DNA from: an uncultured Alistipes sp.
Lineage (GTDB): Bacteria; Bacteroidota; Bacteroidia; Bacteroidales; Rikenellaceae
Direction: 5' to 3'
Length of the DNA: 59,655 nt
Assembly (NCBI GenBank): GCA_949285535.1
Contig: CASDZP010000012.1
Coordinates: 1-59,655 of the forward strand
The notes below the pieces were generated by a model that was not told where the DNA came from, ran no database searches, and saw only the letters and a list, made by a program, of their open reading frames with translations. The position numbers and the translations under genes were made by a program. Below, piece by piece: positions 1-59,655 of this stretch. The stretch's first letter is position 1. Every line of letters begins with the position of its first letter.

Positions 1-483
1 CGAGGTTCTGCTACATATATTGACGAAAGAGATAGATTGTCGCTTGAAATGAGCGGGAAAGTGATTTCTATAAAGCGTGGGTCTTCGTACATTATCGAGG
101 CTGAAGCTGATTCGCTTTTACTGACTTATTCTTTCGACGATTATTTACCATTCGACATAGAATCGCTAAAATTATCTGATAATGAAAAAATTGTAAACTT
201 AAATCGTATTGTTTCAACAGATATATCATATGCGACATTTCACGAACTCGGGTCAGTAATAACTAACTTTAAGGACATTCGCAACAACGAAGCCTTGACA
301 TTTATTTCATTACAAAAAGTGATGCTGTCGATGCAAAAGGCGTGTGGGAAAGAGAGAATGACTCGTTTTTTTGCTCCTTTACTTTCTCGAAAAAATGATG
401 AGATGGCAAAATATGCACGATTAATAAATTTTAACGAAAAAAATTTCAAAAAAAATGCATTTGCTTACAATCTGAAAGTATAA
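1..483 (+). CDS. Cupin-like regulator-type protein, 5' end missing
   Basis: The frame is open from base 1 to a TAA at 481-483, so the gene begins outside the window; a TTG at 37 is unlikely to be the start. The visible part resembles the second half of the protein at 46778-47392: both have a short beta-rich stretch ending in TYSF(D/N)DYL, then a helical stretch with an (A/F)FAPLLS or ASFLSPT-like segment and a lysine-rich end. The fold looks like the N-terminal ligand-sensing domain of AraC-family proteins (inference), but no C-terminal helix-turn-helix pair is present. The function is unknown. The paralogue sits beside a DGR target gene, so this one may also flank a surface-protein gene lying to the left. 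Confidence 0.7.
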   Translation, partial: RGSATYIDERDRLSLEMSGKVISIKRGSSYIIEAEADSLLLTYSFDDYLPFDIESLKLSDNEKIVNLNRIVSTDISYATFHELGSVITNFKDIRNNEALTFISLQKVMLSMQKACGKERMTRFFAPLLSRKNDEMAKYARLINFNEKNFKKNAFAYNLKV

Positions 484-515
484 TTTTCGCAAAAAATGGC
501 ATAAAAATAAAAAAA

Positions 516-534
516 TCGACCTTGTTGAGGTCGA
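516..534 (-). terminator. Hairpin terminator, minus strand
   Basis: Stem of 7 bp (TCGACCT/AGGTCGA) with a 5-nt loop; read on the minus strand it is followed by a run of seven T. It would end transcripts from the hemH/endonuclease-family operon, about 280 bp past the last stop. The rest of 484-814 is AT-rich and shows nothing else recognisable. Confidence 0.5.
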
Positions 535-814
535 CAAAATCATCAAAAATGTAAAAAACAGCTCGTAAACGTCTCTCTTTCTTACTAATAGACATTGACA
601 AAGATAATGAAAAAAGCATAAAAAACAAATACTCCTTAGTTTTCACAAAATTGACCTTTATTTTTTAGTTTTTTATACATTCATTTCATCTTCGACAAGC
701 CGATAAATGTACCCCGTCACATCTTTACTTTAACGTTTATAATTTTTTATCTCACTAAAATTAATTATACAAATGTTTACTTATAAAAATGGAAATAGCT
801 CCTGTTTCCAGAAG

Positions 815-1921
815 CTATTGCATATTTTTATTAACACGTACAATTACCGGGTCATGGTCGCTAAGACCTATCATTGGAGAGTCATAATAGACGCAATGGA
901 ATGTTTCAGGGTCATAAAAGACATAATCGACATTAAAAAGGCCATAAAGATCTCTATATGAGTGAGCATATCCTCGTCCTGCCTCTCTAAATGAATCTTT
1001 CAGACCTTTAAGCATCGTTTTATAGGTATAAGAAGCGGGAACATCGTTAAAATCTCCGCAAAGTATTACTGGATATGGAGAAGCAAAGACTTCGTATGAC
1101 ACCTGTTCCGCCTGTGAAGCACGTTTGGTACTATTGCTTTTCAGTTTAGACAATATGCGACTGAATTTACCTGGTACATCGTTATCGTTACCCGATGTTA
1201 CGCCTTCTACAAAAGCGATATCCACATCATCCACATTGGTTGTCTGTAAATGACAGTTAAAGACCCTGACGGTATCTCCGCCGATAATCATGTCGGCGTA
1301 CATAGCTCCGTTATCGGAGTTTTCAAAAGCAATCTCTTTGCTTCTGACAATTTTGTAACGGCTATATAATCCCAAGCCGTATCCTGTATGGTCGCCGTCT
1401 TTGCGTATGTAATAGCTTTTGAAATACGGATAATTTCCCATCAACATGCCGAGCGAGTCGGAAGATACTCTCTGTGAAGAGTAATACTCCTGCAACGCCA
1501 CAATGTCGGGATTCTCTTTTTTAATGAAGTCACAAACACGCTTATAAGAGCTGTTCCACTCTTCATCTCTGAATATATGAACGTTATATGTCATCACCTC
1601 GATATCGCCTTCGGTGTCTTTCTCGTATTGCTGAAGGAACGGAGGCTGAACGTGTCGCATTATGACGGGTATTCCGAACAACAAAAGAATCATCGGCAGA
1701 AACGCCATTGCTTTCCACCGAATAATCCACAAAAGCATCAGAAGAACGTTTATTACAATAATAAACGGAGCACCCAGACCGAAAGGAATAAACATCGATG
1801 TATCGGCAGGGTCGGTGACGGATGCCATATAAGCGAAAATAAGAGCTATCGCAGAGGCAACCGTAATAACATAAAGCAATATTTCGAGAAGCAGTCGTAA
1901 AGTTCTCAATATATTCTGCAT
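815..1921 (-). CDS. Membrane-anchored endonuclease/exonuclease/phosphatase family protein
   Basis: A 368-aa protein with two or three hydrophobic helices in the first ~90 residues, followed by a complete EEP-fold domain. Visible family motifs, in order: MTYNVHIF (strand with the metal-site Asn), PDIVALQEYYS (Glu metal ligand), NCHLQT (His), CGDFND (Asp/Asn pair) and SDHDPV (catalytic His). Members hydrolyse phosphodiester or phosphate bonds in nucleic acids, lipids or sugar phosphates; the substrate cannot be read from sequence. The membrane anchor suggests it works at the inner membrane, facing an undetermined side. It is the last gene of the minus-strand run starting at yicC, 18 bp after hemH. 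Confidence 0.85.
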   Translation of the reverse strand: MQNILRTLRLLLEILLYVITVASAIALIFAYMASVTDPADTSMFIPFGLGAPFIIVINVLLMLLWIIRWKAMAFLPMILLLFGIPVIMRHVQPPFLQQYEKDTEGDIEVMTYNVHIFRDEEWNSSYKRVCDFIKKENPDIVALQEYYSSQRVSSDSLGMLMGNYPYFKSYYIRKDGDHTGYGLGLYSRYKIVRSKEIAFENSDNGAMYADMIIGGDTVRVFNCHLQTTNVDDVDIAFVEGVTSGNDNDVPGKFSRILSKLKSNSTKRASQAEQVSYEVFASPYPVILCGDFNDVPASYTYKTMLKGLKDSFREAGRGYAHSYRDLYGLFNVDYVFYDPETFHCVYYDSPMIGLSDHDPVIVRVNKNMQ

Positions 1922-1939
1922 CTTAAATGTCTTTTATAT

Positions 1940-2947
1940 TCAATTCTGTTTTAACCAATCTGTTATCATATTTTTAACGGAAAGACACCACGAATCATTG
2001 TCATTGAGACACGGATGATATGACATTTTTCCGCCTTCACGCTCAAAAACCTCTCTCTCCTCTACATCTATCTCATTCAACGTTTCAAGACAATCGGCGG
2101 TAAATGAGGGTGCGCATACCGCCACTTTTGAGGAGCCGCACGCAAGACATTCTCTCAACGTGTCGCTGAGAGTAGGCGCGAGCCACTTCCCGTTTCCGAA
2201 ACGCGACTGGAAAGCCACTCTGTAACGTTTTTCACGACCCATTTTTAAAGCAACCGCAGCAGCCGACTTGTAACATTGATAACGATAACAATCTCTACAA
2301 TGTAAGGTTCGCGACACATCGACATCACCCGACGCATTACACTCTGACGCACAATCGCAGTTCAGATGCGATAGCGGCACCCCGTGAAAGCTGAAAAGCA
2401 GCTCTTCATCGTCGCCGACATTTTCAAGCGACGAGGCCATTGCGTTGATATAATCATCCGAATCGTAAAACGGAGGAGTCACTGTAAGATTTATACCGTC
2501 ATGTTTTTTGAGAACCTTTTTCATCGCATCGACCGTTGAGCCGACCGTCGAAAAGGCGTTATGCGGATATAACGGTATAAGCAATATTTCAGAAACGCCT
2601 CTCTTCGCCAATCGGTCCGTAACCGTTTCAATCGAAGGGTCGCCGTAACGCATCGCCGCCTCTACAATTATATCGGATGACGGATCGAGCAATCGACGCA
2701 CCTTTTCGGTCAGGTTCTCCATATGGGTAACCAACGGAAACTGACTGCCGTTCCATATAGCGGAGTAACGTTTTGCCGAACGCCCAGACCTTATGGGTAC
2801 TATTATCACGTTGACCAACAGCCATCTGAAAAACGACGGCATGTTCATGACGTGCGAATCGGAGAGGAAACGACGCAAATATGACGCCACATCCTTTCTG
2901 GTCGGAGATTTCGGAGAACCGATATTTACAAGGACAACACCTCTCAT
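1940..2947 (-). CDS. hemH: Ferrochelatase
   Basis: A 335-aa protein of normal family length, inserting Fe2+ into protoporphyrin IX as the last step of haem synthesis in the protoporphyrin route. The N-terminus MRGVVLVNIGSP and the SFHGVP motif with the catalytic His are clear. Cysteines in CDCASEC and CRDCYRYQC lie in the middle of the chain; several ferrochelatases carry a [2Fe-2S] cluster, but whether these residues bind one is an inference. It starts 3 bp after the TPR gene stop, so the two are co-translated in one operon. Confidence 0.93.
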   Translation of the reverse strand: MRGVVLVNIGSPKSPTRKDVASYLRRFLSDSHVMNMPSFFRWLLVNVIIVPIRSGRSAKRYSAIWNGSQFPLVTHMENLTEKVRRLLDPSSDIIVEAAMRYGDPSIETVTDRLAKRGVSEILLIPLYPHNAFSTVGSTVDAMKKVLKKHDGINLTVTPPFYDSDDYINAMASSLENVGDDEELLFSFHGVPLSHLNCDCASECNASGDVDVSRTLHCRDCYRYQCYKSAAAVALKMGREKRYRVAFQSRFGNGKWLAPTLSDTLRECLACGSSKVAVCAPSFTADCLETLNEIDVEEREVFEREGGKMSYHPCLNDNDSWCLSVKNMITDWLKQN

Positions 2948-2950
2948 GAC

Positions 2951-3187
2951 TTACGGATTGAGTCGGTCAACATAGAAGAAACCGAATATCGACTCTATCA
3001 TCTCGGCGTGCGTCTTCGCTTCGGTGTTATCGGGGTCGAGACTCAACGCGCTGTAACAGTCGTTCAGGGCGTCATGATAGCGTCCCTGCTGCTGATATAG
3101 CACACATCGCTGAAGATAAAGCTCAACGGTGGGTTGAGCCTCTATCATGGCGTCGAGATCTTCGAGTTTATTATAGTTCAATGCCAT
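2951..3187 (-). CDS. Small TPR-repeat protein
   Basis: A 78-aa protein consisting of about two tetratricopeptide helical hairpins (…YLQRCVLYQQQGRYHDALNDCYSALSLDPDN). There is no signal peptide or membrane segment. Its start overlaps the last 17 bp of nadD and its stop lies 3 bp before hemH, so it belongs to the same transcript. TPRs mediate protein contacts; the partner is unknown. Confidence 0.75.
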   Translation of the reverse strand: MALNYNKLEDLDAMIEAQPTVELYLQRCVLYQQQGRYHDALNDCYSALSLDPDNTEAKTHAEMIESIFGFFYVDRLNP

Positions 3188-3779
3188 AGATACCTTTTTT
3201 TCTAATATAATCCTCCACAGAACTAGGCAAAAACTCTGCCATACTCTCTTTGCGGGCGATTTTTTCTCTTATCATCGTCGAGCTGAAATCGAAAAACGGC
3301 ACTCCCGTCAAAAGCGTGAACCGTTGTTCATCGACATCGCACCCTTTTCGGGGATAAACGAGGATACCCGAAAGTATTTTTTCAAGTTCTGCGGCACGAT
3401 ACCATTTGTCGAAACCCGCGACATTGTCTCCGCCCATTATCAGATAATAATCCGCCCTGTCGTTTTGCTCCTTCAGCTTCAATAGCGTATCGAACGTGTA
3501 TGACGGACGAGGCATCGACATCTCTATATCGCTGACCTCCGCAAATTTTTCCATACCGCACTCCTCCACCGCAAGACGGGTCATTGCGAGACGCTCCGAC
3601 GCTGGTGCCAGCTCATCAGCTTTTTTAAACGGGTTTTGGGGAGAGACGACATAGACGACCCTATCGCACCATCCGCCCTCCACAACACGACGACCTATCG
3701 CGAGGTGTCCGTTATGCGGCGGATTGAAAGAGCCGAAATAGAGAGCCACACGCTCTCTTGCGTCAGCGTTACGACACAT
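3171..3779 (-). CDS. nadD: Nicotinate-nucleotide adenylyltransferase
   Basis: Transfers AMP from ATP to nicotinate mononucleotide in NAD synthesis. The nucleotidyltransferase signature LYFGSFNPPHNGHL near the N-terminus and the FSSTMIREKI motif near the C-terminus are both present. I start it at the ATG at 3779, directly after the gmk stop (3781); the reading frame extends upstream into gmk but the gain is only low-complexity basic residues. The resulting 202 aa fits the family. Confidence 0.9.
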   Translation of the reverse strand: MCRNADARERVALYFGSFNPPHNGHLAIGRRVVEGGWCDRVVYVVSPQNPFKKADELAPASERLAMTRLAVEECGMEKFAEVSDIEMSMPRPSYTFDTLLKLKEQNDRADYYLIMGGDNVAGFDKWYRAAELEKILSGILVYPRKGCDVDEQRFTLLTGVPFFDFSSTMIREKIARKESMAEFLPSSVEDYIRKKGIYGIEL

Positions 3780-3780
3780 C

Positions 3781-4344
3781 TTAAGCCTCCAAAAAGCGTG
3801 AGACCACCTCTTCAGCCGCTTTGCACGCCTCTTCAAGACGGTCGTTCACGATAACCTTATCGTAATGTTCGGCGTACGTTATCTCCTCCTGTGCCTTTGC
3901 CAGACGCTTCTCTATCGCCTCGGCGGAATCGGTGCCGCGAGATTCGAGACGGCGTCTCAGTTCTTCAGGAGAGGGGGGCATGATAAAGATTGTAAGAGCC
4001 TTGTCTCCGAGAAGTTTTTTCACGTTGAGACCGCCTTTCACATCTATGTCGAAGACTACGACATGACCTTTACTCCATATTCTGTCGAGCTCCGAGCGAA
4101 GGGTTCCGTAACAACTGCCGCTATACACCTCCTCCCACTCGATAAACTCGCCACGCTCAACCTTGCGGGCAAACTCATCGGGAGAGAGAAAATAGTATTC
4201 ACGCCCGTCAACCTCACTTCCGCGAGGCGCGCGCGATGTTGCAGAGACAGAGAACTCAAGCTGCGGAAAAATTCCGAGCAGGTGGTTTACGATTGTCGAT
4301 TTGCCTGCGCCCGAAGGAGCCGAGAATATCAGTACCTTTTCCAT
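3781..4344 (-). CDS. gmk: Guanylate kinase
   Basis: A 187-aa cytoplasmic enzyme phosphorylating GMP to GDP. The P-loop FSAPSGAGKST sits at residues 6-16, followed by the GMP-binding region SATSRAPRGSEVDGREYYF. Length and order are typical. It lies between yicC and nadD in the minus-strand operon, an arrangement often seen as yicC-gmk in bacteria and yicC-gmk-nadD in Bacteroidota. Confidence 0.95.
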   Translation of the reverse strand: MEKVLIFSAPSGAGKSTIVNHLLGIFPQLEFSVSATSRAPRGSEVDGREYYFLSPDEFARKVERGEFIEWEEVYSGSCYGTLRSELDRIWSKGHVVVFDIDVKGGLNVKKLLGDKALTIFIMPPSPEELRRRLESRGTDSAEAIEKRLAKAQEEITYAEHYDKVIVNDRLEEACKAAEEVVSRFLEA

Positions 4345-4377
4345 TAAATCGTCTATTTAAGAGTAACAGAACGCGGA

Positions 4378-5256
4378 TTACAAAATATTAAGAGACTGTT
4401 CCTTTATCTTTTCGAGTTCGTCTTTCATCTCGACTACCAGACGCTGCATCTCCGCATGATTGGCTTTTGAGCCTGTGGTATTGATTTCGCGTCCCATCTC
4501 CTGACACACGAATCCGAGTTTTCGACCCGGAGCCTCGTCCGTAGCCACAACCTGACGGAAATAGTCTATATGTTTTTTCAGGCGTACCTTTTCCTCTGTG
4601 ATGTCGAGTTTTTCGAGATAGTATATCATCTCCTGCTCGAAACGGTTGACATCGACCGTCAGTCCGAGGTTTTCGATATTCTCTTTTATTCTGCCGCGCA
4701 CGGTCTCGACACGTTCGGCGTCATAAGATGCAGCCTCAACGCTGAGTCGCTCTATGTTATCGACACGTTTCATTATGTCGGCAATAAGTATCGCTCCCTC
4801 ATGTTTGCGGAAATTGTCGAGCTGTTCTATCGCCTGCTCCACCGCCGACATCAGAGCCTCTTCCTCCTTGGCATCGAGTTGCTCGACAGGCGCTTTCATA
4901 ACGTCGGGCATACGCAAAATGGCGGTCACGACATTGTCGGTAGCCACGTTTATACCCAGCGGAGCCGACGCCGCCTCAATCTGACGGAAATAGTCCTCGA
5001 AAACCTTTTTGTCAACAGGAGCCGACGCTTTCGATTCGATTGTCTCGCAGGTCACAAAGACATCCGTTTTACCTCGGAGCAAAGTTTTTGTAACAGCCGC
5101 TCTTATGTCGAACTCTTTTGAGCGGTATATGGAAGGCAATTTCACGGACAAATCCATCTGTTTGCCGTTCAATGTCTTTATTTCAACGCTTATCTGACGG
5201 TTACCGCATACGACGCTCGCCTTGCCGTAACCCGTCATTGATTTTATGTCTGCCAT
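4378..5256 (-). CDS. yicC: YicC/YloC family endoribonuclease
   Basis: A 292-aa protein with the family N-terminus IKSMTGYGKA and the C-terminal stretch GRKLGFVCQEMGREINTTGSKA. YicC proteins are endoribonucleases implicated in sRNA turnover (established for E. coli). I choose the ATG at 5256 over a farther upstream start at 5280, because a promoter -7 box (TATTTTTG, 5278-5285) overlaps the latter. First gene of the operon yicC-gmk-nadD-TPR-hemH-EEP. Confidence 0.9.
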   Translation of the reverse strand: MADIKSMTGYGKASVVCGNRQISVEIKTLNGKQMDLSVKLPSIYRSKEFDIRAAVTKTLLRGKTDVFVTCETIESKASAPVDKKVFEDYFRQIEAASAPLGINVATDNVVTAILRMPDVMKAPVEQLDAKEEEALMSAVEQAIEQLDNFRKHEGAILIADIMKRVDNIERLSVEAASYDAERVETVRGRIKENIENLGLTVDVNRFEQEMIYYLEKLDITEEKVRLKKHIDYFRQVVATDEAPGRKLGFVCQEMGREINTTGSKANHAEMQRLVVEMKDELEKIKEQSLNIL

Positions 5257-5277
5257 AGTAAAAACATTATATTTATA

Positions 5278-5285
5278 CAAAAATA
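5278..5285 (-). promoter_or_regulatory. Bacteroidota -7 promoter element for yicC operon
   Basis: TATTTTTG on the minus strand matches TAnnTTTG and ends 21 bp before the yicC ATG at 5256. It decides the start codon of yicC. Confidence 0.55.
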
Positions 5286-5329
5286 GATATTTTTTCGCGA
5301 AAAACTTTTCTCCTTATAAAAAAAAAACG

Positions 5330-5337
5330 TATCTTTG
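5330..5337 (+). promoter_or_regulatory. -7 promoter element for tRNA-Arg
   Basis: TATCTTTG matches TAnnTTTG and lies 17 bp before the mature tRNA 5' end. Confidence 0.65.
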
Positions 5338-5354
5338 CATCGCAATACGGCAAA

Positions 5355-5428
5355 GGTCTCTTAGCTCAGCTGGATAGAGCATCAGATTTCTAATCTGACG
5401 GTCGCAGGTTCGAATCCTGCAGAGATCA
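5355..5428 (+). tRNA. tRNA-Arg (anticodon TCT)
   Basis: A 74-nt cloverleaf: 7-bp acceptor stem GGTCTCT/AGAGATC (one G-U), D-arm, anticodon stem TCAGA/TCTGA enclosing loop TTTCTAA with anticodon TCT (reads AGA), and T-arm GCAGG-TTCGAAT-CCTGC. CCA is not encoded. Confidence 0.97.
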
Positions 5429-5441
5429 CGGATTGAACGAG

Positions 5442-5470
5442 ACACCCCTTGTCACCATGACGAGGGGTGT
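5442..5470 (+). terminator. Terminator after tRNA-Arg
   Basis: Stem ACACCCCT/AGGGGTGT with an extended inner GTC/GAC pairing, followed by TTTTATTT on the plus strand. Confidence 0.75.
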
Positions 5471-5497
5471 TTTATTTATGTCATTACCCTAAAAACA

Positions 5498-5528
5498 AAA
5501 AGGTGTCGAAAGCTGTCCGACACCTTTT
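5498..5528 (-). terminator. Terminator after sdaA (bidirectional shape)
   Basis: Stem AAAAGGTGTCG/CGACACCTTTT with a 9-nt loop, 21 bp past the sdaA stop. The A/T flanks allow function on both strands. Confidence 0.75.
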
Positions 5529-5549
5529 ATATTATAAAACAGATAACCG

Positions 5550-6737
5550 TTATATCTTCGCCAATCCGCCCTCCGAGGTCTCTTTGTAGAGAGACGGAAG
5601 GTCATGACCTGTCTGTTTCATCACCTCCACCACTCTGTCGAAACTTACCGAATGGGTACCGTCCGAGAAAGTAGCGAAAATATTTGAATCGACTGCACGT
5701 GCCGCAGCGTATGCGTTACGCTCGATGCAGGGTATCTGTACCAGACCGCATACGGGGTCACAAGTGAGTCCGAGGTGATGTTCGAGCCCCATTTCAGCGG
5801 CATACTCTATCTGTGACGGAGTACCACCGAAGAGCTGACAGGCAGCGGCTGACGCCATGGCGCAGGCAACACCGACCTCACCCTGACAACCGACCTCCGC
5901 TCCCGATATAGATGCGTTAGTCTTAACCACATTACCGAAAAGGCCCGCCGTAGCCAACGCCCTGAGTATCCTATTGTTACTGAAACTGCGTGTGGTCATG
6001 AGATAGTAAAGCACGGAGGGTATCACACCGCATGAACCGCAAGTGGGAGCTGTCACGATAATACCGCCTGAGGCGTTCTCTTCCGAAGTGGCAAGGGCAT
6101 ACGAATAGAGCAAACCGCGGCTTTTCATGCTGCCGATAAAGCTTTTGGCCTTTATATAATAGTCGGCTGCCTTACGTCTGACACCGAGGCCGCCGGGAAG
6201 CGCGCCCTCCGCCTCAAGACCTCTTTGAATAGCCTCTTTCATGACGCCCCAAACCTCTTCGAGGTAATCCCATATATCTTTACCCTCGCACAGCTCGACA
6301 TACTCCCAATAGTTGGTACCGTTATCGATGCACCACTTCTGTATATCGGCTATCGTGGACATGTCATAGACATTTTTTGTCTCAATACTGTCGTTTTCGC
6401 CCACAATCTTTCCGCCACCGACACTGAATATAAGCCTGTCTGCGAGTTTGGCGTCACCTCTGAAGCTCTCGAACTTCATACAGTTTGGGTGAAACGGGTG
6501 AAACTCTTTCGGTTTCCATATTATCTCTACGGGCGCTTTCTTCTCAAGGACGTCTTTAATCGCCACGTCCGTCATGTGTCCCTTACCCGTAGCGGCGAGA
6601 CTGCCATAGAGCGTCACCACAAAGCGGTCCGCCTCTCCGTTTTCGCTTAAGAAAAGCTCCGCCGCCTTTTTCGGTCCCATCGTATGACTGCTCGACGGGC
6701 CGTTACCTATTCTGTATATCTCTCTTAATGACTCCAT
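5550..6737 (-). CDS. sdaA: L-serine ammonia-lyase (iron-sulfur type)
   Basis: A 395-aa single-chain [4Fe-4S] L-serine dehydratase converting serine to pyruvate and ammonia. The N-terminal GPSSSHTMGP motif (beta-domain substrate region) is at residues 13-22. The conserved cysteines appear in CGSCGVIPS, VGCQGEVG and CDPVCGLVQIPC, matching the cluster ligands of the family. It starts 11 bp after the stop of the outer membrane protein gene upstream, so the two are probably co-transcribed, although no functional link is evident. Confidence 0.93.
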   Translation of the reverse strand: MESLREIYRIGNGPSSSHTMGPKKAAELFLSENGEADRFVVTLYGSLAATGKGHMTDVAIKDVLEKKAPVEIIWKPKEFHPFHPNCMKFESFRGDAKLADRLIFSVGGGKIVGENDSIETKNVYDMSTIADIQKWCIDNGTNYWEYVELCEGKDIWDYLEEVWGVMKEAIQRGLEAEGALPGGLGVRRKAADYYIKAKSFIGSMKSRGLLYSYALATSEENASGGIIVTAPTCGSCGVIPSVLYYLMTTRSFSNNRILRALATAGLFGNVVKTNASISGAEVGCQGEVGVACAMASAAACQLFGGTPSQIEYAAEMGLEHHLGLTCDPVCGLVQIPCIERNAYAAARAVDSNIFATFSDGTHSVSFDRVVEVMKQTGHDLPSLYKETSEGGLAKI

Positions 6738-6748
6738 ACGATATGTTT

Positions 6749-8206
6749 TTAGAACGCCTCCGTCATGTTCAGATAGACCTGCACACCTCTGACTCCATGT
6801 GCCTTACCCACATCGAGACGGAAGTTTTTCCTCGGTTGTATCTGTACCCTCAGGCCTGCGCCGTAGTTTAGTTTCCATTTTGTCCACTCCGCGGGAGTAT
6901 CGCCTATCGTACCCGTACCTACCCATCCGACAACGCCGAGTTTCGACAGGAAGCGACCGTTTCTGTAATCCTCCAGCGAGCCGAACATGTGTCGGTACTC
7001 CACTATCGAGTAAGCCATTGTACGGTCTCTGTACTGTCCGAGGAAATAGCCCCTCAGGTCGAAAGGAGAACCGAACGAAGGCAACTCCGTGAACGGAATA
7101 TTATTGAATCCGAGCTGGGTACGCACCACCCAAGCCAAAATTGCTCGTCTCCAAAGCGGCTGATACTGACGATATTCAAGGTCTATTATCTGATAGTCGT
7201 ACGCGCCGCCGAGATAACGGCTGAATACCTTTCCCGTCGCGCTCAGATAAAGACCCTTATTCGGAGTGGCTATGTCGTCACGAGTATCGTATTGCACGAT
7301 ACCGCCGACACCGACATTCATATATTTGTTTCTGAAACGGCTCTTATATGGGTCCGCCGCCATTCTCTCGTTGATATTCCACGAACGCGAGTAGTTGATG
7401 TCGAGAACGGGTCCCAAGAAAAAGTGCGGCTTGAGCTGCCATACGAATCGAGGATTGAACGACACGTACTCTTTATGAAATTTGGTCGTCAAGTCACCTC
7501 TCACCGTATTCTCGATTGTCTCCATTCCCTTGCCGTAATAGTGGCTCGGCTCGTTTCGGTAACCGTAGTTGGCGTATATTCTGAAATTATTCTCCTTGAA
7601 AAAGAGCGTTCCCGCGCCAGCCACCACAATGGTACCGTTTATCGACACATTAAAGCCTATCGGCAGGAACGAACGGTATGAAACGCTGTCGTTCTTATTT
7701 ATACGGAAAGATGCGAGCAATGCACCTCCTATACCAAACGATGCCTCGGGCGTATATGAAGGACCGCCGAACGGCGAGAGCCACACTCTTTTATGCGCTC
7801 TTATCGAATCTCGATGAGCCTGACGCAGATATGATTTTTGCTGCAACGGGGTGAGTGAGTCGAAAGGTTTAGGTTCAAAACCCGACAGGTCGTATGCGCC
7901 TGTTGCTCTGCGTTTCCGCACCTGTTTTTCTGACGACGCATCGGCAACACTGTCCGCAACCTCAACCGTCAACGTGTCTCCTGACAACACGGTTTCTGAC
8001 TTAACATCCTCTTCGTCAGTCTGTCGAGAGCCGACAACACCAATCATGACGGCATTCTCCGTACCCGACACGGTATCACTCGCACCGACAACACGCGAAA
8101 TAACGGTATCGGCAGACAGTGTGTTTCCTAATGTCGGCATGGCTGTCGCTGTCAAGGCAACAACGGCAAACGACACCGACAACATTATTTTAAATGACAT
8201 TCTCAT
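6749..8206 (-). CDS. Omp85/BamA-like outer membrane beta-barrel protein
   Basis: About 485 aa with a signal-peptide-like N-terminus (hydrophobic stretch ending TATAMPTLG), a low-complexity Thr/Val/Ser/Asp linker, then a C-terminal beta-barrel resembling the surface-antigen (D15) domain. The motif FDLRGYFLGQ resembles the conserved (V/L)RG(F/Y) turn of Omp85 barrels, and the last residue is Phe as in most outer membrane proteins. There are no recognisable POTRA domains, so it is not BamA itself; it is closer to the short 'BamA/TamA family' proteins of Bacteroidota. The start is uncertain: ATGs at 8206, 8200 and 8185 all work, and a promoter-like TATATTTG at 8212-8219 would favour the latter two. 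Confidence 0.8.
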   Translation of the reverse strand: MRMSFKIMLSVSFAVVALTATAMPTLGNTLSADTVISRVVGASDTVSGTENAVMIGVVGSRQTDEEDVKSETVLSGDTLTVEVADSVADASSEKQVRKRRATGAYDLSGFEPKPFDSLTPLQQKSYLRQAHRDSIRAHKRVWLSPFGGPSYTPEASFGIGGALLASFRINKNDSVSYRSFLPIGFNVSINGTIVVAGAGTLFFKENNFRIYANYGYRNEPSHYYGKGMETIENTVRGDLTTKFHKEYVSFNPRFVWQLKPHFFLGPVLDINYSRSWNINERMAADPYKSRFRNKYMNVGVGGIVQYDTRDDIATPNKGLYLSATGKVFSRYLGGAYDYQIIDLEYRQYQPLWRRAILAWVVRTQLGFNNIPFTELPSFGSPFDLRGYFLGQYRDRTMAYSIVEYRHMFGSLEDYRNGRFLSKLGVVGWVGTGTIGDTPAEWTKWKLNYGAGLRVQIQPRKNFRLDVGKAHGVRGVQVYLNMTEAF

Positions 8207-8332
8207 GACGGCAAATATAACCATTTTTTGGTTTATAGCATAATTGACATTCAGAGAGATTGACGTCACACGAAAGCTATTCCAGGAACAGACACCTTAT
8301 GGTAAAACGCTTTGTGCGGCAGAAATAAAAAA

Positions 8333-8363
8333 AGAGTGTAATTGCAACAATCAATTACACTCT
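8333..8363 (-). terminator. Terminator after tRNA-Leu
   Basis: 12-bp stem AGAGTGTAATTG/CAATTACACTCT with a 7-nt loop; on the minus strand it is followed by TTTTTTT, 10 bp past the tRNA 3' end. Confidence 0.85.
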
Positions 8364-8372
8364 CTGTTTTTG

Positions 8373-8457
8373 TGCCCAGAACAAGACTCGAACTTGCACG
8401 CCAGAAATAGGCACTACCCCCTCAAAGTAGCGTGTCTACCAATTTCACCATCTGGGC
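8373..8457 (-). tRNA. tRNA-Leu (anticodon GAG)
   Basis: An 85-nt class II tRNA with a long variable arm: acceptor GCCCAGA/TCTGGGC, anticodon stem CTACT/GGTAG with loop TTGAGGG (anticodon GAG, reads CTC/CTT), and T-loop TTCGAGT. CCA is not encoded. Confidence 0.96.
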
Positions 8458-8485
8458 ATCGGCGTCGTTCTCTGAAAGAACTCGA

Positions 8486-8493
8486 CAAAGGTA
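8486..8493 (-). promoter_or_regulatory. Promoter for tRNA-Leu
   Basis: TACCTTTG (-7) with GTTG 19 bp upstream as a -33 element, on the minus strand, 29 bp before the tRNA 5' end. Confidence 0.65.
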
Positions 8494-8691
8494 ATCAAAA
8501 AATTTTTATTAGCAACACCCGTCGTATATTTTTCCTATAAACGAGATAAAAGAGATGAAATAATCGACAATATACATAACATTCCAATGTTAAATTATTG
8601 TAAAATCGCATCCCGTACTAAATTATTGATTATCTTTATGCTGTAAAAACCTACCATATAAAACAGAAAGAAAGTAAAACAACACAAAAAC

Positions 8692-10776
8692 ATGAGTGCG
8701 AAAAAATATAAAAATTATCTTCCGCGAGACATCAGCTGGATGTATTTCAACCGCAGAATATTGCAAGAGGCGGAGAAAGAGAACATCCCGTTGCTTGAAA
8801 GATTGTCGTTTCTCGGCATCTATTCAAACAATCTGGACGAGTTTTTCCGTGTCAGGGTCGCATCCCAAAGCCGCATAGCAGAGTGCAACGACAGAGCGCT
8901 TCGGACCGACAGCCAGGAAGCACGTGACATCTTAAAAGAGATAGGCAAACTCAACGCACGATACTCCAAAGAGTTCGCCGTTGCCATTGAAGACATTACA
9001 GATAAGCTGAAAAAAGAGAACATAATCATCCTCAACGACAGTCAGGTAGATGAGGAGCAGTTGCGTTTCATACAGCAATATTACCGCAACAACCTCAGCG
9101 GGCACATCGTTCCGATATGGTTCTCGGCAATCAAGCACTTCGACATAGAGAACGACGAAAACATCTATCTGGCGATAAGAATGCGTCACAAGGACGACTC
9201 GTCAAACAAATTCGAGTACGCCTTCATAGAACTGCCCGTAAACATATACGGCCGTTTCGTAAGGCTTGCGGACAAAGAGGGTAAAAGCTATCTGATATAT
9301 TTCGACGATGCGATAAGGTGTTGTCTTCCGCTGATATTCAGCGGTCTCGACTACACCGATTTCGAGGCCTACGCCTTCAAGTTCACCCGAGACGCCGAGA
9401 TGGAGATTGACAACGACCTGCGCAACGGCATGTTGCAAAAAATATCCAAGGGATTAAAAAGCCGTAAGCGTGGCGCGCCTTTAAGGATTGTCTATGACGA
9501 GGCTATGCCCAAAGTGTTGCTCAACAAACTCCGCAAAAGCCTCAACCTCGACAGTATGGACACAATACTGGCGGGAGGACGCTACCACAACCACAAAGAC
9601 CTCATGAAGTTCCCCGACTGCGGTCGCAAAGACCTGAAATATCCGTCATGGGAGCCGATTCTGAAAAAAGAGCTTTCAGACCCCGAGGAGAGCATACTGA
9701 AGCTCATACGCAAGAAAGACAGATACATACACGTACCCTACCACAGTTTTGACACCTATCTCCGCGTACTTCAGGAGGCTGCGATAAGCAAGGAGGTCAA
9801 GAGCGTCAAGACCACACTCTACCGACTGGCAAAAGAGTCGAAGGTTGTCAAGGCTCTCATAGCGGCGGCACGCAACGGCAAGAAGGTTACGGTTGTAATA
9901 GAATTGCTGGCACGTTTCGACGAGGCGTCCAACATAAGCTGGTCGAAGAAGATGCAGGAGGCGGGCATCCACGTGATTTTCGGTATAGAGGGATTGAAGG
10001 TACACTCCAAAATCACCCACATATCGATGAAACGCGGAGCGGACATCGCCTGCATAAGTACGGGTAACTTTCACGAGGGCAACGCTCGGTCATACACCGA
10101 TTATATGTTGATGACCGCCTCCGACCCTATTGTAAGAGACGTTGAAAGGGTGTTCGACTTTATCGAGCGTCCATACAACATGACAAAGTTCAAAGAGTTG
10201 CTCGTCTCACCCAACGAGATGAAAAACAAGTTCATACGACTGATTAACGACGAGATAAGGAACAAGGAGTCGGGCAAGCCTGCGTACATAAAGGTGAAGA
10301 TAAACCACATCACCGACCCCGTTATCGTCAAAAAGCTGTATGAGGCGGCAGAACGAGGAGTACCCGTCGATTTGCTTGTCAGAGGCAACTGCTCTCTGAT
10401 ACCCACCCGCCCCGAGCTGAACGGCAACATGCGGATACACGGCATCATCGACCGCTATCTAGAACATTCGAGGATATTCATTTTTGCCGCCGCGGGTGAG
10501 GACAAGACATTCATCGGATCGGCGGACTGGATGCCCCGCAATCTCGACAACAGGGTCGAGGTTGTCACTCCCGTCTATGACCCCGAGATAAAGAGAGACT
10601 TGCGCATGGTCGTCGAGTACGGCATGAAAGACTCGCTTCAGGGACGCATCGTTGACGGCACGGGCGACAACAAATCGGTAACACCCGAAGAGGGTGAGGC
10701 ACCGTTCCGCTCACAAGAGGCGCTCTACAATCACTATCTCGAAGAAAACGCAAAAGAGACTGAACATGGAAACTAA
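8692..10776 (+). CDS. ppk1: Polyphosphate kinase 1
   Basis: A 694-aa enzyme that reversibly polymerises the gamma-phosphate of ATP into polyphosphate. The N-terminal domain starts YLPRDISWMYFNRRILQEA, and the two phospholipase-D-like catalytic domains contain HSKITHISMKRG (with the autophosphorylated His), GNFHEGNA and FIGSADWMPRNLDNR(V). Length fits PPK1. Its stop codon overlaps the ppx start, coupling synthesis and degradation of polyphosphate in one transcript. Confidence 0.95.
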   Translation: MSAKKYKNYLPRDISWMYFNRRILQEAEKENIPLLERLSFLGIYSNNLDEFFRVRVASQSRIAECNDRALRTDSQEARDILKEIGKLNARYSKEFAVAIEDITDKLKKENIIILNDSQVDEEQLRFIQQYYRNNLSGHIVPIWFSAIKHFDIENDENIYLAIRMRHKDDSSNKFEYAFIELPVNIYGRFVRLADKEGKSYLIYFDDAIRCCLPLIFSGLDYTDFEAYAFKFTRDAEMEIDNDLRNGMLQKISKGLKSRKRGAPLRIVYDEAMPKVLLNKLRKSLNLDSMDTILAGGRYHNHKDLMKFPDCGRKDLKYPSWEPILKKELSDPEESILKLIRKKDRYIHVPYHSFDTYLRVLQEAAISKEVKSVKTTLYRLAKESKVVKALIAAARNGKKVTVVIELLARFDEASNISWSKKMQEAGIHVIFGIEGLKVHSKITHISMKRGADIACISTGNFHEGNARSYTDYMLMTASDPIVRDVERVFDFIERPYNMTKFKELLVSPNEMKNKFIRLINDEIRNKESGKPAYIKVKINHITDPVIVKKLYEAAERGVPVDLLVRGNCSLIPTRPELNGNMRIHGIIDRYLEHSRIFIFAAAGEDKTFIGSADWMPRNLDNRVEVVTPVYDPEIKRDLRMVVEYGMKDSLQGRIVDGTGDNKSVTPEEGEAPFRSQEALYNHYLEENAKETEHGN

Positions 10777-11695
10777 AAATTACGCCGCAATAGACATAGG
10801 CTCCAACGCCGTGAGACTTCTCATCAAGGGAGTTGTACCGTCAGCCGCCGAAGAGGACAAGGACAAGATGATAAAAAACATTCTCCTGCGTGTTCCGCTC
10901 CGTCTGGGTTTCGACGTTTTCAGCAACGGAGAAATCTCTCCCGCCAAAGAGGAGAACCTCGTAAAGCTGATGAAGTCCTACAAGCATCTGATGAACATAT
11001 ACAATGTCGTAAGTTACAGGGCTTGCGCCACATCCGCCATGCGTGACGCCCGAAACGGCAAGGATATAATAAAGAAGATAAAGAAAAAGACCGGAATCGA
11101 GATAGAGATAATCGACGGCAAAGAGGAGGCAAAGATGACATACAACAGCCACCTCGACACGGTCAACGACCGTAACGGTTCATACATGTATGTCGATGTG
11201 GGCGGCGGCAGTACGGAGGTCAACCTGCTTATAAACGGCAAGATAGAATACACCAAGTCGTTCAACATAGGCACTGTGCGCACACTTATGGGCGGAGTAT
11301 CGAAAGACGACCTGCAAAAGATGAAACAGGAGATTACCGAACAGCTCAAAAACCACAGCTCGGTAAATATCATCGGGTCGGGCGGCAACATCATAAAACT
11401 CTACAAGCTCATCGGCGAAAAGGGCAAAAAACAAAAACGCTTCTCGGTGGAGTCGTTGCGTGAAATGCTCGACACCTTACGCCCCATGAGTCTTGAGGAG
11501 CGCATGGAGAAATTCGGCATGAAAGCTGACCGAGCCGACGTGATAGTTCCCGCGGCAGAGATATTCCTCAACGTGGCGGAGGCGATAAACGCCAAATACA
11601 TATATGTCCCCATGATAGGATTGAGCGACGGAATCATCGACAGACTCTACGCTGCGGACAGAGACAAAGAGAACAAAAAAGAAGAGGGGAAATAA
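10766..11695 (+). CDS. ppx: Ppx/GppA family exopolyphosphatase
   Basis: A 309-aa member of the ASKHA fold, with the N-terminal phosphate loop AAIDIGSNAVRLLI and a second loop YVDVGGGSTEVNL. It would remove terminal phosphates from polyphosphate and/or hydrolyse pppGpp. It is short compared with E. coli PPX, lacking the C-terminal HD-like domain, as is common in this phylum. The start at the ATG 10766 overlaps the last codons of ppk1; an upstream in-frame start would overlap ppk1 by 80 bp without adding family-like sequence. Confidence 0.9.
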   Translation: METKNYAAIDIGSNAVRLLIKGVVPSAAEEDKDKMIKNILLRVPLRLGFDVFSNGEISPAKEENLVKLMKSYKHLMNIYNVVSYRACATSAMRDARNGKDIIKKIKKKTGIEIEIIDGKEEAKMTYNSHLDTVNDRNGSYMYVDVGGGSTEVNLLINGKIEYTKSFNIGTVRTLMGGVSKDDLQKMKQEITEQLKNHSSVNIIGSGGNIIKLYKLIGEKGKKQKRFSVESLREMLDTLRPMSLEERMEKFGMKADRADVIVPAAEIFLNVAEAINAKYIYVPMIGLSDGIIDRLYAADRDKENKKEEGK

Positions 11696-11727
11696 TTACA
11701 TATTTTCATATACTCTTTAAAGCTGAT

Positions 11728-11764
11728 AACGACTGCATGAAACACAGGACTTCATGCAGTCGTT
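11728..11764 (+). terminator. Terminator after ppk1-ppx
   Basis: Perfect 14-bp stem AACGACTGCATGAA/TTCATGCAGTCGTT with a 9-nt loop and a following T-run. The remaining 11765-12029 stretch is AT-rich and presumably holds the sigma-factor promoter, but I see no clear TAnnTTTG box. Confidence 0.85.
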
Positions 11765-12029
11765 TTTTGTTGACAAAAATCGTCCTTTTAGTATATCCTT
11801 GATTAATGCGACATTTCGCCAAACTAATGGCACAATATTTGCTGGCAGTTACTTGAAAAGATAAATTTTTAATAGGTTTCACACATAAAAAATTTGGATT
11901 ATTAAAATTTATTTTATAAAATTGCAGAGTAAAGTTTGGTCAACAAGTATCAATTTAAATCATTTGCCTATCGACTGATTCTACTCTCAATAAAATAAAA
12001 ATTTACACAACCTTTTTAAGGGTAGAATT

Positions 12030-12620
12030 ATGGTCAACTACAATAGTCTGGAAGATCGTGCCTTGATTATGAACTATATCGATGGCGACACCGAAGCGGT
12101 AAACGCGTTGATAGAACGTCACAGGCAGAAAGTCTATAACTATATTTTAATGTTGGTGAAGGATACCGATGTCGCCGACGACATTTTTCAGGAGCTCTTC
12201 ATCAAAATCATCTCGTCTCTCCGTGCGGGCAAATATTCCGACAACGGCAAGTTCTCGTCATGGGTTTTGCGAATAGCGCACAACATGGTCATTGACCACT
12301 TCAGAGTGGCGAAGAACAAAGGATTCGTCTCTACGGACAACGATACATCAATCTTAAACAACAAAGAATTGGTCGAACACAACATCGAAGAACAGATTAT
12401 ATCCGAGCAGACCCGCAAGGATATTCGCAAAATAGTCGATTTTCTCCCCTCGGAACAGAGAGAGGTAGTTATTTTGCGCCACTATATGGGTATGTCATTC
12501 AAAGAGATTGCAGAACAGACAGGCGTCAGCATCAATACCGCTCTTGGCAGAATGAGATATGCTCTTCTGAACATGAGAAAAATGATTGCGGACAACAGCA
12601 TGTCACTGGAACTGTGCTAA
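12030..12620 (+). CDS. ECF-type RNA polymerase sigma factor
   Basis: A 196-aa sigma-70 family protein. Region 2 is visible as ALIERHRQKVYNYIL…DVADDIFQELFIKI with SSWVLRIAHNMVIDHFR. Region 4 is a helix-turn-helix: LPSEQREVVILRHYMGMSFKEIAEQTGVSINTALGRMRYAL (split across two visible stretches). No anti-sigma gene (FecR-like) follows, so it is an orphan here and its signal and regulon are unknown. Expressed alone between two terminators. Confidence 0.9.
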   Translation: MVNYNSLEDRALIMNYIDGDTEAVNALIERHRQKVYNYILMLVKDTDVADDIFQELFIKIISSLRAGKYSDNGKFSSWVLRIAHNMVIDHFRVAKNKGFVSTDNDTSILNNKELVEHNIEEQIISEQTRKDIRKIVDFLPSEQREVVILRHYMGMSFKEIAEQTGVSINTALGRMRYALLNMRKMIADNSMSLELC

Positions 12621-12648
12621 ACTCCTAAATAACAAATACAATAAGAAG

Positions 12649-12702
12649 ATGTCCCGCACACCTTTCGGAAACAATTTCGCAAAGGTGAGCGGGACATTTT
12701 TC
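12649..12702. terminator. Bidirectional terminator between sigma factor and uvrD
   Basis: Outer stem ATGTCCCGC/GCGGGACAT with an inner CACCTTT/AAAGGTG stem and T-run on the plus strand. Serves the convergent sigma-factor and helicase genes. Confidence 0.75.
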
Positions 12703-12716
12703 ATATCACGATATTA

Positions 12717-15104
12717 CTAAAGGAGTTTCAGCTTGGCAAACTTCAACATAAGCGTACGCTTACCCATGGCTCCGAAATCGACCACAACCTTTACATTTGG
12801 CGAATTACGGTCTATCTGACATACGACACCCTTCCCGAACGACTCGTGGAGTACCTGTGAACCGACCTCTATACGAGACGACAAATCCTCATCGAACGGA
12901 TTGGGACCATCCTCAACCACTTTTTTATAGTTACGGCCTAACAACATCGAGCCGTAGGGGTCTTTGTATAAAGCCTTTTCGTTATATTCGGCACGTTTGC
13001 GCCACATTGGGGTCTCACGTGTCTCCGAAACCTCCGTACGCGACACGGCACGGGGTCTGAATCTGCGTGCGGGAGCGAAATCCTCATCCTCGTCCATGTC
13101 GGAAGTGTCGGACAATGACGTATTGACGTCGAGTGCCGACGGGTTTTTAATATATCTGGTGTCTATCTCTTTCAGGAAACGGCTCGGGATACAACGCACC
13201 GACGTACCCCAACGATAGCGGTTGTAACAGAACGACAGCGTCAGTCTGTTAATCGCGCGCGTCACCGCCACATAGAACAGACGGCGCTCCTCTTCGAGCG
13301 AATAGGACGACTCTGCGGTATGCTGTGACGGGAAGAGCCCCTCCTCCACTCCGACCACATATATATTACCGAACTCGAGACCTTTTGCCGAATGTATCGT
13401 CATGAGCGTCACCTTATCCTTCTCCTCGGGTTTCTCGTTGTCGGCGTCGGTGAGAAGTGTCACCTCCTGCATCCATGCCGACACCCCGATAGGCTGTTCT
13501 CCAGCCTTTTCTGCATCGTCACACGCCTGTTTCAATGAGTTGACAAGCTCTTCTATGTTATCAAGTGCCGACTGCGCCTCCGCCGTGCCTTTGAGCTTAT
13601 AGCTGCCAACGATACCGCTCGAAGATGCCGCCGCGCAGACGACATCGTACGCCGACGAGCTCTCCGACATACGTCGCAGCTCGTTTATCAGTTTCACAAA
13701 CTCGACAATCTTATTCAGAGCCGCCGTACGAAGTCCGAGCGCGTCGCCCGACGACGATATGAGCGTCTGCCACATGCTCTGTCCGCGTTCAGCGGCACTG
13801 GCGGCAATCTTATCGACGGTGGTAGGACCTATGCCTCTTGCGGGAACGTTTATGACTCGACGCATAGCCTCGTCATCGTCGGGATTGATAACGAGACGGA
13901 CGTATGCCAAAATATCCTTTATCTCGGCTCGCTGATAGAACGACACGCCTCCATATATTTTGTACGGTATCGCCGCGGCACGGAGAGCGTCCTCAAATAC
14001 TCTCGACTGCGAGTTGGTACGGTAGAGAATCGCCATATCTCCCGCTCCGACACCCTTATCAAGCTGCACCTCTATGTCGCCGACAACAGCCAAAGCCTCC
14101 TCCTTGTCGGTACGGGCGTCTATTATCTTGATAAGCTCACCTTCATCGTTCTCCGAATAGCTCACCTTCTTAATCTGACGATCGTTTCTGCTTATTATCG
14201 AATTGGCGGCTCCGACGATTGTCTTTGTGGAGCGGTAATTCTGTTCGAGCTTGAACAACGCCGCCCCCGGATAATCTTTCGTGAAGCGCAGGATATTCTC
14301 AATCTTCGCGCCACGGAAAGAGTATATGCTCTGGGCGTCGTCACCGACGACACATATATTCTTATATTTATCACACAGCTCCCTGATTATGAGATACTGT
14401 GAGAAGTTGGTATCCTGATACTCATCGACAAGCACATACCTGAACTGCTCCCTGTATTTCTCCAGAATATCCTTGTGGTCACGGAACAGCAGATTCGTGT
14501 ACAGCAACAGGTCGTCGAAGTCCATGGCGTTATTACGCTTGCATCGAACCATATACTCCCTGTATATCTCGCCCGTTCGCCCGCGTTGCGCCTCCTCGTC
14601 ACGAACCGAGTGTACGGCGTTGTTCAGATACGCCTGCGGAGTGATAAGGTCGTTTTTCAGCGATGATATGCGTGACGCCACATCCTTGGGCTTATATATC
14701 TCCTCATTGAGATTGAAATCCTTGATTATCGCCTTCACCATGTTTCTGGCATCCGACGTGTCGTATATCGTAAAAGAGGAAGTAAAACCTATCGCCTCAG
14801 CCTCGGCACGCAATATTCTCGAAAAGAGCGAGTGGAACGTACCCATCCACAATCCTCTGACATTGGACGCGCCCGCCACGGTGGCGATACGCTCTTTCAT
14901 CTCGCCCGCCGCCTTGTTGGTAAAGGTAAGCGCCATTATGTTATAAGGCTTCACGCCGTTACTCAACATATAGGCTATTCGATAGGTCAGGACACGGGTC
15001 TTGCCCGAGCCCGCACCCGCTATTATCAGCGACGGACCTTCGGTATTGGTGGCAGCCTCCGCCTGTATGCTACTCAACTGCGAAAGAATCTCGTTTTTAT
15101 CCAC
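12717..15104 (-). CDS. pcrA: PcrA/UvrD-type ATP-dependent DNA helicase
   Basis: A superfamily 1A 3'-5' helicase of about 795 aa acting in excision repair, mismatch repair and removal of RecA or stalled RNA polymerase. Motifs: Walker A AGAGSGKT, Ia TFTNKAAGEMKER, II VDEYQDTN, III GDDAQSIYSFRGA, IV LEQNYRST, V TIHSAKGLEF, VI LFYVAVTRA. The C-terminal ~60 residues resemble the Tudor-like PcrA tail (VLHESFGKGVV). A TTG start at 15134 would lie inside the promoter box TATCTTTG (15132-15139), so I place the start at the GTG at 15104. Confidence 0.93.
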   Translation of the reverse strand: MDKNEILSQLSSIQAEAATNTEGPSLIIAGAGSGKTRVLTYRIAYMLSNGVKPYNIMALTFTNKAAGEMKERIATVAGASNVRGLWMGTFHSLFSRILRAEAEAIGFTSSFTIYDTSDARNMVKAIIKDFNLNEEIYKPKDVASRISSLKNDLITPQAYLNNAVHSVRDEEAQRGRTGEIYREYMVRCKRNNAMDFDDLLLYTNLLFRDHKDILEKYREQFRYVLVDEYQDTNFSQYLIIRELCDKYKNICVVGDDAQSIYSFRGAKIENILRFTKDYPGAALFKLEQNYRSTKTIVGAANSIISRNDRQIKKVSYSENDEGELIKIIDARTDKEEALAVVGDIEVQLDKGVGAGDMAILYRTNSQSRVFEDALRAAAIPYKIYGGVSFYQRAEIKDILAYVRLVINPDDDEAMRRVINVPARGIGPTTVDKIAASAAERGQSMWQTLISSSGDALGLRTAALNKIVEFVKLINELRRMSESSSAYDVVCAAASSSGIVGSYKLKGTAEAQSALDNIEELVNSLKQACDDAEKAGEQPIGVSAWMQEVTLLTDADNEKPEEKDKVTLMTIHSAKGLEFGNIYVVGVEEGLFPSQHTAESSYSLEEERRLFYVAVTRAINRLTLSFCYNRYRWGTSVRCIPSRFLKEIDTRYIKNPSALDVNTSLSDTSDMDEDEDFAPARRFRPRAVSRTEVSETRETPMWRKRAEYNEKALYKDPYGSMLLGRNYKKVVEDGPNPFDEDLSSRIEVGSQVLHESFGKGVVCQIDRNSPNVKVVVDFGAMGKRTLMLKFAKLKLL

Positions 15105-15131
15105 GTCTTTTCGAATAATTTGTTCCGATGA

Positions 15132-15139
15132 CAAAGATA
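15132..15139 (-). promoter_or_regulatory. -7 promoter element for pcrA
   Basis: TATCTTTG on the minus strand, 27 bp upstream of the GTG at 15104. It overlaps the alternative TTG start at 15134 and therefore argues against it. Confidence 0.6.
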
Positions 15140-15269
15140 CTCTTTTTTCGTATGACCGAAAACAGTTTTACGACCAAACATTACAACAAACAACTGTTGA
15201 CAAATATCGCACGTTGTCTAAAACATCGACCGTTCATACACCATTCACACCCCGACTCTGTTTTTTTGT

Positions 15270-15277
15270 TACATTTG
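15270..15277 (+). promoter_or_regulatory. -7 promoter element for lipoprotein gene
   Basis: TACATTTG matches TAnnTTTG and ends 25 bp before the ATG at 15303. Confidence 0.6.
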
Positions 15278-15302
15278 CATAAAAGAGACAAAAAACGACG
15301 TA

Positions 15303-16145
15303 ATGAGATTTATTAGCATGGTTTTCTGCGGCATCGCCTCTATACTGGCGCTGTCGGCATGTGCCGAAAAAGAGACAACCGCCCCCGGATGCGGAGAATT
15401 TATCGTCATACCCTCGATAAACGCCTACAAATCGCCCGTTATGGCGCCTGACGGCAAGGGCTCGTTCTCGGCGGGCGACACCGTTACGCTGATAATGAAA
15501 AGCCGATACCTCAACAAGCCGACCTCGCAAGATTACGTCTGTGCCAAAAGATACCTGTGGAAAGAGATCGGCTACCCGCAATATGCGGACGAATTTTACA
15601 TACACGGCTGCTACCCCGCCGTCGATACTGACATATCTTCCGTTCTGTTGTGGAATATTGTGGAGCATGCCGACAATCCAGACTTTCTCATAAGCCGCCC
15701 CGTCATGGTCAAGACTGACAGCTCCGAACCCATTATCATGGAGATGTCGCACGCGCTTCATTCGCTACGTATAAACATAATCTGCCCCGACAACACAATA
15801 TCGGCAGAAGCCATATCCAAAGCAGAAGTGACACTCAGCGGCGTAAGTCCGACAGCCATAATAGACCTTGTCGCCGCCGATGTCCATCCCTCTTATGACG
15901 ACACGTTATCCGTTCACGCCACGGGTAAATCGGCGGATTTCATAATTCCCTACCAATCGGCATATTTTCTCAAGATAAGCGCGAAAATAGACGGGAAAAC
16001 ATACATTCTCAAACCGTCTGAATACGTACTGGAGGATATGAGTTACCCCACACAACTGAGAGACGGATACAGAACATCCATGACAATGAAGATAAGCACG
16101 GTGAGACCTCTTAACGCCGAGATTATCACCGAACCGTGGCGTTAA
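15303..16145 (+). CDS. Fimbrillin-like lipoprotein
   Basis: A 280-aa secreted lipoprotein: hydrophobic signal with lipobox LALSAC at about residues 14-19. The body resembles the Mfa-like/fimbrillin N-terminal domain of Bacteroidales, including a GKGSFSAGDTVTL segment, a stretch beginning HALHSLRINI, and the pattern of a beta-sandwich pilin or pilus-associated protein. It could be a minor fimbrial subunit or a surface adhesin; no dedicated fimbrial operon is nearby. It converges with the protease gene downstream (14 bp between stops), and that gene has an N-terminal domain of the same kind. Confidence 0.65.
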   Translation: MRFISMVFCGIASILALSACAEKETTAPGCGEFIVIPSINAYKSPVMAPDGKGSFSAGDTVTLIMKSRYLNKPTSQDYVCAKRYLWKEIGYPQYADEFYIHGCYPAVDTDISSVLLWNIVEHADNPDFLISRPVMVKTDSSEPIIMEMSHALHSLRINIICPDNTISAEAISKAEVTLSGVSPTAIIDLVAADVHPSYDDTLSVHATGKSADFIIPYQSAYFLKISAKIDGKTYILKPSEYVLEDMSYPTQLRDGYRTSMTMKISTVRPLNAEIITEPWR

Positions 16146-16159
16146 CCGTCTTTTCTCAA

Positions 16160-17758
16160 TTACAGATTTCCGAGCGAGAGAGTAAACAAGGTGGTTATTC
16201 GCTCTTTGGCGGTCTCTCCCGTACTGTCGGGCAGATATACGTTAACGGTACCCTCCTCCTCTTTGTATATAACCTTTTTCTTGTGCATCACACCCTTCCA
16301 AGAGGTGTAAGGTCCGTCGTTGTTGTCCACGATATATACATACGCTATCACCCCCTGCGAATCGCACTCGATTCCCCACAGATTTATCGCGTGACCGCTG
16401 TACCCTGGCGCGTTTATGGCAATCGAGACACCCTTACGGGTATTCATGGCATTCTTCACCAGAAAATTGAAATTATCCTTGTTAACAACGCCCTCCCTCG
16501 TTCCAAGCGATGTCGTACCGAAGTAGTCTCTGAAAAAACCCGCTCTCGAATCGACAGGGTCGGTGTCGTATATGTTCATGGCGAACACGCCGTTAAAGAA
16601 CCAGTTTACGCCTCGAAGCACATCGTTTCCGCTGTTGGGATAACAATCCTTATACAGCTGGAATACCGCGCTTGATGTCATGTCGGGTATCGCAATGGGA
16701 CCGTCATACCCCTGGGCTTCAACCCACGACTTGTTACGCTCCAACCACCAGTGCACAAGATTGGAAGTTGCGGCAGCCCAGCACATCGAACCGTCAGGGT
16801 CACCCGCAGGATTAACCTTGTTGCAGTCGAACCACCCGCATCCCTCTTTCCAATATACCCTGTCCTTCGACGCGTTCCAGTCGCCCGCTTCGGGAGGCGT
16901 AATGCCATAGGTCCACGCAGTTCTGTCCGACCATTCGTCAGCCTCGGAGTTATGCAACGACAACACCACATCTACACTACCGCCTGAGACAAGCTCATCA
17001 AACGGCTTCCCGCCTATATTATCGGGAGCAGAGAACGATGCGCTTCTGCCACCCACAGAGACCGTTATCCAACCGTTTTTCAAGTCGGACATGCTCTGCG
17101 GAACGAGTACGGCACGAAAAGTCCCGTCGGACAATCTGCCCGCAACGACGCTTTCAACATCTCCCGAAACCGTACCAAGAGAAGCGGTCGCCAAATCCAC
17201 ATCCACAGCGACACGCCCTTTTAATGAGACCACGGCGGACGAAAGGTCAGCCGACGAGAAAGAGCCGTCATTGACAAGACTTATATTCACACGACTCATC
17301 ACATGTCTGAAATCGAGCCGCACGGGAGTGGCGTAAACGACATTAACAGAAGCACACAGCAAATCAGAGTTAAGATACGATTCCTCAACCGTCTGATTCG
17401 TCGCCACACGATGCGTATATGTCATTCCATCCGAAGTAACGGCGGGATAATAAGCCGAAAACAACGCCTCATCACCAATCATGTTCCACGACAAAGAGGG
17501 AGTCCATTTACCCGAAACGCGCGTCAACTCATGAGCCGATTGCATTCCGCCGCTCGGTGACACAAAAAGCGACATCACATCGCCGTCCTCGAAATATCCT
17601 CCGCCATCCTGCGAGATAACGACTCTCGAACCGTCATTATCCTCTATTGACGTTCTCAGTTCGACATAACAGTCTTTTTCGGTAACAGCATCATTCTTTC
17701 CGCAAGAGACGAGCACCACCGAACATAACAACGATATGATGATTCCGATAATATTCAT
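16160..17758 (-). CDS. Lipoprotein with fimbrillin-like domain fused to IdeS/Mac-type cysteine protease
   Basis: About 532 aa. A lipobox (VVLVSC) follows a hydrophobic signal, so the protein is likely anchored in the outer membrane. Residues ~30-270 look like a fimbrillin-type beta domain (SAPDNIGGKPF, GDEALFSAYYPAV). The C-terminal ~260 residues resemble peptidase family C66 (IdeS/Mac): GSMCWAAATSNLVHWW with the candidate catalytic Cys, SGHAINLWGIECDS with the candidate His, YIVDNNDG with the candidate Asp, and a terminal LFTLSLGN. Streptococcal IdeS cleaves the IgG hinge; whether this one acts on immunoglobulin is inference. I start it at the ATG at 17758, because an upstream start would overlap the promoter box at 17783-17790. 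Confidence 0.75.
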   Translation of the reverse strand: MNIIGIIISLLCSVVLVSCGKNDAVTEKDCYVELRTSIEDNDGSRVVISQDGGGYFEDGDVMSLFVSPSGGMQSAHELTRVSGKWTPSLSWNMIGDEALFSAYYPAVTSDGMTYTHRVATNQTVEESYLNSDLLCASVNVVYATPVRLDFRHVMSRVNISLVNDGSFSSADLSSAVVSLKGRVAVDVDLATASLGTVSGDVESVVAGRLSDGTFRAVLVPQSMSDLKNGWITVSVGGRSASFSAPDNIGGKPFDELVSGGSVDVVLSLHNSEADEWSDRTAWTYGITPPEAGDWNASKDRVYWKEGCGWFDCNKVNPAGDPDGSMCWAAATSNLVHWWLERNKSWVEAQGYDGPIAIPDMTSSAVFQLYKDCYPNSGNDVLRGVNWFFNGVFAMNIYDTDPVDSRAGFFRDYFGTTSLGTREGVVNKDNFNFLVKNAMNTRKGVSIAINAPGYSGHAINLWGIECDSQGVIAYVYIVDNNDGPYTSWKGVMHKKKVIYKEEEGTVNVYLPDSTGETAKERITTLFTLSLGNL

Positions 17759-17782
17759 TACTTTACCGTATTCGTGATTTGA

Positions 17783-17790
17783 CAAATGTA
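17783..17790 (-). promoter_or_regulatory. -7 promoter element for IdeS-like gene
   Basis: TACATTTG on the minus strand, 24 bp before the ATG at 17758. Confidence 0.6.
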
Positions 17791-17935
17791 TCCAAAATCA
17801 TGATAAAAACAAAAAGTTACGGAATAACCGAATATTCGTCCGTAAATTACTTGACACGAAATGAATTTTCGTATATAACCTCAACCTTTATCAAATTATT
17901 TCGAATATTTCCCGCATCAAATGCAAAATACGATG

Positions 17936-18078
17936 CCGACTTCGTAAAAGACAATGAGCCAACTTACGATGACATGGACAAAAGGGGCTGTGCCCCCTCG
18001 TTTTGGTTACTTTGTCGAGGGACAAAGTAACGCCGTCGGCAGACCCCTCGGAGAGCCCGTCGGAAGACCCTGCGGAGC
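17936..18078 (+). repeat. Dispersed intergenic repeat, copy 1
   Basis: The stretch 17936-18045 matches the reverse complement of 58588-58699 with few differences. It contains two small hairpins: GGGG-CTGTG-CCCC, and GTTACTTTGTC/GACAAAGTAAC with a 4-nt loop. In this copy a further ~33 bp repeats the GTCGG…AGACCC theme before CTGCGGAGC, which the other copy lacks. It is followed at 18080-18117 by a palindrome with arms TTTTGTTTTCGACTTTT/AAAAGTCGAAAACAAAA. No coding potential. The class is unidentified; it behaves like a REP/MITE-type element. Confidence 0.7.
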
Positions 18079-18125
18079 ATACTTTTTGTTTTCGACTTTT
18101 TGAATTAAAAGTCGAAAACAAAAAA

Positions 18126-18153
18126 GGGCGGCGTGCCAAATGGCACGCCGCCC
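18126..18153 (-). terminator. Strong terminator after susD
   Basis: Perfect 12-bp GC-rich stem GGGCGGCGTGCC/GGCACGCCGCCC with a 4-nt loop, followed on the minus strand by TTTTTTG. It lies 20 bp past the susD stop. Confidence 0.9.
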
Positions 18154-18173
18154 GATATAACAGTCAGTAATTG

Positions 18174-20261
18174 TTACTGTTTGTTAGTTGCGTTTTTAGC
18201 CCAGTTGATGGGAGTGTTAACCTGGTCACCAGCACCTGAACCGAGAGCTGCAACAGCCTGTTCGTAACCTGCCTGGTTGTTGAGTGAAAGGCTTGAGGGA
18301 TATTTCGCACGAGCCATCACGTTTTCAGCACTGAACTTAGAAGGATCAGTATACCAAGTCATGTCAGGTATTGCAATCTCACGCAAGGGGTTCTCAAAGA
18401 AGGGAAGGTTGAGACGACGGTAGTCGTTCCATGCTTCGAGAGGCAGATAAGGCATCTGAGCGATCCACTTCTGAGTGATAATCTTGGTGAGAACGTCGTT
18501 GTTGGTTGTGTAAGCACCCTGCGGATAGTTGTAAGTAACTGTCTTGGTACCCATTGCAGTAACATCATAGTTAGAAGGCTTGCCTTCATAAGTTGTTTTT
18601 GTGAATGTAGCACCGTCAGCAGGATTGAAAGTCTCAACCGTAAGAGTAACAGGAGTAGCTTCAGCTGTGTGAGTGAACGCCACTGAAGTACCTACACGGT
18701 TGTAAGATGTAGAAGCTTTGTAAGTGGCAGCAACAGAGCTGAGACCCCAATATGCCAAGCTTTCATCGATACCTTTTTCATATGCTACCTGTGCACTCAT
18801 AGGTACGCTCCAACCATAATGAGCAGCTTCCGCGATAAGGAAGTAAGACTCCCATGAAGCGAAGAAGATACGATTGTTGTCATTTGTTCTGAACTGATTA
18901 GCAAGTGTAGTAACAAAACGACCGTAACCGTTGATTGCAAACAGAGAACCTTTGTCACCGGTAGAACCGTTAAGGTCATGGAAGAAGTTGTAACGTCCGC
19001 GGAAGTGGATTGAGTCAGGAGTCTGCAAAGCAGCACCTGTCTGAGGATCCTTATTCGTCAAGACGAATGCCTGTTCCATGTTACGTTTACGCCAAGCGAA
19101 GGAAGCATCGCTTTCACCGTCGTTTTTCTTAATACCAAATGTGTAGAAGTTGGCATCAGTATCGAGACCTATCGCAGAATATGTAACATAAGCGCGGGGG
19201 TCGATGTTAGACGGAATGTAGTTGAACTGATACTGAGCGTTGGCAACGTTAGTCTTGTCAGAGAGCTGGTCAGGCATGTAAAGACCGAGGTAAGAGTTCG
19301 GGTCTTTCATGTTTGTCTGCCAATCGGTATTAGAAGCGCCATAGAACGCTGTACCCTGGATACCTGCGATATCTACGGGAGAAACACTACCGAGACCGAG
19401 CATAAGGTTAGCAGCTGTCTGAGACATCATCATTGAGTTCCAAGTACGGGTCATCACACCTGTGCTGGCATCCCAGCCGCCACCTTCGGGGTAACGAGTG
19501 TTATCAGCAGATGATGAAATGTAACCTGCGGGGTCAGAAACTGCCGCCTCGAACTGTGTACGCGCATAAGAAGCATCGGCGTTAACCAAACGCATGGCAA
19601 GACGCATGCGGAGAGAGTTGGCATATTTTTTCCATTTAGCCGCGTTACCCTGATAGAACTGGTCGAGTTTAGACTCGTCAGAAGGCATGGTAACCTCTTC
19701 ATCCAATTTGGTTACAGCATCAGCAAGTTCAGAGATGCACCATTTGTATGCAGCTGTTGCAGACTGATACTTGGGAAGTTCACCCTGATATGCAGTAGTC
19801 ATGTCGGGCACTGAACCGAAGTAGTCAGACATTTCGGTAAGAAGATATGCTCTCCAAATACGAGCTATCTGAACCCAGTTGTTGTCTGTTTCTTTATCTG
19901 TACCTGCAGCGATACGTTCCTGACCAATGAGGACAGCCTGGTTTGCAGACGTGAGCCATTTGCCGAGGTAATCGAGGCTTGCGTAGTCTGTATTGTAACT
20001 GTCGCTGTTAGAGCATGTAGCAGCGATACCATAAGTATGGAAACGAGACGCTGCGCCCCACATATATACGAAGATACGCTCTGCGATATGAGGATTCTGC
20101 TGAGCCTCGTACATAGAAGTATTGACGAGGTACTCAATCTGGACCGCATCCTCACCGATCTGGTTCGGGTCCTTGTTTATCTCCTCAAAATCCTTACAAC
20201 CGCCTGCCAATGCAGAAGCGAAAGCGACTGCGAGAAGTGATTTATATACTGTTTTTTTCAT
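18174..20261 (-). CDS. susD: SusD/RagB-family nutrient-binding lipoprotein
   Basis: A 695-aa outer membrane lipoprotein (lipobox ASALAGGC at residues 15-22) of the SusD-like family, probably the SusD-like_2 type: KDFEEINKDPNQ near the N-terminus, and a helical TPR-like core including NWVQIARIWRAYLLTEMSDYFG (quoted in part). It forms the lid on the SusC transporter encoded upstream. At 695 aa it is longer than most members. No glycosidase, sulfatase or regulator follows, so the ligand cannot be inferred. Codon choice here differs from the neighbouring housekeeping genes, as expected for a highly expressed gene. Confidence 0.9.
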   Translation of the reverse strand: MKKTVYKSLLAVAFASALAGGCKDFEEINKDPNQIGEDAVQIEYLVNTSMYEAQQNPHIAERIFVYMWGAASRFHTYGIAATCSNSDSYNTDYASLDYLGKWLTSANQAVLIGQERIAAGTDKETDNNWVQIARIWRAYLLTEMSDYFGSVPDMTTAYQGELPKYQSATAAYKWCISELADAVTKLDEEVTMPSDESKLDQFYQGNAAKWKKYANSLRMRLAMRLVNADASYARTQFEAAVSDPAGYISSSADNTRYPEGGGWDASTGVMTRTWNSMMMSQTAANLMLGLGSVSPVDIAGIQGTAFYGASNTDWQTNMKDPNSYLGLYMPDQLSDKTNVANAQYQFNYIPSNIDPRAYVTYSAIGLDTDANFYTFGIKKNDGESDASFAWRKRNMEQAFVLTNKDPQTGAALQTPDSIHFRGRYNFFHDLNGSTGDKGSLFAINGYGRFVTTLANQFRTNDNNRIFFASWESYFLIAEAAHYGWSVPMSAQVAYEKGIDESLAYWGLSSVAATYKASTSYNRVGTSVAFTHTAEATPVTLTVETFNPADGATFTKTTYEGKPSNYDVTAMGTKTVTYNYPQGAYTTNNDVLTKIITQKWIAQMPYLPLEAWNDYRRLNLPFFENPLREIAIPDMTWYTDPSKFSAENVMARAKYPSSLSLNNQAGYEQAVAALGSGAGDQVNTPINWAKNATNKQ

Positions 20262-20276
20262 AATTGTATTCTCTTA

Positions 20277-23200
20277 TTAGAATCCGATTGTTACATTGAA
20301 AGTGATAGAACGTGTTGTGGGAGGCACACCGAGCTCGAGAGCCTGTACGTTGGTACCTGTACCTGAAACGCTTTCGGGGTCGAGACCGGGTATGTCAGAG
20401 TACATCAACCAAAGGTTGTTACCCGTTACAGACACTTTCAGACGCTGAATAGGAGTCTTCTGAAGGAGTCGCTGCGGGAAGTCGTAACCGAGCGTAAGAG
20501 TTCTAAGACGTACAGATGTTGCGTCATAAGTGTAAGCTTCAGTGATACCAGTGTTACCTGATGCAAGACGTGAGTAGTAATCCTGCAATTTTACGTCTTT
20601 AGTGTTTTTGGTATAAGAACCGTCATCGCCTACAACCCAACCGTCAACAACGATGTTGTCACGTTTGCCGTTTACTACGGTACCGGCAGCGTTACCGTTG
20701 GTGTAGAGGGCTTTCTGAGTCATTGAGTACATCTTACCACCGATACGAGCGTCGATAAGGAAGTCGAGAGTCACGTTCTTGTAAGAGAATGTGTTGTTGA
20801 AACCGATGAGGAATTTGGGCTGCTGGTTACCGAGGCACTCAACATCGCCTTTGATGGGATAACCGTCACCGTCAACAACCAACTGACCGAGAGCTTCTGC
20901 GGGAGCACCGTTCTTAACGTCTTCTTCAGTCACGCGTTTGAAGGTAGAACCCCACAACTCACCGTAGTAACCGCCAACGGGAGCGATAACCTTGATGTCC
21001 TCAACAGTACCGAGGTTGTATTCTGAAATACCGTCTGCAAGTTCGATAATCTTGTTGACGTTACGAGAGAAGTTCAAAGAAGCGTCCCAGATGAAACCTT
21101 TGGGAGTATTGAAGATGTTAGCACCGATAACGAGCTCGATACCCTGGTTCTGAATGTTACCCGCGTTGATCATACGAGATTTGTAACCTGATGAAGCGTC
21201 CATCGGAATCTGGATGAGCTGACGGGTAGCGTTTGTACGATACCAAGTGAAGTCGAGTTTGATACGGTTGCGAACGAAGCGGAGGTCAACACCGGCTTCC
21301 CATGATCTAACGAGCTCTGAACGAACATCCGGATCGAAGAGAATATCGCCACGGTTGATTGTCGGGTTACCCCAATAGTCTTTACCTACTGAATAGTTGG
21401 TGTAGAGCTGATAGGGAGCCAAGTCGTTACCGACTTCAGCATATGAACCGCGAATTTTCGCGAATGAGAACCAGTGAGGCATGTTGATGAGTTCAGAAAG
21501 AACTGCAGAAAGACCTACTGAAGGATAGAGGTAAGAACGGTTTTCTTTGCTCATGGTAGAAGACCAGTCGTTACGCAGAGTAGCATCGAGGAAGATCGCC
21601 TGATCCCAATTGAGCTGCAATGAACCGTAGAGTGAGTTGATACGACGTTTGGTGATTGTCGATGATACGGTGGGTTTGTCAACACCGTTGTTCAAAGAGA
21701 ATACGTTGGGGATGTTCAAGACACCAGAAGAAGCAGTTATCGAGCTCTTGTCCTGAAGCATCATGTTACCACCGAAGGTGATGAAACCGCCGAATTTACC
21801 GAAGAGGTTATCTTTGCGGGCAATCAAAAGGTAGCTGTAGTTCTGTTCCATGAAGTCGTTCATACCTTCTTCATAGAGACCTTCGGGAGTAGAAGCACCA
21901 CCAGTGTGTTTTTTGTGGTAGTTACGAGTGCTGTAGTAGTCGATACCACCGCGTGCTTCGAGGCTCAACCAGTCAGTGAACTGATAGCTCAATGACATGA
22001 AGCCCATGAAACGGTTACGGGCGTCGTTGTTGAGGTCATAGAACGCTGTCCACCAGGGGTTATCCTGTGAGTTATCCTGTTTATCCCACCAAATCATGTC
22101 ACCTGAAGCGTCAACTGCGGGATTGAACTGACGGATATCGAGTGAACGGGGGAAGTTAGCCAGTGTATAGAAGAGGTTAGACTGGTTGATACCCTGCAAG
22201 GGACGGTTCTGAGCCTTGCTGTTCATGTAAGTACCTTTAACGTCGAGTTTCCATCTGTCGTCTTTACCGAGGTTGGTTGTAGCACGAGAGGTGATTGACA
22301 CACGGTCCAAAGAGGTACCGGGAACGATGCTCTTTTCGTGCATACGGGTAATAGAAGAATATACAGATGTTTTGTTGATCTGCTGCTGGAATGTAACAGA
22401 CTCTGTATCGACGATACCTGTACGGAAGAAGTTGTTCATGTTGTCGTAAGCCTGCAACGCTTCCTGCTGGTTGTTCCAGTTCTGATAGAGAGAACCGTCG
22501 ATTTCCTTACCCCAAGAAGAACGAGAAAGGGTGTTAAGCAAACCGTAAGAACCCTGAGAGAACTGATCCTGGAGGTCGTACTGAACAAGCATGTCCTGAA
22601 CAGCTACACCGGCAGAAACAGTGATACCGAGACCTTTGTTGGCTTTACCCTGTTTTGTTGTGATAAGGATGACACCGTTACCTGCACGTGAACCGTAGAG
22701 GGCAGCTGCCGCACCACCTTTGAGGACTGACATTGACTCGATGTCCTCTGCGTTCAAGTCGGCAAGACCGTTACCCATGTCGTACGCGTCGTTGTTACCC
22801 CAAACGTCGAGACCACCGCCTACGAAGTTATCCATGGGCACACCGTCCACCACGATAAGGGGCTGGTTGTTACCGGTGAGTGATGTCTGACCACGAAGGA
22901 TGATCTTAGAAGAACCTGTGGCACCACCACCACGAACGACCTGAAGACCCGCTACCTTACCGGTAAGTGAGTTTGTCACGTTGACATCGCGAGAGTTCAA
23001 GATATCGTCACCAGACACTTCCTGAACCTGATAAGTGATTGATTTGGCTTCACGGTTGATACCCAATGCCGTAACGACAACCTCTTCTATGGCAAGAGCG
23101 TCTTCCATCAACTGAACATCCAATGAAGGCTGACCGTCATAAACGATTTCAGCAGTCTGATAACCGATGAATGAAACCTCTACTGTCTGACCTTTGGCAA

Positions 23201-23444
23201 CATTGATTGAGAATGTACCGTCAGCGTTAGAGATAGCGCCGCTTGTAGTACCTTTAATCAAAATAGTAGCACCGATGACAGGCTGACCTGCAGCATCCAC
23301 TACTTTACCGGTCACCGTACGAGTCTGATCCTCTGCCACAACCGACATGTCGGCCACGACATTCTCGCCGGCATAGGCTGAACCTACGCCAAACAGTGCT
23401 CCGGCAAGCATAAGGTGCTTAACACAAGAGTAAAATTTTGTCAT
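20277..23444 (-). CDS. susC: SusC/RagA-family TonB-dependent outer membrane transporter
   Basis: A 1055-aa protein. Signal peptide with cleavage near SAYAG; carboxypeptidase-regulatory-like domain (VTGKVVDAAGQPVIGATILI…) at about residues 43-115; TonB-box region (EEVVVTALGI); plug domain with GLQVVRGGGATG and PLIVVDGVPMDNF; and a 22-strand barrel ending in NVTIGF with terminal Phe. It imports a large nutrient using TonB energy, with the SusD partner encoded 15 bp downstream. No anti-sigma-interacting STN domain is seen at the N-terminus. Confidence 0.95.
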   Translation of the reverse strand: MTKFYSCVKHLMLAGALFGVGSAYAGENVVADMSVVAEDQTRTVTGKVVDAAGQPVIGATILIKGTTSGAISNADGTFSINVAKGQTVEVSFIGYQTAEIVYDGQPSLDVQLMEDALAIEEVVVTALGINREAKSITYQVQEVSGDDILNSRDVNVTNSLTGKVAGLQVVRGGGATGSSKIILRGQTSLTGNNQPLIVVDGVPMDNFVGGGLDVWGNNDAYDMGNGLADLNAEDIESMSVLKGGAAAALYGSRAGNGVILITTKQGKANKGLGITVSAGVAVQDMLVQYDLQDQFSQGSYGLLNTLSRSSWGKEIDGSLYQNWNNQQEALQAYDNMNNFFRTGIVDTESVTFQQQINKTSVYSSITRMHEKSIVPGTSLDRVSITSRATTNLGKDDRWKLDVKGTYMNSKAQNRPLQGINQSNLFYTLANFPRSLDIRQFNPAVDASGDMIWWDKQDNSQDNPWWTAFYDLNNDARNRFMGFMSLSYQFTDWLSLEARGGIDYYSTRNYHKKHTGGASTPEGLYEEGMNDFMEQNYSYLLIARKDNLFGKFGGFITFGGNMMLQDKSSITASSGVLNIPNVFSLNNGVDKPTVSSTITKRRINSLYGSLQLNWDQAIFLDATLRNDWSSTMSKENRSYLYPSVGLSAVLSELINMPHWFSFAKIRGSYAEVGNDLAPYQLYTNYSVGKDYWGNPTINRGDILFDPDVRSELVRSWEAGVDLRFVRNRIKLDFTWYRTNATRQLIQIPMDASSGYKSRMINAGNIQNQGIELVIGANIFNTPKGFIWDASLNFSRNVNKIIELADGISEYNLGTVEDIKVIAPVGGYYGELWGSTFKRVTEEDVKNGAPAEALGQLVVDGDGYPIKGDVECLGNQQPKFLIGFNNTFSYKNVTLDFLIDARIGGKMYSMTQKALYTNGNAAGTVVNGKRDNIVVDGWVVGDDGSYTKNTKDVKLQDYYSRLASGNTGITEAYTYDATSVRLRTLTLGYDFPQRLLQKTPIQRLKVSVTGNNLWLMYSDIPGLDPESVSGTGTNVQALELGVPPTTRSITFNVTIGF

Positions 23445-23591
23445 AACAAACGTTTTTATTAAAAATAAAATGCCCGTAAATTACGGAAGCATCTGTTTAT
23501 TCAAAACTCAATTATACATACAGCTTATTTATCAAAAACAGAATGTCTCCGTTCATCGAGAGACACCTTCATTGACAAATATCATCATTAG

Positions 23592-23599
23592 CAAATATA
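23592..23599 (-). promoter_or_regulatory. Possible -7 promoter element for susCD
   Basis: TATATTTG on the minus strand, about 145 bp upstream of the susC start, implying a long leader. A weak TTG-type -33 lies upstream. The rest of 23445-24071 is AT-rich with long A and T runs, very poor in G on the plus strand, and holds nothing else I can recognise. Confidence 0.4.
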
Positions 23600-24071
23600 A
23601 GCATTTTTATTTCAACTACAACACCCAATCTGTTTTCATAAAACCAAAACCCGCAAAAACACTTGTTCAAAGAGTAACACGAGACATAACGCCCAACAAT
23701 ATGAAACCTATACTTTCCAAATCATAACAATTCATTACCTTATACAAAACAACAGATTTTAAAACGACACTTGTTTTGCCGAATGTTTTTTTTTATATTT
23801 TTTTTAACTTTTTTTCAACAAAAACCAATTTTTTCACAAAAAGCTACATTTTCCCATGTTTTTTAAACATAAAATCATCCTATTTTTCATGCAATAACCA
23901 CAGAAAAACCCCAAATAAAGCCACCCGCACACAATTTCACAATGATTATCAAACACTTACCCATAAACAAATCCAATACGAGGCCTTTCAAAGAGAATAT
24001 CAATCATCTCTGTACTCCACACAAATTTCTATATAGCAACTACATACAACGACACATTGACAAAAATAAAA

Positions 24072-24097
24072 ACGTGCGGAAGAGTATTTCCGCACGT
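24072..24097 (-). terminator. Terminator after the V-ATPase operon
   Basis: 10-bp stem ACGTGCGGAA/TTCCGCACGT with a 6-nt loop, followed on the minus strand by TTTTTATTTTTG. It lies 48 bp past the atpK stop. Confidence 0.85.
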
Positions 24098-24144
24098 CAA
24101 AACCACAAACCGTCTGCTTATCTGACGATTTGCAAAGTGGCTAA

Positions 24145-24612
<468 letters not shown>

Positions 24613-24626
24613 TTAAACAATTATTC

Positions 24627-26435
24627 TTATTTCTTTTTCACATCATAAGGCTCATATGGTCTGCCACCGCCTTCGAATCCCGCGTTTTTATAGAACTCCA
24701 CAAAGGTGAGTCGCAACGGGTGGACAAACGAACTTATGGCGGACATGAACAGGTTGATACCGTGACCGATAAGAAGGATAATCAACATTATCACATACTT
24801 CAATACAGGCACATCTCCGCTCATGCTGACAGCCAGGTCATTGAAGACACCCGCAATGATACCGCTCGACAAACCCAGCGCGAAGAGACGTATATAAGAG
24901 AGGACGTCACCCAAAAGACCCGTCACATTATTATATAGTCCCCAAAGACCGCTTCCGAAGTTGACGAATATATTTTTGCCAGGAGAACTGAAAAATATGT
25001 TCATCACAACGAACAACGCCATCAAAGCCATATATACGGGTGAGTCGAAACCGAAAGGCACTCCGAGGTCAGGAAGCAAATAGGCGGCAACAGAAGCCAC
25101 TATCGCCAACGCCCAACCGAGAGGGGAAACGGCATATTTGAAGCCCATATATTTGATTCTCGCATATACATTTACGAACATCGCATATACAATCTGTATG
25201 ATTCCGACCGCAAGCGCGAACGTAAACATATCCATCTGTCCGAGGAACGGGAAACCGTCGAAAATCTTGAATGTTCTCAAATCAAGACCGAAGAAGGTAC
25301 CCGTCAGGAAACCCATTATCATTGCGGCAAACGAACACCACATCACGAGCGCACCCACCTGACGCGCGAAATCGTTTTTGCGCATCACGAAATAGGCAAC
25401 CAACGCTCCGATGAATGTAACTATCGCATAACCGAGGTCTCCGAAGCAGACTCCGACAAACAGCACAAAGAAAGGCGCAAAAAACGGAGTCAGGTCGAGT
25501 TCCCGATAGCCCGGCATCGAATAGAGAGCGGAAATCATTTCACACAAACGGGCGAATTTATTGTTTTTCAACAATATCGGAGGATTATCCTCAAGTGTGG
25601 GTTCAGATGAAAATACGATAACGTCACTCGATTCGAACGCTTCATCTACCGAAGCTCTTCTCGGCTTGGGTACCCAGCCTTCAATCATTGTGACGGCTCC
25701 GTCAACCACACTACCCGCCGTAGAGACGACCTTACTGTGCGAAAGCTCCATTTTCAGCTCCTTTCGCGCCTCTTCTATCAACGCTGACGAAGCTACGGCT
25801 CTGGCAAGTCCCTTTTTAGCCTCTGTCAAGCGACTCTTGAGCTCGGCTATCAATCTTTCCTTGTCGGCAGCCGACCCTTCAGGCATCTTTAACTGTACCG
25901 CCTCTTCACAATCGACATTGCAGCCGACTGTCACGAAATAGGTCTTGTCCTCCTTTTGGGCAACTTTCACCAAAGGAAGGGTTTTCTCCCATTCCGAATC
26001 GAACATTTTATTCGGAACGCAGAAGAAACGTACATCGACACCCTCTTCTTTAAGTTTTTCGATGAGTTTTGCATCGAAATCGCCCCATACCTCAAGCTCC
26101 TCACGCTCACGCTCCTCCTTGTTGATTTCTCCCTGAAGTTTGTCGCACAACGCAGAGAGTTCGGAACATGCCTGAACAGCCTTTTCGGCTGTATCGTAAG
26201 GCTCTGCGGCATCGTTGAATATATCGTCGTTCTTATTGACTATCTTGATGTTCTTCAACTTCAAAAGAGTCGAGTCGTACTCCGACATGGTCGATAACAT
26301 ACGCTGCTGTTGTTCGTTGGGTTGCCACATGCTCGTGGTCACGTCAACAACCCCCAACTCACCCAGCTTTGTCAAAAACGTCTCTTGTTCGCTTTTCAGC
26401 AACAGAAACGTATATTTTACCATCGGTGTAATCAT
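24627..26435 (-). CDS. atpI: V-type ATPase subunit I (stator a-subunit)
   Basis: A 602-aa protein: the N-terminal ~310 residues are cytoplasmic with coiled-coil arms, and the C-terminal half has seven to eight membrane helices. It holds the half-channels and the essential Arg facing the K ring. Recognisable blocks include FFAPFFVLFVGVCFGDLGYA, LLGDVLSYIRLFALGLSSG (with the conserved Arg) and GHGINLFMSAISSFVHPLRL. Length agrees with the short bacterial type. It begins 10 bp after the subunit D stop. Confidence 0.93.
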   Translation of the reverse strand: MITPMVKYTFLLLKSEQETFLTKLGELGVVDVTTSMWQPNEQQQRMLSTMSEYDSTLLKLKNIKIVNKNDDIFNDAAEPYDTAEKAVQACSELSALCDKLQGEINKEEREREELEVWGDFDAKLIEKLKEEGVDVRFFCVPNKMFDSEWEKTLPLVKVAQKEDKTYFVTVGCNVDCEEAVQLKMPEGSAADKERLIAELKSRLTEAKKGLARAVASSALIEEARKELKMELSHSKVVSTAGSVVDGAVTMIEGWVPKPRRASVDEAFESSDVIVFSSEPTLEDNPPILLKNNKFARLCEMISALYSMPGYRELDLTPFFAPFFVLFVGVCFGDLGYAIVTFIGALVAYFVMRKNDFARQVGALVMWCSFAAMIMGFLTGTFFGLDLRTFKIFDGFPFLGQMDMFTFALAVGIIQIVYAMFVNVYARIKYMGFKYAVSPLGWALAIVASVAAYLLPDLGVPFGFDSPVYMALMALFVVMNIFFSSPGKNIFVNFGSGLWGLYNNVTGLLGDVLSYIRLFALGLSSGIIAGVFNDLAVSMSGDVPVLKYVIMLIILLIGHGINLFMSAISSFVHPLRLTFVEFYKNAGFEGGGRPYEPYDVKKK

Positions 26436-26445
26436 ATCGGCAAAA

Positions 26446-27072
26446 CTATTGTGTCACACCACTTTCGACAGCCTGTGCGGCAATCTGCGCGTCATGACGG
26501 CTTTTTACGATTTTCTGAGACGATTTGCTCAGATTCTCTTCGTCTTCCATGAAGCGTTTTATCTTCAATATCGCCTCCTTGTATCCCGGAATTTGCACCT
26601 TCTCATAAAGATTCACTTTCTGTGTGGTCTTTTTTCGTGCAAATTCGAGGCGGTCAGATTTCTCCGTCGCCACAAGAGAACGCAACCCTATCTCCGCCAT
26701 CTTCTTGAGAAGAGAGATGCCGTCGGGTATCCACGCCTCCGCTCCGAAAAGCTCATACTCCTTGCAACTGAAGATAACCTTTTCCAATTCGGGAAGACGT
26801 ACTCCGGCGATTCTCACCTCCTTGAGCGTGATATCCTCAACGGTAATCATTCCAGAGTCGAACTCTCCCCACAGAGAGGTCATATAATCATAACTGTCGA
26901 TAAGCTCCTGCAACTGTTTCCGGTAATCATCGCTCTCACGCTTGGCCTTTTTCACCTCAAGACGCAGCGCCGCCTCCTTACTTTTGATTGTCGGAAGCGC
27001 CTTCTCGCGTATCTTGAGCTGTTTGCCGAGCTCTCCGAGCGACGTTTTGTTATATTGAAACTTTATTGCCAT
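26446..27072 (-). CDS. atpD: V-type ATPase subunit D (central stalk)
   Basis: A 208-aa protein of mostly long helices, as expected for the antiparallel coiled coil inserted in the A3B3 hexamer. The start MAIKFQYNKTSLGELGKQL is typical, and the C-terminal helix LSKSSQKIVKSRHDAQ follows. Starts 2 bp after the atpB stop, so translation is coupled. The usual small partner subunit F is not recognisable in the operon. Confidence 0.9.
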   Translation of the reverse strand: MAIKFQYNKTSLGELGKQLKIREKALPTIKSKEAALRLEVKKAKRESDDYRKQLQELIDSYDYMTSLWGEFDSGMITVEDITLKEVRIAGVRLPELEKVIFSCKEYELFGAEAWIPDGISLLKKMAEIGLRSLVATEKSDRLEFARKKTTQKVNLYEKVQIPGYKEAILKIKRFMEDEENLSKSSQKIVKSRHDAQIAAQAVESGVTQ

Positions 27073-27074
27073 AA

Positions 27075-28400
27075 CTATTGTGCTTTAGGCCAATATTTCT
27101 CTACGAGATCGGCTTTGATAGCCACTTCAGACTGCGTGAAATATTTGGCAAACAACTGCCATGCTATGTCGAGCATCTTGTTCACGTCAATGTTGACGTC
27201 TATCGACAAGAGCTCTTCCGAGTAGTCATGGGCGAATTTGAGCGCACGCTGGTCGTAGTCGCTCAAATCGAAACCGTTTTCGAGTTTCGTCTTGGCACCC
27301 GCAGCGTCGGCATAGAGACGGACAGCCGCGTTCATGACCTGCGGATGGTCCTCTCTGGTCTTCTTGCCGATAACGAGCTGTTTGAGTCGTGAAAGGCTTC
27401 GGAACGGGTCAACGATAACCTTACCGGTATCGGAGTCGTTACGCAGGAAGAGCTGACCTTCGGTGATGTAACCCGTATTGTCGGGAACGGCATGAGTAAT
27501 GTCGCCGCCGTTGAGCGTAGTCACCGCTATAATCGTGATAGAACCTCCGTTGGGCAACTGAACCGCCTTTTCATATATCTTCGAAAGGTCTGAATAGAGT
27601 GAACCCGGCATAGAGTCTTTCGACGGAATCTGGTCCATACGGTTAGAGACGATTGCCAACGCGTCGGCATAAAGGGTCATGTCGGTAAGCAACACAAGCA
27701 CCTTTTCTCCTTTGTCCACGGCGAAATATTCGGCAGCCGTAAGCGCCATGTCGGGAACCAGCAGTCGTTCGACGGGAGGATTCTCCGTGGTGTTCACAAA
27801 GAAGACGATTCTGTCGAGCGCACCCGCATTGTCAAAGACATTCTTAAAATAGAGAAAGTCGTCATTCGTAAGACCCATACCGCCGAGAATAATCTTGTCG
27901 GCTTTCGCCCTGAGCGCAACCATAGCCATAACCTGGTTGTAAGGCTGGTCGGGGTCGGCGAAGAAGGGAATCTTCTGACCCGACACCAAGGCGTTGTTAA
28001 GGTCGATACCCGCGATACCTGTCGGAATAAACTCCGAGGGCTGTTTACGCTTGTAAGGATTCACCGTAGGACCGCCAATCTCACGCTCCTCGCCGTCGAA
28101 ATCCACATTGCCGTAGAGCGGACGACCGAACGCGTCAAAAATGTTTCCGGCAAGACCGTCACCTACTTTCAGCTTGGGCGGCTCACCATAGAATATCACT
28201 TCCGAGTCGGTCGAGATACCCTCCGTACCCGCGAATACCTGAAGCGTCACCTCCGTGCCGTTGATGCGCACAACCTGTGCGGGACGACCGCCTACCGAAG
28301 CAAGCTCGTCGTTACCGACATCAGAGGCATTTACCGTAACGGTAGCTTTGGTTATGTCTTTTATTTTCGTGTATATTTTCTGAAATCCCTGTGTCTCCAT
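27075..28400 (-). CDS. atpB: V-type ATPase subunit B (non-catalytic)
   Basis: A 441-aa member of the RecA-like ATPase family without a functional Walker A loop; the region equivalent to the P-loop reads SGQKIPFFADPDQPYN. It alternates with subunit A in the hexamer. Other family blocks: FIPTGIAGIDLNNALV, DMTLYADALAIVSNRM and PGSLYSDLSKIYEKA. It lies 22 bp downstream of subunit A. Confidence 0.95.
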   Translation of the reverse strand: METQGFQKIYTKIKDITKATVTVNASDVGNDELASVGGRPAQVVRINGTEVTLQVFAGTEGISTDSEVIFYGEPPKLKVGDGLAGNIFDAFGRPLYGNVDFDGEEREIGGPTVNPYKRKQPSEFIPTGIAGIDLNNALVSGQKIPFFADPDQPYNQVMAMVALRAKADKIILGGMGLTNDDFLYFKNVFDNAGALDRIVFFVNTTENPPVERLLVPDMALTAAEYFAVDKGEKVLVLLTDMTLYADALAIVSNRMDQIPSKDSMPGSLYSDLSKIYEKAVQLPNGGSITIIAVTTLNGGDITHAVPDNTGYITEGQLFLRNDSDTGKVIVDPFRSLSRLKQLVIGKKTREDHPQVMNAAVRLYADAAGAKTKLENGFDLSDYDQRALKFAHDYSEELLSIDVNIDVNKMLDIAWQLFAKYFTQSEVAIKADLVEKYWPKAQ

Positions 28401-28422
28401 AAAAATATTTTTTAGCTGTTAA

Positions 28423-30183
28423 CTAAGCCTCTTTGGGGCGATCCGCAACTGCTTTTCTTACCTTGGCGTCATACTCCTTGAACTGCGGGCTGTCGAACTG
28501 CGAGTAGTTCATCTGACGGATAAGGTTGATGAGCTCCTTGTAGAACACGGAGCAATCCTCGAAATCCTTGTGAGCGAAGTTCTCCGCGCATATATCCATC
28601 AACAGAGCGAACATATAACGCTGACGTTCAAGCGAACAGTTGGCGTCTATCTGGTCGAAAGAGTCCTGCTGAAGGAAGCAGAAGTCGATAAGCTCGGATT
28701 TCCAGTATCGGTCGTGATAATTCACGGGTACACCGTCGTCACCGAGGATGTTAATCTGCTCATACGCCTCTTTACCTCTCTGTACGATTGTTTTGGCGGT
28801 TTTTACCTTCGCAGTCCAACCCTTTTCGAAATTGGCTTCGAGATACTCCTCTATCTCGGGATATTCGAGATATTTCGAATAGCTGTCGAGCGGGTCTATC
28901 GCTGGATAACGCTTACTGTCGGCACGCTGCTGCGAGAGTGCGTAGAAGCACCTTGCCGCTTTCTTGGTAGATTCTGTCACGGGCTCTTTGAGGTTACCGC
29001 CCGCGGGAGATACCGTACCTATAAAGGTTACGGAACCTGTTCCGCCTCCGACGAGATTCACAAGCCCCGCACGAGAGTAGAAGTTCGATATGATAGCCGA
29101 CAAGTCCATCGGGAACGCGTCGGGACCGGGAAGCTCCTCGAGTCGGTTCGACATTTCACGCAAAGCCTGTGCCCAACGTGATGTGGAGTCGGCGAGGATA
29201 AGCACCTTCAAGCCCATCGAACGATAGTACTCCCCTATCGCCATACCTGTATATACCGACGCCTCACGGGCAGCCACGGGCATGTTTGAGGTATTACAGA
29301 TGATTGTGGTTCGCTCAATCAGCTTATGTCCCGTGTGGGGGTCGTCGAGTTCGGGGAATTCAACGAATATCTCCACCACCTCGTTGGCACGTTCACCGCA
29401 GGCGACCACCAGAATGACATCGGCATCAGCCTGACGTGAAATGGCGTGCTGAAGCACTGTCTTACCAGCACCGAACGGACCGGGAATAAAGCCCGTACCA
29501 CCTTCGGCTATCGGGTTGAACGTGTCGATTGCACGCAGACCCGTACTCATGACACGAGAGGGTCTCGGTTTGTCGCGATAGGCGGTGACAGCCTCTTTGA
29601 CGGGCCATTTCTGAATCATCGACACTTCGTGATCGTGACCCTCTTCGTCTGTCAGTACCGCCACCGTGTCGGTTATCTTATATGTGCCCTTGTCAACGAT
29701 ACTTTTAACCTTATATGTTCCTTTAAAAGAGAAAGGAACCATAATTTTGTGTTCTATGAATTTTTCGGGCACGGCACCCAGCCATGACGCCGCCTCGACC
29801 GTGTCGCCGACTTTGGCAATCGGAGTGAACTCCCAGCTGCTGTTATAGTCGAGCGGGTCGTTATAGACACCTCTTTCAAGGAAAAGCGAATCGAGAGAGG
29901 CGAGGTTGTTCTGCAAACCGTCATATATCTTGGACAATATGCCCGGACCGAGCGTCACCTCGAGCATGTGCCCCTCGAACTCCACGGGAGAACCCATTTT
30001 GAGTCCTCGGGTACTCTCGAATACCTGCGCCGAAGCCTTGTCACCGTTCACCTTGATGACCTCTGCCATCAAACGCGAACCGCCGACGGTGATATAACAG
30101 ATTTCGTTTTGTGAAACGGGGCCGTCAACCTTTATCGTCACCAGATTGGATGTGACACCCGTTACCTGACCGGTTGTTTTCAT
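28423..30183 (-). CDS. atpA: V-type ATPase subunit A (catalytic)
   Basis: A 586-aa catalytic subunit. Walker A loop GPFGAGKTVLQ near residue 235, preceded by the ~90-residue insertion characteristic of V/A-type A subunits (PFSFKGTYKVKSIV…). Then VVACGERANEVVE, the Walker B region LKVLILADSTSRWAQALREMS and SPAGGNLKEPVTEST. Hydrolyses (or, in reverse, makes) ATP at the A-B interfaces. Confidence 0.96.
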   Translation of the reverse strand: MKTTGQVTGVTSNLVTIKVDGPVSQNEICYITVGGSRLMAEVIKVNGDKASAQVFESTRGLKMGSPVEFEGHMLEVTLGPGILSKIYDGLQNNLASLDSLFLERGVYNDPLDYNSSWEFTPIAKVGDTVEAASWLGAVPEKFIEHKIMVPFSFKGTYKVKSIVDKGTYKITDTVAVLTDEEGHDHEVSMIQKWPVKEAVTAYRDKPRPSRVMSTGLRAIDTFNPIAEGGTGFIPGPFGAGKTVLQHAISRQADADVILVVACGERANEVVEIFVEFPELDDPHTGHKLIERTTIICNTSNMPVAAREASVYTGMAIGEYYRSMGLKVLILADSTSRWAQALREMSNRLEELPGPDAFPMDLSAIISNFYSRAGLVNLVGGGTGSVTFIGTVSPAGGNLKEPVTESTKKAARCFYALSQQRADSKRYPAIDPLDSYSKYLEYPEIEEYLEANFEKGWTAKVKTAKTIVQRGKEAYEQINILGDDGVPVNYHDRYWKSELIDFCFLQQDSFDQIDANCSLERQRYMFALLMDICAENFAHKDFEDCSVFYKELINLIRQMNYSQFDSPQFKEYDAKVRKAVADRPKEA

Positions 30184-30220
30184 ATATCAGAGACTTTTTA
30201 ATTTCATTTGTTTTGATTCG

Positions 30221-31099
30221 TCAGTCGCGGGCAACAGCCTCTTTCACGACTTCCGACGGAGTGAGCTGTTCTATGAGCTGTTTGAGCATCTTCTCACCCG
30301 TCTCTCTGTCGAGCGACATCCATCTGTTTATTGTGGATATTTTGACAAGATAACCCAACACCGCGTCTATGTCGAAATAGTTGAACAGAGTCAGCTCATC
30401 GACCATGTTCCACTTGAGCATGTCGAGCTTACGCTCCTTTTCGAGCATATTGTCCGATTCGAGTATCGCTATCAGCTCGTCCGCCTTGTCGAACGAACCT
30501 TTCAAACCGAAATCGGCAGAATCGCTCGATGCGAGCATCTGTGTCTGTTCGTCGTCGCCAATCAGCGCCTCGGCTATGTCGCGTCCCTCTCTGCGGGCAT
30601 TGAACGCCGCGACAATATTACGCAGACGTCTCTCGAAAAGAGACCACTTCCTTATGAAAGGGTCAGAGGAAGCCTCGGCGTTTTTATAATATTCGCTCCA
30701 CAGAGTGTGTTCGAGATTTTTTGAGGTATCCATCTCCTCGTCGGCGGCTCGCAAAGGATCGCTGTACGATGCCAACACCCTCTCAATATAAGGAGGCAGG
30801 TCCAACATGTCGTCGGCGACATCTCCACCCTTGAAATAGCGTTCAGCCACCAGCGCAACCTCCTCTTCGTTCATCCATGCCACTGAAAAATAGCGGTGGC
30901 GACCGGCATGAACGGTGAGAATGTTCTCTATGTCACGTCTTGCGAGCAACATCCTCACATGGCGTTTGTCCGACCGACTGACATTGGAGTCAATCTCCTC
31001 AAGCAGGGCGGCTACATCGAGACCTTTACCGTCCGAATCGGGGGCATACTCGACAAGCGATGCGACCAGATAGTTGTAACTTTTTGAAAAGAGTGTCAT
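30221..31099 (-). CDS. DUF2764 family protein, putative V-ATPase stalk subunit
   Basis: A 292-aa, mostly helical, acidic, soluble protein. Starts with MTLFSKSYNYLVASL and matches what I know of the DUF2764 family, which in Bacteroidota sits between V-ATPase subunits E and A. No recognisable subunit C is present in the operon, so this protein may take the place of subunit C at the foot of the central stalk; that is inference from position and size. It follows atpE by 6 bp. Confidence 0.75.
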   Translation of the reverse strand: MTLFSKSYNYLVASLVEYAPDSDGKGLDVAALLEEIDSNVSRSDKRHVRMLLARRDIENILTVHAGRHRYFSVAWMNEEEVALVAERYFKGGDVADDMLDLPPYIERVLASYSDPLRAADEEMDTSKNLEHTLWSEYYKNAEASSDPFIRKWSLFERRLRNIVAAFNARREGRDIAEALIGDDEQTQMLASSDSADFGLKGSFDKADELIAILESDNMLEKERKLDMLKWNMVDELTLFNYFDIDAVLGYLVKISTINRWMSLDRETGEKMLKQLIEQLTPSEVVKEAVARD

Positions 31100-31105
31100 A
31101 GACTC

Positions 31106-31702
31106 TTATTTTTCTTCAAACAAAACTTTTGTCACAGCCGTTTTCAGGTAGCTTTTCAGCAGGCTGTCGAACTCTTTTTCATCGAAAGAGATGTAGTATC
31201 CCTCGCCTTTGGGCTCAACTCTGAAGCCTCTTCCGACACCGTCGGCACCTTTAACCGTAAACTCTCCGGGAAGAGAAGCGGCAGCAGCCTTTATATATCT
31301 TTCCGCCTTCTCCACATTCGCGGGATTAACCGTCACCGTACCACCGTTCGCAAAACCTTTGAGCGCCTCGGTCATGATACCGCGCACGAACGAATCATCG
31401 GCAAAAGCCTTTTTGAGCTCTTCAGACGGAGCTTTGGCAACGATTAGCGAAGAGACTGCGTTACGGGTTGTCGTCACCAGCTGAGAGGCAGCCATTTTGA
31501 GTTCGCTCTCTCCTCTGCGAATCGTCTCCGCAGCTTTGGTTTCGGCATCTTTGGCTGTCTCATCGGCTTTTTTACGTGCCTCTTCGATGATACGGGCAGC
31601 TTCTTTTTTGGCTTCGGCAACAATAGCTTCCGCTTCAGCCTTACCCTTGGAAAGCCCCTCTTGATAGAGCTTTTCGGTCAACTGTTGAATTTTGTTATCC
31701 AT
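31106..31702 (-). CDS. atpE: V-type ATPase subunit E (peripheral stalk)
   Basis: A 198-aa protein with an N-terminal helical half rich in Ala, Glu and Lys (heptad-type coiled coil, about residues 10-80) and a C-terminal alpha/beta domain. This is the usual architecture of subunit E, which links A3B3 to subunit I. First gene of the operon E-DUF2764-A-B-D-I-K. A separate subunit G/H gene is not seen. Confidence 0.88.
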   Translation of the reverse strand: MDNKIQQLTEKLYQEGLSKGKAEAEAIVAEAKKEAARIIEEARKKADETAKDAETKAAETIRRGESELKMAASQLVTTTRNAVSSLIVAKAPSEELKKAFADDSFVRGIMTEALKGFANGGTVTVNPANVEKAERYIKAAAASLPGEFTVKGADGVGRGFRVEPKGEGYYISFDEKEFDSLLKSYLKTAVTKVLFEEK

Positions 31703-31924
31703 ATATATTGTATTTTGTTTCTTTCAAAAATCAAAATCAAGTTCAATCATACTGTTTTTCAACGGAATCGCCTGCGCAAATCCAAATCTACACAAGTAAA
31801 TAACATCACAAAATACAAAATATTTCAATACGTTATTCATTTTGCACAAAAAAAACCGAATTAAACACGATTCGCACAATTTGGATTCAGTTATTAATAG
31901 CGCAAGCGCTTATAGGTTTCCATT

Positions 31925-31979
31925 AAAAACGGCTGTCATGTCGATTTTCTTATGCGAAACCGACATGACAGTCGTTTTT
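31925..31979. terminator. Large hairpin between lpxL-like gene and V-ATPase operon
   Basis: Stem of 19 bp with one G-T pair (AAAAACG.CTGTCATGTCG and its complement) and a 17-nt loop, flanked by A and T runs. It lies downstream of no plus-strand gene; on the minus strand it ends the acyltransferase transcript 42 bp after its stop. The rest of 31703-32020 is AT-rich, presumably with the operon promoter. Confidence 0.7.
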
Positions 31980-32020
31980 ATAAAGGGCACGATATTCCGC
32001 GCCACCCATAATCTATTCTG

Positions 32021-32917
32021 CTACTGAATATAAGGATGTTTTTCGTCAGGATTATGTTTCCAGCGTCTGTGAGACCATATCCAACACTCCGGAGACTCTT
32101 TTATTTGTTCCTCAAGCACATGCGCATAACGACGTGTTATCACATCCTCGCCAACGCTCTCTACACCGTCATACAGAAGAATGAACTTGGCTCTGTAAAA
32201 ACCTCTCTTTTCGGTTCTTCTGATTGCCATGAAGACCACCGACATTCCGAATCTGAGCGCGAGCGTCTCCATTCCCGTGAAGAAAGCCGTCGGCTGGTTG
32301 AGAAAAGTGATAAAGTTTTTTATGCTCGGATATGCGGGTGTCTGGTCGGCAATCAAAGCCACGATAGGCTTATGTCCCTTCTCCACCTCTCGCAGCACCT
32401 CGCGTGCCACCGCTTTCATGGTGACGGGCTTGGTACCGAAACGGCTTCTCATCTTTTTATAGAACATCTCCGCCACGTTGCTCGACAACGGATGATACAC
32501 AGCCTTTACGGGGTTCGGAGTGAACATCTGATAACCGATTGTGTACTCCCACTGACAGAAGTGCGACATTGCCGCAATCATCGGGCGGTCGGCAGAGGCT
32601 TTATCGACAACCTCCTTATTGTCATATACCAAACGTCTCTTGAGCTCTTTCTCACTCATTGCGGACAAAGCTATCGTCTCGACGAATATGTCACCCAGAT
32701 GTCTGTAAAACTTACGTTCTATCTCACGCCGTTCCTTTTCCGATTTTTCGGGGAAAGAGTTCCTTAGGTTTGCCTCAACGACCTTTCTTCTGTACTTGAC
32801 CAGATGAAACAGCACGAATGAGATAAAATCGGAAACGGCATACTGAAAGAGGCGCGGACTCTTACCGAAGAGCCACGCCATCGTCCAAAGTATCCTGAAT
32901 CTGATTTTCTCAATCAT
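32021..32917 (-). CDS. Lauroyl/myristoyl acyltransferase-like protein (LpxL/HtrB family)
   Basis: A 298-aa inner-membrane-associated acyltransferase with an N-terminal hydrophobic helix and the active-site H-x4-E motif in MSHFCQWEYT, followed by blocks typical of the family (PVKAVYHPLSSNVAEMFY, LIADQTPAYPS). It probably adds a secondary acyl chain to lipid A. The downstream position of an inositol-monophosphatase-like gene (12 bp upstream in the transcript) indicates co-transcription but no clear functional link. Confidence 0.85.
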   Translation of the reverse strand: MIEKIRFRILWTMAWLFGKSPRLFQYAVSDFISFVLFHLVKYRRKVVEANLRNSFPEKSEKERREIERKFYRHLGDIFVETIALSAMSEKELKRRLVYDNKEVVDKASADRPMIAAMSHFCQWEYTIGYQMFTPNPVKAVYHPLSSNVAEMFYKKMRSRFGTKPVTMKAVAREVLREVEKGHKPIVALIADQTPAYPSIKNFITFLNQPTAFFTGMETLALRFGMSVVFMAIRRTEKRGFYRAKFILLYDGVESVGEDVITRRYAHVLEEQIKESPECWIWSHRRWKHNPDEKHPYIQ

Positions 32918-32928
32918 CTGCGGTCATT

Positions 32929-33783
32929 TTATCCTACGGGATAGACCTCGTCACTTTCGAGAGTCGCGCTTATCGCCTCAAGATATCTGTCGTATATTTT
33001 GGCGTTGCAAGCCACGATTTCGCCGCCTGTGAGGTAGTCGTTTCCACCGCGATAGTCGGTCACAATTCCGCCCGCCGCCTTCACGATGAGCGAACCAGCC
33101 GCCACATCCCACGGAGCGAGGTTGAACTGCGAATAGCCGTCGAATCGTCCGCAAGCGAGATATGCGAGGTTAGCCGCAGCAGAACCTATTCGGCGACCGC
33201 CGTGAGTATATTTGAGGAAATAATCCTGCTGAAGGCTGAACTCCGCCATTCTGTCGAGGCTGTCATAAGAGAAACCCGTTGCTATGAGCGAATCGTCGAG
33301 CTTGTCTATGTTCGAAACGCTGATTTTCTTTCCGTTCATATAGGCGCACGAACCCTTCCACGCATAGAAGCACTCTTTTCTGGTTATCTCGTAGATAACG
33401 CCCACGACAACCTCTCCTTTATTTGCCAGCGCGATGCTCACGCAATAGGGAGGCAGCTGTCTCATATAGTTTGTTGTTCCGTCAAGCGGATCGACAATCC
33501 AGGTGTATTCCTCTTTTTTGATTGTCTTGCGGGCTTTTTCGGCGCCGCCTTTCGCGTCGGTCTCCTCTTCCGCCACGAACACGGCATCGGGGAGAATCTC
33601 TTTCAGACGCTCGACAATCATTTTTTCAGCCTTTTCGTCCACAGAGACCGTTATGTTGTTTCGTCCTTTGAACTCGACATCGTTCCACGAAACATTTTCG
33701 CTCTCTTTTTCTATAAATTCTGCCGCTTTGGCAGCTATCTCTCTGACTTGCGAGCATATCTGCTCAAAATCCGTTTTTGCCAT
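32929..33783 (-). CDS. suhB: Inositol monophosphatase family protein
   Basis: A 284-aa Mg2+/Li+-sensitive phosphatase. Motifs: VAEEET (metal Glu), WIVDPLDGTTNY (metal Asp pair and substrate site) and LAPWDVAAGSLIV (third metal Asp). Likely substrates are myo-inositol 1-phosphate or related sugar phosphates; the symbol is a family label only. Promoter box TATATTTG at 33858-33865. Confidence 0.88.
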   Translation of the reverse strand: MAKTDFEQICSQVREIAAKAAEFIEKESENVSWNDVEFKGRNNITVSVDEKAEKMIVERLKEILPDAVFVAEEETDAKGGAEKARKTIKKEEYTWIVDPLDGTTNYMRQLPPYCVSIALANKGEVVVGVIYEITRKECFYAWKGSCAYMNGKKISVSNIDKLDDSLIATGFSYDSLDRMAEFSLQQDYFLKYTHGGRRIGSAAANLAYLACGRFDGYSQFNLAPWDVAAGSLIVKAAGGIVTDYRGGNDYLTGGEIVACNAKIYDRYLEAISATLESDEVYPVG

Positions 33784-33857
33784 TTTATCGTCTTTGTCTT
33801 TGGTTTAACGATTAAAAAGGTTCCGTCCAACGGTCCCGTTGGCACAGAATATCCATA

Positions 33858-33865
33858 CAAATATA
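33858..33865 (-). promoter_or_regulatory. -7 promoter element for suhB-like/acyltransferase operon
   Basis: TATATTTG on the minus strand, about 75 bp upstream of the ATG at 33783. Confidence 0.5.
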
Positions 33866-33919
33866 AAATTTTTTCGGATGCGAAAAAAATATAACACAGT
33901 CGGAATTTGTCCGCGACCA

Positions 33920-34771
33920 CTATTTCCGTCCGCCCGCGAAGCGATAAAGCATCTCTATTTCATCCGCCCATTTGGTCTCGTCGGGAGTTTCGAGACAGAG
34001 AGGCATTCCGTCGAAACGGGGGTCTTTGGCGACATATTCGAAGACGGCTGTTTTCAATGTTCCCTCACCGATGTTATGATGTCTGTCCACACGGCTACCC
34101 ATGTTTTTCATCGAGTCGTTCAGGTGCATACCTTTCAGATACTTGAATCCGATTATTTCATCGAACTGCCTGAACGTCTGGTCGCACGCCTCCAATGTCG
34201 AGAGGTCATACCCTGCCGAGAAGGCGTGACATGTATCTATGCAGACACCCACTCTCGACTTATCATCGACATTGTCTATTATGAAGCGCAGGTGTTCAAA
34301 CATGTAACCGAGATTAGAGCCCTGTCCGGCGGTATTCTCTATCACGGCGGTAACGCCCTCCGTTTTTGAGAGAGCGATATTTATCGACTCCGCGATTCTG
34401 AGGAGACACTCTTTTTCGTCGATTTTATTAAGGCTGCTTCCGGGATGAAAATTCAGTCTGTCGATACCGAGTTGCTGACATCTGCTCATCTCGTCGATAA
34501 AAGCGGCTCTCGACTTTTCGAGTCCCTCCTTTTCGGGGTGACCGAGATTTATCAGATAGCTGTCGTGCGGCAATATCTGACCGTTACCGAATCCGTTATC
34601 GGCACAGTTTTTCTTGAACGCCTCTATCGTTTTTTCACTCAGTGGTGGAGCTATCCACTGTCGCTGGTTTTTGGTAAAGAGCGCGAAAGCCCTCGCACCT
34701 ATTCTGGCAGCGTTTAGCGGAGCGTTTTCGACACCGCCCGACGCCGATACATGAGCACCGAAAAATTTCAT
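33920..34771 (-). CDS. nfo: Deoxyribonuclease IV (AP endonuclease)
   Basis: A 283-aa TIM-barrel Zn enzyme cutting 5' of abasic sites in base excision repair. Motifs: [12 protein letters not shown] at the start, HPGSSL (His ligand), IENTAGQG (Glu), [13 protein letters not shown] (Asp and His), [16 protein letters not shown] and LCLETP (Glu), together the set of metal ligands of the EndoIV family. Located next to the DGR reverse transcriptase but with its own promoter (34793-34800). Confidence 0.95.
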
Positions 34772-34792
34772 GATACTGTTTTATTGGTTTTT

Positions 34793-34800
34793 CAAATATA
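34793..34800 (-). promoter_or_regulatory. -7 promoter element for nfo
   Basis: TATATTTG on the minus strand, 21 bp before the nfo ATG and just past the reverse transcriptase stop, so nfo is transcribed separately from the DGR. Confidence 0.6.
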
Positions 34801-34816
34801 CGTATTTATCGTCTAA

Positions 34817-36166
34817 TTAAGAAATGTTATTTTCCGATTCCGCGCACGGCTTTGGAGAATTGAGCGCCACCACCTCTTTTATCAGTTCGTCTGTCCATTT
34901 TTTAACATACTTTTTCTTCAACACGCTTTTCTGACAAAATCGCGTCAGATAGACATACTTGAAGAAACTTCCTCGCGCGAGAGTTGCCTCTCTTAGCTTG
35001 AATGCCTTATGATGCGCCGTATATCCCGTGTAAGAGTTTATTTTGGCGATTATCCCCATAGCCTCCCGATACGAAAGTTCCTTTTCGCAAGCCTTGTCAA
35101 GTTCATCCACCGTTTTTCTGAAATTCACCTTGGTGCGTTTTGTCACCAACATAGTAAAAGGTTTCACTCTTGCACCGAGGAAATCGACACCCCGCCGATA
35201 GTGTTGCAGATATATTTTATGAGGATGCAGACGTTGACGGAACTCCGACCACAGACGCTCCTGCACCACTGGTATTATTGACGCAAGGAAACGCTTGTCT
35301 TCATGCACGACAAAGAAGTCGTCCACATACCTGCCGTAATACCTGAGCTTCATTTCACGCTTCATGAAGTGGTCGAAATCGTTGAGATAAATGTTACTGA
35401 ATAGCTGTGAAGTAAGGTTTCCGATAGGGAGGCCGCACCCTTTGGGCGAGAAGAAAAGACTTTTGGACTTTGGCAACCCCACTCTTTCGGAGGGCTTGCT
35501 TTTAAAGACGAAATTCCGCGTACAGTCGCTGTCTATGACAATTTCAATCAGATACCACAGCAGTTCGAAATCGACAATCTCGTCGAATTTGACATTACCG
35601 CCGTTCCGTTCCTCTTTCAGATGTTCATATTTGTCCGCCATACTGAAAAAGAGCTCATCGTTTTCGTTGACGTTCCGATGCCTCATTCTGTCGAGGATTT
35701 TCTTCGTTTTTACCTTTAGCACCTGTTTGTCTATGCTCATGAAATATCCTTTCAGGTCGAGTTTGAGAATATGGCACTCTTTTTTATAGTTCATCGAACA
35801 GCTTCTGACATATTTCTGCAAACGCTCTATTCCGTAGAGTGTGCCCTTCCCTTTTCGGCACGAATAGCTGTCGTCGATGAACGCTCTTTCACACATTGCT
35901 ATCATATACCCGAACACAAGATGATGAATCACCCTGTCTCTGAAATCCGCGGCGAAGACCTCCCTTTTCACGGGCTTTTTCACTACGAAACAGATACTCT
36001 TTCCGGGGAAATATTTTCTGTTAACGATTTTCTCATGCAGCTCGACAATATTCCGCTCCATGTTTATTTCAAACCTGAGCTGATTTACGGTTCCTCTTTT
36101 GTTTTTTCTGGCCTCATAATATGCACCGAACAAATCTTCCATCAGCTCTTTTTCCGTCAGTTTCAT
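34817..36166 (-). CDS. DGR-type reverse transcriptase
   Basis: A 449-aa reverse transcriptase starting at the ATG 36166 (a GTG at 36187 is an alternative). Motifs: LKLDLKGYFMSID (first catalytic Asp), GLPIGNLTSQLFSN (the GNLTSQ form is characteristic of diversity-generating retroelement RTs; retrons and group II introns usually have QGxxxSP) and YYGRYVDDF (YVDD, ~residues 280-283). A thumb/C-terminal region follows; no endonuclease or maturase domain. In DGRs the enzyme, with Avd, copies template RNA into cDNA with mistakes opposite adenines. Its start lies about 200 bp downstream, on the minus strand, of cassette A, the demonstrated template. Confidence 0.95.
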   Translation of the reverse strand: MKLTEKELMEDLFGAYYEARKNKRGTVNQLRFEINMERNIVELHEKIVNRKYFPGKSICFVVKKPVKREVFAADFRDRVIHHLVFGYMIAMCERAFIDDSYSCRKGKGTLYGIERLQKYVRSCSMNYKKECHILKLDLKGYFMSIDKQVLKVKTKKILDRMRHRNVNENDELFFSMADKYEHLKEERNGGNVKFDEIVDFELLWYLIEIVIDSDCTRNFVFKSKPSERVGLPKSKSLFFSPKGCGLPIGNLTSQLFSNIYLNDFDHFMKREMKLRYYGRYVDDFFVVHEDKRFLASIIPVVQERLWSEFRQRLHPHKIYLQHYRRGVDFLGARVKPFTMLVTKRTKVNFRKTVDELDKACEKELSYREAMGIIAKINSYTGYTAHHKAFKLREATLARGSFFKYVYLTRFCQKSVLKKKYVKKWTDELIKEVVALNSPKPCAESENNIS

Positions 36167-36369
36167 CTCTTCATCTAAAAAGGACACGACATAAAAGCGG
36201 CGCCACGGTTTTTGACAATTGTGTCGCCATTCTTTCGACTAAGACAAAAGCCCCAGTAGTCTGCTGAACTTGCAAGACACCCTCAGGAAGTTATTCCTGT
36301 CAAAGACTTACCGCCTGACCCCCGCCATTCTCCCTGTATATTATGTTTCATTCACAGGAGTGCAAATTC

Positions 36370-36560
36370 TCTTCGGACACAGCGCACGCTCAATCCGTTC
36401 GACTTATAATTATAGCTTGACGGATTGACGCCACTGCTGTTAAAGTTTATATAGTATCCCTTCTCACCGTCGTACTGTGTGGACGCCCAACAGTTTCCGT
36501 TCACGCCCTGATTGTTCAGCACACCACTGGAGTAATGGCGGTTTCCGACAGCGGGAAACT
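36370..36560 (-). repeat. Cassette A: active DGR template repeat (TR)
   Basis: Aligns without gaps to the VR of the target gene (42284-42474): 183 of 191 bases identical. All 8 differences are at adenines of the coding (minus) strand of A. In peptide terms A reads GNRHYSSG, LNNQG, VNGNCW, YYINFNSSG at the sites where the target has GYRHYSSG, LYSQG, VNGNCW, YYIHFNSSG. It lies directly upstream of the RT gene, the usual TR position. Confidence 0.95.
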
Positions 36561-36805
36561 TTTTAGCAGACGTTTACATTTGGCGGCACAAGGGTGAAAT
36601 ACCGTTGCGCCGATATATTTCCGCATTGACAAAAAACGGTGCGACAGCCTCCGTCAATTGCGTCGCCATTCTTTGAACTAAGACAAAAGCCCCAGTAGCC
36701 TGCTGAACTTGCAAGACACTCTCAGGAAGTTGTTCCCATCAAAGACTTACCGCCTGACCCCCGCCATTCTCCCTGCACATTTTTCATTCACGGGAGTGCA
36801 AATTC

Positions 36806-36996
36806 TCTTCGGACACAGCGCACGCTCAATCCGTTCGACTTATAATTATAGTTTGACGGATTGACGCTGCTGCTGTTAACGTTCAAAAAGTATCCCTTCT
36901 CTCCGTCGTACTGTGTGGACGCCCAATAGTCGCCGTGCATACCCTGTCTGCCCAGCACGCCATTGGTGTAGTTGCGGTAACCGACAGCGGGAAACT
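36806..36996 (-). repeat. Cassette B: VR-like, diversified
   Basis: Reads GYRNYTNG, LGRQG, MHGDYW, YFLNVNSS, so most template Asn positions are substituted. It differs from A at 25 sites, and at 20 of them A or B has a coding-strand adenine. Looks like the product of mutagenic homing or a relic of a diversified target. Flanking long spacers match those of A and C. Confidence 0.85.
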
Positions 36997-37244
36997 TTTT
37001 AGCAGACGTTTACATTTGGCGGCACAAGAGCTAAATACCGTTGCACCGATATATTTCCGCATTGAAAAAAAACGGTGCGACAGCCTCCGTCAATTGCGTC
37101 GCCATTCTTTAGACTAAGACAAAAGCCCCAGTAGTCTGCTGAATTTGCGAGACACTCTCAGGAAGTTGTCACCGTAAACGGCTTACCGCCTGACCCCCGC
37201 CATTCTCCACGCGCATTCCGTTTCATGCGCGGGAGTGCAAATTC

Positions 37245-37435
37245 TCTTCGGACACAGCGCACGCTCAAGCCGTACGACTTATAATTATAGTTTGACGGAT
37301 TGACACCGCTGCTATTAAAGTTCATAAAGTATCCCTTCTCTCCGTCGTACTGCGTGGAAGCCCAACAGTTTCCGTTCACGCCCTGGTTGCCCAGCCCGCC
37401 ACTGGAGTAGTTGCGGTTACCGACAGCGGGAAACT
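37245..37435 (-). repeat. Cassette C: mostly template-like
   Basis: Reads GNRNYSSG, LGNQG, VNGNCW, YFMNFNSSG. An ATG four codons before the unit gives a 96-codon open frame, the only cassette with this, created by one base change in the spacer; I do not take it as a gene. Confidence 0.8.
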
Positions 37436-37682
37436 CTTTAGCAGACATTTACATTTGGCGGCACAAGGGCGGGATACCGTTGCACCGATATATTTTCCGC
37501 ATCGACAAAAAAACGGTGCGACAGCCTCCGTCAATCGCGTTGTCATTCTTTCGACTAAGACACGAGTGTCTCAGTATCCTGCTGAATTTGCAAGACACCC
37601 TCAGGAAGTTGTCCTATCAAAGGCTTACCGCCTGACCCTCGCCATACCCCGACCTTGCATTTATCGACCGAGCCGCAAATTC

Positions 37683-37876
37683 TCTTCGGACACAGCGCAC
37701 GCTACGACCGCTCGCCTTATTATTAGCGTAGTCTGACGGGTTAACGACACTGCTATTAAAGACCATATTGTATCCGCTCGTCTCGTCGTACTGCGATGAA
37801 GACCAATACATTCCGTTCGTTCCCTGATTGTTCAGCACGCCATTGGAGTAGTTACGGTTTCCGACAGCGGGAAACT
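37683..37876 (-). repeat. Cassette D: Asn-rich, one extra codon
   Basis: Reads GNRNYSNG, LNNQG, TNGMYW, YNMVFNSSV and then a segment one codon longer than the others (194 bp). It marks the border between long and short spacers. Confidence 0.8.
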
Positions 37877-38000
37877 CTTTAGCAGAAGTTTACATCTGAC
37901 CGCGCGAGAAAACGCAAACTGCCTGCACCGATGTTTCAGACAGCTGATTCGGTTTTCGCAAACGAAAGAATATTCAGCCAAAAGTCGGGGGCGCAAATTC

Positions 38001-38191
38001 TCTTCGGACACAGCGCACGCTAAAGCCGTTTGCCTTATAGTTGTTGTTCGACGGGTTAACGTTGCTGCTATTAAAGTTCATGTTGTAACCCTTCTCCTCC
38101 TCGGACTGTGTCGATGACCAACAGTTTCCGTACACGCCCTGATTGTATAGCACGCCATTGGAGTTGCCGCGGTTACCGACAGCGGGAAACT
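38001..38191 (-). repeat. Cassette E: VR-like
   Basis: Reads GNRGNSNG, LYNQG, VYGNCW, YNMNFNSSN; Tyr replaces Asn at two usual template positions. Confidence 0.8.
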
Positions 38192-38314
38192 TTTTAGCAG
38201 GAGCTTACAATAGTCAAACCGAGGGCGGAGAGTCTGTTCGCACCGATTGTTTTCACGCAAATAACCTTCCATACAGACAAAACGCGACACGATTCAAAAG
38301 TCGGGCGCAAATTC

Positions 38315-38505
38315 TCTTCGGACACAGCGCACGCTCAATCCGTTTGACTTATTAGCGTTGTTTGACGGGTTAATGCCGCTGCTATTGAAGTTCATATAGT
38401 ATCCCTTTGCCTCCTCGTACTGGGTGGACGACCAATAGTTTCCGTTCACACCCTGGTTGTTCAGCACGCCACTGGAGCTGTTACGGTTACCGACAGCGGG
38501 AAACT
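38315..38505 (-). repeat. Cassette F: Asn-rich, template-like
   Basis: Reads GNRNSSSG, LNNQG, VNGNYW, YYMNFNSSG, with NPSNNANKSN towards the end. Asn (AAC/AAT) is kept at essentially every variable site, as expected for an unused template. Confidence 0.8.
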
Positions 38506-38633
38506 CTTTAGCAGAAGTTTACAGTTAGACCCGTGAGAGAGAAGAGCCGTTCGCACCGACATTCTTTATACGCAGATAACTTTCACACGCTTCATTTTCA
38601 AAATCGCGACTCAAAGCAAAGTCGGGCGCAAAT

Positions 38634-38822
38634 TTCGGACACAGCGCACGCTCAAGCCGTTCGACTTGTTGGCGTTGCTTGACGGGTTAACGCCGCCACT
38701 GTAAAGATTCATATAGTATGCCTTTGTCTCCTCGTACCGGGTGGATGCCCAACAGTTTCCGTTCACGCCCTGATTGTTCAGCGCGCCACTGGAGTTGTTA
38801 CGGCCTCCGACAGCGGGAAACT
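38634..38822 (-). repeat. Cassette G: Asn-rich, 4-nt deletion at its end
   Basis: Reads GGRNNSSG, LNNQG, VNGNCW, YYMNLYSGG. The conserved CCGAAGAGAATTTGC at the unit end is shortened to CCGAAATTTGC. Confidence 0.8.
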
Positions 38823-38952
38823 CTTTAGCAGAAGTTTACAGTTAGACCAGCGCGAGAGAGAAGAGCCGTTCGCACCGACATTCTTTATACGCAGATAACT
38901 TTCACACGCTTCATTTTCAAAATCGCGACTCAAAGCAAAGTCGGGCGCAAAT

Positions 38953-39143
38953 TCTTCGGACACAGCGCACGCTCAAGCCGAACGACTTGTCGGCGTCGTT
39001 TGACGAGTTAACGCCACCGCTACTAAAGCTCATAAAGTATCCCATTGTCTCCTCGTACTGGGTGGACGACCAATAGTATCCGGTCAAGCCCTGATTATAC
39101 AGTGCGCCACTGGAGGTGTGGCGTCCTCCGACAGCGGGAAACT
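38953..39143 (-). repeat. Cassette H: strongly diversified, 2-nt deletion at its end
   Basis: Reads GGRHTSSG, LYNQG, LTGYYW, YFMSFSSGG. The end sequence is CCGAAGAATTTGC, two bases shorter than in most copies. Confidence 0.8.
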
Positions 39144-39275
39144 CTTTAGCAGAAGTTTACATTTAGACTCGGCAAGAGAGAAGAGCCGTTCGCACCGACA
39201 TTCTTTATACGCAGATAACTTTCACACGCTTCATTTTCAAAATCGCGACTCAAAGCAAAGTCGGGGTGCAAATTC

Positions 39276-39466
39276 TCTTCGGACACAGCGCACGCTCAAG
39301 CCGTACGTCTTACCGCCATACTTGGACGGACTAACGCCGTCGGCATTGAAGTTCATATTGTATCCCAACTCCTCATCATACTGGGTTGACGACCAATACC
39401 CCGCAGCCATACCCTGACTATACAGCGCGCCATTGGAGTGGTGGCGTCCGCCGACAGCGGGAAACA
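39276..39466 (-). repeat. Cassette I: strongly diversified
   Basis: Reads GGRHHSNG, LYSQG, MAAGYW, YNMNFNADG. Its YS pair equals that of the live VR. The upstream boundary differs (AGCAAGCAGG in plus orientation instead of TCTTTAGCAG). Confidence 0.8.
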
Positions 39467-39598
39467 GCAAGCAGGATTTTACAGTTGAGTCAGCGAGGGC
39501 GGAGAGCCGTTCGCACCGACATTCTTTAACACGCAGATAACTTTCACACGTTTCATTTTTCAAAATCGCGACTCAAAGCAAAATCGGGGCGCAAATTC

Positions 39599-39789
39599 TC
39601 TTCGGACACAGCGCACGCTAAAGCCGTTTGACTTATAGTTGTTGTTTGACGGGTTAACGCTGCTGCTATTAAAGCTCATGTTGTATCCGTTCTCCCCGTC
39701 GTACTGCGTAGAAGACCAATAGTTCCCGTTCGTACCCTGATTGTTCAGCACACCTGTGGAGCGGTTGCGGTTTCCGACAGCGGGAAACT
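39599..39789 (-). repeat. Cassette J: Asn-rich, nearest to avd
   Basis: Reads GNRNRSTG, LNNQG, TNGNYW, YNMSFNSSS. It is the avd-proximal end of the bank; beyond it (39790-39980) the sequence is unique. Confidence 0.8.
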
Positions 39790-39990
39790 ATAAAGCAGGA
39801 GTTTACAATAGTCATCACGAGAGCGTAAAGCCGTCACACCGACACATCATTTGCGCCTGCAAACCATGCCGTCACCGCGTTTTCACGGGGTCATCCCTGC
39901 ATAAAACGCGTTGTTTCAGGTTATCATGGTTATAAAGCGTTGATATTTCAAAGAACGTTTTTATGTCAATGTCAGAAAATCCATAAAAAA

Positions 39991-40072
39991 GCGGACGGAT
40001 TCAGATTTGCTTTCAAGGTCTCCACGCCCTGTTGTTAAACAAAAATAAAAGCATCGGTCTTTATCCGTCCGC
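39991..40072 (-). terminator. Long-range stem between avd and the cassette bank
   Basis: 10-bp arms GCGGACGGAT (39991-40000) and ATCCGTCCGC (40063-40072) enclose ~62 nt; on the minus strand the structure is followed by TTTTTTATGG. It may end the msl-avd transcript before the cassettes, or be a structured part of a longer template RNA. Confidence 0.5.
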
Positions 40073-40095
40073 AATTTCAAACAACCTTTCATATT

Positions 40096-40461
40096 TTAAT
40101 CGGCTCTGGCACCGATATTTTTCGACTGTTCATACCATGTCGCCAACTGTTTGGAGACCTCTTCGGCAGTCACGGACAAGGCGACGAAAGTTTTTCGGTT
40201 TATCGCCCTTAGCTCGAACATCAGCCTCATTCCTACCACCACTTTGACAAACTCCTCACGCGCCATCATTATGTATTGCGATTTGAGCCGTCTGTCTCTG
40301 TTGGCTTTGAATAGCGACGCCATGACCTCGATTATGTCGTGCGCTATTTTTTCGCCATAGACCATTCTGTATATCCTGTTCATCTGCGGCAATGTTTTGG
40401 AGAAAGCGACGAGCAGTTCGTTGCATTTCTGATATACGGGCAGTTCGTTAAATAGAGCCAT
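40096..40461 (-). CDS. avd: Avd, DGR accessory variability determinant
   Basis: A 121-aa, almost wholly helical, basic protein of the four-helix-bundle type (relatives include the '23S rRNA-intervening sequence' proteins and Bordetella Avd, 128 aa). Helices start near ELPVYQKCNELLVAFSKTL, HDIIEVMASLFKANR, MMAREEFVKVVVGMRLMFEL and FVALSVTAEEVSKQLATWY. Avd forms a basic ring that binds the RT and template RNA and is required for mutagenic homing (established in Bordetella phage). Overlaps the msl stop by 14 bp. Confidence 0.9.
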   Translation of the reverse strand: MALFNELPVYQKCNELLVAFSKTLPQMNRIYRMVYGEKIAHDIIEVMASLFKANRDRRLKSQYIMMAREEFVKVVVGMRLMFELRAINRKTFVALSVTAEEVSKQLATWYEQSKNIGARAD

Positions 40462-40927
40462 TTGAGAGCAGGTGTTTCAGTTCTTTGACAAAAATCAGGC
40501 ACTCAATCGGGTTTGCCGATTCGAGCATAAAGTTTCTTATTCTGTGTATAGCCTCTTTTTCGGGGTCACTTTGCTCGTTGTTTTTCTCTTCAGTCGTTTT
40601 TATCTCTTTTGCCTCGACGAGATTTTTCCATGTATCGAAATCCCTCAAATCGACACGCCCGCCCATATCGACGACAATCGTCCGTTCGTCGGGTATAGTG
40701 ACGGAGTAGTCACGAATCAGTTCGGATATTTTGGAGTTCGGGAATCCAATATAGACCACGTAACCGTCCACGCATTTGACAAATTTTTTCTGGACGAGAT
40801 ATTTTTTGATGTTGTTATAAAACACATAAGCCGACCTTTCGTAGGCTTTCCAAAATCCGCCTTCTTTGTAAAGATAAATTTTGTCTTCATTATGTTTTTC
40901 CGTTTCTACTTTTTCCTGTATTGTCAT
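40448..40927 (-). CDS. msl: Msl: MutS-like DGR accessory protein
   Basis: A 159-aa protein. Its N-terminal ~100 residues (IYLYKEGGFWKAYERSAYVF…) resemble the mismatch-recognition domain I of MutS, with a Phe in the G-x-F-W context comparable to the mismatch-probing Phe-x-Glu loop. The C-terminal ~50 residues are charged then helical (EKEAIHRIRNFMLESANPIE). MutS-like accessory genes have been reported in surveys of Bacteroidota DGRs; their role is not established. The overlap with avd implies coupled expression. Confidence 0.75.
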   Translation of the reverse strand: MTIQEKVETEKHNEDKIYLYKEGGFWKAYERSAYVFYNNIKKYLVQKKFVKCVDGYVVYIGFPNSKISELIRDYSVTIPDERTIVVDMGGRVDLRDFDTWKNLVEAKEIKTTEEKNNEQSDPEKEAIHRIRNFMLESANPIECLIFVKELKHLLSNGSI

Positions 40928-41332
40928 GGCGCTCTCGTTTTATTGGTTCAATGATGTTCAAGCTCCATAGCGTGAATACACATTCACGTGACGGTCACGC
41001 TCCGTGAAAAGAGGTTGCATTCGCAATCAGACTTACATTACAACATCAGTTCATTTTTTGACCGTTTCACACCTGCAAATCTACAAATATTTTTATATCC
41101 ACAATAATTTTTCAAACATTTTTTACAATATTTTTACAACATACACCCAAATAAATACACATAATACATTATCATACAAATATTTAAATATTTACAACAA
41201 CATAACATTTTTCAAACATTAATTACAACAAAAACATCCGTTTTAAAACACGACACATTACAACACCCACACAAAAACACACATAAATTACAACAACCGC
41301 ACTCCGTTCAGCCGATTTTGACGACATAAAAA

Positions 41333-41358
41333 AAGCCCGACGGTTTAATGTCGGGCTT
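41333..41358 (-). terminator. Terminator
   Basis: Stem AAGCCCGAC/GTCGGGCTT with an 8-nt loop and a T-run on the minus strand. Confidence 0.85.
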
Positions 41359-41647
41359 CGATGCGTGCAAAACATCACGCGTCTCATACAAATACTAAAA
41401 ACAAGGGGAAATAAATAAAATAAAAATATAAAATAGTTAAAAAAGGGTGATTTATGACGCTCCATATAAACGGAGAGTGTAACCTTACCACAGAAATACA
41501 ATAATCAAACTTTCAATTACAACATCAGACCATAAAAACAGACATTCAATTCTTCAAAAGCCTGCTGCACGCATAAAAGCATGATTACGGCAGTTCCCAT
41601 TCCGACACGTAAAGAACGCTGCACAATCTTCACATATCATTCTGACA

Positions 41648-41655
41648 CAAATATA
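41648..41655 (-). promoter_or_regulatory. Possible promoter of a short transcript
   Basis: TATATTTG on the minus strand, ~290 bp before the terminator at 41333-41358, with no gene between. No good -33 element at the expected distance. Confidence 0.3.
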
Positions 41656-41823
41656 CAAAAATTTTCAACAAACAGTACATTTACTGAACTTTTTTATACA
41701 ACATCGCAAAAAAGCTCTCTTTGTTCGTTCACCTCTCCCTCACCGCCACAATATCCCGATAAAATACACGACATTCCGAGACACACGACCACAACAGAGA
41801 ACACACCATACCCATAAAAAAAG

Positions 41824-41847
41824 GCGACCCGACTCACGTCGGGTCTC
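41824..41847 (-). terminator. Terminator after DGR target
   Basis: Stem GACCCGAC/GTCGGGTC, 4-nt loop, minus-strand T-run of seven. Confidence 0.8.
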
Positions 41848-42182
41848 GCAGGACTATGAGGGAAAGCCCTCACGAATCAATCGTTAATCTAAATGCCGTA
41901 CCGAGAAGAGAGGTTACACATTCGATTGATGCCGCGACAACAGGCAGACAGATTCAGTCCGCACAATGAAAGTTGCCGTCTTCTCTTTTTTTAAGGGTAT
42001 ATAAGAAGAGAGGTTTTGGTGTCAAATCATACGAAACATTTTTTATGTTACAAACACCGACGCCGACAAATGCCGTCACCCGAAAGTTCTGTCAATATTT
42101 TTATTAAAACCTCGTTTGACGCTATTTCACCGAACACTTCGACGATGTTAAAATTATAACATTTTTCAAAAAATTTTTCGCG

Positions 42183-42250
42183 GCGCCGCCGCTTCGCAGG
42201 CGGCGCTTTGCTCTCGCATGCAGTCCGATGTCCGCTTCGCATGACATCGG
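42183..42250 (-). promoter_or_regulatory. Paired hairpins just beyond the variable region
   Basis: Two 8-bp stems on the minus strand: CCGATGTC/GACATCGG (42225-42250) and GCGCCGCC/GGCGGCGC (42183-42206). Both loops contain GCGAAGC, known in DNA as an unusually stable mini-hairpin. The first begins 33 bp past the VR end. In the Bordetella phage DGR a hairpin/cruciform just downstream of the VR promotes target recognition, so these are candidates for that role; termination is the alternative, since the second stem is followed by an A/T-rich tract. Confidence 0.6.
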
Positions 42251-42280
42251 GGAAGAATCAAAGAAATCAAAGAATCATTT

Positions 42281-45200
42281 TTATCTTCGGACACAGCGCA
42301 CGCTCAATCCGTTCGACTTATAATTATAGCTTGACGGACAGACGCCACTGCTGTTAAAGTGTATATAGTAGCCCTTCTCACCGTCGTACTGTGTGGACGC
42401 CCAACAGTTTCCGTTCACGCCCTGACTGTACAGCACACCACTGGAGTAATGGCGGTAACCGACAGCGGGAAACTCCAACTTAAGCTTACCGCTTGTGAAT
42501 ATCTTGTAACCGTAGTCGCTTGCATTCCATCCTCCACCATTTGTCTGTGTCGTAGCGTTCTTTAAGGCTACAAACTCATCCATGGTCGGTAAGCGGTAAT
42601 CTTCGGGACACGGGTCGTTGGCTTCAAGCCATGATGTGTTTTTGGTCGGAGGGTTGGTTCCGTTCCAACCGCTGACGCTGCTGCCCGTGCTTTCCCAAGA
42701 CTTTTTGCCGACATCCCACTGATAGAACCTGCCGTGAGATTTCGTTTTTATCGGGTCGTCCGTACATTCGGACGGCAACTTCGTGGCAAACGATGTGCCT
42801 TCCCAACGGCTCTTACCCAAATTGTAACGCATCCAGCTGACACCTCCGATAGTGACGAGAGAATAAGGATTGAAGTCACAATTTTGTGTTACGGTAACCT
42901 GAATAGTCGTTCCCTTATATGTCAACGTAAGAACAACCGTTCTCGATTTTCCGTAATCATTCTCTGCCGTCGTCTTGACCGTCAGTTTGTTACCCGAAAC
43001 ACTTGCCAACATCCATGCGTTGCTCTGCGGCGAAACCGTCAGACCGCCCGATATCGAACCGTCGTTTGTCGTAGCTACCGTTATAGTGCTTGTCTGGTTG
43101 GGTTGACCATTAAACGTAATAGACGAGGGAGTTATTGTGAGCTTGACAGGTGTCTGACTGACTGTCGCTGTCGCTCGGTTTACTCCGTCTCGACCTTTAA
43201 GTGTTATAATAGCGTTCGATTCCTCTTCATTGAACGTCAAGGTCGATTTGAACGCGACCTTAAATGTACCCGCTGTTGAAAGCGAGCTGACAGCATGGTC
43301 GGTCGTATTCGTACTTGTCACATAACCGCTTTCGAGAATATCCCATACAGAGGCTGTAAACGTACCGTTGACCGATGCCAGACCGCCAATGACGGAATAA
43401 CTGCTTTGGTTACCGACAAGGATGCTTGTCTTCTTGGCTTGTCTGACGGTAAACGAACCTGCGACATTGCCGTCAACCTTTATGTCAAATTCAGAGTCAA
43501 CCTCGCTTGTCGTCGTGTTGGCGGGTACAGCCAACGTGAATGTGTAGGTGTCGCCGTTGCCCGCAAGGGGTGATTTAACGGTGACTTTGCTGCCCGATGT
43601 CTTGGACTCCAGCTCAATTCGGTCGAGGCTCGCAGTTGCCGAGAGTTTGACGCTGAAGGTATAATCGTACGCCACGCTGAACGCCTTGAGGACATTGGCC
43701 TCAAAGATTGCCTGACCGCCAGAACCGTAAGTGACGCCCTGAACCGTGGCGGTAAAGTTGGCGAGCTGCGTAACCGTGAACGACTGTGAAAAAGTGTTCT
43801 GGCTCTCGAGAACAACCTGACCCGTACGCTCTTTGCCCGTGTTGGCTGACGCTATCACACTCAACGACGAACCGCTCGGATTGGTTTCGGGTCCGCCTGC
43901 CACGGGCGATGTGCCAAGCCAGCTCTGTGTAACTTTGGACACTTTCCATGAGGTCGAACCGCTACCGGCGGAGGTATTGATTGTCATCGACACGGAACCT
44001 CCGTCCTTGACTATATTTTTGAGTTTAAGCGAATCCTCTTTTGAGACACTGAATGTCACTGGACTCTGTTTCGTTGTGAACTCAACCTTGTTACCGCCGT
44101 TAAGATTCATCGCAATAGTCGCGCTCTGCGCCGCGTCGTTATATTTCATCGTCTCGGCATAGCCGATAATGACTTTTTTGTTTTCAGCATCTTGAGTGAC
44201 CTTTATATTGGGATTGCTCGAAAAGAAGTCTCGAAAATCCCACTCCGAAACGACGTATGTAACATTTTTAAGCTCCTGACGGTCTTTAACACCGCCCCAT
44301 ATCTCGGCGGAGGTATCTGTCAGTTTCGGCTGAACAGGGGTCTTGACGGTAAACGAACCGACAACGACTCCGTCAACTTCTACGTCAATGATATAATCGA
44401 CCTCCTTGTCCTTGTCGCTCGCGGGAACGGTAAGCGTGAAATTATACGTCTTATCATCCTTACCCTTGGTTACGTCGCTTGCGGTGATACCGCTGTCAGC
44501 CGCGGTACCTTTGTTGCAGTTGACGACAATGGACGCCCCGTCGGGTATGGCAGTCTGGGTGATAAAGGTAAACGAATATGTCTTTTTGAGGCTGTAAGCC
44601 TTTAACGTGTTGTCTGAAGAACTCCAGCATTCCGACGCCGAGATACTGCCGACGCTGTAAGAGGGTGACTGCGAAACCTCAAACGCTCTCGAAATGGTGT
44701 TCATGGATTTCACTCGTATATAGGCGGTACGACCCGTAGAGCCGGGATTGGTTTCAAGATGCAGTTTCAGCTTGGTACCACTACCCCCGGTCATCGAAGG
44801 AGACGTTTTCTTAATCCATGTGGCGGGCGAACCGTCAACTTCGGTAATGTCGCCCCACATCACCCAAACCTGGTCGGTCTCGGTTGTGACCGTCGCATCG
44901 ACATCACATTCGAGATACCCCACATTGGAAAGTCTCTCGGGTGTAAAGGTTATCTTGGCGGGACGTTGCTTGAAGGTCACTTTGGCATGCACCTCGCCGT
45001 TCGGGTCGGTAAACTCGACGGGTACTTCAAGACCGTCTGTCGGCATCTGTGACGCGTCAACCGTCTCTATGAACGTGGCGGTGATTGTCTTTGCCTGTCT
45101 GTCTATGTCTATCATAATACCGTCGGTATTGTTCTCTGATTCTCCCGTCGGTATTATCACAATGTCATTCATCTCATCTTCATCGGCATCATACTTGACC

Positions 45201-46456
45201 GCTCGTGTCTTCGTAATGCTACCTACACCACCGATGACATTCACGCAACCGTCCTCAAGCGTCGTTCCGCTGACGGCTGTTATCGTGATACCCCTGCTCT
45301 GGACTATATTGAAGAAACCGACATTGGTCTGCCCCACTTTAACGACAATCTTGGTTGTGCGCTCGGCTCCCGTCGTGTTTTTGGATACCACTATCACGTT
45401 ATCCCTTATCTCAAGCCAATCGGCGGACTCTATGTTGACAAGTTCGCCGACACCCCCGTTGGCTGTTATCACAAACGAAAACTCGGTGCCGCCGCTATAC
45501 GCGCGCAAATCACCGTTGTCATTGAACATACCGCCGACAACCTGAATCTTTACATCGCCGTTGAGGTTATAACTGCCCACATTGCCCCAGTTGTCGGGCG
45601 AGCCTACTTTCAGATTTCCGCTTTCAAGATAGCCGACCATTGCGGTAGCCTGCTTACCGACATCGAGACGTTCCACAAACGACATCGACGCAACTGTCTT
45701 GGCGGTATTGCCGCTCCCTGCGGAAGCATCCTTCACAACTGCCTCCACCTCCATTTCGACACCCGACACTCTGCTCTGCGGAACATAAAAGCTATACACA
45801 ACCAGGTTACCCTCATCATCCTTTACAGCCTCCGCCGTCATGTCGTAGGTAATTCCCGAAACCTCTTCGCCCGACTTGAAAAGATACCCCCTCGAAGGCA
45901 AACCGCTGACGGTCGATTTAGCCAAATCTATTCTTGTCGCCGAAGTGTTGGTCATCTTGATTGAGCTGTTAACCCTGTTCAACATCATCGGAACACGTGT
46001 ATCGGGAGAAGTTCCCGACAAATCGACAGTCACTTTACCTGAGAACGGGAATCGCTTGTATGTAGTCTGATGCGGAATCGAGAGTGACTCCAGTTTGCCC
46101 ACCGTCAAACCCTCCGCCTCAGGCAAATCTATAAGGTCCGTACAGTTCACCACGGCATAAACGGTATATGTCTCCCTGTACGGCAGGCTTATTTTACTAC
46201 TGCCCCCGACATAGTCCGTCATCTCACGTAAAACACAAACTCCCTTGGAATCAAACGCATAGAAGACTACATCGTCAATTTGGTCGTCAGACGGAACAGA
46301 CGACCTCGTGACAACGCCATTGTCCGTTTGGTCGGAAATATCATAAAATTCGTCAAACTCAAAATCAAACGCCAAATCCTGCGTCGAAACCAAGCTGTCG
46401 TTCCGCTGCGCACAACTGACGCAAAAAGCTAATAATAAAGCAATTACCCTTCTCAT
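42281..46456 (-). CDS. DGR target: large lipoprotein with C-terminal FISUMP/C-type-lectin-like variable domain
   Basis: A 1391-aa surface lipoprotein: hydrophobic signal with Cys15 as probable lipidation site (AFCVSC); a fimbrillin-like region (about residues 40-290); then several ~90-residue beta-sandwich repeats ending in motifs such as FEVSQSP, FTVTQLA and VTVTQNC, resembling BACON/Ig-like modules; and a C-terminal ~200-residue domain (IGGVSWMRYNLGKSRW…, DPCPEDYRLPTMDEF…, SVRCVRR) of the 'Fibrobacter succinogenes major paralogous' type with a C-type-lectin-like fold. The last 63 codons are the DGR variable region. Diversified residues are 1334, 1343, 1344, 1366 and 1373. Likely a surface ligand-binding protein. 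Confidence 0.93.
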   Translation of the reverse strand: MRRVIALLLAFCVSCAQRNDSLVSTQDLAFDFEFDEFYDISDQTDNGVVTRSSVPSDDQIDDVVFYAFDSKGVCVLREMTDYVGGSSKISLPYRETYTVYAVVNCTDLIDLPEAEGLTVGKLESLSIPHQTTYKRFPFSGKVTVDLSGTSPDTRVPMMLNRVNSSIKMTNTSATRIDLAKSTVSGLPSRGYLFKSGEEVSGITYDMTAEAVKDDEGNLVVYSFYVPQSRVSGVEMEVEAVVKDASAGSGNTAKTVASMSFVERLDVGKQATAMVGYLESGNLKVGSPDNWGNVGSYNLNGDVKIQVVGGMFNDNGDLRAYSGGTEFSFVITANGGVGELVNIESADWLEIRDNVIVVSKNTTGAERTTKIVVKVGQTNVGFFNIVQSRGITITAVSGTTLEDGCVNVIGGVGSITKTRAVKYDADEDEMNDIVIIPTGESENNTDGIMIDIDRQAKTITATFIETVDASQMPTDGLEVPVEFTDPNGEVHAKVTFKQRPAKITFTPERLSNVGYLECDVDATVTTETDQVWVMWGDITEVDGSPATWIKKTSPSMTGGSGTKLKLHLETNPGSTGRTAYIRVKSMNTISRAFEVSQSPSYSVGSISASECWSSSDNTLKAYSLKKTYSFTFITQTAIPDGASIVVNCNKGTAADSGITASDVTKGKDDKTYNFTLTVPASDKDKEVDYIIDVEVDGVVVGSFTVKTPVQPKLTDTSAEIWGGVKDRQELKNVTYVVSEWDFRDFFSSNPNIKVTQDAENKKVIIGYAETMKYNDAAQSATIAMNLNGGNKVEFTTKQSPVTFSVSKEDSLKLKNIVKDGGSVSMTINTSAGSGSTSWKVSKVTQSWLGTSPVAGGPETNPSGSSLSVIASANTGKERTGQVVLESQNTFSQSFTVTQLANFTATVQGVTYGSGGQAIFEANVLKAFSVAYDYTFSVKLSATASLDRIELESKTSGSKVTVKSPLAGNGDTYTFTLAVPANTTTSEVDSEFDIKVDGNVAGSFTVRQAKKTSILVGNQSSYSVIGGLASVNGTFTASVWDILESGYVTSTNTTDHAVSSLSTAGTFKVAFKSTLTFNEEESNAIITLKGRDGVNRATATVSQTPVKLTITPSSITFNGQPNQTSTITVATTNDGSISGGLTVSPQSNAWMLASVSGNKLTVKTTAENDYGKSRTVVLTLTYKGTTIQVTVTQNCDFNPYSLVTIGGVSWMRYNLGKSRWEGTSFATKLPSECTDDPIKTKSHGRFYQWDVGKKSWESTGSSVSGWNGTNPPTKNTSWLEANDPCPEDYRLPTMDEFVALKNATTQTNGGGWNASDYGYKIFTSGKLKLEFPAVGYRHYSSGVLYSQGVNGNCWASTQYDGEKGYYIHFNSSGVCPSSYNYKSNGLSVRCVRR
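42284..42474 (-). repeat. Variable region (VR) of the DGR target
   Basis: 191 bp matching cassette A. Differences at 42339, 42340, 42361, 42371, 42426, 42430, 42457 and 42458. On the coding strand each is A in the template. Results: Asn to Tyr (1334, 1343), Asn to Ser (1344), Asn to His (1366), Asn to Cys (1373), and two silent changes (Gly1333, Gly1362). Homology stops exactly at the target stop codon and at AGTTTCCC upstream. Confidence 0.95.
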
Positions 46457-46486
46457 ATTCTCTAATTCTTTAATAACTTCCCTCTA

Positions 46487-46505
46487 TTTGCAAAAGAGAG
46501 AATTT
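46487..46505. repeat. 19-bp inverted repeat, left arm
   Basis: Exact reverse complement of 47456-47474 (AAATTCTCTCTTTTGCAAA). Lies 31 bp upstream of the DGR target start. Confidence 0.8.
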
Positions 46506-46777
46506 GGCAGGGTGACAATACTATTCAAAAGACCGTGTATCAATGTGTTGAATTGACACGTGAGGTCGTCGGGTCTGCAAAAATTATACTCTTGCGACGC
46601 ATGGATAAAGAGAACGAAACTTTAATAGCAAGAAGGTCAGGAAGAAACAGAGAGGGGTAATATTTTATTTTACAAGCCTGATTAAAAGGCGATTGAATCG
46701 AAAAAGGTCTGTTTTTGGCGATTTATATTTTTCGATTATTCGATGTCAAACGCAAAAGAGGGGGTAAAGGGATAAAA

Positions 46778-47392
46778 ATGTCATTCAAAGGGACGATACT
46801 GAAAATTATCGACATCAACAATTTATGCAAAATGAATCATTTTGTATATCAGTCGATTAAAGGGCAGTCTATGTTGGTTGACACCGATATGGACTACTCC
46901 GTAATGATGTTCGTTTCGGGCGGGAAAGCGACCTTTGAGATAGAAAACAAGATTTTCACACTCGACAACGAAAAAAAAGTGATTATTCTTCCGCGACATT
47001 CAAATGTGGAACTTGCTTTTTCTGACGATGCGGAGATTGTCACCTATTCTTTCAACGATTATCTCGACCTTTCGACAGAAACGATTGCATCTTTACAACT
47101 TATTGGCAGAGAAGAATATGACGACATACACATGCTCTCTGTCAACGCTTATGCAAACCTGTTGCTGATGGAGATAAAAGCCATGACGGCAGACAAGGAG
47201 ATGAGCGAGGTCATGCACCGCATCTATTTCTTAAAAGTGATTAAGCTTTTGGAAAAATATCACGGAAGTCGGATTTTCGCATCGTTTTTGTCACCGACAA
47301 TCTCGGGACGCTACAAGTCGGTGGAAAAATATCACAAAAAGTTACTCGCGGCTCAAAAAAACACAAGAAACAAGCCGAAACTTGACCTTTAG
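46778..47392 (+). CDS. Cupin-like regulator-type protein without DNA-binding domain
   Basis: A 204-aa protein starting at the ATG 46778. The first ~110 residues form a beta-rich stretch (YSVMMFVSGGKATFEIENK) like the sensing domain of AraC-family regulators; the rest is helical and lysine-rich, with no AraC-type helix-turn-helix. It is a paralogue of the truncated gene at 1-483. Divergent from the DGR target (320 bp between starts) and enclosed by a 19-bp inverted repeat. Could be a sensor acting through another protein, or a degenerate regulator; function unknown. Confidence 0.7.
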   Translation: MSFKGTILKIIDINNLCKMNHFVYQSIKGQSMLVDTDMDYSVMMFVSGGKATFEIENKIFTLDNEKKVIILPRHSNVELAFSDDAEIVTYSFNDYLDLSTETIASLQLIGREEYDDIHMLSVNAYANLLLMEIKAMTADKEMSEVMHRIYFLKVIKLLEKYHGSRIFASFLSPTISGRYKSVEKYHKKLLAAQKNTRNKPKLDL

Positions 47393-47455
47393 GCAAAAAA
47401 ATAGCCGAAAAAACAGCGTTTTTCGACCTAAATAAATAAAAATATAGTGCTATTT

Positions 47456-47474
47456 AAATTCTCTCTTTTGCAAA
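47456..47474. repeat. 19-bp inverted repeat, right arm
   Basis: AAATTCTCTCTTTTGCAAA, the exact inverse of 46487-46505, 63 bp past the cupin-like gene stop. 47475-47658 holds nothing else recognisable. Confidence 0.8.
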
Positions 47475-47658
47475 GAATGTATCTGCAAATATAATAAAAC
47501 AAACAAATAAAACAAATATAAGCCGAGATATTGAAAAGCATCCTTAAAAAGCCAAACGAGAGTCAATCTTCGCCGCAAAGCATCGAAAACGGCCATAAAG
47601 GAGCAGAAAACACGCTACTCCGACACACACAAACAAACTGATAATCAAAAGACAAGAA

Positions 47659-48249
47659 TCACAAAGCCCTGCGGTTGGACAACGCGTGGACAAGGGTCAC
47701 ATCATCGGCGTAATCTATCTCGTCACCAAAGCCGATGCCTCGTGCTATCGCCGTAACTTTTACCCCCGTCTCGGCGAGCTGTCTCGATATGTAATAGCTC
47801 GTTGTCTCTCCCTCTATAGAGGTGGATAGCGCGAGTATAACCTCCGTCACACCGCCGCGGCGCACGTTGTCAACAAGCAGTCCTACTTTCAAATCCGACG
47901 GTCCGATGCCGTCCATGGGAGAGATAACCCCGCCCAACACATGATACAACCCGCGATAACCTCTGGTATGTTCTATCGTCAGGACATCCTTTACCTGCTC
48001 GACGACGCAAATGGTGCTTCTGTCTCTTGTCGTATCGGAACATATCGGACACAAATCGGTGTCGGACAAGTTGTTGCACATGCGGCAACGTTTTATGTTA
48101 CGACGAAAATCTATCAGCGACGACGACAATGCCTCAACGCCCTCCAACGGCTGACGCAAAAGATGTAACGCCAGACGAAGAGCCGTGCGCTCCCCTATCC
48201 CCGGCAATTTCGACAACTCATCGACCGCTCTGTCCAATAACTGTGACAT
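47659..48249 (-). CDS. recR: Recombination mediator RecR
   Basis: A 196-aa protein, part of RecFOR loading of RecA at gaps. N-terminal helix-hairpin-helix (LSKLPGIGERTALRLALHLL), Cys4 zinc finger (CRMCNNLSDTDLCPIC), Toprim domain (ICVVEQVKDVLTIE…) and the C-terminal GDEIDYADDVTLVHAL segment. I start it at the ATG 48249 (MSQLLDRAVDEL); the open frame extends 64 codons upstream through hydrophobic low-complexity sequence typical of AT-rich leader DNA. Confidence 0.95.
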   Translation of the reverse strand: MSQLLDRAVDELSKLPGIGERTALRLALHLLRQPLEGVEALSSSLIDFRRNIKRCRMCNNLSDTDLCPICSDTTRDRSTICVVEQVKDVLTIEHTRGYRGLYHVLGGVISPMDGIGPSDLKVGLLVDNVRRGGVTEVILALSTSIEGETTSYYISRQLAETGVKVTAIARGIGFGDEIDYADDVTLVHALSNRRAL

Positions 48250-48736
48250 AAAAACACCTGTTTTTTTCGCTCCAAAAATAATAATTATTACGCAAAATAA
48301 TCCGACACAAACAGACCAAATAACACGAAAAGACAAAAACTCCCCTGAAATAAAACAAAAAGACAACGCCGTATCTGACTGCCAAAAACAGAAAAACAAC
48401 ACAAAAAGCCGTCCGACAAAACAAAAAGCCATAAAATACAAAAAGAGAGGAGTCTTTCTCGACTGCTCTCTTCTTGTGGGACATTAGAAGTCCCTTACTA
48501 CTAACCCAAACTTAAATAAATGAAGAAACCTTGTTCTTTGCTGTATTGTATATGAAAAACGTTTGCAATCTGTTTTTATTGTATCTCAATAAAAAATTTT
48601 TAATTTTTTTTATACTTTTACATGATGAGCATCTGAATACGGTTTGACCCTGATTCACTCAATCACGCTCTCAATCAACATTTTTGCAAATTGCGTGCCA
48701 AAACAAAATATTTTCTAAAAAAAACTTTAGACAAAC
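48250..48736. other. Divergent intergenic region recR/sialidase
   Basis: AT-rich. 48250-48470 is strongly A/C-rich on the plus strand. No clear TAnnTTTG box on either side; a small hairpin GGGAC/GTCCC is near 48478-48495. Confidence 0.4.
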
Positions 48737-50224
48737 ATGAAATTTCTTGTCCTGACAACAATAGCTCTGTCGATTCTCTCTAACATAAACGCACAAACGA
48801 CAGAAATAGTGCCCGACGGCGAAATTATCGACCACCCGATGATAAGCGGCAGAATATGCAGGCTGACAACAATAAAAACAAACGACAATAGCGGCATAAT
48901 GAGCGTGTCGATAAAAACAGACGCAAAATCATTGCCGGCGATAGACTCTCTCTTTTTACTGACTGACAACAAGATAGTCGAGGCAGCGGCGGCAGACAAA
49001 AAAGTGTCGTTCAAAACGGACAACTCCGACAAAGTGACATTAGCCGCAAAAATCAAACAACATCCCGACATCAAAACAAAAATAAAAATGTCGTTGTCGG
49101 CAACGCTCGAAAACGGAGAAAAAATCGAAATACCTCACAATATAATACCCGAAAGAAGAATCGCCGTGTCGGTCAGGAAAAGCGGCGACGACAATGTGCA
49201 CAGCTTCAGAATACCCGGTCTCGTTACCGCAAATGACAAGTCTCTCGTGGCGGTATATGACATAAGACGTAACAACAGCGCAGACCTTCAGGGTGACATT
49301 CAGGTCGGGATGAGCAGATCGACCGACGGAGGTGTGACCTGGAGCCCGATGAAGACAATCATCGACATGAGAGGATACAACGGTGCGCCCGACGACTGCA
49401 ACGGTGTCGGCGACCCGTCGGTACTCGTAAACCCGAAAGACGGGACGATATTCGTAATGGCTCTCTGGGCTCACGGAATAAAAGGTAAAATGGCGTGGTT
49501 CAATCTGAAACAGGGTATGACTCCCGAAGAGGAGGCGGCACAGGTAGTCGTGGTCAAATCGACGGACAACGGAGAGACATGGTCGGAACCCGTCAACATA
49601 ACAGAGCAGATTAAAGACCCCTCGTGGTTCATAATGTTGCAGGGTCCGGGGCGCGGCATAACCATGAACGACGGTACTGTCGTATTCCCGTTCCAGTATC
49701 TCGACTCGCTCCGCATGCCTCACGCCACTATCGTATATAGCAAAGACAACGGCAAGTCGTGGAGCGTTGGCGCACCCGCAAGAAGCAACACGACAGAGGC
49801 GCAGGCGGTAGAGACAACTGACGGACAGATTATGCTCAACATGAGAGACAACAGAGGCGGCAGCAGAGCCGTAGCCGTAACCGACGACCTAGGCAAGACA
49901 TGGAGAGAACACCCCTCCAGCCGTAAAGCTCTCGTCGAACCCGTCTGCATGGCAAGCATAATAAAAACAGACGACACAAAAGAGCCGTTACTGATATTCT
50001 CAAACCCCTCGCACAAGTCGGAGAGAGTAAACATGACAGTAAAGGCAAGCCGTGACATGGGCATGACATGGAACAACGGGCTGTTGCTCGACAGACGCCA
50101 GAGCTGGGGGTACAGCTGTCTTACAATGATTGACGACAAAACCGTCGGAATACTTTACGAATCTTACGGTCCTGAACTGCTCTTTATGGCAATACCGCTC
50201 AAGGACATTACCGACGCAGAATAA
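48737..50224 (+). CDS. nanH: Exo-alpha-sialidase (GH33)
   Basis: A 495-aa secreted neuraminidase with a signal peptide (cleavage near NINAQ). The N-terminal ~150 residues form a beta domain as in Bacteroides sialidases, then the six-bladed catalytic propeller begins with the FRIPGL motif (catalytic Arg) and YDIRR. Five Asp-box repeats are visible: SRSTDGGVTW, KSTDNGETW, YSKDNGKSW, VTDDLGKTW and ASRDMGMTW. It releases terminal sialic acid from mucins or glycoproteins. No nanA/nanE/nanT neighbours, so sialic acid use would depend on genes elsewhere. Confidence 0.95.
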   Translation: MKFLVLTTIALSILSNINAQTTEIVPDGEIIDHPMISGRICRLTTIKTNDNSGIMSVSIKTDAKSLPAIDSLFLLTDNKIVEAAAADKKVSFKTDNSDKVTLAAKIKQHPDIKTKIKMSLSATLENGEKIEIPHNIIPERRIAVSVRKSGDDNVHSFRIPGLVTANDKSLVAVYDIRRNNSADLQGDIQVGMSRSTDGGVTWSPMKTIIDMRGYNGAPDDCNGVGDPSVLVNPKDGTIFVMALWAHGIKGKMAWFNLKQGMTPEEEAAQVVVVKSTDNGETWSEPVNITEQIKDPSWFIMLQGPGRGITMNDGTVVFPFQYLDSLRMPHATIVYSKDNGKSWSVGAPARSNTTEAQAVETTDGQIMLNMRDNRGGSRAVAVTDDLGKTWREHPSSRKALVEPVCMASIIKTDDTKEPLLIFSNPSHKSERVNMTVKASRDMGMTWNNGLLLDRRQSWGYSCLTMIDDKTVGILYESYGPELLFMAIPLKDITDAE

Positions 50225-50241
50225 AAACACCCGTGAACACC

Positions 50242-50808
50242 ATGAATACAGAGTGCCGTACGGAAACATACTCGAAAACAACAGACCTGAAATCATTTAT
50301 TGAGCGGTTCAGCGACCCCGTGCGAATAGAAGGCTACTGCAAAGAGTGTCGCAACTACGGACGTATGTGGGCTTGCCCTCCCCTTTCCGAAGAGACACTC
50401 AATGCGTTCAGAGGATTTGAGAAAATGACCGTCATCGCCGTAAAGATTATCCCCACCGACAAAAGCCTGCCTCTCGACAAGGCGGCTGAAATAATGAGAC
50501 CCGTGAGGGTTAGATTGGAGAAAATGATGCTCGACGCCGAAAAAGAATATGGCGGAAGGGCTCTCGCCTTTGCGGGAGAGTGTCTTTTATGCGGAGACGA
50601 GAAATGCACGAGACCTCTCGGTAAACCGTGCCGACATCCGCAAAAGGTAAGACCGTCGCTTGAGGCGTGCGGATTCGACGTCAACAAGATAGCCGAAGAA
50701 TTGTTAGGTATTGAGATAAAATGGGGGCATGACAACAAGATGCCCGAATACCTGCTGCTTACATGCGCTTTCGCTCACAACCAAGACAATATTTCAACAG
50801 AATGGTAA
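50242..50808 (+). CDS. DUF2284 family metal-binding protein
   Basis: About 188 aa with the cysteine pattern of DUF2284 proteins: YCKECRNYGRMWACPP near the N-terminus and CLLCGDEKCTRPLGKPCRHP in the second half, suggesting a metal or Fe-S site. Function not established. Start at ATG 50242 (a GTG at 50233 is possible). Overlaps the next gene by a few bases, and follows the sialidase closely, so the three may be one transcript. Confidence 0.8.
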   Translation: MNTECRTETYSKTTDLKSFIERFSDPVRIEGYCKECRNYGRMWACPPLSEETLNAFRGFEKMTVIAVKIIPTDKSLPLDKAAEIMRPVRVRLEKMMLDAEKEYGGRALAFAGECLLCGDEKCTRPLGKPCRHPQKVRPSLEACGFDVNKIAEELLGIEIKWGHDNKMPEYLLLTCAFAHNQDNISTEW

Positions 50809-51512
50809 AAGCCGTATTCAACTGGAGCGGCGGAAAAGATTCCGCTCTCGCACTACGAAAAGCAATCAAATCAGAGAAATATAATATCGTCGCACTCATG
50901 ACGACGGTAAACAAAGAATCCGAACGTTCGACGATGCACGGAATACCGATGGAACTACTTCAACAACAGGCGCAAAGCATCGGGATACCGTTACATGTGG
51001 TCGAACTCGCCCCCAAAGGCGGAATGATTGACTACAACGAGGCAATGACAAAGGCGGTGGAGCATTTCAAAAGCATGGACGTCACCCACTTCATATTCGG
51101 AGACATATTTCTGCACGACGTAAAGGCTTACAGAGAAAAACAGCTCGAACCGCTGGGAATAACGGTTGTGGAACCGCTATGGGGCAAAAGCTCGCCCGAA
51201 ATAATGGAAGAATACCTACAATCGGGACTGAAAACGGTTGTTGTAACGACAACTGCGTCAAGTCTCGGTAAAGAGTGGATTGGAAGAATCATAGACCGAC
51301 AATTTGTCGATGAACTGCCCGAAGAGTGCGACCCCTGCGGCGAAAACGGAGAATATCACACCTTCTGTTTCGACGGCGACATTTTCAGAACACCCGTAAA
51401 ACACTCGCTCGGAACGACTTTTAACAAAAAATATCCCGTAAAACTCGACGACGGCACGATAAAGGAGTTCGAATACTGGTTCGCCGACCTCAATATCGCC
51501 AACGAAGAATAA
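50802..51512 (+). CDS. ATP-pyrophosphatase (diphthine--ammonia ligase-like)
   Basis: A 236-aa adenine-nucleotide alpha-hydrolase of the N-type ATP-pyrophosphatase family (DUF71/DPH6-like). PP-loop FNWSGGKDSALAL at the N-terminus, then MHGIPMELLQQQAQ and IFGDIFLHDVKAYRE. Bacterial members are not diphthamide enzymes in practice (no eEF2); they probably amidate or adenylate an unknown substrate. The C-terminal ECDPCGENGEYHTF is typical of the family. Overlaps the DUF2284 stop by 7 bp. Confidence 0.82.
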   Translation: MVKAVFNWSGGKDSALALRKAIKSEKYNIVALMTTVNKESERSTMHGIPMELLQQQAQSIGIPLHVVELAPKGGMIDYNEAMTKAVEHFKSMDVTHFIFGDIFLHDVKAYREKQLEPLGITVVEPLWGKSSPEIMEEYLQSGLKTVVVTTTASSLGKEWIGRIIDRQFVDELPEECDPCGENGEYHTFCFDGDIFRTPVKHSLGTTFNKKYPVKLDDGTIKEFEYWFADLNIANEE

Positions 51513-51531
51513 ACTCGGACGGTTTTTGTTA

Positions 51532-52308
51532 TCAGTCAAGCGAATCGAACCAGTCACCCGAACGTGTCAAAGCCTTTCGGTCTGTCATGTCGAGCGTCAC
51601 GGGCACGACAGAGACATATCCGTTGGCGAGAGCCCACTCGTCGTTATCCTCCGCTTCGGGTTCGAGGTTGACAAAACGTCCCGTCAGCCAATAATAGTCA
51701 CGGCCTCGCGGATCGACGTTGCGGGTGAACTCCTCGACCCAGTAACCTTTCGTCTGACGACAGACTTTTACGCCTTTTATGTCAGACAAAGGCAAGGTGG
51801 GTATATTGACATTAAGACACACGGGTTCTCCGCCGTTACGTTCAAGAAAACGTTCCAATATCTTACGCACATAGTGGCGAGAGGCTGTCAAGTCAGCCGC
51901 AACATCGTGACTTACCAAAGAAAAGCCTATCGACGGCACGCCATAGCTGTACCCCTCGGTGGCGGCACCCATGGTACCCGAATATATAACGCTTATGTTT
52001 GAGTTGGAACCGTGATTTATGCCTGAAAGTATAAGTGTCGGGGCGTCGTATTTCATAAGGTAGTCAACCGCAATCTTTACGCAATCGACAGGTGTACCCG
52101 AACAGGCATAGACGCTGACATCACCGCTTATGCGCACCTTACGCAGATACAGGGGATTCGCCATGGTTATGGCATGAGACATGCCCGACATACCGTGCTC
52201 GGGCGCAACGACCGTTACCCTTCCGAAATGCGACGCCTCCTCTATCAAGGCGCGCAGTCCTTTGGAATAGACTCCGTCATCGTTGGTTATCAATATGTTC
52301 TGTTTCAT
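51532..52308 (-). CDS. surE: 5'/3'-nucleotidase SurE
   Basis: A 258-aa metal-dependent survival phosphatase. N-terminal LITNDDGVYSKG with the Asp-Asp metal pair, then GTPVDCVKIA and LILSGINHGSN (Asn ligand). Hydrolyses nucleoside monophosphates. It lies 9 bp after the aminopeptidase gene; operon glmM-pepP-surE. Confidence 0.94.
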   Translation of the reverse strand: MKQNILITNDDGVYSKGLRALIEEASHFGRVTVVAPEHGMSGMSHAITMANPLYLRKVRISGDVSVYACSGTPVDCVKIAVDYLMKYDAPTLILSGINHGSNSNISVIYSGTMGAATEGYSYGVPSIGFSLVSHDVAADLTASRHYVRKILERFLERNGGEPVCLNVNIPTLPLSDIKGVKVCRQTKGYWVEEFTRNVDPRGRDYYWLTGRFVNLEPEAEDNDEWALANGYVSVVPVTLDMTDRKALTRSGDWFDSLD

Positions 52309-52317
52309 CTTTTTATA

Positions 52318-54099
52318 TCAGATGTTTTTCGTTCTGCCCAACAGCCACAGCTTCTCTTTGGGAGAGAGGTGCGGACTGAGTTTGTCATATACCTCGGCGT
52401 GATATTTGTTAAGCCAGCGTCGCTGTGAGGCGGTAAGCATTTCGAGATTTATCGAACGCACATTGAACGGGAAGAGCGTAAGTGTCTCGAACGAGAGATA
52501 ACGCCCTTGCGGTGATGACGAATGCTCTACGCACAACAACATGTTTTCCAGTCGTACGCCCCATTTGCCGCGACGATATACGCCGGGTTCGTCCGTAATC
52601 ACCATACCCGGTTTCAGTGTAACCGGGTTCTCGTTCATCCTTATCGACTGAGGACCCTCATGTACACAGAGGTAGTGCCCCACTCCGTGACCTGTACCGT
52701 GAAGATAATTCAGCGACTCGGCGCATAGATGACGGCGCGCCAAAAAGTCGAGCTGACTGCCTCTCGTTCCCTCGGGGAATACGGCGCAGGCGAGGTCTAT
52801 GTTACCTTTGAGCACCAGAGTAAAATCTCTTTTCTGCTCTTCGGTCGGTTCGCCGAAGTGTACGGTTCGGGTAATATCGGTAGTACCGCATATATACTGC
52901 CCGCCAGAATCTATGAGCAGGAATCCATCCATACCTACCCTCTTGCAACCTTTCTCGGGCGCGCTGTAATGAACAATGGCACCGTTGGACTTATATCCCA
53001 CTATCGGTGCGAAGCTGTCGCCTCTGAACATAGGACTGAGCGCCCTGAACTCCGATAGCTTGACACCCAGCTGCCACTCGGTAGGATGTTTTCCGAGATG
53101 CACCTGCTCCTCAAGCCACATATAGAAACGCACCAGAGCGACACCGTCCTCAATCATTGCCCGACGGAATCCGTCCGTTTCCGTTCTGTTTTTTATCGCC
53201 TTTAGCGATGTAATCGCACCAGAAGCGTCCTTTTCCCTGCACAGTTCGGCGCCACATAGCCTCAACAGCTCATAATGACGCCACGAGAGACGTGACGGGT
53301 TATAGAGTACCTTTTTCGAACCGCAACGTGACAGGGCTGTCTCGAACTTGTCGTAATCCATAATCTCGACACCCTCTTTGCGCAACTTATGAATCACCGA
53401 AACGGACAATTTCTCGTTATCGACAAAAAGAATCGCCTTTTCGGTGGTTATCAGCATATACGCCACCACGAGCGGATTATAATCTATGTCTCCGCCCCTT
53501 ATGTTGGTAAGCCACGCTATCTCGTCGAGCGCAGAGACGGGATAGACCATACCTTTTTGCAGACCGAGACTCTCGCGCACTCTTTTTATCTTACCAGAGG
53601 CTCTTTGTCCCGCATACTCGTCTTCAAGCAGTATGACAGGTTCACACGGCATCGGAGGTCTGTCACTCCACAGCTCGTCGAAAATGTCGCCCATTGCCAC
53701 CACGTCGAGCGGGTCGAGCGTATTTTTAAGGCTCTCGAAAGCATCCACGCTGTAAAGGGATGCATCCACGCCCACACGTCCTTTTCCGAGGGTCTTTTTC
53801 AGCCACTCACCTATTGTCGGCGTCTCCTCCAAACCCTCTTTCATGAGTGTTATGCCCGAACCGGCTGTCTGTTCCTCCGCCTGAATCCAATATCTCGAAT
53901 CGACCCACAGAGCGGTCTCTTTAAGCGTCACCACCACCGTACCGGCAGAGCCGTCGAATCCGCTGACATACTCGCGAGACTTCCAATGGTCGGCGACATA
54001 CTCGCTACCGTGCGAATCGCAACTGGGAATTATAAAAGCGGAGAGCTTCTCTCTGCGAAGCAGACCTTTAACCGAATCAATAATCTTCTTTCTCTCCAT
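52318..54099 (-). CDS. pepP: Aminopeptidase P family protein (M24B)
   Basis: A 593-aa cytoplasmic Xaa-Pro aminopeptidase of the long, three-domain eukaryote-like type. Two creatinase-like N-terminal domains and a C-terminal pita-bread domain with metal ligands in LLIDSGGQYICGTTDITRT (two Asp), GTGHGVGHYL (His), DEPGVYR (Glu) and GVRLENMLL (Glu). The start ATG at 54099 gives MERKKIIDSV; an upstream TTG would overlap glmM. Confidence 0.92.
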   Translation of the reverse strand: MERKKIIDSVKGLLRREKLSAFIIPSCDSHGSEYVADHWKSREYVSGFDGSAGTVVVTLKETALWVDSRYWIQAEEQTAGSGITLMKEGLEETPTIGEWLKKTLGKGRVGVDASLYSVDAFESLKNTLDPLDVVAMGDIFDELWSDRPPMPCEPVILLEDEYAGQRASGKIKRVRESLGLQKGMVYPVSALDEIAWLTNIRGGDIDYNPLVVAYMLITTEKAILFVDNEKLSVSVIHKLRKEGVEIMDYDKFETALSRCGSKKVLYNPSRLSWRHYELLRLCGAELCREKDASGAITSLKAIKNRTETDGFRRAMIEDGVALVRFYMWLEEQVHLGKHPTEWQLGVKLSEFRALSPMFRGDSFAPIVGYKSNGAIVHYSAPEKGCKRVGMDGFLLIDSGGQYICGTTDITRTVHFGEPTEEQKRDFTLVLKGNIDLACAVFPEGTRGSQLDFLARRHLCAESLNYLHGTGHGVGHYLCVHEGPQSIRMNENPVTLKPGMVITDEPGVYRRGKWGVRLENMLLCVEHSSSPQGRYLSFETLTLFPFNVRSINLEMLTASQRRWLNKYHAEVYDKLSPHLSPKEKLWLLGRTKNI

Positions 54100-54118
54100 A
54101 ACACTCGTTTTTTGTTGG

Positions 54119-55495
54119 TTAGAGTTTATCGACAACGGCTTTCACCTGTTCCGACAGCTCATCGGCACGTTCTGCCGTGTGAGCCTCGCTGTATATCCTG
54201 ATGATAGGCTCGGTGTTCGACTTACGCAGGTGTACCCACCCGTCGGCGAAGTCAATTTTGACGCCGTCTATGTCGGTGACGCGTTCAGAGGCGTATTTCT
54301 CTTTCAACGCGTCGAGAATGGCATCCACATCGACACCCTCCGACAACTCTATTTTGTTTTTAGATATTACATATTGCGGATATGACGCTCTGAGTTTGGT
54401 CATGGACATTCCCTTACGCACATAGTGGGTAAGGAATAGAGCCACGCCCACCAAGGCGTCACGTCCGTAGTGCAGTTCGGGATATATGACACCGCCGTTA
54501 CCCTCACCGCCGATAACCGCGCCCGTACGCTTCATCTGCGCCACGACATTGACCTCACCGACAGCCGACGCCGTATAATCACATCCGTAAGATGCGGTCA
54601 CATCGGCAAGCGCGCGCGACGAGCTGAGGTTTGAGACGGTAGCACCTTTTCTGCGAGACAATATATAGTCTGCGACAGCCACGAGCGTGTACTCCTCGCC
54701 GAACATCGAGCCGTCTTCAGAGACGAAAGCCAACCTGTCCACGTCGGGGTCAACCACGATACCCATATCCGCGCCTTCCTTGACCACCGCTTCCGATATT
54801 TCGGTCAGATTCGCGGGCAGGGGTTCGGGATTATGAGCGAACCGACCGTCAGGCGTGCAGTTGAGACGAACGACCTCAACGCCCATTCTCTCAAGCAGTT
54901 CGGGAATCACCACCCCACCGACAGAGTTTACCGCGTCAACCACTACTTTCAATCCCGCCTTCGATACGGCATCGACATCCACATCATCGAGCGCCAGCAC
55001 GGCGTCGATATGCTCTTTGTCATACGAGCGACGCTCAACGTGTCCGAGCTCATCCACCTGCGCATACTCGAACTCTTCCGCAAGAGCGTATTCGAGTACC
55101 ACCGCGCCCTCTTTGGCATCGAGGAACTGACCGTCCGCGCCCAAAAGTTTAAGAGCGTTCCATTGTTTGGGGTTATGGCTTGCCGTCAATATGATACCGC
55201 CGTCGGCACCGAGACCCGTCACAGCCATTTCTGTTGTCGGGGTTGTCGCCAAGCCTATATTGACCACATCGACGCCGCACCCGACGAGCGTACCCTCGAC
55301 TATCGATGCCGCCATCGGACCCGACATACGGGCGTCACGACCAAGCACCACTTTTTTTCGTTTCTGAGGTTCTCGTTCTTTGATAAAGCGGCAGTACGCC
55401 GATACAAAGCGCACAAGGTCGAGAGGGGTTAGGTTGTCACCAGCGGCGCCGCCTATTGTGCCGCGGATACCCGATATGGATTTTATCAGTGTCAT
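54119..55495 (-). CDS. glmM: Phosphoglucosamine mutase
   Basis: A 458-aa alpha-D-phosphohexomutase, interconverting glucosamine 6- and 1-phosphates on the way to UDP-GlcNAc. Phosphoserine loop TASHNPKQWNALK, metal loop DPDVDRLAF, sugar loop GGEGNGGVIYP and phosphate loop RKSNTEPIIRIYSEA. A broader phosphomannomutase role cannot be excluded by sequence alone. Promoter-like TAATTTTG at 55521-55528. Confidence 0.88.
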   Translation of the reverse strand: MTLIKSISGIRGTIGGAAGDNLTPLDLVRFVSAYCRFIKEREPQKRKKVVLGRDARMSGPMAASIVEGTLVGCGVDVVNIGLATTPTTEMAVTGLGADGGIILTASHNPKQWNALKLLGADGQFLDAKEGAVVLEYALAEEFEYAQVDELGHVERRSYDKEHIDAVLALDDVDVDAVSKAGLKVVVDAVNSVGGVVIPELLERMGVEVVRLNCTPDGRFAHNPEPLPANLTEISEAVVKEGADMGIVVDPDVDRLAFVSEDGSMFGEEYTLVAVADYILSRRKGATVSNLSSSRALADVTASYGCDYTASAVGEVNVVAQMKRTGAVIGGEGNGGVIYPELHYGRDALVGVALFLTHYVRKGMSMTKLRASYPQYVISKNKIELSEGVDVDAILDALKEKYASERVTDIDGVKIDFADGWVHLRKSNTEPIIRIYSEAHTAERADELSEQVKAVVDKL

Positions 55496-55520
55496 GTCAA
55501 AATTATTTTTACCTTGATAA

Positions 55521-55528
55521 CAAAATTA
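55521..55528 (-). promoter_or_regulatory. -7 promoter element for glmM-pepP-surE
   Basis: TAATTTTG on the minus strand, 25 bp before the glmM ATG. Confidence 0.45.
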
Positions 55529-55661
55529 ATATTTTTCCTTTAAAACGGTTCAAAACAGGCATTTTTTATTGCATAAATCCCATGTTTCCGTCGTTTTTCA
55601 CGCCTCAACCGTCACTTTTACGTAAAAAAGCGACATCGGCGGTGTGTTTTATAGTGATTTT

Positions 55662-56195
55662 CTACCTCGAACGCACATCGGTATCGTCGTCATCGGTCCA
55701 ACGACCCTGCGCCTTCAGCACCTGTTCGATAACATCTCTCACGCATCCTTTGCCGCCGCACACTCCCGACACATATCGAGAGACCGCCTTAACCTCCGCC
55801 ACGGCGTCATTGGGGCATACGGGCATACCCACAGCCGAGAGTGGACGCACGTCGGGCATATCGTCGCCCATAAACATTATGTCATCGAGAGTCAGACCGT
55901 TATTCTCGGCAAAACGCTTTATCGACGCCAACTTATCGCCGCACTCAAGCTCTATATGTTTGACCCCCAGCGACTCGAATCTTTTTCGGACACCTTCGCC
56001 GCGACCGCCTGAGATAAGAGCGAGCGGATAGCCGCGCTTAACCGCCATGGTTACGGCATAGCCGTCCCTTGCGTTAAATGTCCTGAGCGCCTGATAGTCG
56101 GGCGGCAACAGCAACAGCGAGCAGTCTGTAAAAACGCCGTCACAATCGAACACAAAGGCTTTAACCTTTGTCAAATCCTCTTTAAAGTTACCCAT
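55662..56195 (-). CDS. kdsC: KDO-8-phosphate phosphatase
   Basis: A 177-aa tetrameric-type HAD phosphatase without a cap domain: FVFDCDGVFTD (nucleophile Asp), LISGGRG and DIMFMGDDMPD (acidic motif). It removes phosphate from KDO 8-phosphate for lipopolysaccharide core. Begins 6 bp after the DUF2520 gene; third gene of nhaC-DUF2520-kdsC. Confidence 0.9.
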   Translation of the reverse strand: MGNFKEDLTKVKAFVFDCDGVFTDCSLLLLPPDYQALRTFNARDGYAVTMAVKRGYPLALISGGRGEGVRKRFESLGVKHIELECGDKLASIKRFAENNGLTLDDIMFMGDDMPDVRPLSAVGMPVCPNDAVAEVKAVSRYVSGVCGGKGCVRDVIEQVLKAQGRWTDDDDTDVRSR

Positions 56196-56201
56196 AGCAA
56201 T

Positions 56202-57047
56202 CTATTTTTTATTTTTCTCATTCATTATCGACTCCGTCACAATATCATACACGGCGAGCGTTTCTGGCATCTGTCCGAGCAGGGAGCGATGCCGTTCTAT
56301 CGTCGAGAGGTCGCCTCTTGCGGCGGGACCCGTCTGACAGTCATGCGGATCGACACCCTCACGTGTCATCTTTTCGGCGGCGGTCACAATCAGCGGTTTA
56401 AGAAGCTCATAATCGACCCCGCCTCTGTCGCACAGCTCTTTTGCGAGCGACTGCATACGGCAGACGAAGTTATTGGCGAAGACGGCAGCCAAATGCACTT
56501 TCCCCCTCTTCTCCGAGTCGGCGACACACCATTTCGTCCCCAACGTATCGGCAAGCGACTGAAGACGGCGGAGCGTATCCTCGTCCTCACCCTCAAGCAA
56601 CAGCGGAGCTTTTCGGAAATCGTCACCCTCTCCCGTAAAACTGAGCAACGGATAGAACACCCCTCTGCGAGACAATCTCCCGTCAAGAGCCTCCAGTGGT
56701 ACCGTTCCCGAAGTATGCGCAACAACAACATCGCATCCCGCCACAATATCGGCAAGATGCGATGAGACAGTCGCCAGCGCGTCGTCACTGACGGCGATTA
56801 TAACATAGTCTGTATTGATAGGATACCCTGTCCGCACTACCCTCACCCCCTCTGTCGGAGGCACAAAACGTGACGGCTCCCTCACGGCGACGGTCACATC
56901 GACACCCGCCCCGACAAGAGCTTCGGCAAGAGCTTTGGCGACACGTCCGCCCCCGACTACCGTAACGCTACACGGGTGTGTCGGGCAGTCGTTCGGGCAT
57001 GTTGTGTTGCTCCGAGAGCTTGGGAATTTTGATTCTGAGCCAACCAT
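56202..57047 (-). CDS. Rossmann-fold DUF2520 protein
   Basis: A 281-aa protein with an NAD(P)-binding signature VTVVGGGRVAKALAEAL at about residues 28-44 and a helical C-terminal DUF2520 domain (KVHLAAVFANNFVCRMQSLA). Resembles ketopantoate/pyrroline-carboxylate reductase-like dehydrogenases; the substrate is unknown. The only plausible start is the ATG at 57047, which makes its first 27 codons overlap the end of nhaC by 80 bp. Confidence 0.85.
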   Translation of the reverse strand: MVGSESKFPSSRSNTTCPNDCPTHPCSVTVVGGGRVAKALAEALVGAGVDVTVAVREPSRFVPPTEGVRVVRTGYPINTDYVIIAVSDDALATVSSHLADIVAGCDVVVAHTSGTVPLEALDGRLSRRGVFYPLLSFTGEGDDFRKAPLLLEGEDEDTLRRLQSLADTLGTKWCVADSEKRGKVHLAAVFANNFVCRMQSLAKELCDRGGVDYELLKPLIVTAAEKMTREGVDPHDCQTGPAARGDLSTIERHRSLLGQMPETLAVYDIVTESIMNEKNKK

Positions 57048-58434
57048 AAAGTATCGTTATTATGGGGCTAATATAGCAAAAAAAGGCGAAAGGAGCATAC
57101 GCGGCTGTCGCGACACCGAGAATAGACGCCTGTGTCGCGCCGCAGGTATTCCACGGTATAAGCACGGAAGTGACGGTCGCCGAGTCCTCAATGGTACGGC
57201 TGAGCAACTGCGGAGCGATATCGGCACGTTCATACGAGCGCACAAACATCTTTCCGGGAATAACTATCGACATATACTGGTCGCCCGTGGCTATATTGAA
57301 AAGCATACATGTACCCGAAGTCGCCGTCACAAGTCCGCCCGTACGCTTAACCCTCTTGGTTATGGCGTATGTCAGTCGTTCGAGGAAATGCCCCGCCTCC
57401 AGCACACCGCCGAACATCATCGCGGTAAGTATCAGCCACACCGTATCGAGCATACCGGCCATACCTCCCGTCGAGACAAGCTCATCGAGCGCGGCGTCAC
57501 CCGTGACCACATCGACAGAGCCGAACATACCCCTTGCCACACACTGCCATACAGCCGCGGCGGACATATCACCGCCCGAAAGCATAGACACCATTTCGGG
57601 CTGAAAGCATACCGCCGCCAACGCCCCCAGCAACGCACCGAGAAAGAGCACGGGGATTGCGGGCACACGTCTTACGATAAGCACGACGACAGCCAACGGC
57701 ACGAGGAAGAACCACGGAGAGACATGGTATATCGAAGCGATACCGTCTTTTATCCCGACAGCGTCACCACCGCCCTCATGCGCACCCGTAAAGGTCATGA
57801 CGATAAAGATACCTATTGTCAACAACACCGACGGCACGGTCGTGTACATCATATATTTGACATGTGTAAAGAGCGGTGTTCCCGCAACCGCCGCCGCGAG
57901 GTTTGTGGTATCGGAGAGAGGCGACACCTTATCTCCGAAATATGCGCCCGAGATAATCGCTCCCGCCACCACTGCGGGGTCGAAACCCAACGCCTCGCCT
58001 ATACCGAGCAGAGCCACCCCTACGGTTGCGATAGTTGACCACGAGCTACCGATTGACACCGACACAATTGCGCACAGCACAACGGTAGCGGGCAGGAAAT
58101 ATTCAGGTCTCAGGATATTGAGACCGTAGTATATCATCGAGGGAACAATCCCACTCATCATCCAGCTACCCGACAGCATGCCGATAATAAGCAGTATAAT
58201 GATTGCGGGCAAAGACGCCGTTATCGTCTTTACCATTCCCTCCAGCAGTTCATCCCACGTCACGCCGTTGAACGTAGCTATTGCGGCAGCGACAGCCGAC
58301 GCTATCATCAGCGCCAGCTGATTTGCGCCCGAAAGCGTATCGTCTCCAAGATAGAAGACATTGAAAAGAATCATCCCCACAAGCACCGCTATCGGAATGA
58401 TTGACTGTATTATACCGGGACTTTTCTGACCCAT
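56968..58434 (-). CDS. nhaC: NhaC-family Na+/H+ antiporter
   Basis: A 488-aa inner membrane protein with about eleven or twelve hydrophobic helices and blocks such as GSSWSTIATVGVALLGIG, SGAYFGDKVSPLSDTTNLAA and IPWNTCGATQASILGV, typical of the NhaC/Ion-transporter superfamily. It exchanges Na+ for H+ (or, in relatives, malate/lactate), substrate not certain. Relevant to the predicted Na+-type V-ATPase in the same window. Confidence 0.9.
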   Translation of the reverse strand: MGQKSPGIIQSIIPIAVLVGMILFNVFYLGDDTLSGANQLALMIASAVAAAIATFNGVTWDELLEGMVKTITASLPAIIILLIIGMLSGSWMMSGIVPSMIYYGLNILRPEYFLPATVVLCAIVSVSIGSSWSTIATVGVALLGIGEALGFDPAVVAGAIISGAYFGDKVSPLSDTTNLAAAVAGTPLFTHVKYMMYTTVPSVLLTIGIFIVMTFTGAHEGGGDAVGIKDGIASIYHVSPWFFLVPLAVVVLIVRRVPAIPVLFLGALLGALAAVCFQPEMVSMLSGGDMSAAAVWQCVARGMFGSVDVVTGDAALDELVSTGGMAGMLDTVWLILTAMMFGGVLEAGHFLERLTYAITKRVKRTGGLVTATSGTCMLFNIATGDQYMSIVIPGKMFVRSYERADIAPQLLSRTIEDSATVTSVLIPWNTCGATQASILGVATAAYAPFAFFCYISPIITILYGWLRIKIPKLSEQHNMPERLPDTPV

Positions 58435-58476
58435 ATTTCAATCGCTGTTTTTAATTTCCGCGGCAAAAATAACGAT

Positions 58477-58570
58477 AATCCCCACGGGAGTGTCTCTTTT
58501 TTTAACAAAAAACATGTTTTTCACATAAAACATATTTTTTGTTAAAAAAAGAGACACTCCCGTGGGGATT
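58477..58570. repeat. Large palindrome, 44-bp arms
   Basis: Arms 58477-58520 and 58527-58570 are inverted copies with one mismatch and a 6-nt loop. Each arm contains AATCCCCACGGGAGTG and a run of seven T or A. It could terminate transcription from both sides; its size is unusual. It abuts the dispersed repeat at 58579. Confidence 0.85.
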
Positions 58571-58578
58571 TCAATAAC

Positions 58579-58699
58579 GCTCCGCAGGGTCTGCCGACGG
58601 CGTTACTTTGTCACTCGACAAAGTAACCAAAACGAGGGGGCACAGCCCCTTTTGACCATGTCATCACCTTTTGGCTCATTATCTTTCATGAAGTCTGCC
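58579..58699 (-). repeat. Dispersed intergenic repeat, copy 2
   Basis: Reverse-complement match to 17936-18078, including GTTACTTTGTC/GACAAAGTAAC and the GGGGC…GCCCC hairpin. Like copy 1, it has a long palindrome attached at the same end. Confidence 0.7.
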
Positions 58700-58813
58700 A
58701 TCCCCCAGCACTCGCTTCACACACATCTCCTACTGCTATAAATGATGATAGTTGTAATCAAAGGAAGAAGTGGCAATGGTACATTTGTCAACCCTCATTC
58801 AAAAATATAAAAT

Positions 58814-58845
58814 GAGCGATGACAATTACTGACTTGTCATCGCTC
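58814..58845 (-). terminator. Terminator after second target-like gene
   Basis: 12-bp stem GAGCGATGACAA/TTGTCATCGCTC with an 8-nt loop, 8 bp past the stop, followed by a T-rich tract on the minus strand. Like the hairpins after the live VR, it could also act as a homing-site structure. Confidence 0.8.
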
Positions 58846-58853
58846 TCACAAGA

Positions 58854-59655
58854 CTATTCATTTCTTACACATCGTACACTAAGAGCATGTGTCTTAATGA
58901 TGTTGTGGTATGATGGATTAACGCTTTCATCGTTAAAAATTAAATAATAGGCATAGTCAGAGTCATATTCTGTTGACGACCAATAACGTCCGTATGTTCC
59001 ATTAGTTGTCAATAAATTGTTTTTTAGATCTCTGAAACCGACACATGGAAATTCCAACTTAACACTTCCACTTTCAAATATTTTGTATCCGTAATCACTC
59101 GCATTCCATCCTCCCGCATTTGTTTGTGTTGAATTGTTTTTTAACTCCACAAACTCATCTTGTGTCGGAACACGATATCCATCCGGACATGGGTCATTAG
59201 CTGTTATCCAAGAGCTATTTGGTGACGAAACATTTGAGTCAATTTCTACGCTGCCGGTACTTGGCCATGATTTATTACCGATATCCCATCGGTAAAATCT
59301 ACCATGTGATTTTGTTTTTATCGGGTCATCTGTACATTCAGACGGAAGTTTTGTTGCAAAAGTAGCTAATGTTCCCTCCAATCTACTTTTACCCAAATTA
59401 TATTTCATCCATCTAACACCTCCGATATTAACGATTTGATATGGATCAAAATCACAATTTTGTTTAATTGAAATTTGAATTGTTGTCCCTTTATAAGTTA
59501 CTGTAACATTATCTGATCTTGACTTTCCAGTGTCATTTTCTGCAACTGTTTTTATTGTTACTTTATTTCCTGATACACTAACGATAAACCAATCTTTACT
59601 TTGTGGAGAAACAGTCATACCACTTGATATTGTTCCGTCATTTGTAGTGCCGACT
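58854..59655 (-). CDS. Second FISUMP-type surface protein, 5' end beyond the window
   Basis: 267 codons are visible, open to the window end. The sequence follows the DGR target closely in order: a last BACON-like repeat (TVSPQSKDW…, VTYKGTTIQISIKQNCDF), then IGGVRWMKYNLGKSRLEGT, SHGRFYRWDIGNKSW, DPCPDGYRVPTQDEF and C-terminal SVRCVRNE. DNA identity to the cassettes is low and its codons are more AT-rich, so the cassette bank is not its current template. It may be an independently evolving paralogue or the target of another template. Confidence 0.88.
   Translation of the reverse strand, partial: VGTTNDGTISSGMTVSPQSKDWFIVSVSGNKVTIKTVAENDTGKSRSDNVTVTYKGTTIQISIKQNCDFDPYQIVNIGGVRWMKYNLGKSRLEGTLATFATKLPSECTDDPIKTKSHGRFYRWDIGNKSWPSTGSVEIDSNVSSPNSSWITANDPCPDGYRVPTQDEFVELKNNSTQTNAGGWNASDYGYKIFESGSVKLEFPCVGFRDLKNNLLTTNGTYGRYWSSTEYDSDYAYYLIFNDESVNPSYHNIIKTHALSVRCVRNE

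What the first reader, a model, noticed from the sequence alone, without database searches (positions are those of the whole stretch)
36188..39789. A ten-copy bank of TR/VR-like cassettes in place of a single template repeat
DGRs normally carry one TR, rarely two, between avd and the RT gene. Here ten ~191-bp copies stand in tandem, each with conserved edges and conserved spacers, and only the RT-proximal one is shown to match the VR. The bank could be a set of alternative templates, an archive of former VRs used by gene conversion, or templates for unlinked targets. I know of no described DGR with such a bank.
Basis: partly seen in the sequence, partly recalled or inferred. Interest (0 to 1): 0.95.

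Follow-up and report, generated by a model that had tools for sequence, protein, structure and literature searches.

The report
Ten-template bank for one retroelement
A bacterial gene-diversifying retroelement carries ten different template copies in a row instead of one: one matches the neighbouring target gene and another matches a gene on a different contig, differing there almost only at adenines, so the bank likely supplies templates for more than one predicted surface-protein gene.

Summary
Ten different 187-190-nt cassettes lie between avd and the RT gene of a diversity-generating retroelement (DGR); all ten have template-type flanks and none has a stop. Cassette A differs from the local VR at 8 of 52 adenines and 0 of 137 other bases. 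One RT and one Avd were found in the genome. Four VRs share the cassettes' exact 3' edge and a downstream block with an inverted repeat. So the bank is a set of templates, at least one fitting an unlinked gene. Cassettes H and I look like adenine-mutagenised cores in template-type flanks. Related Bacteroidales have banks of 8, 11 and 14 plus dozens of solo cassettes; in both species with a readable target, a solo cassette on another contig, not the bank, is the clean template. No clean target was found for C-J, and nothing here shows activity. My searches of open papers found no such bank. New variant of the DGR.

The parts
34817..36187 (-). Reverse transcriptase gene of the DGR (456 aa; contains PIGNLTSQ)
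   Evidence: RVT_1 E 2.4e-13; PHROG reverse transcriptase E 1.3e-87; only match of this protein in the genome at E <= 0.01
36207..36371 (-). Conserved template-associated element after cassette A
   Evidence: Aligned with the copies after B, C, D and in two related genomes; GAATTTGC...GCAARTTC pairing
36372..36558 (-). Cassette A, template of the local VR
   Evidence: A 8/52, non-A 0/137 against VR 42286-42472
36643..36807 (-). Conserved element between B and A
36808..36994 (-). Cassette B, template-like match of the VR on contig C10
   Evidence: A 7/50, non-A 2/139 against C10:25277-25465
37079..37246 (-). Conserved element between C and B
37247..37433 (-). Cassette C
   Evidence: weak A-biased relation to C33:43384 (A 16/47, non-A 23/142, p 0.0096)
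37518..37684 (-). Conserved element between D and C
37685..37874 (-). Cassette D (190 nt, one in-frame 3-nt insertion)
38003..38189 (-). Cassette E (short unit, no element)
38317..38503 (-). Cassette F (short unit); nearest to VR C30:2736
   Evidence: A 18/55, non-A 25/134, p 0.03
38634..38820 (-). Cassette G (short unit)
38955..39141 (-). Cassette H, adenine-poor, VR-like core
   Evidence: 3 Asn codons (I has 4, the other eight 8-14); recipient in directional pairs
39278..39464 (-). Cassette I, adenine-poor, VR-like core
   Evidence: 4 Asn codons; recipient in directional pairs
39601..39787 (-). Cassette J (avd-proximal); nearest to VR C45:8780
   Evidence: A 27/53, non-A 26/133, p 3.1e-5
39985..40072 (-). 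10-bp inverted repeat (loop about 60 nt) then a T run between avd and cassette J, terminator-like
   Evidence: read from the spacer printed; the terminator scan, limited to loops of 3-8, does not list it
40096..40461 (-). Avd gene (121 aa)
   Evidence: PHROG Avd E 2.3e-13; NCBIfam Avd E 6.4e-8, below its cut-off
40448..40927 (-). Accessory ORF of unknown function before avd
   Evidence: no family hit in Pfam, NCBIfam or PHROGs; a similar ORF stands at the same place in G035, L093:10978-11502 (by eye)
42225..42250 (-). Inverted repeat CCGATGTC-ATGCGAAGCG-GACATCGG after the VR
42281..46456 (-). Local target gene (1391 aa; BACON repeats, C-terminal FISUMP domain; predicted lipoprotein from its N-terminus, by eye)
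42286..42472 (-). VR of the local target

Best explanation
This is a diversity-generating retroelement with ten template cassettes for one reverse transcriptase, of which one matches the VR of the neighbouring gene and one the VR of a gene on another contig almost only apart from adenines, and it likely works by copying more than one template, with random bases at adenines, into whichever target carries the matching edges. Shown: ten template-type cassettes with shared edges, one detected RT and Avd, adenine-restricted differences for pairs A-local VR and B-C10 VR, and a common 3' block with an inverted repeat behind four VRs. Inferred: that cassettes are transcribed, that the RT-Avd complex uses them in trans, and that edge homology plus the inverted repeat choose the target. 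Inferred with weaker support: that cores also flow into cassettes (mutagenised or plain copies), which would explain H, I and the fast-diverging cores between nearly identical spacers, so that the bank is a changing stock and not ten fixed templates.
For: A vs local VR: A 8/52, non-A 0/137, Fisher p 2.2e-5; B vs C10 VR: A 7/50, non-A 2/139, p 0.0015. Both relations end at the same cassette edges. One match each for RT and Avd in the genome. Of the 39 VR-like C-termini found, 4 (C12, C10, C45:8780, C30:2736) carry the exact 17-nt 3' edge; C12, C10 and C45 have an 8-9-bp inverted repeat within ~110 nt and C30 a 5-bp one. Template-type flanks on 10 of 10 cassettes, TGTAA..CTGCT before and ATTTGC after, and no copy of the VR-type 3' block anywhere in the bank. 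No stop in 10 of 10 cores, whereas random placement of the same substitutions put stops in a mean of 6.5 of 10 and left none in 1 of 5000 runs. Non-A consensus bases change least at codon positions 1 and 2 (10.5%, 5.1%) against 16.8% at position 3; consensus adenines change 17-20% at every position. Other species: the A. muris target VR is best explained by a solo cassette on another contig, A 17/37, non-A 5/149, p 4.6e-10 (21 candidates: 8 bank, 13 solo); the isolate C35 target VR by a solo cassette, A 6/33, non-A 0/150, next best non-A 35/147 (63 candidates). Banks of 8, 11 and 14 in three relatives.
Against: Only 2 of 10 cassettes have a clean VR. For the other two edge-sharing targets the nearest cassette (J, F) leaves 26/133 and 25/134 non-A differences, so their real template is not in this bank as assembled. 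E-J lack the conserved element that accompanies A-D. The B pair has two non-A differences. In both relatives with a readable target the bank did not supply the clean template, so a bank cassette may be the rarer source there. No RNA, cDNA or strain comparison was available. The genome is 88% complete in 59 contigs, so partner VRs, other templates or a second RT may be missing.
Confidence: 0.75

Rival explanations
1. Archive model: cassettes other than A (and B) are former VR cores stored in template-type flanks by recombination or retrohoming, read back by gene conversion and not by reverse transcription.
For: H and I are adenine-poor (41 and 39 A against 47-55; 3 and 4 Asn codons against 8-14, the two VRs counted have 5), and the 14 strongest of 90 directional pairs all have H or I as recipient. 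G, H, I spacers differ by 1-4% while their cores differ by 18-27%. In C35 bank cassette 60600 is an adenine-mutagenised copy of cassette 61021 (A 15/32, non-A 5/151, p 1.4e-9; picked from all ordered pairs of 63). In A. senegalensis two solo cassettes 470 kb apart have identical 186-nt cores between flanks that align over only 57 nt (51 identical) on one side and 15 on the other.
Against: The adenine bias towards H and I is 2-3 fold, with 12-25% non-A differences left. The other eight cassettes are adenine- and Asn-rich as templates are. The clean VR relations run template to VR with adenine-only change.
Confidence: 0.35
2. Relic model: the bank is a tandem duplication of one TR; only A (perhaps B) works and C-J drift.
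For: Only A and B have clean VRs. E-J lack the conserved element. Tandem units of ~436 and ~323 nt suggest duplication.
Against: All ten cores open and in frame, one indel of exactly 3 nt; random placement rarely gives this (1 of 5000). Some cores diverge far more than their spacers. Banks recur in relatives.
Confidence: 0.2
3. The cassettes are 3' remnants of lost target genes (VR copies), not templates.
For: Cores encode the same C-terminus as the targets.
Against: 10 of 10 cassettes have template-type flanks on both sides, and the T-rich block that follows the VRs is absent from the bank at up to 2 mismatches (VR side).
Confidence: 0.04
4. Assembly artefact in a metagenome-assembled genome.
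For: 59 contigs, 88% complete; repeats are hard to assemble. The congener's contig breaks inside its array.
Against: Ten distinct cores; comparable banks in a named strain and in a 1.88-Mb scaffold.
Confidence: 0.03

Closest known systems
Bordetella phage BPP-1 DGR (avd-TR-sp-brt; hairpin after VR)
   Same: avd, TR and RT order; adenine-only TR-VR differences; inverted repeat after the VR (passages of PMC3240598); structured spacer by the TR (passages of PMC12875486)
   Different: One TR there; ten TR-type cassettes here, one of them matching an unlinked gene; position of the conserved element differs among relatives
Treponema denticola DGR with remote targets
   Same: Target genes remote from the RT locus (passages of PMC4891356)
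   Different: Isolates are given one TR type each in the passages seen; 'multiple TRs' there means different TRs in one person's metagenome
Stenotrophomonas sp. SKA14 DGR with two TRs and six VRs
   Same: More than one TR with several target genes (passage of PMC6642488)
   Different: Two TRs, not a bank of ten; no dispersed solo templates mentioned in the passages seen
Silent-cassette antigenic variation (pilS/pilE, vls; recalled, no call)
   Same: A bank of partial gene copies with shared edges and variable cores that feeds an expressed gene
   Different: There by recombination; here the clean pairs differ only or almost only at template adenines, with an RT and Avd alongside

Membership tests
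Diversity-generating retroelement | RT of DGR type (IGxxxSQ motif in place of QGxxxSP; motif recalled) | tested here: met
   PIGNLTSQ in all 7 aligned RTs; PHROG reverse transcriptase E 1.3e-87. NCBIfam lists only sub-threshold hits to other RT classes; no RT tree was built
Diversity-generating retroelement | Accessory protein Avd | tested here: met
   PHROG Avd E 2.3e-13; NCBIfam and Pfam Avd models hit below their cut-offs
Diversity-generating retroelement | TR-VR pair with differences at template adenines | tested here: met
   A 8/52, non-A 0/137
Diversity-generating retroelement | VR at the C-terminus of a C-type-lectin-like target domain | tested here: met
   VR ends the FISUMP domain of the local target and of the C10 target (E 1.5e-10); that this is a C-lectin fold is recalled, not tested
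Diversity-generating retroelement | Inverted repeat after the VR, absent after the TR | tested here: met
   C12, C10, C45 with 8-9 bp, C30 with 5 bp; the accompanying block is not in the bank. The loop is not the 4-nt GRNA of phage DGRs
Diversity-generating retroelement | Structured spacer RNA next to the TR | tested here: inconclusive
   Element after A-D and next to TRs of G002 and G035; 9 of 29 predicted pairs with two-sided change but covariation term +0.44; it lies 5' of the RT-proximal TR in the relatives
Diversity-generating retroelement | Mutagenic retrohoming activity | not testable with these tools
   needs cells or reads
Silent-cassette gene conversion system | Expressed tract copied from silent cassettes with mixed-base differences or mosaics | tested here: not met
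   Painting VRs C12, C10, C30:2736 and C33 with the nine cassettes of equal length gave one cassette each, no mosaic; C45 was not painted, D was left out; clean pairs are adenine-only or nearly so

The most novel reading that the evidence does not exclude
A writable template library: one RT-Avd copies from a bank plus dozens of solo cassettes spread over the genome into a few surface genes, and mutagenised cores are written back into template-type cassettes, so that selected variants can become templates for the next round, a heritable memory built on a DGR.
Probability: 0.3. Interest if true: 0.93.

Novelty: new variant of a known kind. Interest (0 to 1): 0.82.

Why it matters
DGRs are understood as one fixed template feeding one or more variable regions. 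A bank of distinct templates, one fitting an unlinked gene, plus solo templates elsewhere in relatives, would mean that the scaffold of the hypervariable domain can change and not only its adenine codons, and that template and target can evolve as two gene families. It makes directly testable whether templates are fixed or rewritten, which decides if a DGR can keep what it has found. It also warns that DGR detectors which look for one TR beside the RT can miss the working template: in A. muris and C35 the clean match lies on another contig.

Tried and rejected
Searched Rfam around the locus: two sub-threshold hits, neither at the bank. Tested whether all 39 VR-like C-termini found in the genome are fed by the bank: 4 of 39 have p<0.01 for adenine bias against their best cassette, and most of the rest differ at about 35-50% of both adenines and other bases, so they are old paralogues or belong to templates not seen. 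Tested mosaic origin by painting 5 loci: one cassette for 4 of them; the distant C30:20996 split into three, which I take as noise. Looked for a meaning of the two unit types: E-J lack the element present after A-D; I cannot say whether this makes them inactive (clean VR for 2 of 4 with it, 0 of 6 without). The first repeat screen returned nothing, probably because of an unsupported BLAST scoring pair, and was rerun. The A. senegalensis target VR could not be tested: part of it reads N. Papers: searches (one found none, 82 returned off-topic papers); passages read in PMC8144416, PMC4891356, PMC3521204, PMC6642488, PMC10907252, PMC12875486, PMC3240598; no whole paper read; bioRxiv and most subscription papers are not in the library, so 'not described' means not found there.
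Full report
WHAT IS THERE. The window is contig C12, complete, of a 2.05-Mb genome in 59 contigs, 88.3% complete. On the minus strand stand, in order, a 1391-aa target gene, an accessory ORF, avd, ten cassettes J to A, and the RT gene. The nearest relative found with the same RT (70% identity, same neighbouring genes by eye) is titled Rikenellaceae bacterium. One RT and one Avd match were found in the genome.

THE CASSETTES. Each begins TTTCCCGCTGTCGG and ends AGCGTGCGCTGTGTCCGAA; nine cores are 187 nt and D is 190 nt with one in-frame codon more; all ten are distinct. 10 of 10 have template-type flanks, TGTAA..CTGCT before and ATTTGC after, and the T-rich block that follows the VRs does not occur in the bank at up to two mismatches (VR side).

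TEMPLATE RELATIONS. Cassette A against the local VR: 8 of 52 adenines and 0 of 137 other bases differ. Cassette B against the VR of a protein of up to 1766 aa on contig C10, a predicted lipoprotein by its N-terminus (by eye) with a C-terminal FISUMP domain: 7 of 50 and 2 of 139, the two being near the 3' end. This second pair is the main addition to the finding: one bank, one RT, two unlinked genes. I compared all 39 VR-like C-termini found in the genome with all ten cassettes: 4 of 39 show adenine bias at p<0.01 against their best cassette (A, J, B, C). C45 with J and C30:2736 with F, two genes that share the exact edge, keep 26/133 and 25/134 non-adenine differences, so their template is not in this bank as assembled.

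TARGET MARKS. The exact 17-nt 3' edge occurs, besides the ten cassettes, at four VRs: C12, C10, C30:2736 and C45:8780; two more places have it with 2 mismatches. Behind the four lies a common block with an inverted repeat of 8 bp at C12, 9 bp at C45 and 5 bp at C30; for C10 the longest repeat (8 bp) is a second, more distal one, and a 7-bp counterpart of the C12 repeat is visible; between C12 and C45 one stem pair changes on both sides. I saw no such block behind the other VR-like genes, except that C33 keeps its beginning; many of those have other inverted repeats, some terminator-like. In phage BPP-1 an inverted repeat behind the VR is needed for homing (passages of PMC3240598).

HOW THE CASSETTES EVOLVE. 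No core holds a stop. Placing each cassette's own substitutions at random on the consensus gave stops in a mean of 6.5 of 10 cassettes, and none in 1 of 5000 runs. Non-adenine consensus bases change at 10.5, 5.1 and 16.8% for codon positions 1-3, adenines at 17-20%. 62% of pairwise core mismatches involve A, against 48-49% in spacers. The 3' spacers of G, H and I differ by 1-4%, their cores by 18-27%; this is not so for all pairs: for A against C, and F against G or H, spacers and cores differ about equally. H and I are adenine- and Asn-poor like VRs, and the 14 strongest of 90 directional pairs all point to H or I, though with 12-25% non-adenine differences. I read this as cores being replaced inside cassettes.

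THE ELEMENT. A ~165-nt element lies after A, B, C and D, not after E-J. A related element stands next to TRs in G002 and G035 and, by eye, in G022. A helix can join the GAATTTGC that follows a cassette to GCAARTTC ~95 nt on; it changes once on both sides in G035; the overall covariation term is weak (+0.44). In BPP-1 a structured spacer between TR and RT recruits RT-Avd (passages of PMC12875486). In the relatives the element precedes the RT-proximal TR, so its role here is open.

RELATIVES. Of 61 genomes searched with the RT, the own one included, 9 had a match. Of 160 loci from public genomes and viruses my screen found one adenine-type TR in 111, none in 48 and two in 1; it counts only TRs with a VR in the same locus and found only A in the window itself. 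Reading 13 loci for the VRCV motif gave banks upstream of the RT of 14 in Bacteroidales isolate C35, 11 in an Alistipes senegalensis MAG, 8 in Alistipes muris, at least 4 in another Alistipes, and 2-4 in some others; one Alistipes locus showed a single copy, and R. microfusus and two Rikenella loci none by that motif. The congener G002 has at least two, its contig starting inside the array; G035 has two.

SOLO CASSETTES. In A. muris 13 and in A. senegalensis 36 copies lie outside the bank. Of these 49, 48 carry the bank's 5' motif within 60 nt, 43 have an in-frame stop within 50 codons upstream, and 9 are spanned by some ORF of at least 150 aa. The A. muris target VR is matched best by solo C5:81330, next to a V-ATPase gene: 17 of 37 adenines and 5 of 149 others, p 4.6e-10; the best of 8 bank cassettes leaves 17 of 145 others. 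In C35 I extracted 67 of the 89 copies matched: 66 have the cassette-type 3' flank, 63 of them also the 5' motif, and one, the target, has neither. I compared the target with those 63; 9 of the 63 lie in frames over 300 aa, which I classed by their flanks and did not study. Solo C7:97137 differs from the target at 6 of 33 adenines and 0 of 150 others, the next best at 35 of 147. Thus in 2 of 2 species with a readable target the clean template is a solo cassette on another contig. In A. senegalensis two solos 470 kb apart share a 186-nt core without one mismatch while their flanks align over only 57 nt (51 identical) before and 15 nt after it. In C35 one bank cassette is an adenine-mutagenised copy of another, 15 of 32 and 5 of 151, picked from all ordered pairs of 63.

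HOW IT LIKELY WORKS. Cassettes are transcribed (inferred), RT-Avd copies one of them with random bases at adenines (established for DGRs), and the cDNA replaces the VR of a gene with the same edges and 3' block (inferred from the pairs). Several templates would allow the domain's scaffold to change as well as its adenine codons. Transfer of cores into cassettes, mutagenised or not, is likely but its route is unknown.

NOVELTY. In the papers searched and passages read the most I saw was two TRs with six VRs in Stenotrophomonas SKA14, and a survey in which 216 of 271 multi-VR DGRs had one TR (PMC6642488; it also lists a Pseudomonas record with 6 TRs that it calls atypical, with few adenine changes). 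I rate it a new variant of the DGR. The weak point is the lack of any proof of activity and of any clean target for C-J.

Noticed in passing
G002 (congener), e.g. L373-L391: 147 VR-like matches in one genome, its TR included. Of 59 copies extracted, 58 compared with the RT-proximal TR: median 44% of adenines and 7.8% of other bases changed; C114:2869 differs at 19/49 adenines and 0/131 others. Many are solo VRs in frames of 64-80 aa with a VR-type 3' end.
   Followed up: partly
L374, L375, L376, L377: Single genes of 902-1044 aa frame with four or five VR-bearing domains in tandem.
   Followed up: no
L091:1-9500 (G022): About 9.5 kb of ~205-nt cassette-like units upstream of an RT, mostly without the VRCV motif; possibly a decayed or much larger bank.
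   Followed up: partly
G000, ~34 loci such as L032-L065: A large family of genes with this VR-like C-terminus but without the cognate 3' block, many near contig ends, in the same genome.
   Followed up: partly
window 58854-59654: FISUMP paralogue cut by the contig end, 52% identical to the cassette-like query; followed by a 12-bp inverted repeat, not by the cognate block.
   Followed up: partly
window 40448-40927: Accessory ORF without a hit in three family libraries, with a similar ORF at the same place in G035.
   Followed up: no
L126, L173, L158: Short banks (3, about 4 and 2 cassettes) in a Dysgonamonadaceae MAG, a Mediterranea MAG and Bacteroides reticulotermitis.
   Followed up: no
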